In this document: positions 1 through 64,000 of the stretch, in pieces
Layout: every line of letters begins with the position of its first letter
How positions within the stretch are numbered: position 1 is the stretch's first letter
Assembly (NCBI GenBank): GCA_036268055.1
Contig: DATAUW010000011.1
Location: 62,001 to 126,000 of the forward strand
Source of the DNA: Verrucomicrobiia bacterium
Lineage (GTDB): Bacteria > Verrucomicrobiota > Verrucomicrobiia > Limisphaerales > Pedosphaeraceae
DNA: 64,000 bases
Reading direction: 5' to 3'
Notes under the pieces: generated by a model
Databases searched by the model: none
Told to the model about the DNA's origin: nothing
The model's input: only the letters and a program-made list of their open reading frames with translations
Position numbers and translations under genes: made by a program

Positions 1-1533
1 ATCATGATGAACATCCTGTTCGGCGCGGCTTCGATGGTCGGGTTTTTCGCGCCAGCGGCTTCGCAGGGGCCGATTGGTCTTTATGCGGTCAGGCCAAAAA
101 TCGCGTTCGTCGCCAGCGATATTGCCGATGCCAGATCGCTGGCGGCAAAGTTGTACGGAGATACCAATGCCGTCACGACGAATCTTTCGTTCTACATCCG
201 CTTGCATCTTCCGCAAACCAATCTTGATTTTCTCGCCGCCAGCCTCGGAACCAATGAAGTTTCGACCAACCTTTCCCGGGTGCTCGCCACGGATTTGAAT
301 TACGCTATCAGCGGCCCGCCGATTTACGATACCAACCGCTTTGCGAAGGTGCCGCTCTCGCGCGGCGCGACCAACCTGCTTGCGAGCGAACCCACCGGCG
401 CGAACTTGGTCTGGCTGAATCATACTTTGCTCGACGAGGCTTATCCGCAGGAAATCAAAAAGCTTAACCACTGGCTGGTGCATATTCCGTTTTTCCATGT
501 GCAATTATTTTTGGGATTGCTCTGGCTGTTCGTGGCGATTCGCGGGATTGACGGTTATCTCCAGGCTTTCGGCGCGCCGGGCATGATCCGCATCAATACC
601 GCGTGGTTCGCGCAGCGCGAGCGTGGAAGGTTCGCGGGTATTTTCGGCTTCATGATCAACCTCGGGCGCTTTGGGATTTTTAATTTGGGTCCGGCGTTGC
701 TCGCGGGTTTTACATTTTTGTGGATGTGGCGCATTCCGCCGCTGCATTGGCGATGGCTGTTTTGGGTTCCGTCGGGCATTTGCGCGATCGTGGCGGTCGG
801 CATGGCGTTGACGGTGAAAGAGACGCCTGAAGCCGCCGGTTTTCATAATACCAAAGCCGCCGAACCGCCACCGGCGACGAACGAAGTTGAACCCACCTTC
901 AGCCAGTTGCTTTGGAAAATCATCACGCACCCGACGATCTGGTTTGTGGCCTGCGCTTACGCTTGCACCGGCGCAGTGCGGCAGGCGGTGGACTTGTGGT
1001 TCCCGCGTTACATGCAGGACATGTATCATATGAATCTCAGCTCCGAAAAATTTCAGTGGCTGGGTTTTCTTATACCGTTCGTGGCCTCGGCGGGCTCGCT
1101 GACGTCGGGTTATGTGTCGGATATTTTCTTCAAGGGCCGCCGCGCGCCAGTGGCGGCGGGAATTTATTTTCTCGAAACCGCGCTCATCCTGCTCGCGGCG
1201 CAATTTCATTCCGTCAATGCCGCCATCACCTCGCTGGTGTTGATCTCGCTCACGGCGAATTCCACGCATTCCATTCTCGGCACGGCGGCGGCGATGGACA
1301 TCGGCGGGCGCAAGAATTCGGGGTTCGTGTCCGGCGTGATTGATTCGTTTCAATATCTGGGCGGCAGTCTAGCGGGTTATGTTTTGGGCAAGCTGCTCGA
1401 CCGCAGTTTGGGGAATTATTTTTATTTCATGGCGCCATTCGGATTGATCGGCGGAATCCTGATGGTGTTCATTCGCGGCACGGTGAAACCGAAAACCCCG
1501 CCGCCCGCCCCGGAGATTTCACCCACAAAATAA
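1..1533 (+). CDS. MFS transporter, organophosphate:phosphate antiporter-like (5' end outside window)
   Basis: Inner-membrane secondary transporter of the major facilitator superfamily. The part from about residue 160 onwards carries successive hydrophobic segments and the loop YLQAFGAPGMIRINTAWFAQ, followed by ERGRFAGIFGF, which resembles GlpT/UhpT-type organophosphate or hexuronate carriers. The reading frame is open to the first base, and the first ATG (position 4) falls inside a hydrophobic segment, so the true start probably lies upstream. A hydrophilic stretch of about 110 residues (roughly 35-150) separates the first visible membrane segment from the next, longer than the usual loop. 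The C-terminus ends in a Pro-rich tail. Substrate cannot be told from sequence. The family is fairly sure; the exact subfamily is not. Confidence 0.8.
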   Translation: MMMNILFGAASMVGFFAPAASQGPIGLYAVRPKIAFVASDIADARSLAAKLYGDTNAVTTNLSFYIRLHLPQTNLDFLAASLGTNEVSTNLSRVLATDLNYAISGPPIYDTNRFAKVPLSRGATNLLASEPTGANLVWLNHTLLDEAYPQEIKKLNHWLVHIPFFHVQLFLGLLWLFVAIRGIDGYLQAFGAPGMIRINTAWFAQRERGRFAGIFGFMINLGRFGIFNLGPALLAGFTFLWMWRIPPLHWRWLFWVPSGICAIVAVGMALTVKETPEAAGFHNTKAAEPPPATNEVEPTFSQLLWKIITHPTIWFVACAYACTGAVRQAVDLWFPRYMQDMYHMNLSSEKFQWLGFLIPFVASAGSLTSGYVSDIFFKGRRAPVAAGIYFLETALILLAAQFHSVNAAITSLVLISLTANSTHSILGTAAAMDIGGRKNSGFVSGVIDSFQYLGGSLAGYVLGKLLDRSLGNYFYFMAPFGLIGGILMVFIRGTVKPKTPPPAPEISPTK

Positions 1534-1542
1534 GCTCAACTG

Positions 1543-1551
1543 TGCTATAAT
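1543..1551 (+). promoter_or_regulatory. Extended -10 promoter candidate before the prepilin-like gene
   Basis: TGCTATAAT is a perfect extended -10 element, 40 bases before the ATG at 1591 and just after the stop of the MFS gene. No good -35 hexamer is seen at 16-18 bases upstream, which extended -10 promoters often lack. Confidence 0.45.
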
Positions 1552-1590
1552 AAACCAACGCCGATAGGTCTTGCGACTAGACAACTGTTT

Positions 1591-2460
1591 ATGAAACCTA
1601 ACACCAAACTCAACGCTGCGTTCACCCTGATCGAGTTACTCGTGGTGATCGCCATCATCGCAATCCTCGCGGGACTTTTGCTGCCCGCGCTCGCCCGCGC
1701 GAAGGCGAAGGCGCAACAGATTAATTGTGTTTCCAATTTGAAGCAGTGGGCATTGGCGGAAGCTATCTATGCTTCGGATAATAATGATGGCATTCCTCGC
1801 GATGGTTTCGGAAGTTCCAGTTCTCAGTGGCTGACTGGCAGTGGCGATATCAACGGCAGCGGTACACCGGATGATACGGCGGGTTGGTTTAATTTGCTTC
1901 CGCCGAATATCGCTTCGCCGACTTTGACTTATTTTTTCCATCAGCCGCAATCGGATCCGCGGCAGAAATATCCTTTTCCGGGGAATGGCATTAGCAAGAT
2001 TTGGTTGTGCCCATCGGCGCAGATGGATGGTACTGGTTTCGCAGTGCTTTCGACGGGTGGCGCTCACGGCGGCAAGGGTGGTTTTTTCAGCATGGATTTC
2101 AATTTGGATTTGAAAAGAAAGACCGTGGCAGATTCCGGAACCGACAGCGTTTACGCCTATCCGAACATGCCGAGAATTTCCAACCTGCCGAAACCTTCGG
2201 CGACGGTGCTGTTCTTTGATTGTGCCTTCAGCCCAACTAAAGAAGTGGTCAATGGCTCTCCACAATTTAATTCAGAGAATCCGGCGAACCGTTGGAAGAA
2301 CATCGCCAACCGCCACACTGGCGGCACGGTGATCGCATTCCTCGATGCGCATGCGTCGTATTACAAAATCCAAGCGGTAACAAATAATCCTTCCAATGCA
2401 ACCGAGCCGCTCAATCCAGAAATTATCTGGAACCCGACTTATCGGGCGACAGTAAATTGA
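1591..2460 (+). CDS. Prepilin-type N-terminal domain protein (type II secretion pseudopilin-like)
   Basis: Exported pilin-like protein of 289 residues. Residues 10-33 form the class III signal [18 protein letters not shown], in which a prepilin peptidase (PilD/GspO) would cut before the Phe and methylate it. This is followed by [11 protein letters not shown] and [16 protein letters not shown], the usual start of the Verrucomicrobia/Planctomycetes pseudopilin families. A C-terminal H-x9-D motif ([12 protein letters not shown]) matches the H-X9-DG signature of these families, with Ala in place of Gly. The start ATG sits 40 bases after a strong extended -10 element. These proteins occur in many copies per genome and their individual roles are unknown. 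A second one is found at 38274. Confidence 0.9.
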
Positions 2461-2519
2461 AGGCGCGTTTCATTGGCAGTATTGACGCGAAGTAGTATCG
2501 CGGCAATCCTGTCGAGACG

Positions 2520-3485
2520 ATGTTTGTATTCATCATCAAACGCCTGCTGCATCTGATCCCGATTTTGCTGGGCGTTTCGTTGCTGACTTTCCTGCTCATG
2601 GCGCTCACGCCGGGCGATTACTACACGCAGCTTTCTCAAAATCCGCAGGTCTCGCCGGAGACGCTCGCGCGGTTGCGCGCCGAGCAGCATCTCGACCGGC
2701 CGTGGTATGTCCAATACGGTTACTGGCTGAAAAATGCCGCGCATGGCGACCTGGGTTATTCCGTCGCTTACAAAGTTCCCGCGAGCCAGCTTATCATGTC
2801 GCGGTTGTGGAACACGTTTGTGCTTTCGCTCGGCGCGACGATTCTGGCGTGGGGCGTGGCGGTTCCGCTGGGGATTTGGGCGGCGGTGAAAAAAGATTCG
2901 TGGGTGGACCGATTGTGTTCGTTGATCGCGTTCGTCGGGCTTTCGGTGCCGGATGTTTTGCTGGCGCTGCTGGCGTTGATGTTCGCCGCGGGAACGGGTT
3001 GGCTGCCCATCGGCGGATTGCAAAGTTCGCTTTACGATTTGATGACGCCGAGCCAGCAGTTCATGGATCGCCTGCAACACTTGATTCTACCGGTCATCGT
3101 ACTCGCCGCGAGCGATCTCGCGGGGGTGATGCGCCAGATGCGCGGTAATTTGCTCGACACGTTGCGCGCGGAATTCGTGACGACGGCGCGCGCGAAGGGA
3201 ATTTCCGAAGGCTGGGTGATTTACAAACACGTTTTGCGAAACGCCATCAATCCGCTGCTCACCATTTTTGGATATTCGCTCGCGGGATTGTTGAGCGGCG
3301 CGTTCATCGTGGAAAATATCATGGCGTGGCCGGGGCTGGGGCGGCTCACGATGGAGGCGCTGTTCGCGAAGGATTATCCGCTGGTGGTCGCGAGCGTGGT
3401 GATGGCGGCGGCGCTGCTGGTCGCGGGAAATTTCGTCGCTGATCTACTGCTCGCATGGAGCGACCCGCGCATCCGCTTGAAATAA
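2520..3485 (+). CDS. Oligopeptide/dipeptide ABC transporter permease, DppB/OppB type
   Basis: Inner-membrane permease of 321 residues for uptake of peptides or similar solutes. The N-terminus MFVFIIKRLLHLIPILLGVSLLTFLL is the standard first membrane helix of the DppB family, and PGDYY follows as in OppB. The cytoplasmic EAA loop is visible as EFVTTARAKGISEGWVIYKH, which docks onto the ATPase. About six membrane segments are expected. Its stop codon overlaps the start of the next permease (TAATG), so the two are translationally coupled. No substrate-binding protein gene is adjacent, which is unusual for this operon type. Confidence 0.93.
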   Translation: MFVFIIKRLLHLIPILLGVSLLTFLLMALTPGDYYTQLSQNPQVSPETLARLRAEQHLDRPWYVQYGYWLKNAAHGDLGYSVAYKVPASQLIMSRLWNTFVLSLGATILAWGVAVPLGIWAAVKKDSWVDRLCSLIAFVGLSVPDVLLALLALMFAAGTGWLPIGGLQSSLYDLMTPSQQFMDRLQHLILPVIVLAASDLAGVMRQMRGNLLDTLRAEFVTTARAKGISEGWVIYKHVLRNAINPLLTIFGYSLAGLLSGAFIVENIMAWPGLGRLTMEALFAKDYPLVVASVVMAAALLVAGNFVADLLLAWSDPRIRLK

Positions 3486-4588
3486 TGGAAACCTCGCCCG
3501 AAAATGCGGACGCGGAATTGCTCGCCCAAAGCGGAGCGGGAATGGAATCGCCGTGGCGCGTTTTCTGGCAGCGGCTTCGGCATCAGCGCATCGCGATTTT
3601 CGGCGGAATTGTGCTGGTGATTTTGTATCTGGCGTCGCTCTTCGCGGGTTTTATTGCGCCGTATAGTTTTGAACATTACGACCGCGACCGTATTTTTCAC
3701 CGGCCCACGGCGTTGCGCTGGGAAGGCTTGCGTCCGGCGGTGCAGGGTTACAAAGCGGGCGTCGGTTCTTTCAAATATGAGATGGTGAAGGGTGATGTCG
3801 CGCCGATCCGGTTTTTTGTTTTGGGCGACGCTTATAAATTATTTGGTTTCATTCCGATGCACTGGCATTTGTTCGGGCCGTCGGACGAAAATCATCCGGT
3901 GTATTTTTTTGGCACGGACCAATTCGGGCGCGATATTTTTTCGCGGCTGTTGTATGGCTCGCAGATTTCGCTTTCGATCGGGCTGGTGGGCATCGTGATT
4001 CGCTTTGGGCTGGGCATGATCGTGGGGGGCATCTCGGGTTACTTCGGCGGCATGACGGACTCGATCATCATGCGCGTGTGCGAATTGATCATGTCCATCC
4101 CGGCGTTGTATCTGATCATGTCGTTGCGCGCGACGTTTCCGGCGAGCTTGAGTTCAGGGCAGGTGTATTTGTTGATCATCGCGATACTGAGTTTGATCGG
4201 CTGGGCGAGTTCTGCGCGCGTGATCCGCGGGATGGCGCTCTCGCTGCGCGAAAGGCCGTTCGTGCTCGCGGCGCGGACGATGGGGCTGAGCGATTTTCGC
4301 GTGGTGATGCGCCACATTTTGCCGGGGACATTTTCTTATGTGATCGTAGCGGCGACGTTGAGCGTGCCGTATTATATCCTGGGCGAGGTGGTGTTGAGTT
4401 TTCTCGGCGTGGGCATCCAGGAGCCGACGGCGAGCTGGGGCATCATGCTCAACGCCGCGCAAAATCCCGAGTATCTGACGAATTATCCGTGGCTGCTCGC
4501 GCCGGGTGTGGCGATATTTATTACCGTTCTGGCTTTCAACTTTCTCGGCGATGGGTTAAGAGACGCGGCGGACACGAAGTCAAAATGA
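3485..4588 (+). CDS. Oligopeptide/dipeptide ABC transporter permease, DppC/OppC type
   Basis: Second permease of the peptide transporter, 367 residues from the ATG at 3485. That ATG shares its A with the TAA stop of the upstream permease and is preferred over an in-frame start 30 bases earlier, inside that gene. The N-terminal cytoplasmic tail and first membrane helix (OppC_N) are followed by an extended periplasmic stretch of about 110 residues, then FFGTDQFGRDIFSRLLYGSQ, a family hallmark. The EAA loop reads VLAARTMGLSDFRVVMRHILPG. The long periplasmic insert recalls OppC/YejE rather than DppC. It should pair with the 2520 permease and the two ATPases downstream. Confidence 0.92.
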   Translation: METSPENADAELLAQSGAGMESPWRVFWQRLRHQRIAIFGGIVLVILYLASLFAGFIAPYSFEHYDRDRIFHRPTALRWEGLRPAVQGYKAGVGSFKYEMVKGDVAPIRFFVLGDAYKLFGFIPMHWHLFGPSDENHPVYFFGTDQFGRDIFSRLLYGSQISLSIGLVGIVIRFGLGMIVGGISGYFGGMTDSIIMRVCELIMSIPALYLIMSLRATFPASLSSGQVYLLIIAILSLIGWASSARVIRGMALSLRERPFVLAARTMGLSDFRVVMRHILPGTFSYVIVAATLSVPYYILGEVVLSFLGVGIQEPTASWGIMLNAAQNPEYLTNYPWLLAPGVAIFITVLAFNFLGDGLRDAADTKSK

Positions 4589-4615
4589 ACGGCAGCCGGG
4601 GCGAACCAGAATTTT

Positions 4616-5578
4616 ATGGCGCTACTCGAAATCAAAAATCTGAAGCTCGATTTCATCGCGGGCGACCGCAGCCTGCGCGCGGTGGATGATGTCTCGATCA
4701 CGATTGATGCGGGCGAAACGGTCACGCTGGTCGGCGAGAGTGGTTGTGGGAAAAGCGTGACGGCGCTGTCCATCGCGCGATTGGTGCCATCGCCACCGGC
4801 AAAATACGTAGGCGGACAAATTTTGCTCAATGGCCGGGACGTGTTGCAGATGTCGAAGACTGATTTGCGCGGCATTCGCGGGGGCGTGGTGAGTTATGTT
4901 TTTCAGGACCCGAGCGCATCGTTGAACCCGGTGTTTCGCGTGGGCAACCAGATCAAGGAATCGCTCAAGCTGCATCGGCCGGCGAAAGCGACGAATGAGG
5001 AAGTCATTCGGCTGCTCAAACTTGTGGGCATTCCCGCGCCGGAATCGCGTATCAAGGATTATCCGCACCAGATGTCGGGCGGCATGCAGCAGCGGGTGAT
5101 GATCGCGATGGCGCTGGCGAGCGAGCCGAAGCTGCTGGTGGCGGATGAACCGACGACGGCGCTGGACGTGACGATCCAGGCGCAGATTTTGGATTTGTTG
5201 CTCGACCTGAAAAAGCGTTTGGGCATGAGCATCCTGCTCATCACGCACAATTTGGGAATCGTGGGAGACATTGCCGACCGCGTGGCGGTGATGTACGCGG
5301 GACAGGTAGTGGAGATGTCGCCGGCGCTGGAGTTGTTGAAGCGGCCGCTGCATCCCTACACGAAGGCGTTGATGAATTCGGTGCCGAAGCTGAGTGGAAA
5401 CATGCAGCGGCTGACGGCGATTCCGGGCAACGTGCCGAGCCTGGGAAATTTTCCGCCCGGCTGCCGATTTTTTCCGCGCTGCCCGAGCGCGCATCCCGAA
5501 TGCGCAACGACGGCGCCGCAACTGATCGAAGTGGAACCGAGTCGGTGGGTGCGGTGTCTTTATGCGAAGGAATTATAA
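4616..5578 (+). CDS. Oligopeptide/dipeptide ABC transporter ATP-binding protein, DppD/OppD type
   Basis: Cytoplasmic ATPase of 320 residues that powers the peptide permeases. Walker A is GESGCGKS (about residues 39-46), the ABC signature is MSGGMQQR, and Walker B is [12 protein letters not shown]. The C-terminal oligopeptide-transporter domain carries [12 protein letters not shown] and the cysteine cluster [15 protein letters not shown], which in this family can hold an iron-sulphur cluster. It begins 27 bases after the OppC-type permease. Unlike the usual arrangement, the partner ATPase is not immediately downstream: 475 bases with two small ORFs intervene. Confidence 0.93.
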
Positions 5579-5595
5579 ACCAAAACGGATAAATT

Positions 5596-5793
5596 ATGGG
5601 ACGCATTCAGATTCCAGATAATCCGGGTCACTTTCGTGTGATTACATCTTATGCTGGCACACCGCTCGTCCTTAACGACAAGACTGGGAAGAAACGGATA
5701 TCAATACCATGCAAAACAATGGAACAAGCGAACGAACTTTGTCGGCGGCTCAATTCTGGAGAACATGATGGACAAGTGTATTCCCAATCTTAA
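5596..5793 (+). CDS. Small hypothetical protein between the two transporter ATPases
   Basis: A 65-residue ORF starting 17 bases after the OppD-type gene. I do not recognise a family. The sequence has no signal peptide or membrane segment. It is moderately charged and contains KTGKKRISIPCKTMEQANELCRRL, whose second half looks like a short amphipathic helix. It might be the partner of the HicB-like protein encoded 40 bases downstream, but it lacks the GSH-type motif of HicA toxins and is not obviously a double-stranded-RNA-binding fold. Coding is plausible because the frame is fully open and the base use fits, but it is not certain. Confidence 0.45.
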   Translation: MGRIQIPDNPGHFRVITSYAGTPLVLNDKTGKKRISIPCKTMEQANELCRRLNSGEHDGQVYSQS

Positions 5794-5833
5794 TGAAAAG
5801 CAGTCGCCATAAAATCGAGCTGTAACCGCTGCC

Positions 5834-6028
5834 ATGCACGAAATCATTTTTTCCCTTTTCCTTTGTCGAGAGACGGGCGGCTACGTTGCGCGATGGGACG
5901 ATCCCAAAGGTGGCGGAATCACTACGCAAGGTGATTCGTTATCAGAACTGCATGCGATGATACGGGATGCGATGGCTGGATATTTTGAATTGATCGAATT
6001 GCCCGCATTCCGTTTGCGTTTCTCTTAG
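5834..6028 (+). CDS. HicB-like (UPF0150-type) small protein, lone antitoxin homologue
   Basis: A 64-residue protein. The opening MHEIIFSLFLCRETGGYVARW and the later TQGDSLSELHAMIRDAMAGYFE match the N-terminal partial RNase-H-like fold of the HicB antitoxin family, where the pattern is GGY-A then TQGxTLEEL-xM-xDA-xxYF. Related single-domain proteins are often mislabelled 2-oxoisovalerate dehydrogenase. There is no DNA-binding tail. A HicA toxin would normally sit beside it, but none is seen. It lies between the two ATPase genes of a peptide transporter, an odd place for a toxin-antitoxin remnant. Family assignment is by motif only. Confidence 0.6.
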   Translation: MHEIIFSLFLCRETGGYVARWDDPKGGGITTQGDSLSELHAMIRDAMAGYFELIELPAFRLRFS

Positions 6029-6053
6029 TTTATAATTGTTTAACCGCACACTA

Positions 6054-7022
6054 ATGAACCTGCTCGAAGTCAAAAATCTTAAAGTGCATTTTCCGGTGAA
6101 GCACGGGTTGTTCAGCCGCGTGAAGGCGCAGGTGAAGGCGGTGGATGATGTGAGTTTCGCGATCAAGCCGGGCGAGACGCTGGGGCTGGTCGGTGAGAGT
6201 GGTTGCGGCAAGACGACGCTGGGGCGCGCGATTGTGAAGTTGGTTGAGCCGACGGCGGGGAGTATTTTGTTCGAGGGCGAGGACATCGCAAAGTTGAGCG
6301 GCGCGGAATTGCGCAAACGCCGGCGGAAGTTCCAGATGATTTTTCAGGACCCGTACGGTTCGCTGAATCCGCGCATGACGGTCGGGCAAATCATTGGCGA
6401 GGCCATTGACATTCATCATTTGGCCGAGAGCAGTTCGGCGCGGCAGAAACGGATCGTGGAATTATTGCGCGCGGTGGGGCTTGACCCTTCGCATGCGCAA
6501 CGCTATCCGCACGAATTCAGCGGCGGCCAGCGCCAGCGCATCGGCATCGCCCGCGCGCTCGCGGTGGAACCGAAGTTGATCGTGTGCGATGAGCCGGTGA
6601 GCGCGCTCGACGTTTCGGTGCAGGCGCAAATCATCAATCTGTTGCAGGATTTACAGCAGAAGATGGGCATCGCGTATCTGTTCATCGCGCATGATCTGGC
6701 GGTGGTCGAGCACATCAGCCAGCGCGTGATGGTGATGTATCTTGGCAAGGTGGTGGAACTCGCCGAGGAGCGCGCGATCATCGGTTTCCCGAAACATCCT
6801 TATACGCAGGCGCTGATCTCGGCGGTGCCGGAAGTGGACCCGAGTTCGAAGCGCAAACGCATCGTCTTGCCGGGGGATGTGCCTTCGCCGATTGATCCAC
6901 CGCCGGGTTGCCCGTTTCATCCGCGTTGCCCGATTGCGGAATTTCCGCGATGCAAGGTCGAAGTGCCGGCATTGCGTGAGATCACGCCGGGGCATTGGGC
7001 GGCGTGTCATTTTGCGAAGTGA
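6054..7022 (+). CDS. Oligopeptide/dipeptide ABC transporter ATP-binding protein, DppF/OppF type
   Basis: Second ATPase of the peptide transporter, 322 residues from the ATG at 6054; a TTG 18 bases upstream is less likely. Walker A is GESGCGKT, the signature [16 protein letters not shown], and Walker [13 protein letters not shown]. The C-terminal domain has [16 protein letters not shown] and the cysteine cluster [15 protein letters not shown], as in OppF/DppF. It would form a heterodimer with the 4616 ATPase under the two permeases. It lies 25 bases after the HicB-like gene and is probably transcribed with it. Confidence 0.93.
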
Positions 7023-7099
7023 AGAGGATGCAGCGGGAATCGTGGTTTCAAGACGTTGGAGCAGGCTTGGGTTCTGTTGAAATGGGTTGGCTGGTTTGA

Positions 7100-7125
7100 C
7101 GCAGAGGCGCAGAGGCGCAGAGGGG
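7100..7125 (+). repeat. Short tandem repeat, unit GCAGAGGC
   Basis: Three imperfect units of GCAGAGGC in the 247-base gap after the OppF-type gene. Similar degenerate GC-rich tandem motifs occur at 12037-12075. Confidence 0.6.
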
Positions 7126-7217
7126 AAAGGGATTGGCAGGCACTGATGGGAAGGCTTTTGAAAGGAGGTGAGAGAGAGAAATTCGATACGCTCGGTACAT
7201 GGCGGTTTTGAGTGTGG

Positions 7218-7245
7218 TTGCCGAGTTTTGGGGAGGTGTTATATT
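7218..7245 (+). promoter_or_regulatory. Sigma-70-like promoter candidate
   Basis: TTGCCG, a 16-base spacer and TATATT, with the -10 ending 24 bases before the ATG at 7270. Found by eye only. Confidence 0.4.
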
Positions 7246-7269
7246 TAGGTATAAGAGAAAGAGTTGTTT

Positions 7270-8172
7270 ATGAAAACCCTAAGATCTTCACGTTTTGCGC
7301 AAAGGATTTTCCTCGTGGCTGCGCTGGCGCTTACGCCGCTCGTGACGTTGAATGCGGCGAATACTCCGCCGCCCGCCGTTGCGCCAAATCCTTTAGCCAC
7401 CGCCAAACTTTCTGCGTCGGCGCGCGAGGTTGTGCGCATGGTTTCCTCGGGTGTGCCAGATGATGTGGTCAAGGCGTATGTGGAAAGTTATCCGTCGGCT
7501 TTTAATTTGAACGCGGATAATATTATTGCGATGCAAGGGGTGGGTGTTTCTTCGGCGGTGATGACGGGGATGCTCAATCACGATAAGACGCTACGCGAAA
7601 ATATGGGTCTGTACGCTTCGACCATGCAACCGCCGATGCAGCCGTCCGCGACGGCGCCGTATCCGAGCGTGGCGCAACCGGCGGATACGAGTTACGGCGA
7701 TGACACGGATTATTATGGCGCGCTCGCGCCGTACGGAAATTGGAATTACATGGATGGCTATGGCTGGGGATGGCAGCCTTATTCGACTTTGGGGTTCGAT
7801 GCTTATCCGTGGGGAATTTTAGGCTTCGGCGGGTGGTGTAATTTTCCGGGACGCGGCTGGTGCTGGTTTCCGAATTCGCGCTTTAGAAGTTTCAATCGTT
7901 TCGGCGCGTTCGCGGGAAATCGTTTTGGCGGAAGATTTGATGGACGTTTCAACACCGGCTTTCGCGGAAACGTGGGGGTGGGAATTAATCGCGGATTCAC
8001 GGTGAATCGCGCGACGGGTTTTCGCGGGTTTACTCCGACGGTAAATCGGTTTGGTTCGGGCGGTGCATTTTCAGGCACGCGAATTGGCGGTGGAGTGCAT
8101 TCGTTCGGTGGAGGAGGCCATTCGTTTGGCGGTGGTGGTGGAGCGCGAGGTGGTGGCGGCGGGCATCGTTAA
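7270..8172 (+). CDS. Exported glycine/tryptophan-rich protein, DUF6600-like
   Basis: A 300-residue exported protein. The ATG at 7270 gives a clear signal peptide (MKTLRSSRFAQRIFLVAALA, cut near LNAAN). Residues about 30-115 form a helical region. Then YYGALAPYGNWNYMDGYGWG and GWQPYSTLG, with GRGWCWFP, resemble the Trp-rich repeats of DUF6600 proteins, which carry 'LAPYGxW...GYGWxWxP'. The last 100 residues are rich in Phe, Arg and Gly (SFNRFG, GGRFDGRF), and the protein ends in a Gly-His run. Function is unknown; a cell-envelope or matrix role is only a guess. A promoter-like sequence lies directly upstream. Confidence 0.75.
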   Translation: MKTLRSSRFAQRIFLVAALALTPLVTLNAANTPPPAVAPNPLATAKLSASAREVVRMVSSGVPDDVVKAYVESYPSAFNLNADNIIAMQGVGVSSAVMTGMLNHDKTLRENMGLYASTMQPPMQPSATAPYPSVAQPADTSYGDDTDYYGALAPYGNWNYMDGYGWGWQPYSTLGFDAYPWGILGFGGWCNFPGRGWCWFPNSRFRSFNRFGAFAGNRFGGRFDGRFNTGFRGNVGVGINRGFTVNRATGFRGFTPTVNRFGSGGAFSGTRIGGGVHSFGGGGHSFGGGGGARGGGGGHR

Positions 8173-8295
8173 GAATTTTTTAGTTCACGTCGTGGGGCAG
8201 GAATTGAGTGTTGGGTTTGGGGTGGATAAGGAGTGCGTTCGATGGCAGGGAAGTTTTTTTTCCTCCCTGCGGGACTGCGGTGGCACACAAAACCC

Positions 8296-8829
8296 CTACC
8301 CTTTTCCCAACGCCTTGTAAAACAGCGTGACCGAACAAAACCTTCCGTCCGGCCACAGCCCATAGTCGGGAATCTCGCCGCAGCGTTGCCAGCCGTGACG
8401 CGCGTAAAGCCGTTCCGCGTCCGCGCCGGTGACCGTGTCGAGAACCAATAGAGTTTTTCCGGCGTCCAAAGCCGCTGGTTCCGCGGCGGCCAGCAACTTA
8501 GCCGCAATCCCCCGCCGCCGTGCCCGCCGATGCACCAGCATCTTCGCGATGTCGCCGCGATGCGGCTGATTCTCGGGCAGGTTCAGGATAATTTGCACAG
8601 TTCCTATGATCACGCCCGCTTTATCCTCCGCGACGATCACGATGCGTTCGCCCCGCGCCACGCTTGCGGCCACGCCTTGCCAAAAAGTGTCCGCCTTTGC
8701 GCGGTTCATCGGGTGCATGAAGCTCACCGACGCGCCGCCGTCCACGCAATCCATGAGCACGTCACCAAGTTCGCGAATCTCACGTTCGCCCAGCGATGGC
8801 AAAATCCGAATTTGAACGTCGTCCAACAT
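8296..8829 (-). CDS. GNAT family N-acetyltransferase
   Basis: Cytoplasmic acetyltransferase of 177 residues that would move an acetyl group from acetyl-CoA to an unknown amine. The ATG at 8829 is chosen because GGAGGA lies 6 bases before it; a TTG 24 bases upstream has no such site. Motif A is visible as IAKMLVHRRARRRGIAAKLL, with the R/Q-x-x-G-x-G/A pattern that binds acetyl-CoA, and GADAERLYARHGWQRCGEIP marks the C-terminal strand and helix of the fold. It sits 46 bases after pyrB on the same strand, so it is probably in the pyr transcript, although no pyrimidine link is known. Confidence 0.88.
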   Translation of the reverse strand: MLDDVQIRILPSLGEREIRELGDVLMDCVDGGASVSFMHPMNRAKADTFWQGVAASVARGERIVIVAEDKAGVIIGTVQIILNLPENQPHRGDIAKMLVHRRARRRGIAAKLLAAAEPAALDAGKTLLVLDTVTGADAERLYARHGWQRCGEIPDYGLWPDGRFCSVTLFYKALGKG

Positions 8830-8874
8830 TTCGTTCCTCCGATACCCAACCAACTCAAAACTCGCTCGGAAATT

Positions 8875-9816
8875 CTACGGCGCAATTTCCTGCGGCCCCT
8901 TGCCACCGTTCACGAGAAATAACACCGCCATGCGCACGGCCAATCCGTTGGTCACTTGATCGAGGATGACGGAGCGTCCGCAATCGGCGATCTCGCTGTC
9001 AATTTCCACCCCGCGATTGATCGGGCCGGGATGCATGATGAGCACGTCCGGCTTGGTGAGTTTCATCCGCTTTTTGTTCAAACCAAAAAGATTCACGTAT
9101 TCGCCCAGGCTCGGGAATATGGACTTGCGCTGGCGTTCGTGTTGGATGCGCAAAAGGTTGATGATGTCGGCATCAGCGATGGCTTCATCCACATTATAAG
9201 TCACGCGGCAACCCATCTGCTCGAACACGCGCGGAACCAAGGTGGACGGCCCGCAAAGCGTCACGCGCGCGCCCAGTTTCAGCAACGCCCAGATGTTCGA
9301 GCGCGCGACGCGGCTGTATAAAATATCGCCCAGGATGGTGACGTTGAGGCCGGCCACCGTTCCCTTTTTTTCGAGGATGGTGAAAACATCCAGCAACGCC
9401 TGGGTGGGATGTTCATGCGCGCCATCGCCGGCGTTGACCACGCAGGCGTTGAGAAAGCGCGAAAGAAAATGCGGCGCGCCGGTCGCGCTGTGGCGGATGA
9501 TGATGATGTCCGCGTTGAGCGCCTCGAGATTGCGCGCGGTGTCCTTGAGCGTCTCGCCTTTTTTGAGCGAGGAGGCCTCGGCGGAAAAATTGATGACGTC
9601 GGCGGTGAGCCGTTGCGCGGCGAGTTCAAAACTGATGCGCGTGCGGGTCGAAGGCTCGATGAAAAGATTGACCACGGTTTTGCCGCGCAGGGCCGGGACT
9701 TTTTTGATGGCGCGTTCACCGACGGATTTGAACGCGCGCGCGGTGGCGAGCACGGTATTGATTTCCTCGGCGGTGAGGGATTCGATGTCGAGCAGATGTT
9801 TGCGATGCCAGCTCAT
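8875..9816 (-). CDS. pyrB: Aspartate carbamoyltransferase catalytic subunit
   Basis: Joins carbamoyl phosphate and L-aspartate to give N-carbamoyl-L-aspartate, the committed step of pyrimidine synthesis in the cytoplasm. The 313-residue length is typical of the catalytic chain. The carbamoyl-phosphate loop reads [10 protein letters not shown], the second phosphate site HPTQALLD, and [10 protein letters not shown] is near the C-terminus. Its ATG overlaps the TGA of pyrR (ATGA), so translation is coupled. No pyrI regulatory subunit or pyrC dihydroorotase gene follows, unlike many pyrR-pyrB-pyrC operons. Control is expected through the PyrR element at 10347-10430. Confidence 0.97.
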
Positions 9817-10346
9817 TTTTTCTCGAGATGCACGGCGTCCTGGCCGTCGGGTTCGGTGAGTTGCACGCGGATATTTTCCGAGCGCGACGTGGGAATATTT
9901 TTGCCGACGAAATCCGCCTTGATCGGCAATTCGCGATGGCCGCGGTCCACCAGCACCGCCAGCTGGATGCGGCGCGGCCGGCCGAAATCATTCAACGCAT
10001 CCAGCGCCGCGCGAATGGTGCGCCCGCTGAACAGCACATCGTCCACCAGCACCACGGTTTTGCCGGTGACATCGAACGGAATCACCGTCGGCAGAATCGC
10101 CGGGCTGAGCCGCCGGTCCAAATCATCGCGATGCATGCTGACATCCAGGCTGCCGACCGGGACCGGCTGGTTCCAAATCCCCGCGAGCAACGCGCTCAGC
10201 CGTTGCGCAAGTTGCACGCCGCGCCGCTGAATGCCGATCACCACGACCTCCGTGCTGGAATCGTTTTGCTCGGCGATCTCGTGGGCGATGCGCGTCAGCG
10301 CGCGGCCCACGGCGGAGGCGTTGAGGATGACGGTGGATTCAGGCAT
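9813..10346 (-). CDS. pyrR: Pyrimidine operon attenuation protein / uracil phosphoribosyltransferase
   Basis: RNA-binding regulator of pyrimidine genes with a phosphoribosyltransferase fold, 177 residues from the ATG at 10346. The PRPP-binding loop [18 protein letters not shown] is the family signature, and [14 protein letters not shown] and DVSMHRDDL are also characteristic. In Bacillus it binds UMP or UTP and then a conserved RNA loop, favouring termination. Here a perfect match to that loop and an intrinsic terminator precede the gene, and the U-tract abuts the start codon. An in-frame start 21 bases upstream would lie inside the terminator hairpin and is rejected. It overlaps pyrB by four bases. 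Confidence 0.95.
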
Positions 10347-10379
10347 AAAAAAAGCGACCCGGCGCAATACCGGATCGCT
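10347..10379 (-). terminator. Intrinsic terminator (attenuator) directly before pyrR
   Basis: Read on the minus strand: AGCGATCCGG, a 7-base loop, CCGGGTCGCT, then seven T and the pyrR ATG. The stem is 10 pairs with one G-U. Because the U-tract ends at the start codon, termination here would remove pyrR and pyrB from the transcript. Confidence 0.85.
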
Positions 10380-10416
10380 GACATTTAAAAATGTTTTCGT
10401 TCATGGCTTCCTTGGC

Positions 10417-10430
10417 AACCTCGCGGGATT
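10417..10430 (-). promoter_or_regulatory. PyrR-binding RNA loop (pyr leader)
   Basis: Minus-strand AATCCCGCGAGGTT matches the published PyrR-binding consensus ARUCCNGNGAGGYU at every position. It is flanked by GC and GC that extend the stem (GCAA...TTGC). It lies 37 bases upstream of the terminator stem, the arrangement of an anti-antiterminator in Bacillus pyr leaders. Confidence 0.85.
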
Positions 10431-10460
10431 GCTCTTAAAGGACGCGGGATTTATAAAATT

Positions 10461-10682
10461 TTATTCGCCTTTTTGGGCCGCCCGATTCCGGCGCCATTTG
10501 GAACGGTGTTTCACGATCCAATCCGTCAGCGCGCGTTCAAACCCGATGTCCTTGCCGGCCTTTTCCGACTCAATCCACTTGTGGCGCAGGATTTCTTCGC
10601 GCTCGGCTTGGAACTCCCGATAGAGCGTGGAGTTCTTCACCAAGTCACTGGCACTGGGCGAGATTTTTGTATCATTCGACAT
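10461..10682 (-). CDS. Small conserved-looking protein upstream of pyr leader
   Basis: A 73-residue basic protein (ATG at 10682; another ATG at 10694 is possible). It contains ILRHKWIESEKAGKDIGF followed by ERALTDWIVKHRSKWRR. The HKW-x3-SE-x-AG-x-D-IGF pattern recalls the C-terminal piece of some DUF4032 proteins, but I cannot confirm the family. No signal peptide or membrane helix is seen. It ends 30 bases before the PyrR loop, so a transcript from its promoter would run into the pyr leader. It may therefore be the first gene of the pyr unit. Confidence 0.6.
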   Translation of the reverse strand: MSNDTKISPSASDLVKNSTLYREFQAEREEILRHKWIESEKAGKDIGFERALTDWIVKHRSKWRRNRAAQKGE

Positions 10683-10717
10683 AGTCGCAAACATATTTAG
10701 GAAATTGTTATGAAACG

Positions 10718-10746
10718 ATTATGTAACATTTGCCACGACAAGACAA
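10718..10746 (-). promoter_or_regulatory. Sigma-70-like promoter candidate before the small gene and pyr leader
   Basis: On the minus strand TTGTCT, a 17-base spacer and CATAAT, ending 23 bases before the ATG at 10694. It is the best promoter-like sequence in the 130-base gap downstream (on this strand) of the Mrp gene. Confidence 0.4.
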
Positions 10747-10812
10747 TCATATTCTACCTTTCGCGGGAGCACAACTTACTCACATTCTGTTCCCAATTTA
10801 TCATCGGAAAAT

Positions 10813-11859
10813 TCATCTCAGGGCTTGACGCAGAGCTTCGGCAATTTTTATAAATGCCTGCGCGGGAGGCTGCTGTGGAGCGGAGATAACAACCGGCAAT
10901 CCAGCGTCGCCGCCCTCGCGAATCGCCATATAGATAGGCACCTCCCCTAAAAAGGGGATGCCTTGGCGTTGCGCTTCCGCGCGTCCGCCGCCATGCCCGA
11001 AGATCTCCGCACGCTCACCATTGGGCATTAAAAAGTAACTCATATTCTCCACAATGCCAAGAATCGGCACGTTCACTTTCTGGAACATTCCGATGCCTTT
11101 GCGGACGACTCCGAGCGACGCCTCCTGCGGCGTGGTGACGATGACGCCGCCATCCAGCGGCACGGTTTGGCAAAGAGAAAGCTGGGCATCGCCTGTGCCC
11201 GGTGGCAGGTCCACGAGCAGATAATCGAGTTCGCCCCACGCGACCGACGTGAAAAATTGCTGGATGGTTTTCATGATCATCGGCCCGCGCCAGATGACCG
11301 GGTTATCGCCCTCGATGAGAAATCCCATGCTCATCAATTTAATGCCGTGATTCTGCGGCGGGACCATCATCGTCTGGTCTTCGCTCACGCCCGGTTTTTC
11401 GTGGATGCCCATCATCAGCGGAATGCTCGGCCCGTAAATATCGCAATCCAAAAGTCCCACGCGCGCGCCGAGATGTTTCAACGCGCACGCCAAATTCACC
11501 GAGGTCGTGGACTTGCCCACGCCGCCCTTGCCGCTTGCCACCGCCACGATGCGCTGGATGCCGGGAACGCGATTTTGATTTTGCCACGGGCTTGCCGCGC
11601 CCGCCGCTTGCGCGCCCGTCGGCGCTTTGACTTCGACATGCACATGCGTGACGCCCGGCAAACTTTTGAGCGCGCGTTCGCTGTCGGCCTTGATCTGCTG
11701 CGCCGCCTCAGGCGAGCCGGATGTGAGCTGCATGGAGACGCTCACCGCGCCGTTCTGCGCGCTGACCTGCTTGATGAGGCCGAAGGACACGATGTCGCGC
11801 GTGTAACCGGGATACTTGACCGACTTGAGCGCATTCCTGATTTCGTCTTCTGTAATCAT
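10813..11859 (-). CDS. Mrp/NBP35-family ATP-binding protein (Fe-S cluster carrier type)
   Basis: Cytoplasmic P-loop ATPase of 348 residues. Residues 1-85 form a DUF59/MIP18-like domain (KYPGYTRDIVSFGLIK), followed by a Gln/Ala linker and a ParA/MinD-type domain with the deviant Walker A GKGGVGKSTTSVNLA. CDIYGPSIPLMMG and LLVDLPPGTGDAQLS are Mrp signatures. In most Mrp/ApbC proteins ENMSYF is followed by a CxxC pair that holds the bridging cluster. Here it reads ENMSYFLMPNGERAEIFGHG, with no cysteine. It may still act as a scaffold or maturation ATPase, but cluster binding is doubtful. It is transcribed alone or before the small gene at 10682. Confidence 0.92.
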   Translation of the reverse strand: MITEDEIRNALKSVKYPGYTRDIVSFGLIKQVSAQNGAVSVSMQLTSGSPEAAQQIKADSERALKSLPGVTHVHVEVKAPTGAQAAGAASPWQNQNRVPGIQRIVAVASGKGGVGKSTTSVNLACALKHLGARVGLLDCDIYGPSIPLMMGIHEKPGVSEDQTMMVPPQNHGIKLMSMGFLIEGDNPVIWRGPMIMKTIQQFFTSVAWGELDYLLVDLPPGTGDAQLSLCQTVPLDGGVIVTTPQEASLGVVRKGIGMFQKVNVPILGIVENMSYFLMPNGERAEIFGHGGGRAEAQRQGIPFLGEVPIYMAIREGGDAGLPVVISAPQQPPAQAFIKIAEALRQALR

Positions 11860-11917
11860 GATATGAATATAGCAGAGTCACGATTGCGGATTGCCGATTA
11901 AAACGCAAGAGCCGTTC

Positions 11918-11957
11918 CAGTGCGGAATGTGGAGTGCGGAGTGCGGAATGGGGGAAG
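11918..11957 (+). repeat. Heptamer repeat tract, consensus TGCGGAR
   Basis: About five 7-base units of TGCGGA(A/G), some imperfect, followed by TTCAGTTTTCAGT-like sequence. The reverse complement of the same combination occurs at 19281-19360. Confidence 0.55.
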
Positions 11958-12036
11958 TTTAAAGTGTTCAGTTTTCAGTCAGAAAGAAATTTTCTCCCAT
12001 CTGTGTTCAGCCCGTGTTCCCTCCGTGGCTAAAAAT

Positions 12037-12075
12037 TTTGTCTTCCTCCGCGCCTCCGCGTCTCCGCGGTTAACT
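12037..12075 (+). repeat. Degenerate GC-rich tandem repeat, unit CCTCCGCGT
   Basis: Three units of CCTCCGCG(C/T) in the 248-base gap between the Mrp gene and the gene at 12323. Nothing else is seen in this gap. Confidence 0.5.
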
Positions 12076-12107
12076 CGGCTTAACCGTCGGCAAAATCGTC
12101 GCGCCGC

Positions 12108-12323
12108 TCAGTGATAAAAAAACGTCTGATCACCGAGCATGGCGTCCACCCATTTCGCGGCGTAACTTTCCGGCAGGGCGACCTGCTTGAGCAGCGTCAT
12201 CATCTTCACGCGATTGCGGCGGCGGGCGGCGGCGTCAAAGCGTTTGAGCAAGCCCGCCAGATGAAGCCGTTCATTCACGGTGAGGCCGTTAAAATTTTTC
12301 TTCGTTTCGTTTTTTCTGCTCAT
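12108..12323 (-). CDS. Small hypothetical protein
   Basis: A 71-residue basic protein from the ATG at 12323; the longer frame begins inside A/T-rich leader sequence. It starts MSRKNETKKNFNGLTVNERL, then HLAGLLKRFDAAARRRNRVK and a helix ending in VDAMLGD. Helices dominate and no signal peptide is present. The family is not recognised. The rich mixture of Lys and Arg, and its position upstream of the Mrp gene on the same strand, give no clear function. It could be nucleic-acid binding, but that is only suggested by charge. Confidence 0.6.
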   Translation of the reverse strand: MSRKNETKKNFNGLTVNERLHLAGLLKRFDAAARRRNRVKMMTLLKQVALPESYAAKWVDAMLGDQTFFYH

Positions 12324-12434
12324 TGAAATCATTAATATCCCTACGAACCAAAACAAGTTGCGGATGCAAAAGCACTTTCTTTGCCTTAATTAAGCATTCT
12401 CAAAGAAAATCGAAAAAACTCCTCGATCCCCGCT

Positions 12435-12738
12435 AAAAATTAAAAAGGCCGGACTCGCGTCCGGCCTTCCAAATTGAGAACAAAGCTTTTTGGCTTTGGT
12501 TGACCATTGCGGCGCCGCAGACATACGCCTTAAATTGCACACACAGAACACTGCATTTTTGCACCGTCAACAATGTAACCATACCCCAACGCTGGTTACT
12601 CACCAGTCACCAGTACTGGTGACACGGTTGGGGATACTAAAAATGGGAGGGCGGGCGTCTCGCGAGCCCCATATTTATTGAGGTTTTAAATGCACTGATC
12701 CTGTCACGGCTCGCGAGACGCTCGCCCTCCAGTCGTTC
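12435..12738. repeat. 300-base intergenic cassette, copy 1
   Basis: Direct repeat of 13292-13600, estimated by eye at 80-85% identity. It holds in order a GGCCGGA/TCCGGCC hairpin followed (on the minus strand) by TTTTTAATTTTT, a conserved stretch, the perfect 18-base palindrome GTCACCAGTACTGGTGAC (12606-12623), and inverted arms at 12645-12668 and 12708-12730 matching at 22 of 23 bases. Confidence 0.85.
12440..12466 (-). terminator. Intrinsic terminator in cassette copy 1
   Basis: Minus strand: GGCCGGA, loop CGCGAG, TCCGGCC, then TTTTTAATTTTT. It would end a transcript coming from the cassette itself, suggesting a small RNA or small peptide gene, or it may simply be part of the repeat. Confidence 0.65.
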
Positions 12739-12742
12739 TTGC

Positions 12743-12853
12743 GGACCGCGGCTCTGCGAGCCGCAGCAAGGTCCATAAGGTCAAGCCGCTTCCGGCTCAA
12801 CCTGAAGCGGCAATCTTATTTGCGAGTTGCTGCGGATCACAGATCCGCGATCC
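12743..12853. repeat. Three-hairpin palindromic element, copy A
   Basis: A 111-base element whose ends are imperfect inverted repeats of about 27 bases, with a central GCCGCTT/AAGCGGC hairpin. Copy B is at 15107-15216. Substitutions between the copies keep the pairing: GCGGCTC/GAGCCGC here is GCGGGTC/GACCCGC there, and GCGGATC/GATCCGC here is GCGGGTC/GACCCGC there. Confidence 0.85.
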
Positions 12854-13291
12854 GGTAGGAATAAAAATCTTTCTTGCGCCCGGCCAGATTCATCCGCGCA
12901 TGGTCTTCTATCAGACGCCTCCCGTTGAATTTTTCTGGACAGGCTGTATAAGAAATTTAGGCTGCATGCGAACTTTGCGGCAGCCGTTGGCCGAAGGTTC
13001 ACCCATATTTTTACCAACAGATCATGCGCCGGTTTTTCGAATACATAGTCAGTCTCTTCAGCAATCGCCGGACGCCCACCAGCCGGCGCAATTTGCTCAG
13101 CATGTATTTTGGCGAGAGCAACAGCGGTGGCCGGCGCAAATCCAACCGCGACCGGGCTTAAATTCTGTCCCTGTAGCGACGGCCTAAAACTGCCGAATCC
13201 CCCCTCCACAAGGCGTCTTCTTCAAAATATTATCCGCTCGACGCGCCAATAGCCGCACTTATCCGCACTTACGCGCTCGATTTGCCTCCTT

Positions 13292-13600
13292 GAAAATTAA
13301 AAGGGCCGGACTTTCGTCCGGCCTTCTAAATTGAGAACAAAGCTTTTTGGCCTTGGTTGACTTCCGCGGCGCCGCAGACATACGCCTTACATCACACACA
13401 CAGAACAACTGCATTTTTGCTACCGTCAACGATGTAAACATACCCCAACCCCCATAACCCACCAGTCACCAGTACTGGTGACACGGCTGGGGACACCCAA
13501 AATAGGAGGGCGAACGTCTCGAAAACCCCACATTTATTAGGGTTTTAAACGCACTGATACTGTCGCGACTCGCGAGTACGCTTGCCCTCCCATCATTTTG
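13292..13600. repeat. 300-base intergenic cassette, copy 2
   Basis: Second copy, about 850 bases from copy 1 in the same orientation. The terminator hairpin (13304-13323) differs only in its loop, and the 18-base palindrome is kept exactly (13465-13482). The outer inverted arms have decayed. A minus-strand frame MSAAPRKSTKAKKLCSQF is shared with copy 1 (MSAAPQWSTKAKKLCSQF) and continues into the hairpin. Confidence 0.85.
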
Positions 13601-13686
13601 ACGGCGTGTTGAAAGACCAATCGCGGTTCGCATAAAAATTCCGGGCGTGACTTTGGCCAGGTTTCGTGGAAACTTTTCCAACCATT

Positions 13687-14301
13687 ATGAAAAAAATCTT
13701 GCTAACTTGTTTGTTCGGCCTCCTTGTGGGCCTCGTAACCGTCCGTGCCGAAGATGCCAAAAAAGAAGATGCCAAAGCTTCCGCCAAAGAAGTCGCCATC
13801 TTCAAGACCAGCGCGGGTGAAATGGTCATCGAACTCTGGCCTGACGTAGCTCCCAAAACCGTCGAAAATTTCATCAAGCTCGCGAAAAAAGGATATTACG
13901 ACGGCACCGCGTTCCATCGCATCATCAAAGATTTTATGATTCAAGGCGGCGATCCCAACACGAAGAATCTTGATGCTCCAGAATCCTACGGCCAGGGTGG
14001 CCCGGGCTACACAATTCCTGACGAATTCAATGACCGTTCCCATACTCGCGGCGTCATTTCCATGGCCAACACCGGCCGCCCCAATTCTGCCGGCAGCCAG
14101 TTCTTCATCTGCACGGGCGACGCCTCGCAGCTTAACCATCATTACACCGCTTTTGGAAAATTGATCAAAGGCGACGACGTCCTCACCAAACTCGCCAACT
14201 CGCCCGTCACTGGACCTAATTCGATGGGTGAAATGAGCATTCCTAAACCTCGCGTCGTGTTGGAAAGCGTAAAGATCGTCCCCGCCGATTCCATCAAGTA
14301 A
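13687..14301 (+). CDS. Exported peptidyl-prolyl cis-trans isomerase, cyclophilin type
   Basis: Speeds cis-trans isomerisation at proline during protein folding, here in the periplasm. The ATG at 13687 gives a signal peptide, MKKILLTCLFGLLVGLVTV, cut near RAED, then a charged Lys/Asp/Ala linker. The cyclophilin domain starts around residue 38. Active-site features are FHRIIKDFMIQGGD (Arg and Phe), GSQFFICT and the hydrophobic pocket near HYTAFGKLIKGDDVL. The mature domain of about 165 residues is typical of bacterial PpiA/PpiB. The next gene is a cytoplasmic paralogue 27 bases downstream that shares the same C-terminal VESVKIVPADS ending, so the two arose by tandem duplication. Confidence 0.95.
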   Translation: MKKILLTCLFGLLVGLVTVRAEDAKKEDAKASAKEVAIFKTSAGEMVIELWPDVAPKTVENFIKLAKKGYYDGTAFHRIIKDFMIQGGDPNTKNLDAPESYGQGGPGYTIPDEFNDRSHTRGVISMANTGRPNSAGSQFFICTGDASQLNHHYTAFGKLIKGDDVLTKLANSPVTGPNSMGEMSIPKPRVVLESVKIVPADSIK

Positions 14302-14328
14302 CCACTTAACCTCAACCCCAAATATATT

Positions 14329-14850
14329 GTGAGCACCCAAGAAGTCGCAGTCATCAAAACAACAGCGGGCGATATGGTCGTGGAATTCTGGCCGGACGTC
14401 GCGCCCAAGACAGTCGAAAATTTCAAGGCTCTCGCCAATAAAGGCTTTTACGATGGCACCGCGTTTCATCGCATCGTGAAGGGTTTCATGATCCAGGGCG
14501 GCGATCCGTTGACCAAGGATGCCGAAGCCGAAGCCAGTTGGGGAACCGGCGGCCCGGGTCATCGCGTCAAGGCTGAGTTCAACGACAAGTCGCACGTGCG
14601 CGGCGTGCTCTCAATGGCGCGCTCGCAGAATCCCGATTCGGCCGGCAGCCAATTTTTCATCTGCCTGGCTGACGCAAAATTCCTCGACCGCCAATACACC
14701 GCCTTCGGCAAAGTGCTCAAGGGCGACGATGTCCTCGGCAAGATCGGCGACAGCCCCACGACGGTGAACAACAGCGGCGAGCGCAGCAAACCGTTGGCGC
14801 GTGTCGGCGTGGAGAGCGTCAAGATCGTCCCGGCGGACTCGGTCAAATAG
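14329..14850 (+). CDS. Cytoplasmic peptidyl-prolyl cis-trans isomerase, cyclophilin type
   Basis: A 173-residue cyclophilin with no signal peptide, beginning at a GTG 27 bases after the exported paralogue. MSTQEVAVIKTTAGDMVVEF aligns with the mature start of that protein, which supports the GTG. Catalytic motifs FHRIVKGFMIQGGD and SAGSQFFICLAD are intact. The ending VESVKIVPADSVK is nearly identical to the upstream protein. The pair would serve the two compartments and is probably co-transcribed. The 65-residue gene at 14861 follows after 10 bases. Confidence 0.94.
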   Translation: MSTQEVAVIKTTAGDMVVEFWPDVAPKTVENFKALANKGFYDGTAFHRIVKGFMIQGGDPLTKDAEAEASWGTGGPGHRVKAEFNDKSHVRGVLSMARSQNPDSAGSQFFICLADAKFLDRQYTAFGKVLKGDDVLGKIGDSPTTVNNSGERSKPLARVGVESVKIVPADSVK

Positions 14851-14860
14851 CGGCGTGCCC

Positions 14861-15058
14861 ATGAGCGAGCTGGCCAAATTGGCGACGCTGCTCGCGGCGA
14901 TGGGTTGTCCGGCGGACAAGACGGCGGAAATGGCGGCGCAGCTCGACAAGCGCGCGCGCCAGCTTGCCGAACAGAAAAATAAAACCTACGCGGAAGCCCT
15001 CACGCACCTGCTCACCCTCATGAAACAAGGCTGGGCCGCGAAGGAAAAGGGATTGTGA
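14861..15058 (+). CDS. Small hypothetical helical protein after cyclophilin genes
   Basis: A 65-residue protein from the ATG at 14861, 10 bases after the second cyclophilin stop. The sequence MSELAKLATLLAAMGCPADK followed by MAAQLDKRARQLAEQKNKTY predicts two or three amphipathic helices, with Ala/Leu/Lys-rich composition and the ending KQGWAAKEKGL. No family is recognised. Close spacing suggests co-transcription with the isomerases. An upstream in-frame start lies inside the cyclophilin gene and is not used here. Confidence 0.65.
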   Translation: MSELAKLATLLAAMGCPADKTAEMAAQLDKRARQLAEQKNKTYAEALTHLLTLMKQGWAAKEKGL

Positions 15059-15106
15059 CATCGCTTAACTTGGTCTCTCATCGCCGCGTGAAATTTTCGT
15101 CTGAAC

Positions 15107-15216
15107 GGACTGCGGGTCTGCGACCCGCAGCAACATACATCCGGTCAAGCCGCTCCCGGCTCAGTCTAAAGCGGCAATCGGGTCGTGAATTGCTGCGGGT
15201 CATAGACCCGCGATCC
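15107..15216. repeat. Three-hairpin palindromic element, copy B
   Basis: Same element as 12743-12853, in the gap between the 65-residue gene and the Nudix gene. Ends GGACTGCGGGTCTGCGACCC and its near-complement form terminal inverted repeats; the central hairpin is GCCGCT...AGCGGC. Compensatory differences from copy A preserve all stems. Confidence 0.85.
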
Positions 15217-15292
15217 GCTGGGAGACGCGCCTTTGCCGCAAAGGCTAGCTTCACGTCGTCGTCGCATATCGAATAGTCAAAAAATTTCTTCT

Positions 15293-15844
15293 ATGATTCT
15301 CCCCTGGGAAAAAGTCAGTTCCGAACCCGTCGGTGATTTCCGCATCTTCACTGTGCGCACCGACCGGAAAATTTCCCCGCGAACGAAAAAGGAGCACGAT
15401 TTTTTTGTTATTGATAGCGTGAATTGGGTCAACGTCGTCGCCCTCACACCCGAGCGCGAAATCGTGATGATCGAGCAATATCGCCACGGCTCGAACACTG
15501 TCGAACTCGAAATTCCCGGCGGCATGCTCGATGCCAAGGATGCGACGCCCATCATCGGCGGCACGCGCGAATTGCGCGAAGAGACCGGTTACGAAGGCGC
15601 CGACGCGCGCATCATCGGCGAGATTTATCCCAACCCGGCGATCATGAGCAACACCTGTTACACGTTGCTCGTGCAAAATTGCCGGATGAAACACGCGGTG
15701 GAATTCGACCAGGCCGAAGACCTCGTCACCCGCCTCGTGCCCGCGGCGGAAATTCCCAAACTCGTCGCCAGCGGAAAAATCAAACACTCCCTCGTCGTCG
15801 TGGCGCTCTATCACTTCGACCTTTGGCAGCGGGCGAATGGATGA
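15293..15844 (+). CDS. Nudix hydrolase, ADP-ribose pyrophosphatase-like
   Basis: Cytoplasmic hydrolase of 183 residues that would split a nucleoside diphosphate linked to another group, most like ADP-ribose to AMP and ribose phosphate. The Nudix box is seen as PGGMLDAKDATPIIGGTREL followed by REETGYEG. The catalytic REx2EE core is intact, and the spacing has the one-residue insertion common in 'GGMxDPGDxxP' ADP-ribose pyrophosphatases. VMIEQYRHG and YPNPAIMSNTCY are also typical of that subgroup. It stands alone, starting 77 bases after repeat copy B. The ATG at 15293 is chosen because longer frames run into the repeat. Confidence 0.92.
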   Translation: MILPWEKVSSEPVGDFRIFTVRTDRKISPRTKKEHDFFVIDSVNWVNVVALTPEREIVMIEQYRHGSNTVELEIPGGMLDAKDATPIIGGTRELREETGYEGADARIIGEIYPNPAIMSNTCYTLLVQNCRMKHAVEFDQAEDLVTRLVPAAEIPKLVASGKIKHSLVVVALYHFDLWQRANG

Positions 15845-15908
15845 AGTGCCCTCGCTCAACGGAAACTTCTTTTCCGCGACGGTGTTTTTTAAACGGCGTG
15901 AATAAAAT

Positions 15909-16169
15909 ATGAAGTCCGCCAGTCACAACTTTTCTGTCGAGGGAACGGCCACTATTGTTTTCATTGTAATAAATTTGATGCTTTCCAATTCGGTTGCGAG
16001 TGGCGGCAATATGGACTTCTCATTTGGCTGGATAGATTTTCATAGCAGGCATGGATTAGATCTGTCGGTGACTTATTTTAGCCCTTTGTGGCTTGCCGCT
16101 TCGATACTGATGTCCGTGTCGCTCGCTTGGTGTCTCTTAAAACTCTCCGCCCGCCCTGCGATTGCTTGA
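15909..16169 (+). CDS. Small membrane protein, unknown
   Basis: An 86-residue ORF beginning at an ATG 64 bases after the Nudix gene. Two hydrophobic stretches are visible, roughly residues 13-31 (ATIVFIVINLMLSNSVA) and 60-78 (PLWLAASILMSVSLAWCLL), joined by an extracytoplasmic-looking loop with DFHSRHGLDLSVTY. It resembles the small two-helix membrane proteins often found near environmental genes, but I recognise no family. It is followed by the convergent terminator of the SPFH gene. Coding status is likely but not certain. Confidence 0.55.
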   Translation: MKSASHNFSVEGTATIVFIVINLMLSNSVASGGNMDFSFGWIDFHSRHGLDLSVTYFSPLWLAASILMSVSLAWCLLKLSARPAIA

Positions 16170-16173
16170 ATCC

Positions 16174-16209
16174 CAAAAAAATTGGCGGCACCTCTTTCGA
16201 GATGCCGCC
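16174..16209 (-). terminator. Intrinsic terminator of the SPFH gene
   Basis: Minus strand: GGCGGCATCTC, loop GAAA, GAGGTGCCGCC, then AATTTTTTT. The stem has 11 pairs with one G-U and a GNRA tetraloop, and starts 22 bases after the stop codon of the SPFH gene. Confidence 0.85.
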
Positions 16210-16231
16210 TTGTTTCCCCACCCCTTGATCG

Positions 16232-18046
16232 TTAGTTCACCTTGGCGTCCGTCTTGGCTTGCTCGCGCAGGAGCATGCCGAGCATGCCGTCCATCAGGCC
16301 GTTCGTTCCGCTCGTGCCGCTCACCGAAACATCCGGCACGATGCGCACGTTGCGTTCGCCCACCACTTGCATGAGCTGAAGCATCGTGTAACCCTGCGAA
16401 CCGATCGCTTCCACGCCCGCGCGATACGCCTCGGCCTTCGCATTGCCCGTCGCGCGGATGGCTTCGGCTTCACCCATCGCGTGCAACCGGATCGCTTCCG
16501 CGTCGCCCGTCGCCTGTTTGATGTGCGCGTTCGAATTCAACTCGGCTATGTTCACGCCCTGTTCCGCGCCGACGACTTGTTGCTGGATGTCCGCAATCGC
16601 CGTTTCGCGCACGAGTTGTTGGCGCTGCTTTTGCGCGGCTTCCTGCACCTCGTAGGTCTTGCGCTGTTCTTCCGCGATCTTGCGATCCGTCTGCGTGGTC
16701 ATCAACGCCGCCGGCGGATTGATGTCGCCGATCAATGTATCAATGGCCTGCACGTCGTATGCGCCCAATGCCGTGCGGATATGTTGCGCGGCCTCCGTCT
16801 GCCGGTCGCTGCGCGCGCTGAGAAAATCCAGCACCGTATAATTCTGCGCCGAGTTGCGGAAATAATTTCCCACGATCGGTTGCAGAACATGGTCCACCAG
16901 ATTTTGCATCGAGCCCACGCGCGAGATCACCTTCGGCGCATCCAGCGCGCCCACGTGGATGATCTGCGACACATCCAGGTTGAACGCGAACCCATCGCGC
17001 GAACGCACGGTGATGGACGAGAGCTTCGAATCATAATTATGCGATTCGGTGCGCGTCGCCCAGTTCAACACGATGTTCGTCGTCGGCACACATTCCACGT
17101 TCATCACGCGCGTGTTCACCGGATGTTTGCCGGGATACAGCGGTGTCACCCACACACCCTTGTGACCGGAGTTCACCAGGTCGCCGTGCTTGAAATCCAA
17201 ACCGCTCACGTCTTCGTGTGCCATCCCGACAAACGAGATGACCACGCCCACATGCCCGATCGGAATCTCCAGCATCGGCACCTGCTCGACCTGCACAAAC
17301 CACGGGTTCAAGTTCCACGTGCCCGATAACAGGATCTGCTCCTGCAAACCGCGCCGTCCGCCGCCTTCCAAAAATGCCTGCGCATTCTGGAAATTATCGT
17401 GCGTCGCGATGACCGGCCCGGCGATTTCGCCGCCCTCGATCGGGCGTCCATCCAGCGTCGTCACAATGCCCACCTTGTCCGGCTGGATACGTTGCAACTC
17501 AAGCTGGCTCGGGTGCATGCCATTCTGCTCCGCGTCTTGCGATGTGATCACCGTGAACAACGCCGTGTTGATGCGATACGTCCCGGCCGTGAGAATGCCC
17601 AACTGCCGCCCCTTCTCACCGCCCATCGTCAGGAACTTGCGCGCGTCCTGGAAGTTGTCGCAGTCCACGACTTTCCCCAGAATGCGTTCCGAAGGAATCG
17701 GCGCCCCATCCGCCGCCACAACTAGCGCAATCTCGCCTTGAACCACCACGATCACGCGCACCTTGAGGATGCGATATTGCCAGCTCCAATAACCGTAATG
17801 CAGGCCCGGCGCCAGCGTGTCCGCCTGATAACCCGCTTCTCCCTCCAGCGCAACCAGTTGCCCCGGTGCAAGCGAACGTCCCGAGAAGCGTTTGATCACA
17901 ATCCCCACCTGCCGCTCGTGAATCAGCACCGTGTTCAGGTACATCAGCATCAAAAACGCGGATATCCCAAACACCAGCACATACCAATACCAAGCCACGT
18001 TGATTCCCGCTTCGCTAAGTAACGATAACGCTAACGTAGCCTTCAT
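16232..18046 (-). CDS. Large SPFH/Band 7 (flotillin-like) membrane-anchored protein
   Basis: A 604-residue protein with one N-terminal membrane helix (about residues 15-38, YWYVLVFGISAFLMLMYLN). Two similar modules follow, near 115-175 and 205-260, each with DNFQxAxxFL, GG, and IL-x-x-GT-x-x-(I/L)N. The Band 7 domain comes next (from about IPIGHVGVVISFVG, through NYDSKLSSITVRSRDGFAF). A long charged coiled coil rich in Gln, Glu and Ala (about 455-560) and a Gly/Ser tail complete it. Flotillin-type proteins form oligomers on membranes and organise other proteins or membrane fluidity. The ATG at 18046 has AAAGGAAAGG upstream. Its leader contains a c-di-AMP riboswitch, so cell-wall or osmotic signals probably control it. 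Confidence 0.9.
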   Translation of the reverse strand: MKATLALSLLSEAGINVAWYWYVLVFGISAFLMLMYLNTVLIHERQVGIVIKRFSGRSLAPGQLVALEGEAGYQADTLAPGLHYGYWSWQYRILKVRVIVVVQGEIALVVAADGAPIPSERILGKVVDCDNFQDARKFLTMGGEKGRQLGILTAGTYRINTALFTVITSQDAEQNGMHPSQLELQRIQPDKVGIVTTLDGRPIEGGEIAGPVIATHDNFQNAQAFLEGGGRRGLQEQILLSGTWNLNPWFVQVEQVPMLEIPIGHVGVVISFVGMAHEDVSGLDFKHGDLVNSGHKGVWVTPLYPGKHPVNTRVMNVECVPTTNIVLNWATRTESHNYDSKLSSITVRSRDGFAFNLDVSQIIHVGALDAPKVISRVGSMQNLVDHVLQPIVGNYFRNSAQNYTVLDFLSARSDRQTEAAQHIRTALGAYDVQAIDTLIGDINPPAALMTTQTDRKIAEEQRKTYEVQEAAQKQRQQLVRETAIADIQQQVVGAEQGVNIAELNSNAHIKQATGDAEAIRLHAMGEAEAIRATGNAKAEAYRAGVEAIGSQGYTMLQLMQVVGERNVRIVPDVSVSGTSGTNGLMDGMLGMLLREQAKTDAKVN

Positions 18047-18159
18047 ATGCACCCTTTCCTTTGTAATTACGCCTCGGAACGGCTATTAACCGCGCCTGGG
18101 CGCAATGCATTCAGACTGGGAGAACTTGGGGACCGCGACATGCGGCCCTAGAGGATCGC

Positions 18160-18305
18160 CCTTCCAATCGCCGACGAGGTTAGCTGACGGGCTTGGTCTT
18201 GAAAGTGACCTTGGCCACGGTTACCCGCGCCTCACGCCCCATCCCGGCTACACCGGGAACTGGTTCCCCCGCATTGACCTTCAGGAAGGAAGGCCAACTT
18301 AGGCT
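18160..18305 (-). promoter_or_regulatory. Cyclic-di-AMP riboswitch (ydaO/yuaA class)
   Basis: On the minus strand, in order: a CCTTC-CT-GAAGG hairpin, GCGGGGGAACCA (18261-18272), GGGGCGTGAGGC, and CCCGTCAGCTAACCTCGTCGGC (18170-18191), the highly conserved 3' core of ydaO RNAs. Order and spacing match the c-di-AMP aptamer. It lies about 115 bases before the SPFH start codon. The 5' edge (the P1 strand) is not resolved; it may extend to 18335. In known examples c-di-AMP binding turns expression off. Confidence 0.88.
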
Positions 18306-18446
18306 GCAACTACTTGACACCCTTCCAATCGCACGCGCGCAAGGATTGTCAAATCGAATCAATGCAAATTGCTATCCATCAATAAGATATTTATTGATAA
18401 TTTATTAATCCAAACCGCATATGTTTTTAATCCTCAACCAGAAAAA

Positions 18447-18570
18447 GTGTTTTAAAGCACCCTTGCATGACGATTTTTAGTTTACAGTGAGTTTAGGCGA
18501 AAGAGCAGAAGCGAAGCGACCCGCGAGAGCCTAAAACTCACTGTAAACTAAAAATCCCGCCGCGACGGAG
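18447..18570. repeat. Long hairpin repeat, copy 1
   Basis: Arms at 18472-18498 and 18529-18556 pair over 27 bases with a single bulge; both outer ends read GATTTTTAGTTTA. The 30-base loop is purine-rich. A flank of about 25 bases (GTGTTTTAAAGC) is shared with copy 2. Confidence 0.85.
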
Positions 18571-18628
18571 ACTTCAGCGAAACAAACCCAAACCATTCCA
18601 GCAATCACCAAAAGCCAAAGAAAAAACA

Positions 18629-18755
18629 AAAGTATTTCAAAGCGTTCCAGCGCGAGGATTTTTAGTTTATGGCGAGGCTTTGGCGAAGGAGTGGGTCGCT
18701 AGACCCATGACTGAGCCAAAACGAAGCCATAAACTAAAAAGACCGCGCGTACAAA
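18629..18755. repeat. Long hairpin repeat, copy 2
   Basis: Arms TTTTTAGTTTATGGC at 18659-18673 and its exact complement at 18726-18740. Inner pairs are TTTGGC/GCCAAA and GGGTC/GACCC. Same orientation, flank and loop skeleton (GGCGAA-GAG-ACCC-GAGCC) as copy 1. Confidence 0.85.
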
Positions 18756-19280
18756 CAAAACCGGGCCAAACAATCAGGGGGTGATCGAGAGGCCCGGGGA
18801 ATTTTCGAATTTGGTACAACAGTAGGATTTCGTAGTGATCCAACCTCAATCTGTACCGAACCAAGGTTGAAATCTGCTGGGCAAACAAAGAACAATACTA
18901 ACAATTTGTGCCCGAAATTTAAAATCGCTTACTGTGCTTAATTAATCATTGATCCTTATCACTGTCAACCGAAAAAATAAAGTATTAGTAAAACTTTATC
19001 CATCCATCACCAGCATAAGTCATTGACCAACCTTAGAATAACACCCTTTTGCCCTCGCGCAACTTTTTCACATAATTTTTTTCACCACAGTTTAGCGCAT
19101 CTCAATAGAAAATGCTCGAATTTGTCCTTCAAATTGTGCCCCTCCCGCCGCTTCTCATTAACCTCCGGCTTTAGCCGGAGGGAACCCCCATACCGATCAA
19201 AAAAAACTATCCCGAGCGCAGCGAGGCAAGCCCATCCGCCAATCCCAAGAAAAAATATTCACCACCGCATCCACCTTACC

Positions 19281-19360
19281 GTCCCCCATTCCGCACTCCG
19301 CACTGCCCCCGGTCCCCTGAAAACTTGAAACTTGAAACTTGAAACTGAAAACTTTCCCCA
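19281..19360 (+). repeat. Heptamer repeat tract (TCCGCAC and TTGAAAC units)
   Basis: Two TCCGCAC units, then four TTGAAAC-type units with a few variants. This is the reverse complement of the arrangement at 11918-11990, so the two sites belong to one family of short tandemly repeated repetitive sequences. Confidence 0.6.
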
Positions 19361-19487
19361 TGTTCCAACATTGACAAACCACTGTTTACCCTTTAATTAA
19401 CTTCCCGGCTGCCAAAGCCATTTTTGTTGAAAGCTCTCCAATCCGTTTAGCGCATGGATGCGTCATGCTCGTATTCCTTTTTCAATC

Positions 19488-19706
19488 ATGAATGGCAGGT
19501 CTAAAATTGTTTTGCAGAACCGGGAATCGCTTCTTTATTGGAAGGGCGAAGACCAATGGACGCCCAATCTCGACGAAGCCCAGCCGTTCGCGCACATCGC
19601 CGATGCCAACACCTACGCCCGCAAAACCGATTTCGCCGAACTCGACATCGTCATGAGCTTTGGCGATCCCAAATACGACGTCCGCCTCAAGGCCGCCGCG
19701 CAATAA
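19488..19706 (+). CDS. Small hypothetical protein
   Basis: A 72-residue ORF from the ATG at 19488; an in-frame start 30 bases earlier is possible. MNGRSKIVLQNRESLLYWKG is followed by LDEAQPFAHIADANTYARKT and LDIVMSFGDPKYDVRL. It has aromatic and acidic residues, no signal peptide and no membrane helix. I do not recognise a family, but codon use fits the genome and the pattern 'A-Y-A' after an AQPF stretch suggests a small folded domain. It is convergent with the ABC ATPase gene and overlaps no other feature. Confidence 0.55.
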   Translation: MNGRSKIVLQNRESLLYWKGEDQWTPNLDEAQPFAHIADANTYARKTDFAELDIVMSFGDPKYDVRLKAAAQ

Positions 19707-19742
19707 TTTTCGCGCGCGGGAGAATATTTTCAGACCGGCCCC

Positions 19743-20558
19743 TCAAATCACCCGCCGCGAACTCCGCGTCACCGTCAACCGATAGCGCCCCGATTTTTTC
19801 GTCAACACCAGCGGCGTGTTGAACGCCCGCGAAAGATTTTTCGCATTGAGCACCGAAACTTTCTTTCCCGACGCCAGCACACGCCCGGCTTTCAAGACCA
19901 GCGCATGCGAAAACACCGGCATAATTTCTTCCACATGATGCGTTACCAACATCAGCGTCGGCGCATCCGCGCGCTGCCCCAGGCGTTGGAGAAATTGCAG
20001 GAAATGTTCCGTCGCCGCCGGGTCCAGTCCCGCGCACGGCTCATCCAAAATCAACAAGCGCGGCTTGGCCATCAACGCCCGCCCGATCAGGACGCGTTGC
20101 CGTTCGCCCTGCGAAAGATAAATCCACGGACGCTCCGCGAGATACAAACACTCGATCTGTTCGAGCAACTTCAAACCGCGCGCCCGGTCCGCCCGCGTGA
20201 TGCGCCCCCAATAATCAATCATCGCATACTTGCCGCTCACCACCGACTCCAGCGCCGGTTCCGTGTCCGCCATGAGTTGCCGAATGGACGAACTCACCAG
20301 CCCAATGTGTTTGCGCAACTCCCGCCAATCGCTCGATCCAAAATGTTGATTCAACACCGCGATCTCGCCCGACGTTGGCATGAAATAACCCGTCAACGCA
20401 CTTAACAAAGAAGTTTTCCCCGAACCATTCGCGCCGAGAATCGCCCAATGCTGTCCCCGCTCGACGCGCCAGTTCACCTCATCGAGAATCCGCGTGCCCT
20501 CGCGCTGAATGCACAAATTGGAAACCTCAAGAATCGCCCGCTTCATTCGCAACATCAT
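19743..20558 (-). CDS. ABC transporter ATP-binding protein, YlmA/ModF-like
   Basis: ABC-type ATPase of about 271 residues (several ATGs between 20546 and 20558 are possible starts). Walker A is GANGSGKT, the Q-loop region is VSSSIRQLMADTEPALESVV, the signature LSQGERQRVLIGRALM and Walker B LLILDEPCAGLD, with the switch His in VTHHVEE. VSS-x-Q plus ESVVSGKYAMIDYWG is characteristic of YlmA/ModF-like proteins, poorly understood ATPases related to iron and molybdate importers. No permease or binding protein gene is nearby, so it may work with distant partners or in a non-transport role. Confidence 0.88.
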   Translation of the reverse strand: MMLRMKRAILEVSNLCIQREGTRILDEVNWRVERGQHWAILGANGSGKTSLLSALTGYFMPTSGEIAVLNQHFGSSDWRELRKHIGLVSSSIRQLMADTEPALESVVSGKYAMIDYWGRITRADRARGLKLLEQIECLYLAERPWIYLSQGERQRVLIGRALMAKPRLLILDEPCAGLDPAATEHFLQFLQRLGQRADAPTLMLVTHHVEEIMPVFSHALVLKAGRVLASGKKVSVLNAKNLSRAFNTPLVLTKKSGRYRLTVTRSSRRVI

Positions 20559-20710
20559 TCAAGCAAGCCATGAAGCCGTCCTTCATAAAAGAAAGTTTTT
20601 CGATCGAACAAACGGCGGATCGGACACTGTCCAGTAAATCGGGAGAATCTCAGAATGCCTTTCATTTACTGCTGCCATCCATTGGCGAGCGGTTGCGCCC
20701 AAACTTAAAA

Positions 20711-21895
20711 TCAATGCCCCTGCTGCGCTTGTTGGACAAAGACCTGAAGACGCGAGATCATTTTTTGCAGCGCGGGTTGCACGTTCGCGAAGCGCGGGTC
20801 GGCGGCCCATTGTTGCGCGACTGCCAGGGACTCGGCATCACGGCTGGTGAGCGAGGCGCGGTCGGGTGTGACGTTTTGCGTCAGCAGATTCGGCGAGATC
20901 ATGTAATTGGCGTTCGGATAAACCCCCGCGAAGGCATCCAGTTCGGTAGGGCTGACGCGTTGATCGAGCAGATAATTTTCGAGCACTTGTTTTTGCGCGG
21001 GGTCGCGCACGTCGGCACGCGCAAAATAATCCGCGCGCGTCTGCTCGCGGCCTTGCATCATGTCGGGATCGGACTCGAGCGCGGCGAGCGTCGTGGCTGG
21101 CGCATTGATCACGAGCCGGTCGAGCGCAAGAAACGCCGCATGCGCCACGGCGGGATTGTCCTGCTTGCGCACAAGGTCGGAAAGCGTGGGCATGAGGTTC
21201 GTGCCGCCGACATACACAGCCACGTCAAAGGCTTCCAGATAACCGGTCGAAGGGTCGCCTTGCCAGGACGAATATTGCAGAAGCTCGTTCGCTTTTTGCT
21301 GAAGCAAATTTTTCCCGGTGTCGCTGGAATCGCCATTCGCGAGATTGCGCAAGGCCACCGCCCATTCGTCCGGCGAATCTTTGCTGTCGAGGATCACCTT
21401 GGAATAATCCGCCGCCGCGCCGGGATCGAGCCGGCCCAGTTCATCCAACAAAAATGTGCGCAGCGTGGGCGCGTCGTCAAGGGTGCCGTTGCTCGCCACT
21501 TTGAAACCGAGATGTGTGGAGGCATCCGACTTAGAGTCCAGATATTGGCGGACGAGCGCGACGGCTTGGTCCTTGGGCATGGCCGCAAGCGCGGCGCGCA
21601 AAGCGGCAAGCGCCTGGCGCGCGGCCTTGGCATCCGGCGCGGCTTTGACGGCATCGAACAAATTTTGCAACGCGCCGCCGGGCATGCGAACAGGAACATT
21701 GGTTGCCGCCGCAACCACCGGCGGTGGCGATGGCGGTGGATTGGTATTAGTGACCGCAACAGACGGCGTGGGTGGCGTCAACGCGGTCGCCTGCCGCTTC
21801 ACTTCATGCAGATGCAAGGCGTACTCGATGCCAAGCAAAACCACAATGGCAAGAAGCGCACGGATGGCGAGTCGTTTATTGCGTTGCTGGTCCAC
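20711..21895 (-). CDS. Membrane-anchored helical repeat protein, unknown
   Basis: A 394-residue protein starting at a GTG. It has one N-terminal membrane helix (RLAIRALLAIVVLLGIEYAL), a Pro/Thr-rich linker (about 37-65) and then a long alpha-helical, Ala/Leu/Asp-rich domain facing outside. The recurring pattern of paired helices (e.g. AALRAALAAMPKDQAVALVR, AHAAFLALDRLVINAPATTL) resembles HEAT-like scaffolds, but no named family is recognised. It lies 152 bases before the ABC ATPase gene on the same strand, so shared transcription is possible. Function is not predicted. Confidence 0.75.
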   Translation of the reverse strand: MDQQRNKRLAIRALLAIVVLLGIEYALHLHEVKRQATALTPPTPSVAVTNTNPPPSPPPVVAAATNVPVRMPGGALQNLFDAVKAAPDAKAARQALAALRAALAAMPKDQAVALVRQYLDSKSDASTHLGFKVASNGTLDDAPTLRTFLLDELGRLDPGAAADYSKVILDSKDSPDEWAVALRNLANGDSSDTGKNLLQQKANELLQYSSWQGDPSTGYLEAFDVAVYVGGTNLMPTLSDLVRKQDNPAVAHAAFLALDRLVINAPATTLAALESDPDMMQGREQTRADYFARADVRDPAQKQVLENYLLDQRVSPTELDAFAGVYPNANYMISPNLLTQNVTPDRASLTSRDAESLAVAQQWAADPRFANVQPALQKMISRLQVFVQQAQQGH

Positions 21896-22012
21896 AGCGA
21901 AGGCTCGTTGATTAAAATTCTTTCTTCAACATTAGTTAGCACAACCGCCGTTTTGTGAAAGTTTTTTTTGAGGACGCCTCTCGATGGGCAGGGCGCACGA
22001 ACGCGCCCCATG

Positions 22013-25000
22013 CTAAGGCAAAATGGTCACGATATAAGTTTTTGTCCAATCACATTCGTCAGCGAAGAAATGCACCACCACCGTGAAGGTTCCCGCCTCG
22101 GTTGTGGTGCCATCCAGTTCAGCATAATTATCATCAGACCCCAGGCTTCCATTATTCAAGTCCACACCCGGAACGGAGCCGGTGGCAGTCGCATCAGTCC
22201 GCTCCTTGCTATAGGGAAAGTGTATCCCCTGCGACAAAAAATCACCGACGTGAAGAGGCTTTTGGCCCGGACGCGGAATGTAATTCGTTGAATCTTCCGG
22301 GCAAGGTTGCCCGCCGTCCAGCGTTACCTCGATGTACTGCACCACATTGTTGCTATCCGTGGAAATCCTGAATTTTTTCAACCCGTCAAGCTGGTCAAAT
22401 GCCCGGGCAAGCGGCCCATTCGCCGTCGGAAAATCGCTGGAGAGAGTTGAGCCGGTAACGAAAAGATTTAGCGTGTCTCCCGCGATCGCCGTGCCCTGAT
22501 CCGTCCCACTGCCGCCGAGATAAGTGGATGAGTAAATCTGCCCGGACGGTGTGAGCGTGGTCACAAAAGCATCACGCCCACCGCTCACGCCTTGATACAC
22601 GATGGCGCTGTTGTTCGGACTGACGGCCAGCGAATTCACCGCCATGCCCGGTGGTCCCGCCGGACTCCAGGAAGCGCCATTATCGAAACTCTCCAGCACG
22701 CCATAACCGCTGGACGCGCTCGTTCCCATATAGATGACCGGCGCGGTGGCTGCGGATGTGTTGGTCCCGATCAAACGATAATATGCCTGCCCGGCCGCCG
22801 CCGAAATGAGCAGCGTGTTCTGGCCGTTTAATTGCGTCGGCGACGCCGTCACGTTCGTCCAATGCGGCGGGTTGAGCGATGCCGTGGCTTGCAGCGAAAA
22901 TTGCAAAGGCCACGCCAACTGCTCCTGCGCTCCCGAAGGCGCGATCGCCAGCGCAGGAGAGGATGGCGACGGCGACGTCGAAGCAATCGCAAGCGCAGTA
23001 AACCCGAAACCAGCCGATTCGAACGGCTGTGTCCAACTCACACCGCCATTCGTGCTCACACAAAACACACTGTTGCCCGTGATGCTGGAAACGACCGTCG
23101 CAAAGACATTTGATGAATTGCCCGGCGCGAACGCAACCGCCGTGACGATGCCCTGCGCGAACCCGCTGCTCGTGATGCTCCAATTCGCGCCGCCATTGGT
23201 GCTTCTAAATAAATCGAAGCCCGAAAAATTATCCACAGCCGTATAGAGGACGGATGAGTTCTGCGGATCCACGGCGACCAGGCTGATATTGAAATTATTC
23301 AACCCGTTCGTAACAGCGTTCCACGTATTGCCGCCGTCAATGCTCTTATAAAGATTTTGACCATACTGGCCGGCATACACGATGGAAGATGATTCGGGAT
23401 CCACGGCAACGGTTTGAACGATGGAACTGATCGGCAAAGGAAGAAAGTTCCAATTCGCTCCTCCATCCGTGGTTTTATAAATACCGCCGTAGGAAACGGC
23501 ATAAAGCGTATCAGGATGTTGCGGGTCCAGCGCCAGTTCCGTCGAACCGGAAGCCTGCATGACGAGGGGAGAAAAGATCGGACCCAATCCGTTGTTCACC
23601 GAAAACCAGCCTGCCCCCGCGTTGGTGCTTTTGAAACAACCGTTCGCCGTGAGCGCGTAAACGACCGACGGATTCGCCGGATTTGCCAGCACCGAATACA
23701 CCGTGCTGCTGGCGAGCCCGGTATTGCTCACGCTCCAATCATTTCCTCCGTCCGTAGTCTTGAACAATGTTTGCTGGCCTGTTGGTTGAACCCCGTTGAG
23801 CACAGGAAAATTCGCCGAATCGGTAAAGCCCGTGACCGAGACCGCGCCATCGTCGGGACGGACGTGGATGCCGTTGACCTGCTCATCACCGCTGCCGCCC
23901 AGGTAAGTGCAATAGATCAAATTCGTCCCCGTATAATCAAACGCCGCGACGAACGCATCCCCCACCGCTCCCGCGCCGCGTCCGCCAAAAACCGATTGCG
24001 CCGCGTTCTTCACCGGCAAGCCGCCGGAATAATCAGAACCTGCGATCACGACGTTGTCATTGACATCCACGCCGATCGCGTTGACGTAGTCACCGCCCGG
24101 ATCGCCGAAGTAAGTCGAATAGACCAGCGCGCCATTGGTGTCGTATTCCGCCAAAAAAGCGACGGCGACAAAACCCACTTCGTCCGTATTATTCGTCGTT
24201 TGAAACGCGTTCAGCACGGGAAAATTCGTCGAGTAAGTCCAGCCGGTCACGAACGCATTGCCATGGAAATCCACCGCGACCGCCCCACCGAGATTGATCG
24301 TGGCAAGCGATAGAAATGGAATGAGAGTCTTGCTGGTGTTGTTTTCCGAATCATTGCCGCCAAGATACGTGGAATAGATGAGGCCGCTGCCATCGCTTTT
24401 TAACTTGGCCACAAAAGCGTCACCATTGCCGCCATAAACCGATTGCATGGCATTGGTCGTCGGAAAATGAGTGGATTGCGTGTGGCCGGTGACGACCGCA
24501 TTGCCATTGATATCAAGGGCGATACTGTTGGCCTGGTCAATGAGTTCTCCGCCAAGATACGTGGAGTAAACCAGCGTATTGCCGTTCGTGCCCAGTTCCG
24601 TCACGAAGGCATCGCAAATGCCACCATTGGTGGATTGCAAAGCGTGGAACACGGGAAAATTCGTAACCTCGGTGAACCCGGCGATGTAGGCATTGCCCAT
24701 TTTATTTACCGCGATGGCCCGGCCAAAACTTGCCTGGTTTATATTATTCAAAATTCCCCCGCCGAGATACGTGGAATAAATCACGGTGCCGTTCGTATCC
24801 ATTTTCGTGACGAATACATCCTGGTTGCCCTGAAAATTTGTTTGATACGCATTGACGAGCGGAAAATCCATCGAGGTCGTGCTGCCGACCACATAAACAT
24901 TCTCGTTAAAATCCAGCGCGATTCCCTGCGCTTGATTTCCTGCCGAACCGCCAAAGGTCGCGGCATAAGTTAACACCGGATCAATCACCAGCGGCTGCGT

Positions 25001-25714
25001 CCGGTCATAATCGGCGATCTCAAAACCGGCGCGCATGCCCGAATGGATCAGATATTCGCCGGACAACATTTTTTTAATGCCATTGATTTCCTGGTAAACG
25101 ATCGGCTTGCGCTGGCGCACGATGTCACTGCCGATTTGCAAAAGCAAATCGCCGTGGCCATCCGCCGTGATTTTATCCACCCCGGAGAACTCCAGCAAAA
25201 TTGCGCCGGCATCCGCGCCGGGCCGCAGGACAAAATCGTACTCGAGCTTTTGCTGGTTGCCGTAATAAACCAGATCAATGCCGGGATAAACTTCGTGATA
25301 CTTCACCTTGCCAAACGTCGGCGCGTCTGTGCGCCAGCCCGCGGAATCGCTGCCGATGAAATAATTCGCCTTGCCCGGCAACAGATCCATGCCTTCGAGC
25401 GTTGGATTCGCATTCGCGCCGCTCAGTCTGAGACGCACCAGATGGGCGGGCGCATTGGTGGTGCCACCGCGCAGGGTGAGCCACGTCTCATCGCGCGTGA
25501 ACAGAAGATTTCCATTTTGGCCATGCGCTAAAAATTGAATCGCGGGGTCCGCCTGGCCGATATTCGCTTCAAAACTGATCGGTAGATTTTGATACGTTTC
25601 GCGCGGTGACGCGGTGCCGGCCCTGGCGACCGTGAGTAAAAATGTAATGAAGAATAAGAAAAACCAATGGTTCTTTGGCAAAGCTTTCATGGGATGATTC
25701 GATTTGATTTTCAT
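22013..25714 (-). CDS. Giant exported beta-propeller protein (DUF7948, SBBP and BNR-type repeats)
   Basis: Secreted or surface protein of 1,233 residues. The ATG at 25714 (or 25690) gives a signal peptide, PKNHWFFLFFITFLLTVARA. A DUF7948-like N-terminal domain follows (FEANIGQADPAIQFLAHGQ, LPGKANYFIG, VYPGIDLVYYGNQQKLEYDF). Next come about seven SBBP repeats (pattern VYVVGSTTSMDFPLVNAYQ, FVTKMDTNGTVIYSTYLGG). A BNR/sortilin-like series (TTDGGNDWSVSNTGL, STNGGANWSITSSG) follows, and an Ig-like C-terminal domain ends VHFFADECDWTKTYIVTILP. Such proteins probably bind sugars or surfaces. The 53 residues upstream of 25714 look like spurious extension. It is divergent from the PQQ dehydrogenase gene. 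Confidence 0.9.
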   Translation of the reverse strand: MKIKSNHPMKALPKNHWFFLFFITFLLTVARAGTASPRETYQNLPISFEANIGQADPAIQFLAHGQNGNLLFTRDETWLTLRGGTTNAPAHLVRLRLSGANANPTLEGMDLLPGKANYFIGSDSAGWRTDAPTFGKVKYHEVYPGIDLVYYGNQQKLEYDFVLRPGADAGAILLEFSGVDKITADGHGDLLLQIGSDIVRQRKPIVYQEINGIKKMLSGEYLIHSGMRAGFEIADYDRTQPLVIDPVLTYAATFGGSAGNQAQGIALDFNENVYVVGSTTSMDFPLVNAYQTNFQGNQDVFVTKMDTNGTVIYSTYLGGGILNNINQASFGRAIAVNKMGNAYIAGFTEVTNFPVFHALQSTNGGICDAFVTELGTNGNTLVYSTYLGGELIDQANSIALDINGNAVVTGHTQSTHFPTTNAMQSVYGGNGDAFVAKLKSDGSGLIYSTYLGGNDSENNTSKTLIPFLSLATINLGGAVAVDFHGNAFVTGWTYSTNFPVLNAFQTTNNTDEVGFVAVAFLAEYDTNGALVYSTYFGDPGGDYVNAIGVDVNDNVVIAGSDYSGGLPVKNAAQSVFGGRGAGAVGDAFVAAFDYTGTNLIYCTYLGGSGDEQVNGIHVRPDDGAVSVTGFTDSANFPVLNGVQPTGQQTLFKTTDGGNDWSVSNTGLASSTVYSVLANPANPSVVYALTANGCFKSTNAGAGWFSVNNGLGPIFSPLVMQASGSTELALDPQHPDTLYAVSYGGIYKTTDGGANWNFLPLPISSIVQTVAVDPESSSIVYAGQYGQNLYKSIDGGNTWNAVTNGLNNFNISLVAVDPQNSSVLYTAVDNFSGFDLFRSTNGGANWSITSSGFAQGIVTAVAFAPGNSSNVFATVVSSITGNSVFCVSTNGGVSWTQPFESAGFGFTALAIASTSPSPSSPALAIAPSGAQEQLAWPLQFSLQATASLNPPHWTNVTASPTQLNGQNTLLISAAAGQAYYRLIGTNTSAATAPVIYMGTSASSGYGVLESFDNGASWSPAGPPGMAVNSLAVSPNNSAIVYQGVSGGRDAFVTTLTPSGQIYSSTYLGGSGTDQGTAIAGDTLNLFVTGSTLSSDFPTANGPLARAFDQLDGLKKFRISTDSNNVVQYIEVTLDGGQPCPEDSTNYIPRPGQKPLHVGDFLSQGIHFPYSKERTDATATGSVPGVDLNNGSLGSDDNYAELDGTTTEAGTFTVVVHFFADECDWTKTYIVTILP

Positions 25715-26061
25715 ACCGTTGGGATAACGACAGTGCCGCGACGCGTTTAAACGCGCGCTACGGACTATTGCCTGGTATGAGCGTTCCAGACCCCGGCAAC
25801 CACAGGAAGCAAACCATCCATGCCGGGCGGAATTTTCAGGAGAAACCATGTTGTGAAATCTAACAAAAGTCAATCATTTCCGATGTGCAAATGTTTTTCC
25901 TTCCGGTTTCGTCCTACCGTTTTCGGGGATACCACAAGGATTCTGAATTCTGTTAGTTTTACGCCGTCACACTCCATAACATCCTTGCGGACGACCCGTT
26001 TGAAAGCGCGGCGTCATCCGTCGAAGTTTGCGTCAATGGCGTGGGGCTATCGTATTTATTC
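25715..26061. other. Divergent intergenic region, 347 bases
   Basis: Separates the minus-strand propeller gene and the plus-strand PQQ dehydrogenase gene and must hold both promoters. I see no clear -35/-10 pair, operator palindrome or structured RNA in it. Confidence 0.5.
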
Positions 26062-28275
26062 ATGAAGAAAGATAATTTCAGCGGTTTTGGAGCGCGTTAT
26101 TTTTTGGGTGTTTTATTGCTAATTTGCGTCATCAGCGGCCCGAGCGCGCAGGCGCAAGAGGACGTGAACCCGCACAAAGTCTGGCGGCAATACGGCGGCG
26201 GGCCCGACCAATCCAAATACGTCGAGTTCACGCAAATCAATAAATCCAACGTCACGCAACTCGCCGTCGCGTGGTCGTTCGCCGCGGGCGATGGCGGTTA
26301 CATGTGGAACCCCATCGTCGTGGATGATGTCATGTATGTGCTCGGCAAGGATGAATCGCTGGTGGCGCTCAACGCGGAAACGGGCGCGAAGCTTTGGACC
26401 CGCACGAATCTTTCCGGCATCCACCGCACCGGCATCAATTATTGGGAAAGCAAAGATCGCAAGGATCGGCGGCTGCTTTACAGCCGGCACGACCGCTTGG
26501 AAGCGATTGATGCCCGGACGGGCGAATTGATTTTAAGTTTCGGCGATCAAGGCTCGGTTTCGCTCAAGGAGGGATTGGGCCGCGATGTCGCAACCGTTTT
26601 TCGCGAGCAAGGCACGAGCCCGGGACAGGTTTTTGAGAACCTGCTCCTGCTCGGTTCGTCGCCGGGAGAAGAATATTTTTCCGCGCCTGGCCACGTGCGC
26701 GCTTACGACGTCGTGACTGGAAAATTGGCCTGGATTTTTCACACGATTCCGTGGCCGGGAGAATTCGGTTACGAAACGTGGCCGACGAATGCCTATATTT
26801 ACGGCGGCGGTTGCAATGACTGGGGTGAAATCACCGTGGATGAAAAAAACGGCATCGCGTTCTTCCCTCTCGGCGCGCCGACTTATGATTATTACGGCGC
26901 TGACCGCACGGGCAATGATTTGTTCGGTGACTGCCTCATCGCGCTCGATGCCCGCACTGGCAAACGGCTGTGGCATTTTCAGGATGTGCACCATGATTTG
27001 TGGGACTACGATCTTTGCGCGGCACCGCAACTGATCACGGTGCAGCACGAAGGCAAAACCGTCGAAGCCGTCGCTATCGCTTGCAAGCAGGGCTTCCTGT
27101 TCGTGTTGGATCGCCACACTGGAAAACCTTTGTGGCCCGTGGAGGAACGCGCCGTTCCCGCGAGCAAGATGCCCGAGGAACATTCCTCACCCACGCAGCC
27201 AATTCCCACCGTCATCCCGCCCTTCACCCGGCAGAGTGTCTCGACGAACGACATCAATCCCTATTTCTCGCCAGAGAAAAAAGCCGAGTGGGTCAAGCGC
27301 ATCGCCGCCGCGCACACCGGACTTTTTGAACCGCTTTCCGACCAATACGAAACCATCGCCATGCCCGGCGCGGTTGGCGGCGCGAACCGTGGGAATACCG
27401 CCGCGGATCCCGAGCACGGCATCGTTTATGTAATCACGCAGGACCTTCCATCCGTTTACAAACTCAAATCCGAGCCGCCCATCCCCAGCGACACCCCCGG
27501 CACCGCTTCGACCAATGTGGCTCCGACACCACCGCCATCCGAAAATCCAGCCACCGCCGCGCACACGGTTTACACGCAATCGTGTATGCCGTGTCATGGC
27601 GAGGACATGGCGGGACGCGGCGCGATTCCTTCCATCATTGGTGTCGGCAAACGCATCAGTTATAGAGATTTCGCCAATACACTCGGCGTCGGCAAGGGCG
27701 TGATGCCCGCATTTCCGCATCTGGATCAACGCACGCTCGCGGGACTTTATACTTTGATCGGCGGCGATGCGCGCGCCGCGCGGCGCGGGAGAAATCGTTT
27801 GTCGTGGGCGGAGCGTTACCCGGCGGGTGTGAAAGGCCCGGCGCATAATTACAGCACGGGTTACGGCATGGAATATCCCGATCTGCTGGGGCCGCCGTGG
27901 TCTTCGATGGTGGCGTATGATTTGAACCAGGGCGTGATCAAGTGGCGCCGTCCACTAGGCCAGGATCCAAAAATTCCCGTGATAGACGGCAAGGAAACCG
28001 GCCTCGCCATCGGTTCGCAACGCAAGGGGATGATCGTGACTTCGACCGGATTGATCTTCAGCACCTGCCTCGACGGCCACGTTTACGCCTACGACACAAG
28101 CAACGGAAATAAATTGTGGAGCACTCCATTGCCGCGCAACCCGGAAGGTTTGCCCGCGATGTATGAGGTGAACGGACGCGAATATCTGGTGATTTGTGAC
28201 ATGGGCAAAGTGATTGACGCGGACCAGGCCAGAACGATTGCGCCGGGCTACATCGTTTACGCGCTGCCAAAGTGA
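26062..28275 (+). CDS. PQQ-dependent dehydrogenase with internal cytochrome c domain
   Basis: Periplasmic quinoprotein of 737 residues (ATG at 26062 gives a signal peptide ending SAQAQED) that would oxidise an alcohol or sugar. Propeller repeats with the W-docking pattern are clear (ALNAETGAKLWTR, ALDARTGKRLWHF, AYDTSNGNKLWSTPL). Near residue 507 a haem c site CMPCH opens a cytochrome domain of about 75 residues with Met near GVMPAFP. The propeller resumes afterwards at PWSSMVAYDLNQGVIKWRRP, so the cytochrome is inserted rather than terminal. It resembles membrane glucose dehydrogenase-type enzymes without their membrane anchor. It heads a three-gene plus-strand set. Confidence 0.92.
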   Translation: MKKDNFSGFGARYFLGVLLLICVISGPSAQAQEDVNPHKVWRQYGGGPDQSKYVEFTQINKSNVTQLAVAWSFAAGDGGYMWNPIVVDDVMYVLGKDESLVALNAETGAKLWTRTNLSGIHRTGINYWESKDRKDRRLLYSRHDRLEAIDARTGELILSFGDQGSVSLKEGLGRDVATVFREQGTSPGQVFENLLLLGSSPGEEYFSAPGHVRAYDVVTGKLAWIFHTIPWPGEFGYETWPTNAYIYGGGCNDWGEITVDEKNGIAFFPLGAPTYDYYGADRTGNDLFGDCLIALDARTGKRLWHFQDVHHDLWDYDLCAAPQLITVQHEGKTVEAVAIACKQGFLFVLDRHTGKPLWPVEERAVPASKMPEEHSSPTQPIPTVIPPFTRQSVSTNDINPYFSPEKKAEWVKRIAAAHTGLFEPLSDQYETIAMPGAVGGANRGNTAADPEHGIVYVITQDLPSVYKLKSEPPIPSDTPGTASTNVAPTPPPSENPATAAHTVYTQSCMPCHGEDMAGRGAIPSIIGVGKRISYRDFANTLGVGKGVMPAFPHLDQRTLAGLYTLIGGDARAARRGRNRLSWAERYPAGVKGPAHNYSTGYGMEYPDLLGPPWSSMVAYDLNQGVIKWRRPLGQDPKIPVIDGKETGLAIGSQRKGMIVTSTGLIFSTCLDGHVYAYDTSNGNKLWSTPLPRNPEGLPAMYEVNGREYLVICDMGKVIDADQARTIAPGYIVYALPK

Positions 28276-28315
28276 ACGAAAAAATTTGCGCATTACAACC
28301 AGCTAAAAAATAGTT

Positions 28316-29230
28316 ATGAAAAGAAGAGACTTCATTTTTAACACGACGCGGCTCGCGGTGGCGGCGTCGCTCGCGCCGGCGATTTTAACTCGCGCCTCCG
28401 CGCGCGAAGCGCAGGACAAGCTGAATCGCATCGCGATGGGCACTTTGATTTTCCGTTATCAGTTCAAGCAGACCAAGCCCAGGGAAATGCCCGTCATCAA
28501 AAATGAGCTGACCTTGCTCGATGTGCCTGAGTTTTACCGCGACAAATTCGGCATCCGCAAAATCGAATTCTGGAACGAGCATTTTGAATCGCTCGAACCG
28601 GATTACCTCGCGAAGTTAAAAGGAAAAATCAAGGCCGCGGGTTCGCAGTTGGTGGACGTGCAGATTGATCGCATCTCCTACGACCTCGCATCGGAAAATG
28701 AAGAAACGCGCTTGAAGAGCATCAAGGACGTGAAGCAATGGATGGATGCGGTGTCGTTTCTCGGTTCGGAGTGCATCCGCGTCAATCCCGGCCGGCCGCG
28801 CGGGTCGGTGGACAAAAGCATCGAGTCGCTGAAAGAGTTGAACGCCTACGCCAGAAATAAAAACCTGATCATCATCACCGCGAATCATTTCGGGCTCGAG
28901 ATGGATCCCGATAAACATGTGCGCATCGCAAAAGAAGCGGGCGTTCACACCGAACCGGATTTTGGAAATTATCCACACGACGCCACGTTGCTCCCCAAGC
29001 TGGAAAAAATTGTTCCCTACGCGTTCATCGTCTCGGCCAAGGTGGATGAGTTCAACAGCAACATAGAACATATTTCCTACGACTTCGACAGTTGCGTGCG
29101 GCTGTGCGAAAAGCTCGGTTTCAGGGGCGATTACATGGTGGCGCAATGGAGCGCAAAATTTCAGGACATAGATTACGACAAAGTCGCCAACTGGGTCATC
29201 TCCCACATCAAAGAAAACATCAGCGCATAA
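28316..29230 (+). CDS. Exported sugar phosphate isomerase/epimerase-like TIM-barrel protein
   Basis: A 304-residue protein whose N-terminus MKRRDFIFNTTRLAVAASLA has an RR-x-F Tat-type signal, cut near TRASA. The mature part is a xylose-isomerase-like TIM barrel (AP endonuclease 2 superfamily). RKIEFWNEHF, CIRVNPGRPRGS, IIITANHFGLEMDPD and EPDFGNYPHD match the positions of metal and substrate residues in sugar epimerases, with Glu, His and Asp visible. It starts 40 bases after the PQQ dehydrogenase. In related bacteria such proteins act on keto-sugars made by periplasmic oxidation, which would fit here, but the substrate is unknown. Confidence 0.87.
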   Translation: MKRRDFIFNTTRLAVAASLAPAILTRASAREAQDKLNRIAMGTLIFRYQFKQTKPREMPVIKNELTLLDVPEFYRDKFGIRKIEFWNEHFESLEPDYLAKLKGKIKAAGSQLVDVQIDRISYDLASENEETRLKSIKDVKQWMDAVSFLGSECIRVNPGRPRGSVDKSIESLKELNAYARNKNLIIITANHFGLEMDPDKHVRIAKEAGVHTEPDFGNYPHDATLLPKLEKIVPYAFIVSAKVDEFNSNIEHISYDFDSCVRLCEKLGFRGDYMVAQWSAKFQDIDYDKVANWVISHIKENISA

Positions 29231-29235
29231 ATTTC

Positions 29236-31200
29236 ATGAAAAAAACTATTTTGACGGCGGTGCTGCTGTCGGCAGTTCAAACTCTATGCGCACAGACGGC
29301 ATCGAACGATTTCACCGGCACCGGCTTGACGTTCAAGCCGGATTACAGCTTTACGGGGTCGAGCCTGGATGGCTGGCACGTCCTGGGAAAAACCGAGTGG
29401 CATGCGGACAACGGCGAGTTGGTCGGCACGGCAAAAACCGGCAGCGGCGGCTTGCTGGTGCTGAATCATTCGTATCAGGACGTGGGTGAACACGTCTCAT
29501 TCAAATGTGCGGACGGCGCGCAGGTCGGGCTCGTTTGCCGTTTGGAAAAAACCGACACGGGCTTCAAGGGCATTTTAGTTTCGATCAAGGACGGAGAAAT
29601 TATTTCAGACGGGGCCACATTCGATGCTGACGGAAATTTGCTCGAGCGACAAGACTTGCGCGGCATCGGAAATTATCCGCTGGTGCGCGTGCCGCCGCCG
29701 GGCGCGACGAATTCGCCCGCGCGCGGCGAGGGCCGCAGAAACCGCGAACGGCGCGGGTCGGACGCCAAATCAGATTTGCCGCTCAAGCATCCCGACATGT
29801 CGTATCACTCAAATGAATGGAATCAGGTCGAGTTTTTCATGGATGCGAGCATCATCCGTTGCTTCCTGAATGACGGCGCGCCGGCGGCGATAGGTGCGAT
29901 GGACGATTCACCCAGTCATTACGGGCCGTTGGCGTTGTATGTGGCGGGCGGCGAAGTGCGCTTCAAGGATTTCAAATGCAAAGACCTTTCGTTGCGCGAG
30001 ACGCCGCTGGAGACGACCTCGCCGCGCTTCCGCGTGCAACGCATCAGCGACATGTATTATTCGTGGGGCGTCGGCGCGGGCGATTTCAATCACGATGGCG
30101 TGATGGACATCGTGGCCGGGCCTTATATTTATTACGGCCCGCAGTTCACCAGTTACCGCGAGATTTTTCCGGCGGTCGCATTCAATCCCTCGAAGGAATT
30201 CACCGATGTGAATTGCGAATACACTTTTGATTTCAATCACGATGGTTGGACGGATATTTTGACCGGGCCGCCGAACGCCATTCTCTATATGAATCCGAAA
30301 GGCGAATCGCGGCGCTGGGACAAATATTTGGTCGTGCCCTCCATCCAAAGCGAAATCACAGTGTTCAAGGACATTGACAGGTCGGGAATTCCCGCGCTGA
30401 TTTTTTGCGCGAATGGCATGGTGCGTTATGCGAAGCCCGATCCCGCGAACCCTACGAAGCCGTGGGTGCAACACAATGTTTCCGAGGCGGGACTCGCGCT
30501 CGGGCACGGCCTGGGCGTGGGAGATATTAATGGCGACGGACGAATGGATATTCTCAACCCGAATGGCTGGTGGGAACAACCGGCGGATTTAAGCGCGCCG
30601 GGACCGTGGAAATTTCATCCGGTGGCGTTTGGGCGATACGCGCATCATGGCATTGTGGCTGGTGGCGCGGTGATGGGAGTTTACGATGTCAATGGTGACG
30701 GCCTGAACGATGTGGTCACGAGCTTGAACGCGCATGGTTTTGGGCTGGCGTGGTTCGAGCAAAAGCGCGACGCGAGCGGAAATATTTCCTTCGTGCGCCA
30801 CATGATTTGCGATGATTACGAAGCGGAGAACGCGGGCGGCGTGACGTTCTCGGAAGCGCACGGCTCGACGTTTGCCGATATTGACGGCGATGGCATTCCT
30901 GATTTCATTGTCGGTAAACGCTACTGGTCGCACCTTGACGATTCTTTCGATCCCGATCCCTACGGCGACCCGGTGTTGTATTGCTATCGCACCGTGCGGA
31001 ATCGTTACGCGCCGGGTGGGGCGGAGTTCGTGCCGGAGTTAATTCATAATCGCTCCGGCGCTGGCTCGGATATTCTCGCGGTGGATTTGAAGGGAGACGG
31101 CGCAATGGACGTCGTCACGTCAACCGACCGCGGGACATTTATTTTTTGGAACGAAGGGAAGAAAACAACAACGCAAAAGACCCAATCTCTCGATCGTTGA
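29236..31200 (+). CDS. Secreted DUF1080-like plus FG-GAP/VCBS repeat protein
   Basis: A 654-residue exported protein from the ATG at 29236, five bases after the isomerase stop; the signal peptide is MKKTILTAVLLSAVQTLCAQ. Residues about 25-270 are a concanavalin-like fold of the DUF1080 (3-keto-disaccharide hydrolase) type, with FTGSSLDGWHVLGKTEWHAD and YHSNEWNQVEFFMDASIIRC. The second half has at least four FG-GAP/VCBS repeats with calcium-type loops: GDFNHDGVMDIVAG, DFNHDGWTDILTG, GDINGDGRMDILNPNG, DVNGDGLNDVVTS, DIDGDGIPDFIVG. These usually form a beta-propeller. Adjacency to the PQQ enzyme suggests extracellular or periplasmic glycan handling. Confidence 0.88.
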   Translation: MKKTILTAVLLSAVQTLCAQTASNDFTGTGLTFKPDYSFTGSSLDGWHVLGKTEWHADNGELVGTAKTGSGGLLVLNHSYQDVGEHVSFKCADGAQVGLVCRLEKTDTGFKGILVSIKDGEIISDGATFDADGNLLERQDLRGIGNYPLVRVPPPGATNSPARGEGRRNRERRGSDAKSDLPLKHPDMSYHSNEWNQVEFFMDASIIRCFLNDGAPAAIGAMDDSPSHYGPLALYVAGGEVRFKDFKCKDLSLRETPLETTSPRFRVQRISDMYYSWGVGAGDFNHDGVMDIVAGPYIYYGPQFTSYREIFPAVAFNPSKEFTDVNCEYTFDFNHDGWTDILTGPPNAILYMNPKGESRRWDKYLVVPSIQSEITVFKDIDRSGIPALIFCANGMVRYAKPDPANPTKPWVQHNVSEAGLALGHGLGVGDINGDGRMDILNPNGWWEQPADLSAPGPWKFHPVAFGRYAHHGIVAGGAVMGVYDVNGDGLNDVVTSLNAHGFGLAWFEQKRDASGNISFVRHMICDDYEAENAGGVTFSEAHGSTFADIDGDGIPDFIVGKRYWSHLDDSFDPDPYGDPVLYCYRTVRNRYAPGGAEFVPELIHNRSGAGSDILAVDLKGDGAMDVVTSTDRGTFIFWNEGKKTTTQKTQSLDR

Positions 31201-31213
31201 AAGTATCTTCCCT

Positions 31214-31267
31214 CAATTAGGTCATCGCCTAATTGTTGCGGCCATGGTTGCGGTTAGCCGCAACCAT
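31214..31267. terminator. Paired hairpins between convergent genes
   Basis: CAATTAGG/CCTAATTG at 31214-31235 and ATGGTTGCGG/CCGCAACCAT at 31244-31267, the second inside the 3' end of the minus-strand gene. They lack a good T-tract, so factor-independent termination is uncertain. Confidence 0.45.
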
Positions 31268-31633
31268 CGTTGTATGTTCAGCCTCATCCACACCTTCCTG
31301 GACGGTTTGTGATTCGACCTCATCATCGGTGGGCAGGAATTTTTTTGCCATCTTGCCGCGCGAAGTCGGCGGCGCACCCATGCCACTGGCCACGATGCCC
31401 GAATCATCCGCCGGCGCATCGGCCGAGTCGGAGCCGAGCAATTCTTTTTTCGCCTGTTCACGGTCAGACTCAATGACGTGATGGGAATCGCGGCCGGAAA
31501 TGACCGCCAATTCACGGGCGCGTTTCTCGATCATTCCCATCGTGACCGGTGAACTGGTGATAGTGCCATGACCGTGCACACGCTCCGCCGCTTCCGGCAC
31601 GCGCGAATCTTTTTCAATATTGGATCTTTTCAT
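31229..31633 (-). CDS. Small DUF2934-like protein
   Basis: A 134-residue hydrophilic protein, ATG at 31633. A central segment MIEKRARELAVISGRDSHHV followed by SDREQAKKELLG resembles the DUF2934 pattern (helix with R-A-x-E/L then GR and a second acidic helix). The flanks are disordered: an N-terminus with RVPEAAERVHGHGTITSS and an Asp/Ser/Met-rich tail. No signal peptide is seen. Its role is unknown. It is convergent with the FG-GAP gene and divergent from the efflux pump gene. The DUF2934 call rests on a short motif. Confidence 0.65.
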   Translation of the reverse strand: MKRSNIEKDSRVPEAAERVHGHGTITSSPVTMGMIEKRARELAVISGRDSHHVIESDREQAKKELLGSDSADAPADDSGIVASGMGAPPTSRGKMAKKFLPTDDEVESQTVQEGVDEAEHTTMVAANRNHGRNN

Positions 31634-31777
31634 AAGTCAATCTTGAGCAGCGTGTGTGCCGGAAGAAACTCGTTGATGGAACGGGGTGGGCTTGTCGGCT
31701 GCGTGCATTTCGCGAATCCGCGAATGCAAATCGCGGCGGAATGTATTGTGTTTTAAATTTTTGTTGCGGTTAGGTTC

Positions 31778-33289
31778 GTGTTAGAATGCGCAGCAAGTTC
31801 TTATGGGCAACTCATTTCTTTACTGATTCGCTTGGCTAAAAAAACTTCCTCACACGTTCCGGCGGCGACGGCGTCAACAGCGTCGGCCTCGGGCCGGCGC
31901 CTCTTGCCGTGGCTGGTGGCCGTCGCGTTTTTCATGGAGTCGCTGGACACGACGATTCTGAACACCGCCGTGCCAGTGGTGTCCGCGGCGCTGAACGTGA
32001 CCGTGTTAAGCATGAAAGCTGTGCTCGCAAGTTACACATTGAGCCTGGCGGTTTTTATTCCGATCAGCGGCTGGATGGCCGATCGGTTCGGGACGCGCCG
32101 GGTGTTTGCGGCGGCCATCGGTCTATTCACGCTGGCGTCAGCGTTGTGCGGTATTTCGGGCAATATTCATTTGATGGTGGCCTGCCGGGTCGTGCAAGGT
32201 TGCGGCGGCGCGATGATGGTTCCGGTGGGCCGGTTGACGCTCGTGCGGACATTTGCAAAATCGGAATTGGTCGGCGCGATGAGTTTCGTCGCGATTCCCG
32301 CGCTCGTGGGACCGATGCTTGGGCCGATCGCGGGCGGCCTCATCGTCGGCTATTTGCACTGGCGATTTATTTTCTTCGTGAATATTCCCATCGGAATCGT
32401 TGGCCTCGTCATGGTCTATCTGCACCTGCCGAATTATCGCGAGGCGAAAACCCATCCGCTGGACATCGTCGGATTAATTTTATTCGGCTCGGGAATCGCC
32501 CTGTTGTCGTACGTGCTCGAGATTTTTGGCGAGCATGAATTGAGCAATCGCGAAATCACTTCGCTGCTGGGAATTTCGCTGGCGTTGATCGCGGGGTATG
32601 GAGTCCACTCGACGCGCACGGAGTTTCCGCTGCTGCGGATGGCGCTGTTTCAAATCCGCACCTTTCGGACCGCCTGTGTGGGAAGTTTTTTCACGCGTCT
32701 CGGACTCGGTGGCGTGCCGTTCCTCCTCCCGCTGCTTTATCAAGTCGGGCTCGGTTACACGCCGGTGCAATCCGGCCTGTTGATCATGCCGCAAGCCATC
32801 GCGGCGATGAGCACGAAAATTTTCACCACGCGCGTGCTGACGCGCTTGGGTTATCGCGGCTTGCTCGTCTCGAACACCGTGATCCTCGGCGTGCTGTTGC
32901 TGCTCTTCGCCACGATTCATGTGGGAACGCCGGTGTGGACGATCGTGTTGCTGGCCTTTTGTTATGGCGCCTTCACGTCACTGCAATACACGTGCATGAA
33001 TACGCTCGTCTATTCGGACATCACGGAACCGCAGACGAGCAATGCCAGTTCCATCGCGAGCACGGTGCAGCAAATGTCCATCAGCTTCGGCGTGGCAACG
33101 GCGGGTTTGGCGGCGGCATTGCTGGTCCCGCCGAGCCTGCACTCGGATCCGCCCGCGATGCTGCATGGAATTCATGTGACCTTCATTTTGCTGGGAGGAT
33201 TCACGATCTTATCCACGATGGTCTTCAGCAAATTAAAACCGGGTGATGGCCAGAATGTGAGCCAGCATAGAGTTTTGCATACGGGCTAG
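31778..33289 (+). CDS. DHA2 family multidrug efflux MFS transporter (EmrB/QacA type)
   Basis: Inner-membrane drug:proton antiporter of about 500 residues with 14 predicted helices. The first-helix motif is FFMESLDTTILNTAVPVVSA, in which the membrane Asp is typical of DHA2 pumps. Motif A reads GWMADRFGTRRVFAAAIG and motif C ALVGPMLGPIAGGLIVG. The start is unsure: a GTG at 31778 gives a hydrophobic extra segment, whereas a TTG at 31832 would give the more usual MAKKTSSHVP start. No periplasmic adaptor (EmrA-like) is adjacent, so it may work alone. Substrate is unknown. Confidence 0.9.
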   Translation: MLECAASSYGQLISLLIRLAKKTSSHVPAATASTASASGRRLLPWLVAVAFFMESLDTTILNTAVPVVSAALNVTVLSMKAVLASYTLSLAVFIPISGWMADRFGTRRVFAAAIGLFTLASALCGISGNIHLMVACRVVQGCGGAMMVPVGRLTLVRTFAKSELVGAMSFVAIPALVGPMLGPIAGGLIVGYLHWRFIFFVNIPIGIVGLVMVYLHLPNYREAKTHPLDIVGLILFGSGIALLSYVLEIFGEHELSNREITSLLGISLALIAGYGVHSTRTEFPLLRMALFQIRTFRTACVGSFFTRLGLGGVPFLLPLLYQVGLGYTPVQSGLLIMPQAIAAMSTKIFTTRVLTRLGYRGLLVSNTVILGVLLLLFATIHVGTPVWTIVLLAFCYGAFTSLQYTCMNTLVYSDITEPQTSNASSIASTVQQMSISFGVATAGLAAALLVPPSLHSDPPAMLHGIHVTFILLGGFTILSTMVFSKLKPGDGQNVSQHRVLHTG

Positions 33290-33733
33290 CGCAAATGTTT
33301 TTTTCATCTGGTTTTCACATCAAGAACACCCCCACCCCCGCAACTGAGTTGCAGGAGAGGGAGAAGAATTAATTCGCGTGGGCGCAGAGCCGTTTGCCAG
33401 CAATATGTGATTGTTAGATGCGACCGGACACGCGCGAACCGCGCGGCATTTCCACCGCCGCAGTTCTTTCCGCTTGCCCATTTCGCCCGCCCGAGCGCTC
33501 GTAAAAATACTTATATAAATATTAAACGAAGTTCTTGCATATTTTATTTCCATTGCTAGATTTATTAATAATTATGAAATCCTTTGTGAAAGCCTGCGCG
33601 CTGATTGCCTGCACGGGTGGCTAGCAACGATTCCACATTTCCCGCCGGGATTCTTTATCAGCGAAAACCATTACGTTTAAAACTCAGAGTGACGTTCAAA
33701 CCAGTCCGTTTAAATCCGAAAACTGCTTCCCGT
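33290..33733. other. 444-base intergenic region with a truncated start
   Basis: Lies before the giant surface gene. The ORF at 33574-33624 is described separately. The A/T-rich stretch at 33505-33575 is promoter-like. The rest contains no gene, and the longer in-frame extension upstream of 33734 has no signal peptide. Confidence 0.5.
33574..33624 (+). other. 16-codon ORF, possible leader or gene remnant
   Basis: ATG to TAG encoding MKSFVKACALIACTGG, which looks like the start of a signal peptide cut short by a stop. It is preceded by TTGCAT, a 16-base spacer and TAGATT. It may be a remnant of a lost exported protein or a leader peptide for the surface gene 110 bases downstream. Confidence 0.35.
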
Positions 33734-36700
33734 ATGAAAACCAACCTTCTCCCGTCAAAATTATTTGTCCCCTTGTTCCTGCTCGCGCTTGTTTCCTGGG
33801 CGTTGCCGGCGCGCGCGCAATCCGTGTGGAGTTCAGTCGCCGGTGTCAATACCGACACCAACTGGAGTGACGCCGCCAACTGGTCGCCGGTGGGTGTGCC
33901 GGGCGCGGCCACAAATGTGTTTTTCACCGATACCGCGGGCGTCAGCGGCACGGGCATCATCAACAGCGTCGTGGATGAGAACCTCACCATCCAGGCGTTG
34001 ATCTTTCGCCAGACCAATACCGTGTTTCATAACCTGCTGATTTCGCCGGGCATCACTTTGACCATCTCGAATTCGGCGGCGGCCACGAACCTTTGGGCGG
34101 GCACCGAGGCGGCCGCGACCAGCCCGACAACCCTGATGTTGACCAATACTATTTCCGGCGCGGGCGGCACGCTGGCGATTACCAGCACGAATGTGGCTTC
34201 AGTCATTTCCGTGCGCCAGACCACGACCGCGGCGGCGGGCTCGCATCTTCAGGTGCTCGATATGTCCGGCCTGGATACCTTTAACGTCAGCATCGGCAAT
34301 CTCTTCGTCGGCGTTTTCGGTGGCACTGCCGTCACACGGCCGCAAGGCCAACTGTTCCTCGCCAAAACCAATAACATAACGGTGCTGGCCGTCGGAACCA
34401 AGACCGCGCCGGCAATGGATATTGGCGACACGGGCGCCAGTCCCGACTCCAACAATTTGCTCGCTCTCGGCATCAGCAACAGCATTGCCGCCGACACCAT
34501 CGAAATCGGCAATCAGCGTTCGAGCGCCACCTTGAAATTCAATCCCTCGTTCGTCGTCAGCAATACGCCGTCATTCCTCCTGCGCGGGCATTCCGGCACG
34601 CGCGTGACCACCTTTAACGTCGGCGACAATTCTTCCGCCACGGCCAACATCGGTTCGGTCACGGTGGGCACGGTGGATTTCAGCGGCGGCATCGTGGATG
34701 CGATGGTGGGTTCGATGATCCTGGGCGATGGCCAGCCCATCACCGGCACCGGCGCGGGAACCGCCACGGGCACATTCACCATGACGGGTGGCAAGTTCGA
34801 TGTGAACACACTGGAACTTGGTTTTCAGAATAATACTGGCGTCACCGCGGTCAACACCGGCACGGCTAATATCAGCGGCGGCACGTTGTCGGTGAATACG
34901 AGTTTGCGCCTGGCATTTTTCGGCGGCTCGGGCGGCCTGACCAAGGGCACGTTGAACATCACCAACGGCACGGTGCAGGCCAACACCATCGTGGCGGGCG
35001 GCGGCACGAGCGCCATCAACATGGTTGGCGGCAAACTCATCGTCACGAACACCATCGGCACCGTGGCAGTGCCTTTGTCCACGCTGGTTGTTGTGAGCGG
35101 GGCGACTTTGCAATTCTCGGTGGGTAGCGGCACGGTGCCGGCTCAGGTTTCGAGCCTCATTACCGATGGCTCCGGTGTGATCAACGTGAGTTCGCTGCCC
35201 GCGATTGCGGCTTATCCGGCGGTGCTTCCGCTCATCGCGTATCAAGGTGGCAGCGGCGCAGGATTCAGTTTCACGGCTGGCAGCCTGCCGGGTACATTCA
35301 CCGGTTACATCACGAACGACAACCTCAGCACGATCTCCGTGGTGATCACGAACGGGCCGAACCTCGCAAGCGTCGTCTGGGCGGGAAACGTCAACAATAT
35401 TTGGGACACGAACACGCTGAACTGGAAAAGCGGCGCTTCACCCGCCAAATACCGCGACGCGGACGTGGTGACTTTTGACGACACGGCGTCCACCGCCAAC
35501 GTCAATGTGTCGGCCATTTTCGCGCCCGAGGCGACTATTTTCAACAATAACTCGGACAACTATTCGTTCACCGGCTCGGGCAGTATCACGGGCATCACCG
35601 GTTTGATTTTGAACGGGACCGACTCGGTCACACTCGCGGAAACCGGCGGCGATAATTTCAGCGGCGGCATTCTGGTAAACAAGGGCTCGATCATTTTGGA
35701 TGACGCGAGCGGCACAATTTCCGGTGGCTTGACCATCGCGGCGGGAGCGACCGCGCAGATTGGCAATGGCGATACGAACGGCACGCTTCCCTCCGGCTCG
35801 CTGGATAACGAAGGCACTTTGATCTTCGACCATTCAGACAATATCGTGGTCGGCGTGGGCATTCCCGGCGCGGGTTCATTGGTGCAGAACGGCTCCGGCA
35901 CGTTGACCTTGGCTGCGGCAAATACCTTTTCCGGCAGCACGACCGTCAATGCCGGAACACTTGTTTTGTCGAACTCCGCCGCGCTCGCCAGCACGTCGCA
36001 AATCAATGTCACCGGCGGCACGCTGGATGTCTCGGGCGTGGCTGGAAAAGTGCAGTTGAACAATCTCAGCCTCACCGGCGCGGGATTGACGGTATCGGCC
36101 AGCGCTACTCAAACGAACCTGTTTGTGAACAGCCTCACACTCGGCGGCGCGAACAACACGATCAATATCGCGTTACTTCCTTCAGTGGCGAGTTATCCCG
36201 CCACGGTGACAGTGCTGCAAACGGCAGGCGGCATTCCCGGGTTTAATTTCCGGCTCGGCACGCTGCCCGCTGGTTCCGCTGGCAGCGTGGCGTTGAGCGA
36301 TGACTCCACGGCCGTGTTGCTCACGCTGACGTCGGGCCCGATCAGTCTGCGTCCCAGTGTCACCTGGGTCGGCCTCGATTTTCTGAACAACGTCAGCACA
36401 AATTGGTCGGACCGTTTGAACTGGCAGTTGCCCGGTGAGCCGGTGGCCGGTGACAATGTTATTTTTAACAACAACGCGATCTCGATCAACGGGTCGGCGG
36501 TTTCAACCCCGGGCGGCGGCATCGCCAGCCTCATTAGCGCGTATCTCGACAACATCGTGGATGCCAATTTTTCCATCGCGTCGCTCACTTACACGAACGC
36601 CGGTGGATTGTTCCACAATACTTTCATCAACAGCGGCTCGAAGCTGACGGTCACGAATCATCTGATCGTGGGTGGATTCGACACGGGTTCAACCCTCACC

Positions 36701-38203
36701 CAAGTCGGCGTGTCCATCTCGGGAACCAACGCGACGCTTGACGTGGAAAACACGAACGGCACCGTGCAGGTTTGGCTGGGCTCCGGATCAGCGATTCTCC
36801 CGGCGGCGATGCTCGATCTGTCCGCGCTGGATACATTCACCGCGAACATCAGCCAACTCGGCGTGGGCGCATGCACGACGAATAACGCGGTCAATCGTCC
36901 CGGCGGCATTCTCTACCTGGCGCGCACGAACACGATCAACTGCACGATCCCGACCACTGCCGCCGAGACTGGTTCGACGACGGGCAACCTGGGGTTGATC
37001 GTCGGCGATTGCAATCAGAACAACGGCTCGACCTCGACCCTTTTCCTGGGCCAGGTCAATTCGATTTCCGCGGACGCTGTGGCCATCGCGCGCCAAAAAA
37101 CCACCGCGAGTATGAGTTTCAATCCTGCGCTGGTGAACATTGCGCCGTATCCGACGGTGACGTTCAAGGGCTTCACCACGGGCATCGTTTCCAACTTTGA
37201 CGTGGGTGACGGCGTCGGCAATACCGGAACGACCGCAGGCACGGGCACGGTGGATTTGACCGGCGGCATCGTGACCGCCACGGTGGACATGCTGAATGTC
37301 GGCCGCGCTTCCGCTGGCACCAATGGCTCTGGAACGACGACGGGCGTGATGGGATTTGACGCCGGCACAATCACCGCCAACACGGTAAATATCGGCATCC
37401 AGCCTGTCACTGGCTCCAAGGCGGGCGTGGGCACGATGAACGTCAATAGCAACAGCACCATTGGCGAAGCGGCCACGCTGGTGGTGAATGGCGATTTGAA
37501 TATCGGCGTCAGTGCTGGCGGCGCCAGTGCGGCTTCCACGGGCGGCACGTTGAACATCAATGGCGGCACGGTTCAAACCGCGAACATCATCGTGGGGACG
37601 AACACTTCGCCAAGCATCATCAACCTGACTTCCGGCACGCTGGCGATCACCGGAACCGCAGGTTCGCCCGATGCGCCGATCACGACGTTGAACCTTTCCG
37701 GCAACCTGCAACTCAACGTCAATGGCGGGGCGAATGTCACCAACATCGTGGCCACGAGCGTGAACGCCGGTGGCGCCATTTCGCTGCAGATCAATTCGCT
37801 CTTCAATGTGACCGCGGGTGTCGTTTATCCGCTCATCAGCTACCCGGTCGGCAGCAGCGACCCGTTCTCCAGCTTGAGCCTCACCTTGCCTTCGGGCTAT
37901 GTCGGCGTGCTGGTGGACAACAGCGCCACAGGCATCGTCGGTTTGCAGTTGAGCACGGTGCCGGTGGTTCACGCGGCGCGTCTGACCAGTATCAGCCTGA
38001 GTGGAACGACGTTGAACATCACGGGAACCGGCGGTTCGGCCAATGGGCAGTTTGTTCTGCTGGGCTCGACTAATATCACCACGCCGTTGAATCAGTGGAC
38101 GCCCATCCTGACCAACAGCTTCGATGGCAGCGGCAATTTGAACCTGTCCACGAACATCGTTAATCCTGCGGTACCGGTAGAGTTCTATATCCTGTTGCAA
38201 TAA
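33734..38203 (+). CDS. Giant surface protein with autotransporter-associated strand repeats
   Basis: Exported protein of 1,489 residues. The ATG at 33734 gives a signal peptide, [20 protein letters not shown], cut near RAQS. The mature protein is rich in Thr, Gly, Asn and Ser beta-helix sequence. A canonical autotransporter-associated repeat is seen near residues 720-760 ([28 protein letters not shown]). Two large modules repeat each other: [20 protein letters not shown] near 175 and [20 protein letters not shown] near 1,025. There is no C-terminal translocator barrel; the protein ends in a LGSTNIT...VEFYILLQ domain common in Verrucomicrobia surface proteins. A terminator-like hairpin follows directly. 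An adhesin or matrix role is inferred. Confidence 0.9.
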
Positions 38204-38212
38204 GTTGTGCGA

Positions 38213-38251
38213 TTGGCCGCCGGCTGTGTTTGGCATCCGGCGGCCAAATCT
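38213..38251 (+). terminator. Intrinsic terminator-like hairpin after the surface gene
   Basis: TTGGCCGCCGG and CCGGCGGCCAA form a perfect 11-pair stem with a 13-base loop (38213-38247), followed by ATCTTTTATC. It ends 26 bases before the prepilin ATG, so it may also modulate that gene. Confidence 0.65.
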
Positions 38252-38273
38252 TTTATCAGCCGGAAGTCGTATC

Positions 38274-39023
38274 ATGAAACGAAATTTGCGGTCGCGCGCC
38301 TTCACGTTGATTGAGCTTCTGGTAGTCATCGCGATCATCGCCATCCTCGCGGGTTTGCTCTTGCCCGCACTGGCGAGCGCCAAGGAAAAAGCCAAGCGCC
38401 TGCAATGCCTGAACAATTTGAAGCAGGTGGGCATCGGCGTGAACGTGTATGCCAGCGACAGCGACGACCGCCTTTTTTCGCCGCGACCTGTTAATAGCAC
38501 GCCGGCCAAATATAATCTGCACGCGCTGAATGACGATACCGCGACTGAATCAAAGTCCGTCAATCTCGACCCGACACAAACGAACAGTTCGTCTATTTGG
38601 GTTTGCCCGGAACTTAATCACGGACTCGCGAGTTATAATAACACCACCACGCCGCCGCAGTGGCAGATCGGTTATCAATATCTGGGTGGAGTTAGTAACT
38701 GGTTCAATTTGCAAGGGAGTTTTGCGGCGTTAAGTCCGCTGCGGCTCGGCACCGCTTCGCCTTCGTGGGTGGTTGCGGCGGAAGACATCATGTATAACGG
38801 CTCGAGTTGGTCCGCGAATCATAAGCGCGCGGGCGCCGCGTATCCCGACGGCGGCAATCACCTGCTGGTGGATGGCTCGGTGTCCTGGATCAAGATCGAG
38901 AGACTTTATCAGGTCACGACTTACGACACCTCCGATCATCTCTGGTATTTTTACCAGGCCGACCTCTCGACGATCCCCGCCACGCAACTCGCGCTCCTCA
39001 AGTGGAAGCCGGCGCCTCCGTGA
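38274..39023 (+). CDS. Prepilin-type N-terminal domain protein
   Basis: A 249-residue pseudopilin-like protein from the ATG at 38274. [20 protein letters not shown] with [20 protein letters not shown] is the class III signal and helix seen also at 1591. The C-terminal half carries a DG motif ([12 protein letters not shown]) with a preceding His, like the H-X9-DG family but with different spacing. It follows the giant surface gene by 70 bases with a hairpin between them. Pairing of a surface protein and a pseudopilin gene is common in this phylum; the link is unknown. Confidence 0.9.
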
Positions 39024-39098
39024 CGACCACTGAAGCTGGCAAAGGCTGGTCGAGTTAGGTGTTTTCGAGTCAATACAGTTACTCGCAGTTGAAGCGGT

Positions 39099-39893
39099 TT
39101 GACAGCCGCAGATGATTACTCCAATCTGGCCGCAGTGAATCCTCTGACCTTGTCTCTGTTATGCCTGGTTGGATTGTGGCTGGCGCCGAGTTCCGGTTTT
39201 GCCACGGAACCTGAAGCCCTTCCTCAACCGGATTCACGCACATCTCAGAATCTCCTTGGTTGGACGGTGCGGGTGGACGACCGGCTGTTGCAGTCCACGA
39301 ATCAGGAACTGGGGCGGCGCGCCTTGCAAATGCTGGAAGCCAAGTTGAGTGACATCGAATATGTCGTGGCAGTGGATCGGCTCGAAAAACTCAAGCGGGT
39401 GGCCATCGTCCTGGACTTGAGTTGCGGACAGCTCCGGTTGATGCAATATCACGTCAGCGCTGACTGGCTGGCGGAGCACGGTTATGCCAGGGAGTTGGCC
39501 AAATGCGTTCACATTCCGCGAGCCGCGGATTTTGCCACGGCCCGGCAAGTGAACGAACAACCCTGGGTCGTCTTGCATGAACTGGCCCATGCGTATCAGG
39601 ATCAAGTGCTCGGCCCCGATGCCCGCATCGTGGACGCTTACGAAAAATTCAAACAAAGCGGCAGCGGTGAAAATGTCCTGCTCTACAATGGCTCGCATGC
39701 CCGGCACTATGCCTTGACCGATTATAAAGAGTTTTTCGCCGAGTTCACTGAAAGCTATTTTGGCCTCAATGATTATTTTCCGTTCAATCGCGCGGAACTC
39801 AAGATCGCGGAACCGGAAATTTATGCCTTAATGGCCAATATCTGGGGGCCGATTCAAACCGGAATTCCGATGCCGGCTGGCCCCAGCCGTTGA
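39099..39893 (+). CDS. Exported HExxH zinc metallopeptidase, ATLF/gluzincin-like
   Basis: A secreted zinc peptidase of 250-264 residues. The frame opens with a TTG at 39099, but a GTG at 39135 gives MNPLTLSLLCLVGLWLAPSS, an ideal signal peptide, and may be the true start. The catalytic motif is HELAHAYQD (HExxH), and the third zinc ligand is probably a Glu in YKEFFAEFTESYFG, the gluzincin pattern seen in anthrax-lethal-factor-like domains. Cysteines are few. Substrate is unknown; autolysis or host/prey protein breakdown are possible. It is followed after 84 bases by another metallopeptidase gene. Confidence 0.75.
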   Translation: MTAADDYSNLAAVNPLTLSLLCLVGLWLAPSSGFATEPEALPQPDSRTSQNLLGWTVRVDDRLLQSTNQELGRRALQMLEAKLSDIEYVVAVDRLEKLKRVAIVLDLSCGQLRLMQYHVSADWLAEHGYARELAKCVHIPRAADFATARQVNEQPWVVLHELAHAYQDQVLGPDARIVDAYEKFKQSGSGENVLLYNGSHARHYALTDYKEFFAEFTESYFGLNDYFPFNRAELKIAEPEIYALMANIWGPIQTGIPMPAGPSR

Positions 39894-39977
39894 GAGCCGG
39901 TGGTTTGTTTCGCTCTCGCCGTATCAAGACAACACTGGTGTAAAAGTAAAAAACAATAATGTCGAATTGAACATTTT

Positions 39978-41393
39978 ATGACTTCAAAACCACTGTCTCA
40001 TAAATCGAACCGCATGCTGGTTAACTCACTGATGACCGCGTTGTCCTGCCTGCTTTTGCCAGTCGCGATCGCTTCGGGTGAAACCAAAATCACCATGGAT
40101 CGCAATAGCAATGACGAGGCGGGCCCGGCATTTAAGTTTCAGCATGTCCCGCCGCCATCGAAAAACGACTCGGGCACGGGCGCCAAGTTCACGGTCATTG
40201 ACGGCGACGGCGATGCGGCGGGCGGCGACCTCAGCCGATTGAATGACGGTGCGCTGCCGAAGGAGGAAGATTCGCCGGGGGACAATTTCTTTTTTGCGGC
40301 TGGCACCGACGGCGGCCGGGTGCTGGTGGATTTGAATCACGCCATCGAAATCAAGCAGGTGAACACGTATTCGTGGCATCCGTCGGATCGCGGGCCGCAG
40401 GTTTATGAACTTTATGCCAGCGACGGCTCATCGGCGGATTTCAACGCGCATCCCGGCAATGGCAAAGACCCCGCCACTTGCGGTTGGGAACTCAAAGGAA
40501 AAGTGGATACGCGTAAACTTTCAGATAATGCCGGTGGCCAATACGGCGTCAGCGTTTCCGATTCCAGCGGCACACTTGGTAAATACCGGTATCTGCTCTT
40601 CGTGATCCACGAAACGGAAAACAACGACACCTTCGGCAACACGTTCTATAGCGAAGTGGATATTGTCGGCAAAGACGACCCCGCGCCGGTCGCCAGCGGA
40701 CCGCACGACGATTCTTTGAACTCCATCACGGTCATGTCCACCGATGGCAAGTGCAAGATCACCATCCAGACCAGCGACGACCAGGCATTGCGAGACTGGG
40801 CGAAGGATAAGCTCGCGCCGGCGATGGCCGAGTGGTATCCGAAATTGGTAGCCATGCTGCCCAGCCCCGACTTCAAACCGGCCACGAACATTAGCGTGGT
40901 CATCAAGCCTGGTCGCGGCGTCGCGGAAACGGGCGGACGCCGGATCAGCGCGAACGCCACGTGGCTCAAGGGCGAAATCAATCGCCAGGCGACTGGCTCC
41001 CTCATCCACGAAGAAGTCCACGTCATCCAGGCTTATGGCGGCGCGCGCCGGAACAATCCCAACGCCACGCGCAACCCCGGCTGGCTGGTGGAAGGCATCG
41101 CGGATTACATCCGCTTTTACCGTTTTGAACCGGAGATGCACGGCGCGGACATCCGCGAACGGGCCATCGCCAACGCCCACTACGACGGCAGTTATCGTGT
41201 GACCGCCAACTTCCTAAATTGGACTTCGGAGAAATACGACAAAGACCTGGTCGTCAAACTAAACGCCGCCATGCGCGAGGGCAATTACTCGAAAGAAATT
41301 TGGAAGACGAGCACTGGAAAAACTTTGGAGGAATTGGGCGACGAGTGGAAGGCGGATTTGCAAAAGAATGTGAAGCCGAAGCAGGCAAGTTAA
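39978..41393 (+). CDS. Secreted metallopeptidase of the basic secretory protein (BSP) family
   Basis: A 471-residue exported protein. The signal peptide lies in residues 12-35 (RMLVNSLMTALSCLLLPVAI). Residues 40-230 look like a galactose-binding/discoidin-like module with a conserved DGDGDAAGGDLSRLNDG start. From about residue 250 the BSP/PF04450-type peptidase domain follows: HEEVHVIQAYGG (HExxH) and GWLVEGIADYIRFY with a third-ligand Glu, then LNWTSEKYDKDLVVKLNAAM. The family occurs in plants and bacteria and is thought to hydrolyse peptides. It sits next to another HExxH protein, so the two may act together on the same extracellular target. Confidence 0.86.
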   Translation: MTSKPLSHKSNRMLVNSLMTALSCLLLPVAIASGETKITMDRNSNDEAGPAFKFQHVPPPSKNDSGTGAKFTVIDGDGDAAGGDLSRLNDGALPKEEDSPGDNFFFAAGTDGGRVLVDLNHAIEIKQVNTYSWHPSDRGPQVYELYASDGSSADFNAHPGNGKDPATCGWELKGKVDTRKLSDNAGGQYGVSVSDSSGTLGKYRYLLFVIHETENNDTFGNTFYSEVDIVGKDDPAPVASGPHDDSLNSITVMSTDGKCKITIQTSDDQALRDWAKDKLAPAMAEWYPKLVAMLPSPDFKPATNISVVIKPGRGVAETGGRRISANATWLKGEINRQATGSLIHEEVHVIQAYGGARRNNPNATRNPGWLVEGIADYIRFYRFEPEMHGADIRERAIANAHYDGSYRVTANFLNWTSEKYDKDLVVKLNAAMREGNYSKEIWKTSTGKTLEELGDEWKADLQKNVKPKQAS

Positions 41394-42295
41394 TGATTTC
41401 GCGCGGGAGAAAAAGTTGTCGCCACAGCGCGGCTTCTGGTCACGGCCAGTAGAACGCCCGCGAGAATGAGCGTCATGCCAAGGGCACTCCAACCGGAGGG
41501 GCGCTCATGCCGCACCAGAAAGCCGAGCAGCAGCGCGATTGCAGGCGTGAAGATGGCGATGAAACTCAGGCTGGTTGCGCTCCACGTTTTGAGCAGCCAG
41601 AAGTAAATGAGAAACGTGACCACGCTTCCGGCAATGGCCAGATAAAAAATCGCGCCCCACGTTGCTCCCGCCGCCGGCAGCCGATAGCCATCGCCAATCG
41701 CCAGGCTGGTCGCCGCGAGGAGCACAGCACCGATGAGCATCGCGGGAGCATTCAACGCGGCGGGGTGAAGCGCATGGCCGTGCCTTTTGCTGGCCAGTGA
41801 GGCGAGCGTGGCGAAGACGGCGGCAACCAGCAACGCGAGCAAATGAATTGCCAGCGACGAATCGAGATGCAGACTGTCGCCGAATAACGCGGCGACGCCG
41901 AGCGTGGCCAGACAGGTTCCGGCGAGTTTGCGGGCCGTGAGACGCTCGGCTGGGAGATAAAGATGCGCACCAATCGCCGTGAGGATTGGCAACACGGAAA
42001 AGACCACAGCCGTGACGCCAGAATCTAAGGATTCTTCACCCCAATAGATCAACCCGTAATCAATCGTGAACAGCGTTGCCGCGACCCAAAAAACGAGCAG
42101 CCATTCCTTGCCTCGCGGCCAGCGCGCGCCGAGGAGCGGAACGAGAAATGCCATGATAGAGCCGGCGATGAAAAAGCGTACGGAAGCGGCGTTGAATGGG
42201 CCGAGATTGCCATAGCCTTCTTTGATAACCAGCCACGTCGAGCCCCAAATGGCGCAGAGGAGGATAAACGAGGCGGGGGCTTTTATGGATGACAT
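41390..42295 (-). CDS. EamA/DMT family permease
   Basis: Inner-membrane drug/metabolite exporter of 301 residues with ten hydrophobic segments and two EamA halves. FILLCAIWGSTWLVIKEGYG is the family N-terminus, and AAVFATLASLASKRHGHAL is in the first part of the second half. It overlaps the upstream BSP peptidase gene tail-to-tail by four bases (41390-41393). It follows the CHASE2 cyclase gene by 51 bases on the same strand, so it may be part of that transcript. Substrate is not predictable. Confidence 0.9.
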   Translation of the reverse strand: MSSIKAPASFILLCAIWGSTWLVIKEGYGNLGPFNAASVRFFIAGSIMAFLVPLLGARWPRGKEWLLVFWVAATLFTIDYGLIYWGEESLDSGVTAVVFSVLPILTAIGAHLYLPAERLTARKLAGTCLATLGVAALFGDSLHLDSSLAIHLLALLVAAVFATLASLASKRHGHALHPAALNAPAMLIGAVLLAATSLAIGDGYRLPAAGATWGAIFYLAIAGSVVTFLIYFWLLKTWSATSLSFIAIFTPAIALLLGFLVRHERPSGWSALGMTLILAGVLLAVTRSRAVATTFSPARNH

Positions 42296-42346
42296 GAGTA
42301 TTGAATCCGCTTTTGCGTTTCGGGATCAAGCTTTCCACATCTGAAG

Positions 42347-44350
42347 TTATTTGTCGTGCAATCTTACGCTTCCATCCCAGCCGTCGCCTATGTCCAGGCG
42401 GACGGTGGCGATCTCCTTCAAATAAAATTGCGCCGGGCCGTCCTTGCCGTCGCGCAGGGCAATCACCTCGCGCATCAATCTCTCGGCGTTGTCGAAATCA
42501 CGCCGGATAAAACATTCCAGTCCCTGGTCAAATCGCGCGAGCCATTCGGGAACTTCCGTGGTTGAGCCCGGGCCGAGCACTTCATAAATTTTCACGGCGA
42601 TTTTTTTTCCCGAGACGATGAATCGCCCAACGCAGCGCAACCGCATTTTTTCACTCAGTTGCAAACGGGTGGATTCGGAAATCAGGATGTCAGTCCCAAG
42701 ATATTTATTTAAACCTTCAAGGCGCGAGGCAAAGTTGGTGGTGTCTCCGATCAGCGTGTAATCAAATCGGAAATCCGATCCAAGATTGCCGGCCAGCACT
42801 TTGCCGGTGTTGATTCCGATGCGTGTGCGGAGCTGCCGCCCTTCGACGCGTTCCTTTCCCGCCTGGTTCATGCCCCACGCCGCGATCACGGCGCGTTCCG
42901 CGTGGCGCTCATCAGCCATCGGCGCGCCCCAAACGGCCATGACGGCATCGCCGATATATTTGATGATCGTCCCTTGCTCGTGGAGAATAACGCGGGTGGT
43001 TTGATTAAAATAAGTGGTCAGTATTTTTGAAACTTCCTGCGGCGCAAGTGATTCGGACATTTTGGTGAAGCCTTCGAGATCTGTGAACATCACCGTGGCC
43101 TCCACTTCGGTGCCGCCCAATGAAAGATCAAACTGGCTGTTCGCGATGCGTTCGGCCATGTATGGCGAAAGGTAAAGACCAAAGGCCTGGCGCAACATCC
43201 GTCTCCGCCGAAACTCAGTCACATATTGATAACCCACCGACCAGACGAGAGCGACCGGGGTTTGCACCATCAGCACGCCCCAATCCCACCAAAGATGAAC
43301 CTTGAGTTGCATCCACACCGCGGTTGCACCCACGATTCCCATCCCGGCGAACGCGAGCAAGGCCGCGTTCCACGGACGCCGTCCGCTCAGGCCAAAGGCG
43401 CAGATAAAACCCCACGCGATAATCAACGCGGCTTGCGCTCGCGGATTCAATTGTTCCAGCCAGTCGCCGTTGATTAAGTTGAGCAAAGTTTGCGCCTGCA
43501 CCTCTGCGCCATAAGACGGCCGTTTGCGCGCGCCGGGCACGCCCGCGCCAAATCGCGAATACGGATTGGCAAATTCGTCTTGTGCCGCGCCGGCCAAAGC
43601 CACATCCGAGCCGCTGCCCACCACAATGATCTTGTCGCGAAAAAATCCCTGCGGAAGGCCGTTCGTTTCCAAAACTTGATTGAGAGCCACGCCTTTGAAG
43701 GAACCGGGTGGCCCATAGTAATTGACCCACCGCTCGCGAAAGCGCGCATTCGGATCATGCGTCGCCGGCGCGCCGAGCAGGCTGGCGGCGGCCCAGGCGG
43801 CGCTGGGTTGTTCCGCCGTGCCCATAAAAATACGGCGCACGACATGATCCGGCACATCGTCCACGTTACATAATCCCGTGACTACGGAGGCTGAAATCGT
43901 GGCGGCCACGGGCGTGACTTCATCCACGGCGATATTCAGTTGATCGGACATGGAAGAGCGCGTGACCACGACGACGCGGCCGAAGGAACGCGCGGCATTG
44001 CTGAATTCCCGGTCCACGACCGGATCGGGATTTGCTTCATCGAAACTGATAAAATCAAAAAAAACCAACCGCGCGCCGTCGCGATGAAGCCGGTCAATCA
44101 GTTGGGTGTAGTAACGCCGGTTCAGTGGCACATCTTCCGGTTCACCCAAGTCGCGTTTGACGCCCGCGTTGACATAGACCATGACGACTTTCGCATCGCC
44201 GCCGGATTGGAACAAAAAGGGGAAATCATAACTAAGCCGTGCGAGGCCATCGCCAAGCGGCAGCAACAGAAAAAGACCGAGTCCGCTGGTCAGTAACGCG
44301 CCGAGCAGGTATGCATAAAAACGCTTTTTAGATTTATGGTCGGCGGCCAT
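42347..44350 (-). CDS. CHASE2-domain adenylate/guanylate cyclase
   Basis: Membrane sensor enzyme of 667 residues that would make cAMP (or cGMP) in response to an external signal. A first helix (FYAYLLGALLTSGLGLFLLL) is followed by a CHASE2 periplasmic sensor (about 40-320) and two or three helices (LIIAWGFICAFGL, VGATAVW). The class III cyclase domain has FTDLEGFTKM (metal Asp), KYIGDAVMAVWGAP (Lys and second metal Asp), and DYTLIGDTTNFASRLE (transition-state Asn/Arg). The catalytic residues are intact; Lys with Thr favours ATP. It starts 20 bases after the 931-residue surface protein gene and is probably cotranscribed with it. Confidence 0.92.
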   Translation of the reverse strand: MAADHKSKKRFYAYLLGALLTSGLGLFLLLPLGDGLARLSYDFPFLFQSGGDAKVVMVYVNAGVKRDLGEPEDVPLNRRYYTQLIDRLHRDGARLVFFDFISFDEANPDPVVDREFSNAARSFGRVVVVTRSSMSDQLNIAVDEVTPVAATISASVVTGLCNVDDVPDHVVRRIFMGTAEQPSAAWAAASLLGAPATHDPNARFRERWVNYYGPPGSFKGVALNQVLETNGLPQGFFRDKIIVVGSGSDVALAGAAQDEFANPYSRFGAGVPGARKRPSYGAEVQAQTLLNLINGDWLEQLNPRAQAALIIAWGFICAFGLSGRRPWNAALLAFAGMGIVGATAVWMQLKVHLWWDWGVLMVQTPVALVWSVGYQYVTEFRRRRMLRQAFGLYLSPYMAERIANSQFDLSLGGTEVEATVMFTDLEGFTKMSESLAPQEVSKILTTYFNQTTRVILHEQGTIIKYIGDAVMAVWGAPMADERHAERAVIAAWGMNQAGKERVEGRQLRTRIGINTGKVLAGNLGSDFRFDYTLIGDTTNFASRLEGLNKYLGTDILISESTRLQLSEKMRLRCVGRFIVSGKKIAVKIYEVLGPGSTTEVPEWLARFDQGLECFIRRDFDNAERLMREVIALRDGKDGPAQFYLKEIATVRLDIGDGWDGSVRLHDK

Positions 44351-44369
44351 GTTGGGCAAGCCAATGCCA

Positions 44370-45700
44370 GCTATGGCAGCAACCGAGCGCGGTAAAGCCG
44401 CATTTTGTTGGAAGACACAATGGGGAGGGAAAATTCGGTGACACTATTGCTGAGAATTTGATTCGTAGCGATCGGAGACCAAACTTGTCCGGGGCCAAAA
44501 TTAGTCGCTGCCTGTAATTCAAATCGCAGGCCGGTGGTTCCCGCCAATTCGAGTTGGAACTGGTTTTGTGCCCCGCTCAAAAACTTCAATTTTGGTTGCT
44601 GCACCTTGACTACCGTTGTCGTCGTGCTGGCGGTTCTCGTAACGCCCCGCAAGGTGATTTGCGCGGAGAGGTTGACTACTGTGTCCGTGGAAACACTGCC
44701 GGCGGTGAAGTTGCCATTGACGATTTCTGGCAGACTGCTGGACCATGAAGGCGACAGGTTTCCGTTCGTGCTGCCATCATTGAAATAAGCCGTGCTCACG
44801 AAAGTCGCCGAAGAATTTTCGTTCACGAACGCCGGGCCGCTCAACACGAGATTGGTGAATTGCGGTGGGACGCTGAAGCCCGGGGCCGACAATGTCCCGC
44901 CGCCGGTCGGCACTCCGCCGCTTGGCCCGGTTGAGGTAGAAAAGAGAGTAAAAATTTCCTGGCTGTCTTCCGCATGCGCCGAATCGCCATCATATAATCC
45001 GCCCTCGTAAACTGTCGCAAAATAATTATCCTGACCCTCACCAGTGGTTGACAAGGTGACCTGAATGGAACCACCGGCGGGAATAGGCGGGAAGGCTGTC
45101 TGGCTGATATCCTCATTACCGGAAAAAAAAGATTGATCATATAGATCCACATACCCCGCTCGGGATTCACTCATGGTAGGATTGTAAATAGTGATGGTAT
45201 TTATGAAGGTATTGAAACCATCGTAGAAATCATTCTCATTGCCGGTGATCTGTAGTAAATGCCCAAGGGTAAATTCCTGTTGGGGAGTTGGGGGTAAGAC
45301 ATTTATGTTCACTGACTTGCTGGCAGCATTATAGTCATAGGTATCGCTCGGAGTGAAACCCGCCAATACGGTGGTACTTCCCGGCGGTAAAACGGTGCCC
45401 GCGGGCGGGAAATAGGCGAACGATCCTGAGGCATTGGCCGATGCATTCAACTGTTGCGGCCCCAGCGGCGTGCCAAAAGCTAGCGTTGAAGGCGTGGTCC
45501 ACGAAATAACCGGCGCTATCTTTGGATCCACCTCCAAGGTCACGGTATTGGTTGCGCGCGTATAGTTCGTGATGTCTATCGGGGTAAAGACAACCGAAAG
45601 CAAATTATTTCCAGCATTCAGCACCGTGTTCAATGGCGGGTTATAGACAAAATTTCCTGGAATATTACAGGTCGCATTTAGCTGGATACTGGTCAGCAGG
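44370..45700. repeat. Inverted repeat arm 1 (3' half of surface protein gene)
   Basis: About 1.3 kb of coding DNA whose reverse complement matches 53080-54420, roughly 80-85% by eye, with an exactly identical 50-base run (44870-44919 against 53872-53921). Together the arms enclose about 9 kb. Confidence 0.75.
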
Positions 45701-47166
45701 AAGGGAAGCCGGACCGGCGAGGGTGTGTTCCAAACGACAACGGGTGACATCGGCAGCACCACAAGATTCACCATGTTGGTCACAGTGGCGTAGTTTGTGC
45801 CATCTGGCGTAAAGACAGCGGTGAGAAGATGTAATCCTGCTCCAAGAATAGTTCCGCTCGGCGGCGAATAGACAAATGAACCCGGCACGCTGGCCTTGGC
45901 ATCTAATTGGTTGGATCCAAGCGGCGTACTGTAAACAATGGATGCCGGAGTGTTCCAGAGGATGCTCGGTTGGGCAGGACCGCTCGGTTTGATAGCCCAG
46001 ATCATGGCATTGGCCATTAACCGGGCGCCGTCGCTGGTGGCATCCCAAAAATCAGTGCGCGCGTCGCTTGATGGTGGAAAAAAATTAAGGGCGACCACCC
46101 GTCCGCTGGTGATTTGTTTGGTCGCAACCAGCGGCTGGCCATCACTCCAATGAGCAATGAGACGGGCTCCGGAAGTGATGGTAATTCCAGAGGTGTGAAA
46201 GCAGGCGGTTCCACCGTTGAATGAATTGACCCCGCTCAAAATGGGATCCAGCGGTTGATCTGCCACCAGATAATTATAAAAACTGGCAGTTCCCGTTCCC
46301 AGGGTAATCGGCGAATAGCCTCCGCTGATAATCCGGCCCTGCATATACCCGACAAAGTTGGTGGAAAAGTCAAAATCGGCCAGGACGACGCCTCCACCCG
46401 AATCCGCGTAGTCCGCAAGAACATTACCCATTCCCGCTGGATCAGTAAATGGCTCATCGGAATACGCCATCACGCAATCGTATTGTTGTAATTGCGCCAG
46501 CGTCGGCACGGCGCTCCCCTCGATTATATAGCCATCCACTCTCGAAAACAGACCCGTGCCAAATAGCTTGTTGGTAACGTCATTGTTCCAAGTGGTAGTC
46601 GCCGGGGCGCCATAAACGGCGATGGTAGGCTTGGCTGGCTGGACACTGACGTCATCCAAGCCAAAATACGATGGATCATTGCGAAAGCCGATTTGAAGCG
46701 GAGTATTTGCCGAACTTGCCTTTACGATGAATTGAAGATTGGTCCAGCCGATGCCGCCGATATTAACCTGGTCGAAAAGATTAGTGCCGTTCCAGGATAT
46801 CGAAAATTCGTTGGTGGGAATCGCACTGGGGCTAAACAACCAAAGTGACAACAAGTATTTTTTCCCCGGCACCGTGGCGAGATTTTGCGAAAGAAAACCG
46901 AGGGTAAGCGGGGGGCCTAACTGGGCTCCGAACCCGCCAGAATGCACATATTCCGTTGAGGCGATATACGCATCCAAAAGATTGCCGGACTGTGTCCAGC
47001 CCTGGAATCCATTGGTTTCAAATCCACCATTTTGGACCAGTTCCTGCGCCCGCGCCGGCGTTGCCGCGGCCAGCAGCACAAAAACCATCGCCCACAACAA
47101 ACCGAAAACGGATTGCCATGCCCCCAAATGATCAACCGCAATTTTTTTATTTACCGCGCATGCCAT
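44371..47166 (-). CDS. Exported surface protein with CBM-like N-terminus, paralogue of 51112
   Basis: A 931-residue exported protein; the signal helix is LLWAMVFVLLAAATPARAQE. Residues 42-185 form a jelly-roll carbohydrate-binding-like domain (ELVQNGGFETNGFQGWTQSG, YFGLDDVSVQP). A glutamine-amidotransferase-like or ThuA-like stretch follows (about 190-390), then three bacterial Ig-like repeats (TPLGSNQLDAKASVPGSF, TPLGPQQLNASANASGSF). The last 330 residues closely match those of the 51112 protein, including PTPQQEF, PTMSESRAGYVDLYDQ and LKFLSGAQNQFQLELAG, and end YRARLLP. It is divergent from the FecR-TPR gene and likely shares its transcript with the CHASE2 cyclase. Confidence 0.85.
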   Translation of the reverse strand: MACAVNKKIAVDHLGAWQSVFGLLWAMVFVLLAAATPARAQELVQNGGFETNGFQGWTQSGNLLDAYIASTEYVHSGGFGAQLGPPLTLGFLSQNLATVPGKKYLLSLWLFSPSAIPTNEFSISWNGTNLFDQVNIGGIGWTNLQFIVKASSANTPLQIGFRNDPSYFGLDDVSVQPAKPTIAVYGAPATTTWNNDVTNKLFGTGLFSRVDGYIIEGSAVPTLAQLQQYDCVMAYSDEPFTDPAGMGNVLADYADSGGGVVLADFDFSTNFVGYMQGRIISGGYSPITLGTGTASFYNYLVADQPLDPILSGVNSFNGGTACFHTSGITITSGARLIAHWSDGQPLVATKQITSGRVVALNFFPPSSDARTDFWDATSDGARLMANAMIWAIKPSGPAQPSILWNTPASIVYSTPLGSNQLDAKASVPGSFVYSPPSGTILGAGLHLLTAVFTPDGTNYATVTNMVNLVVLPMSPVVVWNTPSPVRLPFLLTSIQLNATCNIPGNFVYNPPLNTVLNAGNNLLSVVFTPIDITNYTRATNTVTLEVDPKIAPVISWTTPSTLAFGTPLGPQQLNASANASGSFAYFPPAGTVLPPGSTTVLAGFTPSDTYDYNAASKSVNINVLPPTPQQEFTLGHLLQITGNENDFYDGFNTFINTITIYNPTMSESRAGYVDLYDQSFFSGNEDISQTAFPPIPAGGSIQVTLSTTGEGQDNYFATVYEGGLYDGDSAHAEDSQEIFTLFSTSTGPSGGVPTGGGTLSAPGFSVPPQFTNLVLSGPAFVNENSSATFVSTAYFNDGSTNGNLSPSWSSSLPEIVNGNFTAGSVSTDTVVNLSAQITLRGVTRTASTTTTVVKVQQPKLKFLSGAQNQFQLELAGTTGLRFELQAATNFGPGQVWSPIATNQILSNSVTEFSLPIVSSNKMRLYRARLLP

Positions 47167-47481
47167 AAGTTCCCCTTCTCACAGTAAATTATTTCGATGG
47201 TTGGATTCTATACGCCTTCGGTTGTTCGATGCGAAAGGATTACCCCAAATCTGGACCGCGCATGCTGGCCGATCCGCGGGTTTGTGGACCTCTCAATCGT
47301 CCGCTTTTTAATCACAGAAAATACTCCGATTGCCAAGCAATTTTAGCGTTACGACGACTTCGATTTGTAACACAAAAAAGCACCTCATTCCTACGAATGC
47401 GACAAATAGAGTTGCGCCTTTTTTTTAATTAATTACCGTGGGCGCGCACCAGGACACACAGGGTTTTCCGTAAAAGAGAAT
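47167..47481. other. Divergent intergenic region, 315 bases
   Basis: Between the surface gene (minus) and the FecR-TPR-barrel gene (plus), so it should hold both promoters. It is A/T-rich around 47400-47440. No clear promoter pair, palindrome or RNA element is seen. Confidence 0.5.
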
Positions 47482-50400
47482 TTGAGCACCCACAACCAAA
47501 AGCTAGCGTTCGTTTGCGCCGTGGGCTTTTTTTGGGCCCGATGGTGCGCCGCCGCTCCAACGCCGCAAGGCGAGCTGCTGGAAAAGGAAGGCTCGGTGGA
47601 CCTATCGCGGGCCAAGGTTGAATGGTCGTCCGCCTCTGTCGGCCAAAAACTTTTTGTGGAAGACCGGTTGCGAACGCTGGCGGACAGCCGGGCCACGCTT
47701 CAACTGGCGGAATTGGGCAGGCTGAGGTTGAAGGAGTTGACCACGATGGAAGTTTTGCCGCCGCTGGCCAACGGCGGGAAGGCCACGCTCGATTTGAAGA
47801 ACGGGGCTTTTTATTTTTTCACGCGCGAACGCCCCCGCGAATTTCTCATCAACACGCCTTACGCCGTCGCCGCCTCGCGCGGGACGGAAGTCATGGCGGC
47901 GGTGGACGCAGATGGCCAGGCGACTTTCACGGTGTTCGATGGCCAGGTGGATGTGACGAATAACCTAGGCGGCGTCACGCTGGCCACCGGTGACATCGGC
48001 ACGGTCGCTCCAGGACAGGCACCGGTGAAGACGGCGGTGATCCAGACTACCAATTTGGTGCAGTGGTGGCTGTATTATCCCGCGGTGCTGGATCAAAATG
48101 AATTATCGCTCACCCCGCAGGAGCAGGCGCAAATCACCAATTCACTGAGCGCGTATCGTGCCGGTGATCTGCTGGGCGCGCTGGCGGATTATCCAAAAAC
48201 CTTCCAGCCCCAAAGCGATGGCGGACATATTTATCTGGCGGAACTCTGGCTGGCGGTCGGCGAAGTCGAAAAAAGTGAAACGGAATTATCCAAAGTTGGC
48301 GCTCAATCCGAATTGGCCAATGCGATTCGGGAATTGATGGAGGCGACGAGCTTGCGAACGTCGTCGCGCCCCATTCAAGCGGTGTCCTCGGCTTCGGACT
48401 GGCTGGCGCGTTCTTATAGTGATCAGGCGCGGCACGATTTGTCCGCGGCGTTGCAGTCCGCGCGAAATGCCGCGGCGAAAGATCCCGGCTTCGGCTTTGC
48501 CTGGGAACGCGTGGCGGAACTTGAATTTGGTTTTGGCCGCACGGAAGAAGCGCTGGATGCACTGGAGAAATCAATCAAATTATCCTCGCAAAACGCACAG
48601 GCGTGGGCGTTAAAAGGTTTTCTGGCCGCTGCTCGCAATCAACTGCCCGAGGCCGAAAAACATTTTGAACAATCCCTTGATCTGGATGGCGCGCTGGGCA
48701 ACGCCTGGCTGGGGCGCGGGTTGGTCCGCATCCGCCAGGGACAGAGCGATGCCGGGCGGGGTGATCTTCAAACGGCGGCGGCGCTCGAACCCAATCGCTC
48801 GGAACTGCGCAGCTATTTGGGCAAGGCTTTCGATAACAGCGGTGATGCGTTGCATGCGGACCGCGAATTGAAATTGGCCAAGCGGCTCGACCCTTCGGAC
48901 CCGACGCCGTGGCTTTACTCGGCGCTCTATCTTCGCGAGGAACTTCGTTTCAACGAGGCGCTGGAAGATTTGGAACGGTCGCTGGCCTTGAACGACAACC
49001 GGCAGGTCTATCGCTCGCAACTTTTATTGGATCAGGACCGGGCCGTGCGCGGTTCCAGTCTCGCGACGATTTATCAAAGCGCGAACATGAATGATGTGAG
49101 CGTGCGCGAAGCCATCAAGGCGGTCGAAAGTGATTACAGCAACCCGTCGGCTCATCAATTTCTGGCGGAAAGCTTCGACGCGCAACGCGATCCCACTCGC
49201 TTCAACTTGCGCATCGAAACGCCGTGGTTCAACGAACTTTTGCTGGCGCACATCCTCGCGCCGGTGGGCGCAGGCAACCTTTCACAGAACATTTCCCAAC
49301 AAGAATATTCCCGGCTGTTCGAGGATGACCGGCTGGGTTTCAGCAGTTCGTCCGAGTATCGCAGCGATGGGCAATTTCGCGAGTTGGCGTCGCAATATGG
49401 AACCGAAGGCAATTCCAGTTACGCGCTCGATTTGGATTATCAGCATAACGACGGCATTCGACCCAACAATGAGCTAAATCGAATCGAGTGGTACACGACT
49501 TTGAAGCAGCAGTTGACTCCGCAAGACTCCGTTCTGCTTTTGACGAAATATTTCGACTACCACTCGGGCGATAATTTTCAGCGCTACGACCAATCAATGG
49601 TGAGGACGAATTATCAGTTGGACGAATCACAAACCCCGCTGCTGGCGGTGGCGTATCATCACGAATGGCAGCCGGGCGTGCACACCCTTTTTCTCGGGTC
49701 GCGATTGGAGGATAACCAACGATACCGGGACGCGGGGGTTGAACAGTTAATTCTCTTTACCAACGCAGCCGGACAGGTGATCAGCGATGCGGCTCTTGGA
49801 AAGGACCCCGTCACCGGCGCTCCCGATGGAGGCGTGGATGTGACTTACCAAAGCCGTCTTGAAATTTATTCCGCGGAGTTGAATCAAATTTTTCAGGGCG
49901 AACGGAATACGGTGATTCTCGGCGGGCGATTTCAAGGCGGACAATTCAGCACGACCGATCTGCTGAACAATGTTCAGCCGTCCAGCTTCGCTTATTTATT
50001 TTCCGACCCCGCCGCGCAGGACACCGCCAACTCAAGCTTCACCCACGAGTCGGCGTATGCTTATTACACGCTTGAGCCGGTGGACCACCTTTGGCTGACG
50101 GCGGGGCTTTCGTTTGATCACATGACTTACCCGGATAACTTCCGGCTCTCGCCGATTTCTTCCGCGAGGGCCGAGCGAACCCGTTACAATCCCAAGGCGG
50201 CGCTGGTCTGGAATCCTTTGCCGCAAGTGACCCTGCGCGGTGCGTTCAGCAAATCATTGAGCGGCGCAAGCTTTGATGAAAGCTTCACGCTGGAGCCGAC
50301 TGAACTTGCGGGCTTCAATCAATCCTATCGCACGATCATTTCCGAATCGCTGGTCGGAGAAGTATCCGCGCAGGATTCTCAGGTGGCGGGCGGGGCGTTG

Positions 50401-50997
50401 GATTTGGAATTTCCTTCCCATACTTACGTTGGGCTGCAAGGCGAAATGCTCGGCTCGCAAGTGGACCGCGGGTATGGAGTGTTTGATAGTGACGACTCAT
50501 TTTTTCCGGACAGCTTCACGCCTTCGACGACGCGCCAATCATTGGATTATCATGAGTCTTCCATTTCGGCGACGGTGAACCAGCTTGCCTCGGACATGTT
50601 TTCAATCGGGGCAAAATACAAATTCACGCATTCCGTATTGCAATCGGTGTTTCCAGCGATTCCTCTCGCCGCCGATCCTACGGCGAATATTTCTCAAGCG
50701 GCGAACCTGCATCAGACCACATTTTTTATATTGTTGAATCATCCGTCGGGTTTTTTCGCGCAGGCAGAAACCCAATGGTATCACCAGGATAACTTCGGCT
50801 ACACGCCTTCGCTGGCCTCGGCTAACTTCTGGCAGCACAATATTCTTTTCGGTTACCGTTTGCGCCGGCAACGCGCGGAATTGAGCGTTGGCGTATTGAA
50901 CCTGGGGAATTCGGATTATGATTTAAATCCGTTGAATCTCTATCAGGAACTGCCGCGCGGCCGCGTCTTTTTTACGCGCGTAAAGATTAATTTGTAA
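47482..50997 (+). CDS. FecR-TPR-outer-membrane beta-barrel fusion protein
   Basis: An exported protein of 1,171 residues from a TTG whose signal peptide ends near RWCAAAPTPQ. Residues 30-190 form a FecR-like domain (LELAELGRLRLKELTTMEVL region, YAVAASRGTEVMAAVDADGQ). Residues about 215-600 hold TPR-like helical repeats (AFAWERVAELEFGFGRTEEA, LGNAWLGRGLVRIRQGQSDA). From about 620 to the end, beta-strand sequence with alternating aromatic residues resembles a TonB-dependent-receptor or porin-like barrel and ends FFTRVKINL, a typical outer-membrane terminus. It could be a surface assembly or export factor; no named function exists that I know of. It lies between two paralogous surface-protein genes. 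Confidence 0.85.
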   Translation: MSTHNQKLAFVCAVGFFWARWCAAAPTPQGELLEKEGSVDLSRAKVEWSSASVGQKLFVEDRLRTLADSRATLQLAELGRLRLKELTTMEVLPPLANGGKATLDLKNGAFYFFTRERPREFLINTPYAVAASRGTEVMAAVDADGQATFTVFDGQVDVTNNLGGVTLATGDIGTVAPGQAPVKTAVIQTTNLVQWWLYYPAVLDQNELSLTPQEQAQITNSLSAYRAGDLLGALADYPKTFQPQSDGGHIYLAELWLAVGEVEKSETELSKVGAQSELANAIRELMEATSLRTSSRPIQAVSSASDWLARSYSDQARHDLSAALQSARNAAAKDPGFGFAWERVAELEFGFGRTEEALDALEKSIKLSSQNAQAWALKGFLAAARNQLPEAEKHFEQSLDLDGALGNAWLGRGLVRIRQGQSDAGRGDLQTAAALEPNRSELRSYLGKAFDNSGDALHADRELKLAKRLDPSDPTPWLYSALYLREELRFNEALEDLERSLALNDNRQVYRSQLLLDQDRAVRGSSLATIYQSANMNDVSVREAIKAVESDYSNPSAHQFLAESFDAQRDPTRFNLRIETPWFNELLLAHILAPVGAGNLSQNISQQEYSRLFEDDRLGFSSSSEYRSDGQFRELASQYGTEGNSSYALDLDYQHNDGIRPNNELNRIEWYTTLKQQLTPQDSVLLLTKYFDYHSGDNFQRYDQSMVRTNYQLDESQTPLLAVAYHHEWQPGVHTLFLGSRLEDNQRYRDAGVEQLILFTNAAGQVISDAALGKDPVTGAPDGGVDVTYQSRLEIYSAELNQIFQGERNTVILGGRFQGGQFSTTDLLNNVQPSSFAYLFSDPAAQDTANSSFTHESAYAYYTLEPVDHLWLTAGLSFDHMTYPDNFRLSPISSARAERTRYNPKAALVWNPLPQVTLRGAFSKSLSGASFDESFTLEPTELAGFNQSYRTIISESLVGEVSAQDSQVAGGALDLEFPSHTYVGLQGEMLGSQVDRGYGVFDSDDSFFPDSFTPSTTRQSLDYHESSISATVNQLASDMFSIGAKYKFTHSVLQSVFPAIPLAADPTANISQAANLHQTTFFILLNHPSGFFAQAETQWYHQDNFGYTPSLASANFWQHNILFGYRLRRQRAELSVGVLNLGNSDYDLNPLNLYQELPRGRVFFTRVKINL

Positions 50998-51111
50998 GCG
51001 GGCAAATGGATAAATTTGACGATCCTGAAGCGCGCAGAATTGTTTTTACAAACAAGCAGTTTGTAGGCATATAAAAGCACGATAGAACGCAGGCAAATAC
51101 GGGGCAAAAGC

Positions 51112-54100
51112 GTGAGGACAAAACATTATTCTCCGATTTTTTTTCTAAGATTTATTTCATTGGCCGCCTGGTTGATCATGGCGTTTATCCACCCGAATTT
51201 GCTTTCCGCGCAAGAGTTGGTTGCGAATGGAGGATTTGAGGTCAATACCGGTGGCTGGCATGAGACGGGGAATATCAACCAGACGTTTGTAATATCCGCC
51301 GCCTATGCCCGCTCCGGCGCGGCCGGCGCGAAATTGGCTGCGTCGAGTTCACCCGGTTTTATCGGACAAAGCATTGCCGTGGAACCGAATCAGGTCTATT
51401 TGCTTTCTCTCTGGCTGTATAGTCCTGATGGGTCAACTCCAAACGACTTCAATGTTTCGTGGGACGGTATCACCCTTTTCGATCAAACTAATATTCCGGC
51501 GATTGGCTGGACGAATCTGCAATTTACGGTGGAGTCCACCCGAGCCAATGTAAATCTTCAATTTGGATTTCGAAACGACCATTCGTCTTTTGGGTTGGAC
51601 GATGTTTCGGTTCAGCCGGTGGCGCCAGCGGATTTTAGCAACTTGCATTCGTTTACGAATACTGAGGGCGGCGATATTGGAGGCGTCATTTGCGCAAACG
51701 ACGGCAGCACTCTATTTGGCGCGGGAACTGATGGAGGCGCTGCCGGAGCCGGCACCGTATTCAGATTGAATACGGATGGCTCGGGGTTCACCATTCTGCA
51801 TAATTTTACTCCCCCTTCGGGATTTCCCTATTATTCCAATGGCGACGGTACTTATCCAACCTCGCCGCTGGTATTATCAGGCAGCACTGTTTATGGAGTG
51901 ACGCAACAAGGTGGTGCTTTGGGCAGCGGTCATGTATTCAAGATGAGTGCGAACGGAGGAAATCCGACCGCTATTCATACTTTTACGACGGTTCCGAATT
52001 CCCCGCCTTTTTATAATAATGATGGAGCGTTTCCCAATGCGGGAATAATTTTATCAGGCAACACCCTTTATGGAACGGCAAATGAGGGTGGCACCGCAGG
52101 GAGCGGAACATTAATCAAAGTCAACACTGATGGCACTGGTTTTGTGGTCTTGCATAGCTTCAGCGCCACACCGTCTTTCTATCCACAGACAAATAGCGAT
52201 GGGGCATCCCCTGAATCCGCTTTGACCCTATCCGGCAATACCGTGTATGGCACTACCTATTCAGGAGGGCCTTTTGGCTATGGAACAATCTTTAGCGTCC
52301 ACACCGATGGATCGGGGTTTGTGAACTTGCATAGCTTCACTGGAGATGTTGATGGCGGTCATTTGTTTTCGAGTCTGGTGATATTGGGGCAGGTGGTCTA
52401 TGGCACTTCATTTTTTGGAGGAGATACAAACAACGGGTATTTGTTTAAAATGAACACGGACGGTACCGGTTTCGGCATTATTCACAGTTTTTCGCAGACC
52501 GCTGGAAATGAAAATGCCAATTATGACGGGGCGAATCCCGAATACGGATTGACGTTATCTGGCAACATTCTTTACGGAACCACCAGCGAGGGAGGAAGCT
52601 TTGGCGGAGGAACCGTATTTCGGATCAATTCCGATGGCTCAGACTTTACAGTATTGTACAACTTTCCATTGAGAGCTGTTGTCAGGGCATTATCCGCGGG
52701 CTCTGACGGGGGGGCGGCAGAGGGGCCTTTGAGTATATCCAGCGGCGTCCTCTACGGTGCAGCCTCTCTAGGTGGTTTTTATAACGAAGGGTTGATTTAT
52801 GCCATCAGCGCCATGGGAGAACCTCTGGTCATCTGGAATGATCCTGATCCTATTACCAATGGAACACCATTGTCTGCTGCGCAGTTGAATGCCAGTTCCA
52901 CAGTTCCAGGTTCATTTACTTACTCACCGCCTGACGGGACCATTCTCGGAGTGGGAACGCAGATTCTCACCGCCGTCTTTTCCCCGGCGGACACAAACTA
53001 TCCAATCGTGACCAACACTGTGGATATTGAAGTGCTTCCCATCATGCCTGCGGTTATTTGGGAAACGCCATCGCCGATCCGGTTTCCGTCCATGCTTACC
53101 AGTGAGCAGTTAAACGCGACGTGCAATATTCCCGGAACTTTTATCTATAATCCGCCGGCGGGCACGGTGCCGCAAACGGGAGTTGACTTGCTTTCGGTGG
53201 TGTTTATCCCGTTCGATACCACTAATTATACCAGCGTGACTAATACGGTAGATTTGGAAGTGGATCCAAAAATAGCACCCAATATCACATGGGCGGCGCC
53301 TTCGGCGATAGCCTTTGGCACGCCGCTTGGGCCGCAGCAGTTGAATGCGACGGCTGACGTCTCGGGATCGTTTGCCTATGCCCCTCCGTTGGGGACCGTG
53401 TTGACACCGGGAGAAAAAACCCTATTGGCGGGTTTCACTCCAGGCGATACTTATAATTATAGCTCCGCCGGCGATTTTGTGACGATCGAGGTCTTACCGC
53501 CAACCCCCCAACAGGAATTTATTTATGGGCATTTGCTTCAGATCACGCGCAATGTAAATAATTTTTATGACGGTTTCTACACCTTCATAAATACCATCAC
53601 CATCTCAAATCCTACCATGAGCGAATCGCGGGCAGGATATGTGGACTTATATGACCAATCATCTCTTTCGGGCAATGAAGATGCCGGCCAGACAGCCTTC
53701 CCGCCTATTCCCGCCGGAGGCTCGATGCAGATCACGCTGACCACCAGGGGCAGCGGACAGGATAACTATTTTGCGACGGTGTACGAAGATGGTTTGTATA
53801 ATGGCGATTCGCCACAGGCAGAAGACAGCCAGGAAATTTTCCATCTCTTTTCGACCACGAACGGGCCAAGTGGCGGAGTGCCGACCGGCGGCGGGACATT
53901 GTCGGCCCCGGGCTTCAGCGTACCACCGCAATTCACTGATCTCGTGATTAGCGGCCCGGCGTTCGTGAATGAGAATTCTTCGGCTGCTTTCGCGACGACT
54001 GCTTATTTCAATGATGGCAGCACGAATGGGAATCTGTCTCCTTCATGGTTCAGCAGCCTGCCAGAAATCGTCAGTGGCAATTTCACCGCCGGCAGTGTCA

Positions 54101-54420
54101 CCGCGGATACATTGGTGACTATTTCCGCTCAAATCACTTTGCGAGGCATTACAAAATCCGCCAGCACAACCGCGACGGTAGTAAAGGTGCAGCAGCCAAA
54201 ACTGAAGTTTTTGAGTGCATCACAAAATTCATTCCACCTTGATTTGACGGGAACCACTGGCCTTCGCTTTGAATTGCAGATGGCGACCAATCTTGGGCCG
54301 GGAAAAATTTGGTCTCCGATCGCCACGAATCAAATTCTCAGCAATAGCGCCACCGAATTTTCCGATTCGGGAGCGGGGACAAATTCGCGGCGCTTTTATC
54401 GCGTCCGAGTTCTTCCTTGA
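51112..54420 (+). CDS. Exported surface protein with Gloeo/Verruco repeats, paralogue of 44371
   Basis: A 1,102-residue exported protein from a GTG; the signal is FFLRFISLAAWLIMAFIHPN and the CBM-like domain starts ELVANGGFEVNTGGWHETGN. Residues about 185-560 contain seven or more choice-of-anchor Gloeo_Verruco repeats (LYGTTSEGGSFGGGTVFRI, VYGTTYSGGPFGYGTIFSV), which probably make a beta-propeller. Three Ig-like modules follow, and the last 330 residues match the 44371 protein nearly throughout. Only the middle domain differs between the two paralogues. It lies 114 bases after the FecR-TPR-barrel gene. Surface adhesion or polymer binding is likely. Confidence 0.87.
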   Translation: MRTKHYSPIFFLRFISLAAWLIMAFIHPNLLSAQELVANGGFEVNTGGWHETGNINQTFVISAAYARSGAAGAKLAASSSPGFIGQSIAVEPNQVYLLSLWLYSPDGSTPNDFNVSWDGITLFDQTNIPAIGWTNLQFTVESTRANVNLQFGFRNDHSSFGLDDVSVQPVAPADFSNLHSFTNTEGGDIGGVICANDGSTLFGAGTDGGAAGAGTVFRLNTDGSGFTILHNFTPPSGFPYYSNGDGTYPTSPLVLSGSTVYGVTQQGGALGSGHVFKMSANGGNPTAIHTFTTVPNSPPFYNNDGAFPNAGIILSGNTLYGTANEGGTAGSGTLIKVNTDGTGFVVLHSFSATPSFYPQTNSDGASPESALTLSGNTVYGTTYSGGPFGYGTIFSVHTDGSGFVNLHSFTGDVDGGHLFSSLVILGQVVYGTSFFGGDTNNGYLFKMNTDGTGFGIIHSFSQTAGNENANYDGANPEYGLTLSGNILYGTTSEGGSFGGGTVFRINSDGSDFTVLYNFPLRAVVRALSAGSDGGAAEGPLSISSGVLYGAASLGGFYNEGLIYAISAMGEPLVIWNDPDPITNGTPLSAAQLNASSTVPGSFTYSPPDGTILGVGTQILTAVFSPADTNYPIVTNTVDIEVLPIMPAVIWETPSPIRFPSMLTSEQLNATCNIPGTFIYNPPAGTVPQTGVDLLSVVFIPFDTTNYTSVTNTVDLEVDPKIAPNITWAAPSAIAFGTPLGPQQLNATADVSGSFAYAPPLGTVLTPGEKTLLAGFTPGDTYNYSSAGDFVTIEVLPPTPQQEFIYGHLLQITRNVNNFYDGFYTFINTITISNPTMSESRAGYVDLYDQSSLSGNEDAGQTAFPPIPAGGSMQITLTTRGSGQDNYFATVYEDGLYNGDSPQAEDSQEIFHLFSTTNGPSGGVPTGGGTLSAPGFSVPPQFTDLVISGPAFVNENSSAAFATTAYFNDGSTNGNLSPSWFSSLPEIVSGNFTAGSVTADTLVTISAQITLRGITKSASTTATVVKVQQPKLKFLSASQNSFHLDLTGTTGLRFELQMATNLGPGKIWSPIATNQILSNSATEFSDSGAGTNSRRFYRVRVLP
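53080..54420. repeat. Inverted repeat arm 2 (3' half of surface protein gene)
   Basis: Matches arm 1 (44370-45700) in reverse complement. The shared stretch covers the last Ig-like repeats and the whole C-terminal domain of both surface genes. Confidence 0.75.
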
Positions 54421-54586
54421 GTCGTTTCCTTTAACTTGTCAGTCGGTTCTCAGCCATTCTACCTCTTTTAAGAACATGGCTCGGATGTATCCTGTACAGA
54501 CCAGAATTCCAGAAATCCCGCGTGGCATTTGTTTTGCTGATAGGTCAGCGAATCAATTTTAGAAAATCATTCAACCTATAAAATAA

Positions 54587-55702
54587 ATGAAAGCCAAAGC
54601 GTCGGGAAAACGAGTTCGTTATGCGGTCGTCGGATTGGGAGATATTGCGCAGAGCGCGGTTTTGCCGGCGTTTGCGAATTCCAGGGGAAACTCCGAGTTG
54701 ACCGCGCTGGTTTCGGATGACCCGGTAAAGCTGAAGCGAATCGGACGCCAATATCAGGTCGGACGGTTGTGCGATTATGGAGATTATCGGGCTTTGATGC
54801 GCAGCGGCGAGGTGGATGCGGTTTATATTTGCCTGCCGAATGAGTTGCATCGGGAATACGCCGTCCACGCCGCCGAAGCGGGAATCCATGTGCTGTCCGA
54901 GAAGCCGCTCGCCAAGACCGAGGCGGAATGCGAGGACATCCTCAAGGCTTGCGCGGAAAATAAGGTGAGGCTGATGACGGCGTATCGCCTGCATTTTGAA
55001 CGGGCGAATCTTGAGGCGATCCATTTGCTGCACTCGGGAAAGATCGGCGAACTGCGAATTTTTCAAGCGCTGTTCACGCAGCAAGTGAAGCCGGGAAATG
55101 TCCGGCTGGACGATCACCTGAGCGGCGGTTCGCTCTATGATATTGGGATTTATTGCATCAATGCCGCGCGCTATTTGTTCCGCAGTGAACCGGCGGAGGT
55201 CTTTGCTTTTTCCGCGCGCAATGGCGATCCGCGTTTCAAGGAGGTTGATGAAATGACGAGTGCGATTTTGCGTTTTCCGAAGGACCGACTGGCGAGTTTC
55301 ACGACCAGTTTTGGCGCGTCGGATTCGGCGGTGTTCACGGTGGTGGGAACGAAGGGAGTTTTGCGATTGAACCACGCGTTTGAATATTCGGATTCGATCG
55401 AGATGGAACTTATTTCCGGTGGTCGCACGATCAGGAGAAAATACGCCCTGCGCGATCAGTTCGCGGCGGAACTGATTTACTTCTCGAACTGTATCTTGAA
55501 AAAACGCGAGCCCGAGCCGTCGGGCATCGAAGGGCTTTTGGATGTGCATATCATCCGGTCGCTTTACGAGTCCGCGCGCAATGGGCTGCCGGTGCGGACC
55601 AGGGAACTTCGCGCCCCGCATCGGCCCGATTTGCGCCAGGAAATTTATCGGCCGCCGGCGCGGCGCCGTCCTAAAATTCACGCGCAATCACCGAGCCGAT
55701 GA
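54587..55702 (+). CDS. Gfo/Idh/MocA family oxidoreductase
   Basis: NAD(P)-dependent oxidoreductase of 371 residues acting on a sugar or sugar-like substrate in the cytoplasm. The Rossmann start is YAVVGLGDIAQSAVLPAFAN, and the nucleotide-sugar signature is CLPNELHREYAVHAAEAGIHVLSEKPLAK, with the conserved EKP. GGSLYDIGIYCINAARYLF forms the C-terminal substrate-domain motif, where Asp and His are the usual catalytic residues; here the His is replaced by Tyr/Cys-flanked residues, so activity is less certain. It is related to glucose-fructose oxidoreductase-type enzymes. It precedes the trehalase-like gene by 252 bases. Confidence 0.88.
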   Translation: MKAKASGKRVRYAVVGLGDIAQSAVLPAFANSRGNSELTALVSDDPVKLKRIGRQYQVGRLCDYGDYRALMRSGEVDAVYICLPNELHREYAVHAAEAGIHVLSEKPLAKTEAECEDILKACAENKVRLMTAYRLHFERANLEAIHLLHSGKIGELRIFQALFTQQVKPGNVRLDDHLSGGSLYDIGIYCINAARYLFRSEPAEVFAFSARNGDPRFKEVDEMTSAILRFPKDRLASFTTSFGASDSAVFTVVGTKGVLRLNHAFEYSDSIEMELISGGRTIRRKYALRDQFAAELIYFSNCILKKREPEPSGIEGLLDVHIIRSLYESARNGLPVRTRELRAPHRPDLRQEIYRPPARRRPKIHAQSPSR

Positions 55703-55954
55703 TCGCTTTGGCTTGACGGAAAATAAATCGCAATTCGCCAATCGAACGGCAAATTGCGAAAAACTGGCGCGCTTTCCCGGGCGGAATCAATTCCATTTAC
55801 GTGGCGACGCGCGCGTTTCTGCATTCAATTTGTTGGTACGTAACCAGCTAAAATTCTTCCGGCCCGGTTTTCCAGGCCATTTTTATTCGTGCGACAAATA
55901 GCCATCGGCGGCGCGCATGCCTGACGCGATGGCTTGGGAACAGATGAACGAGTA

Positions 55955-57238
55955 ATGGAAAAAAATATTGAAACAGATAATCCTGCGCCAACCCTGGAAA
56001 ATCCTTATCAGGCGTGCCTGGATTACATTCAGGATTACTGGCCGAGAATTACGCGATTGCAAACCGCCGACGTGGGGACGCTGATCGGATTGCCATTCCG
56101 ATACATCTGCGCGAATCATGACATGTTCAAGGAGCTGTATTATTGGGACAGCTATTTTATCATGCTGGGATTGGAGGAAACCCGCAACGACGGTTTGGTG
56201 ATCGAAATAACGGAGAATATTCTTTTCCTCATGAGCCGCTTCGGGCGCATCCCGAATGCGAACCGCTACTACCATCTGAGCCGTTCGCAGCCGCCGTTTC
56301 TGAGTTCGATGATCCGCAAGGCGTATGACGCCAAGGCCCGCCAGGGGCTCACGCAAACCGAACTTTTCGGCTGGCTGAAGACGGCGTCGCGAGTCGCGGA
56401 AGTGGAATACGAACAGGTCTGGCGCGGAAAAAAATTTCCGGACGATCGCGAGGTCTATCGCGGATTATCCCGATACTACGATCTCAATATTTGGCATTCG
56501 GCGGCGGAAGCCGAATCCGGCTGGGACATGACGCATCGTTTTGAAGACCGCTGCCTGGATTTTATTCCGGTGGATTTGAATAGCCTGTTATTCCAATACG
56601 AGACCGACTTCGCACTTTTTGCGAAGCTGCTGGGCGATGGAGAAGCCGAAAAAAAATGGCAGGCCAAACGGGAAGAGCGCCGGAAAAACATGTTCGAAGT
56701 TTTGTGGGACAACGACGCGGGGTATTTTTATGACTTCGATTATCGCCGTGGCCGCCGCAGTAATGTGCGCACCGTGGCGGGCTTTTTTCCGATGTGGTCA
56801 CGGCTTGCCACACCGGAGCAGGCCGCGCGCATCGTGGCCACGCACCTGCCGTTTTTTGAGATGAACCACGGCATCGTGACCACCGAACAATCGCGCGGCG
56901 AAACGAAGGACTTTTCCAAACAATGGGAATGGCCCAACGGCTGGGCGCCGCTGCAATGGATCGTGATCAGTGCCTTGGAAAAATACGGATTTCATGACGA
57001 GGCATTGCGCATCGCGCGGAAATGGGTGGACCTGGTGAACCGGATTTTTTTGGAGAACAAAGTGAACTTCGAAAAATACAATGTCGTGGACGGTTCGCGC
57101 GCGACGCCGGACCGTTATCCCGACCAGGCCGGCTTCGGCTGGACCAACTCTATCTTCGCGCGGCTCGTGAATTTCGTCCTGACCGGCCGGCTTTGGCCGC
57201 AGCGGGAAAGCTTTTATGCAACCACCAAAAATGGATAA
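55955..57238 (+). CDS. GH37 trehalase-like glycoside hydrolase
   Basis: Cytoplasmic protein of 427 residues with the GH37 (alpha,alpha-trehalase) fold. The two signature regions are visible as FKELYYWDSYFIMLGL and QWEWPNGWAPLQW. The catalytic Asp is expected in AESGWDMTHRFEDRC and the base Glu in NFEKYNVVDGSRATPD, followed by GFGWTNSIF. No signal peptide is present, so it would act on internal trehalose or a related glucoside. It starts with an ATG preceded by GAACGAGTA. Its 3' end overlaps the start of glgX by 23 bases, so it is coupled with the trehalose synthesis genes. Confidence 0.86.
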   Translation: MEKNIETDNPAPTLENPYQACLDYIQDYWPRITRLQTADVGTLIGLPFRYICANHDMFKELYYWDSYFIMLGLEETRNDGLVIEITENILFLMSRFGRIPNANRYYHLSRSQPPFLSSMIRKAYDAKARQGLTQTELFGWLKTASRVAEVEYEQVWRGKKFPDDREVYRGLSRYYDLNIWHSAAEAESGWDMTHRFEDRCLDFIPVDLNSLLFQYETDFALFAKLLGDGEAEKKWQAKREERRKNMFEVLWDNDAGYFYDFDYRRGRRSNVRTVAGFFPMWSRLATPEQAARIVATHLPFFEMNHGIVTTEQSRGETKDFSKQWEWPNGWAPLQWIVISALEKYGFHDEALRIARKWVDLVNRIFLENKVNFEKYNVVDGSRATPDRYPDQAGFGWTNSIFARLVNFVLTGRLWPQRESFYATTKNG

Positions 57239-59450
57239 GATCGAAACCGATTTGCTCGTGGGAAAACCGTACCCGCTGGGGGCCACGTGGATGAACGATG
57301 GGGTAAATTTTGCGTTGTTTTCCGCCAACGCGGCGGGCGTGGATCTTTGCCTTTTCGACACTCCGGACGGCAAGGAGGAAAAGCGCTCGATCAAAATTTT
57401 TCATTGCACGAACCAGATCTGGCACGTTTTCGTGCCGGGTTTGAAGCCCGGGCAATGTTACGGCTATCGCGTTCACGGGCCTTACGAACCGGAGAAGGGT
57501 CTGCGATTCAATCCCTCCAAATTACTTTTGGATCCGTATGCGAAAGCGATTACCGGCGACGTTCGCTGGGGCGAAGAGATGTTTCCCTATCGCCTGGGCG
57601 ACCCGTCCGCCGATCTTTCCAAAAACGATTTTAACAACGCGGCGTGCATGCCCAAATCGGTGGTCACTGACCCGCGGTTCGATTGGGAAAATGATGCGCT
57701 TCCCAACACCCCCATGGGCGAAACGATTATTTATGAAACTCATGTCAAAGGGTTCTCCAAACTCTGGCCGGCGCTTCCGGAAAAAATTCGCGGGACGTAT
57801 CTGGGCATCGGCAGCGAGCCGGCGATTGCGTATTTCAAAAAACTCGGAGTGACGGCCATTGAGTTATTGCCCGTGCATCACCGCATGGATTCAAAACATT
57901 TGATTGATAAAGGGCTCTCGGATTACTGGGGTTACAATTCCATCGGCTTCTTTGCGCCGGACAGCCGATTTTCGAGCGAAGGTTTTCTCGGTGAGCAAGT
58001 GCGGGAATTCAAAACAATGGTGAAGAACCTGCACGCCGCCGGTTTGGAAGTGATCCTCGACGTGGTTTACAATCACACTTCCGAGGGAAATCGCATGGGG
58101 CCGATGCTTTCCTTCCGCGGCATTGATAACTTGAGTTATTACCGGCTGTCTGAAGATCCCCGTTACAACATGGATTACACCGGCACGGGAAACACGCTCG
58201 CGGTGTATCAGCCCAATGTTTTGCAGATGGTGATGGACAGCCTGCGGTATTGGATCACGGAGATGCACGTGGACGGTTTTCGTTTTGATTTGGCGGCAGC
58301 CCTCGCGCGCGAATTGCAGGCGGTGAATCATCTTTCCTCGTTTTTTGACGTGATCCATCAGGACCCGCTCATCTCGCAAGTCAAATTGATCGCGGAGCCG
58401 TGGGACCTCGGCGAGGACGGCTACCAAGTTGGTAAATTCCCCATCCTGTGGTCTGAGTGGAACGGAAAATATCGCGACACGATCCGGCATTATTGGAAGG
58501 GCGACAGCGGGTGTTTGAGCGATTTTGCGAACCGTTTCAGCGGCAGCGCGGATCTTTATGAGGCCACCGGGCGCACGCCATCCGCGAGCATCAATTTCGT
58601 GACGTCGCACGATGGCTATACGCTGGCGGACCTGGTCAGTTACCAGGAAACTCATAACGAGGCCAACGGTGAGGAAAATCGCGACGGCGAAAAAAATAAT
58701 TTGAGTTGGAATTGTGGCGTGGAAGGGCCGACGGAAGATGAGGAAATAAACAAGTTGCGGCGCCGCCAGCAGCGAAATTTTCTGGCGACATTGTTTCTTT
58801 CCCAAGGCGTGCCGATGCTGGCGGGGGGCGACGAGTATGGCCGCAGCCAGCAAGGCAACAACAACGCCTACTGTCAGGATAACGAGATCAGTTGGTTGAA
58901 TTGGGAACATGGCGAACATGCCGACCGGCTCACTCAATTCGCCGCTGAACTGGCTGCATTTCGGAAACGGCATGCGGCCTTTCGGCGGTTGGATTTCTTT
59001 CGCGGACAGCCGGTGCGCGGCACGAACATGCACGACGTCAAATGGCTGAACCCAACCGGGCGAAAAATGCGCGATGACGAGTGGAATGTGGATCACAACC
59101 GCTGTCTCGGTATTTTCCTCAGCGGCTATCTTATGGGCATCAATGGCAAGATCATTGAGGATGATTTTTACCTGCTGTGCTTTAATGCGCATCATGAGCC
59201 GGTTCCGTTCGTGCTTCCGGCGGGAGTGGAGACCGAATGGGAATTTGTTTTGGACACTGCCGATGAAAAAGGTTTTGTTCGCGATCGGACTCCGCCGAAG
59301 GGGCAGATCATTCTCGAAGGCCGTTCGATGATGGTGCTGCGCCTGCGTCCGCCGGCTGCGCTGGAACGCTCGACGATCATGGATCGTCTGTTACAAAGCA
59401 TGGATGGCGAAGCAAAGGACGCGCCGGCCAATGAGCAGCAAAAGCAGTAG
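57216..59450 (+). CDS. glgX: Glycogen debranching enzyme, isoamylase type (TreX/GlgX)
   Basis: A 744-residue cytoplasmic GH13_11 enzyme that cuts alpha-1,6 branches of glycogen to release linear maltodextrins. The N-terminal CBM48 is GATWMNDGVNFALFSANAAG. The catalytic regions are DVVYNH, GFRFDLAA (nucleophile Asp), AEPWD (acid Glu) and NFVTSHD. The order with TreZ and TreY downstream shows it is the TreX of this pathway. It may begin at 57216 or at the ATG 57231. Its end overlaps treZ by 20 bases. No unusual residues are seen. Confidence 0.96.
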   Translation: MQPPKMDKIETDLLVGKPYPLGATWMNDGVNFALFSANAAGVDLCLFDTPDGKEEKRSIKIFHCTNQIWHVFVPGLKPGQCYGYRVHGPYEPEKGLRFNPSKLLLDPYAKAITGDVRWGEEMFPYRLGDPSADLSKNDFNNAACMPKSVVTDPRFDWENDALPNTPMGETIIYETHVKGFSKLWPALPEKIRGTYLGIGSEPAIAYFKKLGVTAIELLPVHHRMDSKHLIDKGLSDYWGYNSIGFFAPDSRFSSEGFLGEQVREFKTMVKNLHAAGLEVILDVVYNHTSEGNRMGPMLSFRGIDNLSYYRLSEDPRYNMDYTGTGNTLAVYQPNVLQMVMDSLRYWITEMHVDGFRFDLAAALARELQAVNHLSSFFDVIHQDPLISQVKLIAEPWDLGEDGYQVGKFPILWSEWNGKYRDTIRHYWKGDSGCLSDFANRFSGSADLYEATGRTPSASINFVTSHDGYTLADLVSYQETHNEANGEENRDGEKNNLSWNCGVEGPTEDEEINKLRRRQQRNFLATLFLSQGVPMLAGGDEYGRSQQGNNNAYCQDNEISWLNWEHGEHADRLTQFAAELAAFRKRHAAFRRLDFFRGQPVRGTNMHDVKWLNPTGRKMRDDEWNVDHNRCLGIFLSGYLMGINGKIIEDDFYLLCFNAHHEPVPFVLPAGVETEWEFVLDTADEKGFVRDRTPPKGQIILEGRSMMVLRLRPPAALERSTIMDRLLQSMDGEAKDAPANEQQKQ

Positions 59451-61284
59451 AGACTTGCCGCCGCGTCCGGTGAATCCCGCGTGGCGACACGGCCTGCAGG
59501 TCAGCTGTGACGGAGTTCTGTACCGGTTGTGGAGTCCGCAAACCTCAGCGGTAAACGTGCTTTTGAACGGAAGGCAACGGCGTTTGCCGATGCGGAAAAA
59601 TGGGGCGGGCTGGTTTGAAATATTGGATGCGCAAGGCAAAGCCGGGGATCTCTACGAATTTGAATTGGAGGGAAAAACTATTTTGCCGGATGTGGCGTCG
59701 CGTTTTCAACCTCGCGGAGTTAAGGGACCATCGCAAGTAATCGAAGGTGAAAGTTTTTTTTGGAACGATGAAAACTGGCAGCGACCGAGTTTGGCGGACT
59801 TGATTATTTACGAGTTGCACCTGGGGACCTTTACGAGCGAAGGGACGTTTGTTTCGGCCATTGACCGGTTGAAACAGGTGCGTGACCTGGGCGTGAACGC
59901 GATTGAACTGATGCCGGTCGGTGAATTTCCGGGAGAAAGAAATTGGGGGTATGACGTGGTGCTGCCCTTCGCGCCCGCACACAGTTACGGGACGCCGGAT
60001 GATCTGCGGCGATTGGTGGAGGCGGCGCATGGGCTGGGATTGGCCGTCATCCTGGACGTGGTTTACAACCACGTCTGCGGCGAGCCGAATATTTTGGAGA
60101 GGACCAGCCCGCAATATTTTCACAAAAAAAATAGCAATGCCTGGGGCGGCTCGCTGAATTTTGATGGCGAAAACTCTGAAGCCGTGCGCGAATTTTTTAT
60201 TCAAAACGCGGAATATTGGTTGGAGGAATTTCACGTGGACGGGCTGCGGCTCGACGCCACCCACGCGATTCAGGACGATTCGCCCACGCATATCCTGACC
60301 GAGATTGCGGCGGCGGTGCGTCGGCGCGGGGGCTTTGTCATTGCCGAAGATGATCGAAATGAGGCACGGCTGCTGCGGCCTGTTGGCGAAGAAGGACTGG
60401 GATTGGATGCCGCGTGGGCCGATGACTTTCATCATGTGATGAAAATGAAATTGAAGCCGGAACCCATCGGGCATTTCGCCAGCTATGCCGGAAGCCTGGA
60501 CGAATTGAAAGATACGATTGAACATGGGTGGCTGTTTCGCGGGCAGGAATTTCGCCAGTGGAAAAAACCGCGCGGCACAGATGCTATTGATCGGCTGCCG
60601 CAACAATTTGTTTATTGTTTAAGCAATCATGACCAGACTGGCAACCGGCCGATGGGCGAGCGGTTGAATCATTTAGTTGACGCGCGGGCTTACCGGGCGG
60701 CCTCCATGTTTTTTCTGCTGCTGCCGTTCACGCCCATGTTATTCATGGGACAGGAATGGGCGGCGGAAACACCGTTTGTATTTTTCTCCGATCATGGCGG
60801 AGAATTCGGCGCGGGCGTGAGCAAAGGACGGCTGCGCGAATTTCAGAATTTCGGATCGCAATGGCCAGCAGAGATGATCGCGCGGATGCCCGATCCCGAA
60901 GACCCGTCCGCGTTTCAACAAAGCAAATTGAATTGGCGCGAATTGGAAACTCAGCCTCATCAAAGGGTGCTCGCTCTTTATCGCGAATGTTTGCGCCTGC
61001 GGAAAGCAGATCCAGTTTTACACGAACGTGAGCGGAGCAACTGGAAAGTCTGGACGGAGAGCGATTGTGTTTTTTTGAAGTATGGATTGAAACCGGGGCC
61101 ATCGCGGTTACTGATCGCGCATTTTGGCGAAGGCGCTGAAGCCACGATTGAGAAAGGCTGGCGATTAAAGTTGTCCAGCGGGGAGCGGCGTTTCGACGGG
61201 CAAGGCGAAAACATTTTTGATATAGCGGCGAACGCGAGCAAGTTTACCGGGCCGGCGACGATTTTGTTGGAGCGGGAATTGTGA
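59431..61284 (+). CDS. treZ: Malto-oligosyltrehalose trehalohydrolase
   Basis: A 617-residue GH13 enzyme that releases trehalose from maltooligosyl trehalose. The family start is VNPAWRHGLQVSCDGVLYRL and GDLYEFELEGKTILPDVASR. Catalytic regions are DVVYNHVCG, GLRLDATHAI (nucleophile Asp), GGFVIAEDDRNE (acid Glu) and CLSNHDQTGNRPMG, in which the last two follow the TreZ pattern rather than that of other GH13 enzymes. The ATG at 59431 is preferred because upstream in-frame starts lie in glgX. Its stop overlaps the treY GTG by four bases (GTGA), so translation is tightly coupled. Confidence 0.96.
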   Translation: MSSKSSRDLPPRPVNPAWRHGLQVSCDGVLYRLWSPQTSAVNVLLNGRQRRLPMRKNGAGWFEILDAQGKAGDLYEFELEGKTILPDVASRFQPRGVKGPSQVIEGESFFWNDENWQRPSLADLIIYELHLGTFTSEGTFVSAIDRLKQVRDLGVNAIELMPVGEFPGERNWGYDVVLPFAPAHSYGTPDDLRRLVEAAHGLGLAVILDVVYNHVCGEPNILERTSPQYFHKKNSNAWGGSLNFDGENSEAVREFFIQNAEYWLEEFHVDGLRLDATHAIQDDSPTHILTEIAAAVRRRGGFVIAEDDRNEARLLRPVGEEGLGLDAAWADDFHHVMKMKLKPEPIGHFASYAGSLDELKDTIEHGWLFRGQEFRQWKKPRGTDAIDRLPQQFVYCLSNHDQTGNRPMGERLNHLVDARAYRAASMFFLLLPFTPMLFMGQEWAAETPFVFFSDHGGEFGAGVSKGRLREFQNFGSQWPAEMIARMPDPEDPSAFQQSKLNWRELETQPHQRVLALYRECLRLRKADPVLHERERSNWKVWTESDCVFLKYGLKPGPSRLLIAHFGEGAEATIEKGWRLKLSSGERRFDGQGENIFDIAANASKFTGPATILLEREL

Positions 61285-63887
61285 AAACGTCCATGCGCAT
61301 ACCGGGATCAACTTATCGCTTCCAGTTCAATCGAGGATTCACCTTTGAGGACGCGCGAAAACTCGTGAACTACCTGGATGAACTGGGAATCACTGATTTG
61401 TATGCGTCGCCGATTTTCACCGCGCCGCCGGAAAGCAATCACGGATACGATGTCTGCGACTACAATCAGATCAATCCCGTGCTGGGCGGAAGCGCGGGGT
61501 GGCTTGAGTTAAGCAACGAATTGCGAAAGCGCGGCATGGGGTTGATGCTGGATTTTGTGCCGAACCACATGGGCGCGGTGCCGGGGTTGAACTACTGGTG
61601 GCGGGATGTTTTGGAGCACGGCCTGGATTCGCGTTACGCGAAATTTTTTGATGTGGATTGGGAGGCGTTGGAGGGGCGGATATTGCTGCCGATTCTGGAG
61701 GATGAATTGGAAAAAGTTTTGGAGAGGGGATTGTTTGAATTGACCTATGAAAATGGCCGCCTGGGAATCAAATATCGGGAAATAATTTTGCCGCTGACGC
61801 CGGCCAGCGAGCAACGGGCGTGGGACGCTTTGCAAGCCGGCATAGAACCCAATCGAAACGCGGCGGTTGCGGCCTTCAACGCGGGCGTCAAAAATTCCGA
61901 GAGCCGGGATTGGATGCGCGGACTTTTGGCGGAGCAAGTGTATCAGTTGGAATATTGGCGGACGGGAACGCGGCGGGCGAACTATCGCCGGTTTTTCGAG
62001 ATAGATGGTTTGATCGGGATCAACGTCGGTTTGTCAGAAGTGTTCGAGGCGGTTCATCACTTGCTCGGAGAGTTTGTGAAAGCGGGACAAGTGACCGGCT
62101 TGCGGCTTGATCACATTGATGGGTTGGCGGACCCAGCGGCTTATCTGGAAAGGTTGCAGCAGTTCCTCAAAAAAATTGGCGGTGATGAATTTTATGTCGT
62201 AGTGGAAAAAATATTGATGGGCGACGAGGAATTGCCGAAAGACTGGCCGGTGGCGGGCACGACAGGATATGAATTTGGCGCCGCCGTAACGGGCGTGCTG
62301 GTGGAGGGCGCGTCCGAGAAAAATCTTTCCCAAATCTACGAAGATTTTGCTGGAGATAAAACGACGCTTGAGGATGTGATCGTGCGGAGCAAGCGGCAGG
62401 TGATGGGGCTGGCTTTGAGCAAGGAGGTCGGGATATTGGCTGCGCTTTTGGAGGAGTGTGCGGGAGGAAATATGGAGGGGAAGGAGTTGCGGGCAGCGGT
62501 GGAAGCTGTGCTGGCTGTTTTTCCAGTGTATCGAACTTACATGACACCGCGAACGATGGTGAGCCCCGCCGATCGGGCGGTGGTGGAAACTGCGTTAGCT
62601 CTGGCGCGGAAAAATTCGCCGAATGTGACTGGGAAGGCGCTGGATTTCTTACGAAAGATTTTGCTCGCGGAAGGTGAAACATCACCGAATGAAACGGCAG
62701 AATTATTTCGGCAGCGATTTCAGCAATTTTCCGGGCCGATCATGGCGAAAAGTTTTGAGGACACGACTTTTTTTGTGTTTAACCGGCTGATCGCGTTGAA
62801 TGAAGTTGGCGCGAATCCCGGGCGATTCGGCTGGGAGCCAACTGCGTTTCACGCAGCGAACTCCAGGCGATTTCAATGCAGCCCACACTGCATGCTGACG
62901 ACCTCAACGCATGACACCAAACTGAGCGAAGATGCCCGGGCACGGGTGGCGGGGCTGTCGGAAATCGCTGATGAATGGAAGACGTTTTTACAGACGGCCG
63001 GCAAAGCGAATGAAGTTTTCAAAGCGGATGTAAATGGAAAGGCGGCTCCGGATCGGAATGAGGAATATTTATTTTACCAGGTTTTATTGGCGAGCTGGCC
63101 GTTGGAAACATTAGACCAGCAAACGCGTTCGAGTTATGTCGAGCGCTTGCAAGGACACCTGTTGAAGGCATTGCGGGAAGCAAAAATCCATACGCGCTGG
63201 GATGAACAAAATGAGGCCTGGGAAAAGGCGATGAGCGATTTCGTAAGCCGCGTCATTAATGAACCATCGCCGGAATTCACCGCGAAGTTTGCGCCGCTGG
63301 CGAATCAGATCGCGGAACTTGGCGCAATGAATTCACTGGCGCAAACGCTTCTCAAGTTGACCTCGCCGGGTGTGCCAGACATCTATCAAGGCAACGAGGG
63401 TTGGCAATTTGCGCTGACGGATCCGGACAACCGAAGGCCGGTGGATTTTGAAGCGCGGCAGCAATTTTTGAAATCGCTGGGCACGCACCCGCCGGCGGAA
63501 CTGCTCACGAATTGGCGCAGCGGCGCGATCAAATTATTTTTAACGCGAACAGTTTTAAGATTTCGCCGAAAACATCCGCGATTGTTTGAAAGCGGTGATT
63601 ATGTGCCGCTGACTTTTGAGGGAAAGTTTGCGGAGAATTGCATTGGGTTTGTTCGCCGTGCGGAAGGTGAATGCGCCGTGGTGTTCGCGCCGCGATTAAC
63701 CAAAAAAGTAGGATGGCCGCCAATCGGCGAGGGTTGGGATTCGACCAAGGTAAATTTTGCGGGGCTGGGAGAAACAGCGTTGGTTGATTTATTTACCGGC
63801 AGACGATTCGGCGATAGAACCGCCGCGATGGCGCAGGTGTTTGGCGAATTGCCCTTCGCGGTTTTGACGACGGAAGCGGTCATTTAG
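61281..63887 (+). CDS. treY: Malto-oligosyltrehalose synthase
   Basis: An 868-residue GH13_26 enzyme that turns the reducing-end alpha-1,4 bond of a maltodextrin into the alpha,alpha-1,1 bond of trehalose. The N-terminus IPGSTYRFQFNRGFTFEDAR and YASPIFTAPPESNHGYDV are diagnostic. Catalytic regions are DFVPNHMG, GLRLDHIDGLAD (nucleophile Asp), VVVEKILMGDEELP (acid Glu) and LTTSTHDTKLSEDAR. It starts with a GTG overlapping the treZ stop. With TreX and TreZ it makes trehalose from glycogen without OtsAB. It converges with an unidentified minus-strand gene, overlapping by 8 bases. Confidence 0.97.
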   Translation: MKTSMRIPGSTYRFQFNRGFTFEDARKLVNYLDELGITDLYASPIFTAPPESNHGYDVCDYNQINPVLGGSAGWLELSNELRKRGMGLMLDFVPNHMGAVPGLNYWWRDVLEHGLDSRYAKFFDVDWEALEGRILLPILEDELEKVLERGLFELTYENGRLGIKYREIILPLTPASEQRAWDALQAGIEPNRNAAVAAFNAGVKNSESRDWMRGLLAEQVYQLEYWRTGTRRANYRRFFEIDGLIGINVGLSEVFEAVHHLLGEFVKAGQVTGLRLDHIDGLADPAAYLERLQQFLKKIGGDEFYVVVEKILMGDEELPKDWPVAGTTGYEFGAAVTGVLVEGASEKNLSQIYEDFAGDKTTLEDVIVRSKRQVMGLALSKEVGILAALLEECAGGNMEGKELRAAVEAVLAVFPVYRTYMTPRTMVSPADRAVVETALALARKNSPNVTGKALDFLRKILLAEGETSPNETAELFRQRFQQFSGPIMAKSFEDTTFFVFNRLIALNEVGANPGRFGWEPTAFHAANSRRFQCSPHCMLTTSTHDTKLSEDARARVAGLSEIADEWKTFLQTAGKANEVFKADVNGKAAPDRNEEYLFYQVLLASWPLETLDQQTRSSYVERLQGHLLKALREAKIHTRWDEQNEAWEKAMSDFVSRVINEPSPEFTAKFAPLANQIAELGAMNSLAQTLLKLTSPGVPDIYQGNEGWQFALTDPDNRRPVDFEARQQFLKSLGTHPPAELLTNWRSGAIKLFLTRTVLRFRRKHPRLFESGDYVPLTFEGKFAENCIGFVRRAEGECAVVFAPRLTKKVGWPPIGEGWDSTKVNFAGLGETALVDLFTGRRFGDRTAAMAQVFGELPFAVLTTEAVI

Positions 63888-64000
63888 ATTTTATCAGCCA
63901 GGGATCTTTTTCCTTGTCCACGCCTTTTTTAAGTTGGGGAACGTCCGTGTGACGCCAAGCCACGCCAAAGACTTTATACAAATGGAAGTGGCCGTAACCG
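63880..64000 (-). CDS. C-terminal end of an unidentified protein (partial)
   Basis: A minus-strand frame open from the window edge to a TGA at 63880-63882, giving the last 39 or so residues, including GYGHFHLYKVFGVAWRHTDV and the ending KEKDPWLIKSK. The composition looks coding, but it is too short for family assignment. It converges on treY with an 8-base overlap. Confidence 0.5.
   Translation of the reverse strand, partial: GYGHFHLYKVFGVAWRHTDVPQLKKGVDKEKDPWLIKSK

What the first reader, a model, noticed from the sequence alone, without database searches (positions are those of the whole stretch)
18160..18335. c-di-AMP riboswitch controls a flotillin-like gene
The leader of the SPFH gene contains, in order, all the conserved cores of the ydaO/yuaA c-di-AMP riboswitch, including GGGGGAACCA and GTCAGCTAACCTCG. 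Known ydaO targets are mostly cell-wall hydrolases, osmolyte and potassium transporters. A tandem-domain SPFH membrane organiser is, to my knowledge, not a standard target, and it would tie c-di-AMP to membrane microdomains in Verrucomicrobiota.
Basis: partly seen in the sequence, partly recalled or inferred. Interest (0 to 1): 0.8.

Follow-up and report, generated by a model that had tools for sequence, protein, structure and literature searches.

The report
c-di-AMP riboswitch before SPFH membrane gene
The leader RNA of a bacterial membrane-scaffold gene carries a genuine c-di-AMP sensing switch, and this pairing is kept across the Verrucomicrobiota next to potassium importers, which ties an unstudied SPFH protein to potassium and turgor control.

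Summary
RF00379 (c-di-AMP riboswitch) matches window 18315-18154 on the minus strand (51.6 bits, cut-off 38, E 4.5e-9); it is the only copy in the genome, which also encodes a diadenylate cyclase. It lies about 110 nt before the start of a 604-aa SPFH (Band 7) gene. The link is not accidental: 39 of 41 close orthologs in the order (Limisphaerales/Pedosphaera group) carry the riboswitch upstream above cut-off, one more at 37.9 bits, and so do all 19 orthologs examined from other Verrucomicrobiota groups; 0 of 19 cyanobacterial or Chloroflexi orthologs do. The linked aptamers covary. Across 148 classifiable riboswitches of the order, every target is a K+ importer (Kup, KimA and KimA-like, Kdp) or one of two SPFH families, with a small zinc-ribbon gene shared between them; some operons read riboswitch-SPFH-KimA or riboswitch-SPFH-kdpAB. 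So the SPFH gene belongs to a c-di-AMP/K+ regulon. No terminator follows the aptamer; how the switch acts on the gene, and its ligand binding, are inferred.

The parts
18154..18315 (-). c-di-AMP riboswitch aptamer (RF00379)
   Evidence: Rfam cmscan 51.6 bits, E 4.5e-9, full model; covariation in 39 SPFH-linked homologs
18261..18270 (-). conserved core GGGGGAACCA
   Evidence: most columns invariant or nearly so in 39 homologs
18175..18188 (-). conserved core GTCAGCTAACCTCG
   Evidence: nearly all columns invariant in 39 homologs
18284..18292 (-). loop CUUCCUUCC, whose last CUUCC can pair with the 3' tail GGAAG (18165-18161) as a pseudoknot
   Evidence: all 5 pairs kept in 39 of 39 homologs, nearly invariant, so no covariation to test it
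18347..18352 (-). TTGACA, likely -35 box of a dedicated promoter
   Evidence: TTGAC lies 26-70 nt before the aptamer in 30 of 33 SPFH1-first leaders, 1.5 expected; the generic consensus scan found no promoter here
18118..18153 (-). conserved 3' extension CUCUAG-hairpin-GUUCUCCC, putative expression platform
   Evidence: present in nearly all SPFH1, SPFH2, KimA, Kdp and Zn-ribbon leaders, mostly absent from Kup leaders; pairs with the aptamer core in the window MFE fold but not beyond shuffles
18053..18062 (-). Shine-Dalgarno AAAGGAAAGG before ATG 18046
   Evidence: sequence
16232..18046 (-). SPFH1 gene, 604 aa: TM helix (res 3-37), tandem N-terminal repeats (about 104-160 and 190-248), Band 7 domain (260-473), long C-terminal helix (454-548)
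   Evidence: Pfam Band_7 E 2e-25; AlphaFold2 models; repeat self-alignment

Best explanation
The element is a genuine c-di-AMP riboswitch of the ydaO/yuaA class in the 5' leader of a membrane-anchored SPFH gene (SPFH1). The gene belongs to a Verrucomicrobiota c-di-AMP regulon otherwise made of K+ importers (Kup, KimA, Kdp). When K+ is plentiful, c-di-AMP rises, binds the aptamer and lowers SPFH1 expression; when K+ or turgor falls, expression is released together with the importers. Shown: aptamer homology and covariation, conserved position, conserved promoter box, co-regulation and operon linkage with K+ importers in relatives, and a diadenylate cyclase in the genome. Inferred: ligand binding, the OFF direction, control of translation (or Rho-dependent termination) rather than an intrinsic terminator, and the role of SPFH1 as a membrane ring or cage that supports K+ uptake or protects the membrane under turgor change.
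For: RF00379 at 51.6 bits, the single copy in the genome, DAC domain present. 39 of 41 close orthologs with an intact 5' flank carry it on the same strand above cut-off and one more at 37.9 bits. 19 of 19 orthologs from Opitutae, Verrucomicrobiaceae and Methylacidiphilales-type records carry it, 0 of 19 from Cyanobacteria and Chloroflexi; two more from a phylum-wide sample carry it. Covariation: 154 double-changed cells against 44.8 in shuffles. TTGAC box in 30 of 33 leaders. All 148 classifiable riboswitches of the order precede K+ importers or SPFH genes. Operons: riboswitch-SPFH1-KimA (L071, L249, L265, L287) and riboswitch-SPFH1-kdpA(B) (L243, L248, L260). c-di-AMP riboswitches at K+ transporter genes are known, Verrucomicrobia included (PMC6488665), and tested ones act as OFF switches, one of them on translation (PMC9960051).
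Against: No binding or expression data. The expression platform is not resolved: folding with and without the aptamer gave no consistent change at the Shine-Dalgarno site, and pairing of the 3' element with the aptamer core does not clearly exceed shuffles. In this genome the riboswitch stands only before SPFH1, while its kdpA has none and no Kup, TrkH or KimA was found, so K+ co-regulation inside this very genome is not shown. One ortholog lacks the element (L090).
Confidence: 0.85

Rival explanations
1. The aptamer is real, but it acts on the gene through an intrinsic or Rho-dependent transcription terminator rather than through translation.
For: The B. subtilis ydaO switch works by termination (cited in PMC9960051). 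Rho-dependent termination needs no hairpin with a U run and was not testable.
Against: No terminator-like site lies between aptamer and start codon on this strand, and no U run is seen there in the leaders printed.
Confidence: 0.25
2. The riboswitch serves a neighbouring or ancestral K+ transporter gene, and the SPFH gene is a passenger.
For: Some operons place KimA or kdpAB downstream of SPFH1, and one places another SPFH gene first (L084).
Against: In most loci, the window included, SPFH1 is the first gene and no K+ importer was recognised behind it; the next gene in the window is on the other strand. The link holds in 39 of 41 orthologs and across several Verrucomicrobiota groups.
Confidence: 0.07
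3. The element is a degenerate, non-functional relic of a c-di-AMP riboswitch.
For: The window copy scores 51.6 bits, lower than several homologs that reach 60-66 bits within the family.
Against: Both cores are intact, compensatory changes are frequent in the homologs, and promoter box and position are conserved.
Confidence: 0.04

Closest known systems
ydaO/yuaA (kimA) c-di-AMP riboswitch, RF00379
   Same: Full-length covariance-model match, same cores and helices, and K+ importers among the targets of its relatives
   Different: The target here is an SPFH gene; no intrinsic terminator follows; a conserved 3' extension (CUCUAG-hairpin-GNUC[U/A]CCC) is shared with KimA and Kdp leaders of the same order
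C. glutamicum nlpC c-di-AMP riboswitch (PMC9960051)
   Same: Lacks a canonical terminator; translational OFF control was inferred there, with a proposed CTCC/GGAG pairing; CUCC and GGAG both occur in 20 of 32 SPFH1 leaders
   Different: Other phylum and target; the window leader itself has CUCC but a GGAAAGG ribosome site, so that pairing is not clean here
SPFH / Band 7 proteins (stomatin, prohibitin, QmcA, HflK/C, flotillin)
   Same: Band_7 domain (E 2e-25), TM helix, long C-terminal helix; QmcA is the only PDB chain found by sequence
   Different: Two extra tandem N-terminal repeats; no NCBIfam model matched
Major vault protein (eukaryotic vault shell)
   Same: N-terminal tandem repeats align with MVP repeats: VIA Z 8.5, rmsd 3.8, 160 residues for the domain; Z 9.4, rmsd 4.4, 196 residues for the whole model; Foldseek E 9e-5
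   Different: About 8-12% identity, no Pfam Vault match, a TM helix, only two such repeats found by sequence; Foldseek with the domain alone is weak (best E 0.02)

Membership tests
RF00379 c-di-AMP riboswitch | Covariance-model score above the curated gathering score | tested here: met
   51.6 against 38 bits, full model, not truncated
RF00379 c-di-AMP riboswitch | Conserved cores and helices | tested here: met
   Both cores present; in 39 homologs 89.7% of cells pair, covariation score 0.298 against 0.133 shuffled; the 18-27/34-43 helix has 9 of 10 pairs with double changes
RF00379 c-di-AMP riboswitch | Position in a 5' leader, same strand as the gene, with a promoter upstream | tested here: met
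   18154 against ATG 18046; TTGAC box conserved
RF00379 c-di-AMP riboswitch | Organism makes c-di-AMP | tested here: met
   DAC domain PF02457, E 3.9e-40, in the same genome; enzyme activity untested
RF00379 c-di-AMP riboswitch | Binds c-di-AMP | not testable with these tools
   Needs in-line probing or calorimetry
RF00379 c-di-AMP riboswitch | Changes gene expression with c-di-AMP | not testable with these tools
   Needs a reporter; computed accessibility was inconclusive
SPFH / Band 7 superfamily | Band_7 domain above the Pfam cut-off | tested here: met
   90.1 against 23.6 bits
Flotillin family proper | Closest to flotillin by sequence model or fold | tested here: inconclusive
   No NCBIfam model; flotillin complex at Z 4.7 against Z 9.4 for vault protein
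Major vault protein | Vault repeats by sequence model | tested here: not met
   No Vault model among 28 members scanned at E up to 10
Major vault protein | MVP-type repeat fold | tested here: inconclusive
   MVP chains rank first, Z 8.5, 160 residues, rmsd 3.8, but Z near 8 can be a common arrangement and Foldseek E for the domain alone is 0.02

The most novel reading that the evidence does not exclude
SPFH1 is a bacterial, membrane-anchored, vault-like SPFH cage that acts as an accessory of K+ uptake (KimA/Kdp/Kup) in Verrucomicrobiota and is switched by c-di-AMP at the RNA level, so that c-di-AMP controls a membrane scaffold as well as the transporters.
Probability: 0.25. Interest if true: 0.8.

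Novelty: new member of a known kind. Interest (0 to 1): 0.58.

Why it matters
SPFH proteins are in all kingdoms and their precise functions are often unclear. A riboswitch kept upstream of one SPFH family through several Verrucomicrobiota groups, with the same switch governing K+ importers and at times the same transcript, gives a direct, testable physiological context: K+ and turgor. It also extends c-di-AMP signalling to a class of target that I could not find reported, in a phylum where this messenger is little studied.

Tried and rejected
(1) A clean anti-aptamer switch: the 3' element GNUC[U/A]CCC pairs with the aptamer core in the window MFE fold and with aptamer bases in most of 32 leaders, but duplex energies are only weakly better than dinucleotide shuffles (mean z -0.8 for SPFH1, 2 of 33 at p<=0.05), so it is kept as a lead only. 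(2) Shine-Dalgarno accessibility with and without the aptamer: mean 0.45 against 0.41 unpaired, 17 of 32 in the expected direction: inconclusive. (3) Intrinsic terminator: none between aptamer and start. (4) RNAalifold on the expression platform of 22 leaders found little beyond the short hairpin after the aptamer. (5) CUCC/GGAG sequestration as proposed for C. glutamicum: both present in 20 of 32 leaders, not cleanly in the window. (6) Original target lists (Block 2010, Nelson 2013) are not held, so prior mention of an SPFH target is not excluded.

Full report
Observation. A scan of all 64 kb against Rfam 15 gives one match: RF00379, the c-di-AMP (ydaO/yuaA) riboswitch, at 18315-18154 on the minus strand, full model, 51.6 bits against a gathering score of 38, E 4.5e-9. 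It is the only copy in the 5.1 Mb genome. The same genome has one diadenylate cyclase domain (PF02457, E 3.9e-40).

The gene. The next gene on the minus strand is ORF 16232-18052; the likely start is ATG 18046 behind AAAGGAAAGG, 108 nt after the aptamer. Pfam finds a single Band_7 domain (residues 260-473 of 604), NCBIfam nothing, and a profile search of PDB sequences only QmcA. Residues 104-160 and 190-248 are a tandem repeat. The AlphaFold2 model (mean pLDDT 68 for the whole, 91 for the N-terminal part) has a TM helix, these repeats, a poorly predicted SPFH core and a long helix. Its nearest solved structures are chains of major vault protein: Foldseek E 9e-5 and Z 9.4 for the whole model, Z 8.5 for the N-terminal part alone, at 8-12% identity. 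Foldseek with the N-terminal part alone is weak (best E 0.02) and no Pfam Vault model matches. This is a fold lead, not membership. I call the protein SPFH1.

Conservation of the pairing. In 293 genomes of the order, 147 carry RF00379 and 46 carry an SPFH1 relative at E 1e-40 or better. Of 41 orthologs at 72% identity or more whose 5' flank is present, 39 have the riboswitch upstream on the same strand above cut-off. A fortieth, L085, has it at 37.9 bits; L090 has none. Relatives at 36-51% identity have none. The usual distance is 75-200 nt; it is about 360 nt where a zinc-ribbon gene lies between, and 1.6 kb where a second SPFH gene lies between. A scan of GTDB genomes finds orthologs at 70-85% identity in Pedosphaera/Limisphaerales, Opitutae, Verrucomicrobiaceae, Methylacidiphilales, Cyanobacteria and Chloroflexi. 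The element is upstream in all 19 loci examined from Verrucomicrobiota groups outside the order (one record is labelled Bacteroidetes but groups with Methylacidiphilales), and in none of 19 from Cyanobacteria and Chloroflexi. In a quick tree the Cyanobacteria/Chloroflexi proteins form one supported group. In a phylum sample of 388 genomes the ortholog is uncommon; the two further orthologs found there, at 70-73% identity, both have the riboswitch.

Function is maintained. On 39 SPFH1-linked aptamers, 89.7% of cells pair, 154 cells have double changes (44.8 in shuffles) and the covariation score is 0.298 (0.133 in shuffles; 0.05-0.14 with the partners slid by 1-3 columns). The loop CUUCC and the tail GGAAG can pair in 39 of 39, nearly invariant. 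TTGAC lies 26-70 nt before the aptamer in 30 of 33 leaders where SPFH1 is the first gene, 1.5 expected, so the transcript very likely begins just before the aptamer.

The regulon. I fetched the downstream DNA of 150 riboswitches in the order and classified it by tblastn. Of 148 with enough sequence, 63 lead to Kup, 25 to KimA-type permeases, 6 to a second KimA-like permease with a Usp domain, 5 to kdpAB, 38 to SPFH1 and 11 to a second SPFH family (about 490 aa; one of these is followed by SPFH1); Pfam supports the K+ transporter, permease and Band 7 assignments. No other target class appeared. The counts are not an unbiased census, since all SPFH1 loci were fetched on purpose. A small zinc-ribbon gene (80-108 aa) occurs as first gene before SPFH1, Kup or KimA. 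Some transcripts hold both kinds: riboswitch-SPFH1-KimA (L071, L249, L265, L287) and riboswitch-SPFH1-kdpA(B) (L243, L248, L260), with no second riboswitch found in these loci. In the window's own genome there is a kdpA without a riboswitch and no Kup, TrkH or KimA match, so here the switch governs SPFH1 alone.

Mechanism. c-di-AMP riboswitches for K+ transporter genes are known, Verrucomicrobia included (PMC6488665). Tested members are OFF switches, by termination in B. subtilis and, as inferred from reporters, by translation in C. glutamicum (PMC9960051). Here no terminator-like site lies between aptamer and start codon, which favours translational control or Rho. A conserved 3' extension, CUCUAG-hairpin-GNUC[U/A]CCC, follows the aptamer in the SPFH, KimA, Kdp and zinc-ribbon leaders and is mostly missing in Kup leaders. 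In the window MFE fold it pairs with the aptamer core, as a free-state alternative would, but the pairing is not clearly better than in shuffled sequences, and ribosome-site accessibility does not change consistently. The switching step is therefore inferred.

Verdict. The element is an ordinary, well-supported member of a known riboswitch class; its conserved target, an SPFH family inside a K+ regulon, is the new part. No paper in the searchable library joins the two, but the original target lists were not readable. 'Flotillin' and 'microdomain' are not established; K+/turgor homeostasis is the better supported context.

Noticed in passing
16232-18046 (SPFH1), residues 34-268: Tandem N-terminal repeats with a predicted fold nearest to major vault protein in a bacterial membrane SPFH protein that is about 72% identical between Verrucomicrobiota and Nostoc.
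   Followed up: partly
L103, L105, L113, L116, L120, L123, L132, L142, L171, L207, L084: A second SPFH family (about 490 aa, weak HflK resemblance) also lies directly behind c-di-AMP riboswitches; in L084 it precedes SPFH1 in one apparent operon.
   Followed up: partly
L061, L068, L075, L078, L079, L133, L137, L153, L175, L178, L184, L203: A small zinc-ribbon protein (80-108 aa, two CxxC motifs) is the first gene behind the riboswitch, before SPFH1, Kup or KimA; a possible accessory of the regulon.
   Followed up: partly
L143, L160, L168, L173, L195: kdpAB operons behind c-di-AMP riboswitches in this order, although PMC6488665 found riboswitch-controlled kdp restricted to Bacillales.
   Followed up: no
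L183 (G033:C57:1898-6960): Two c-di-AMP riboswitches in a row: riboswitch-KimA-zinc ribbon-riboswitch-SPFH2.
   Followed up: no
18472-18556 and 18659-18740: Two related palindromes (a perfect 23-nt inverted repeat and a 39-nt arm repeat at 77%) stand side by side upstream of the riboswitch; their TTTTTAGTTTA end motif is rare in the genome (7 sites with up to 2 mismatches).
   Followed up: partly
L258-L291 (Nostoc and relatives): In many heterocystous cyanobacteria the SPFH1 ortholog lies just downstream of an ATP synthase beta-subunit gene and a following small gene on the same strand, with no riboswitch.
   Followed up: no
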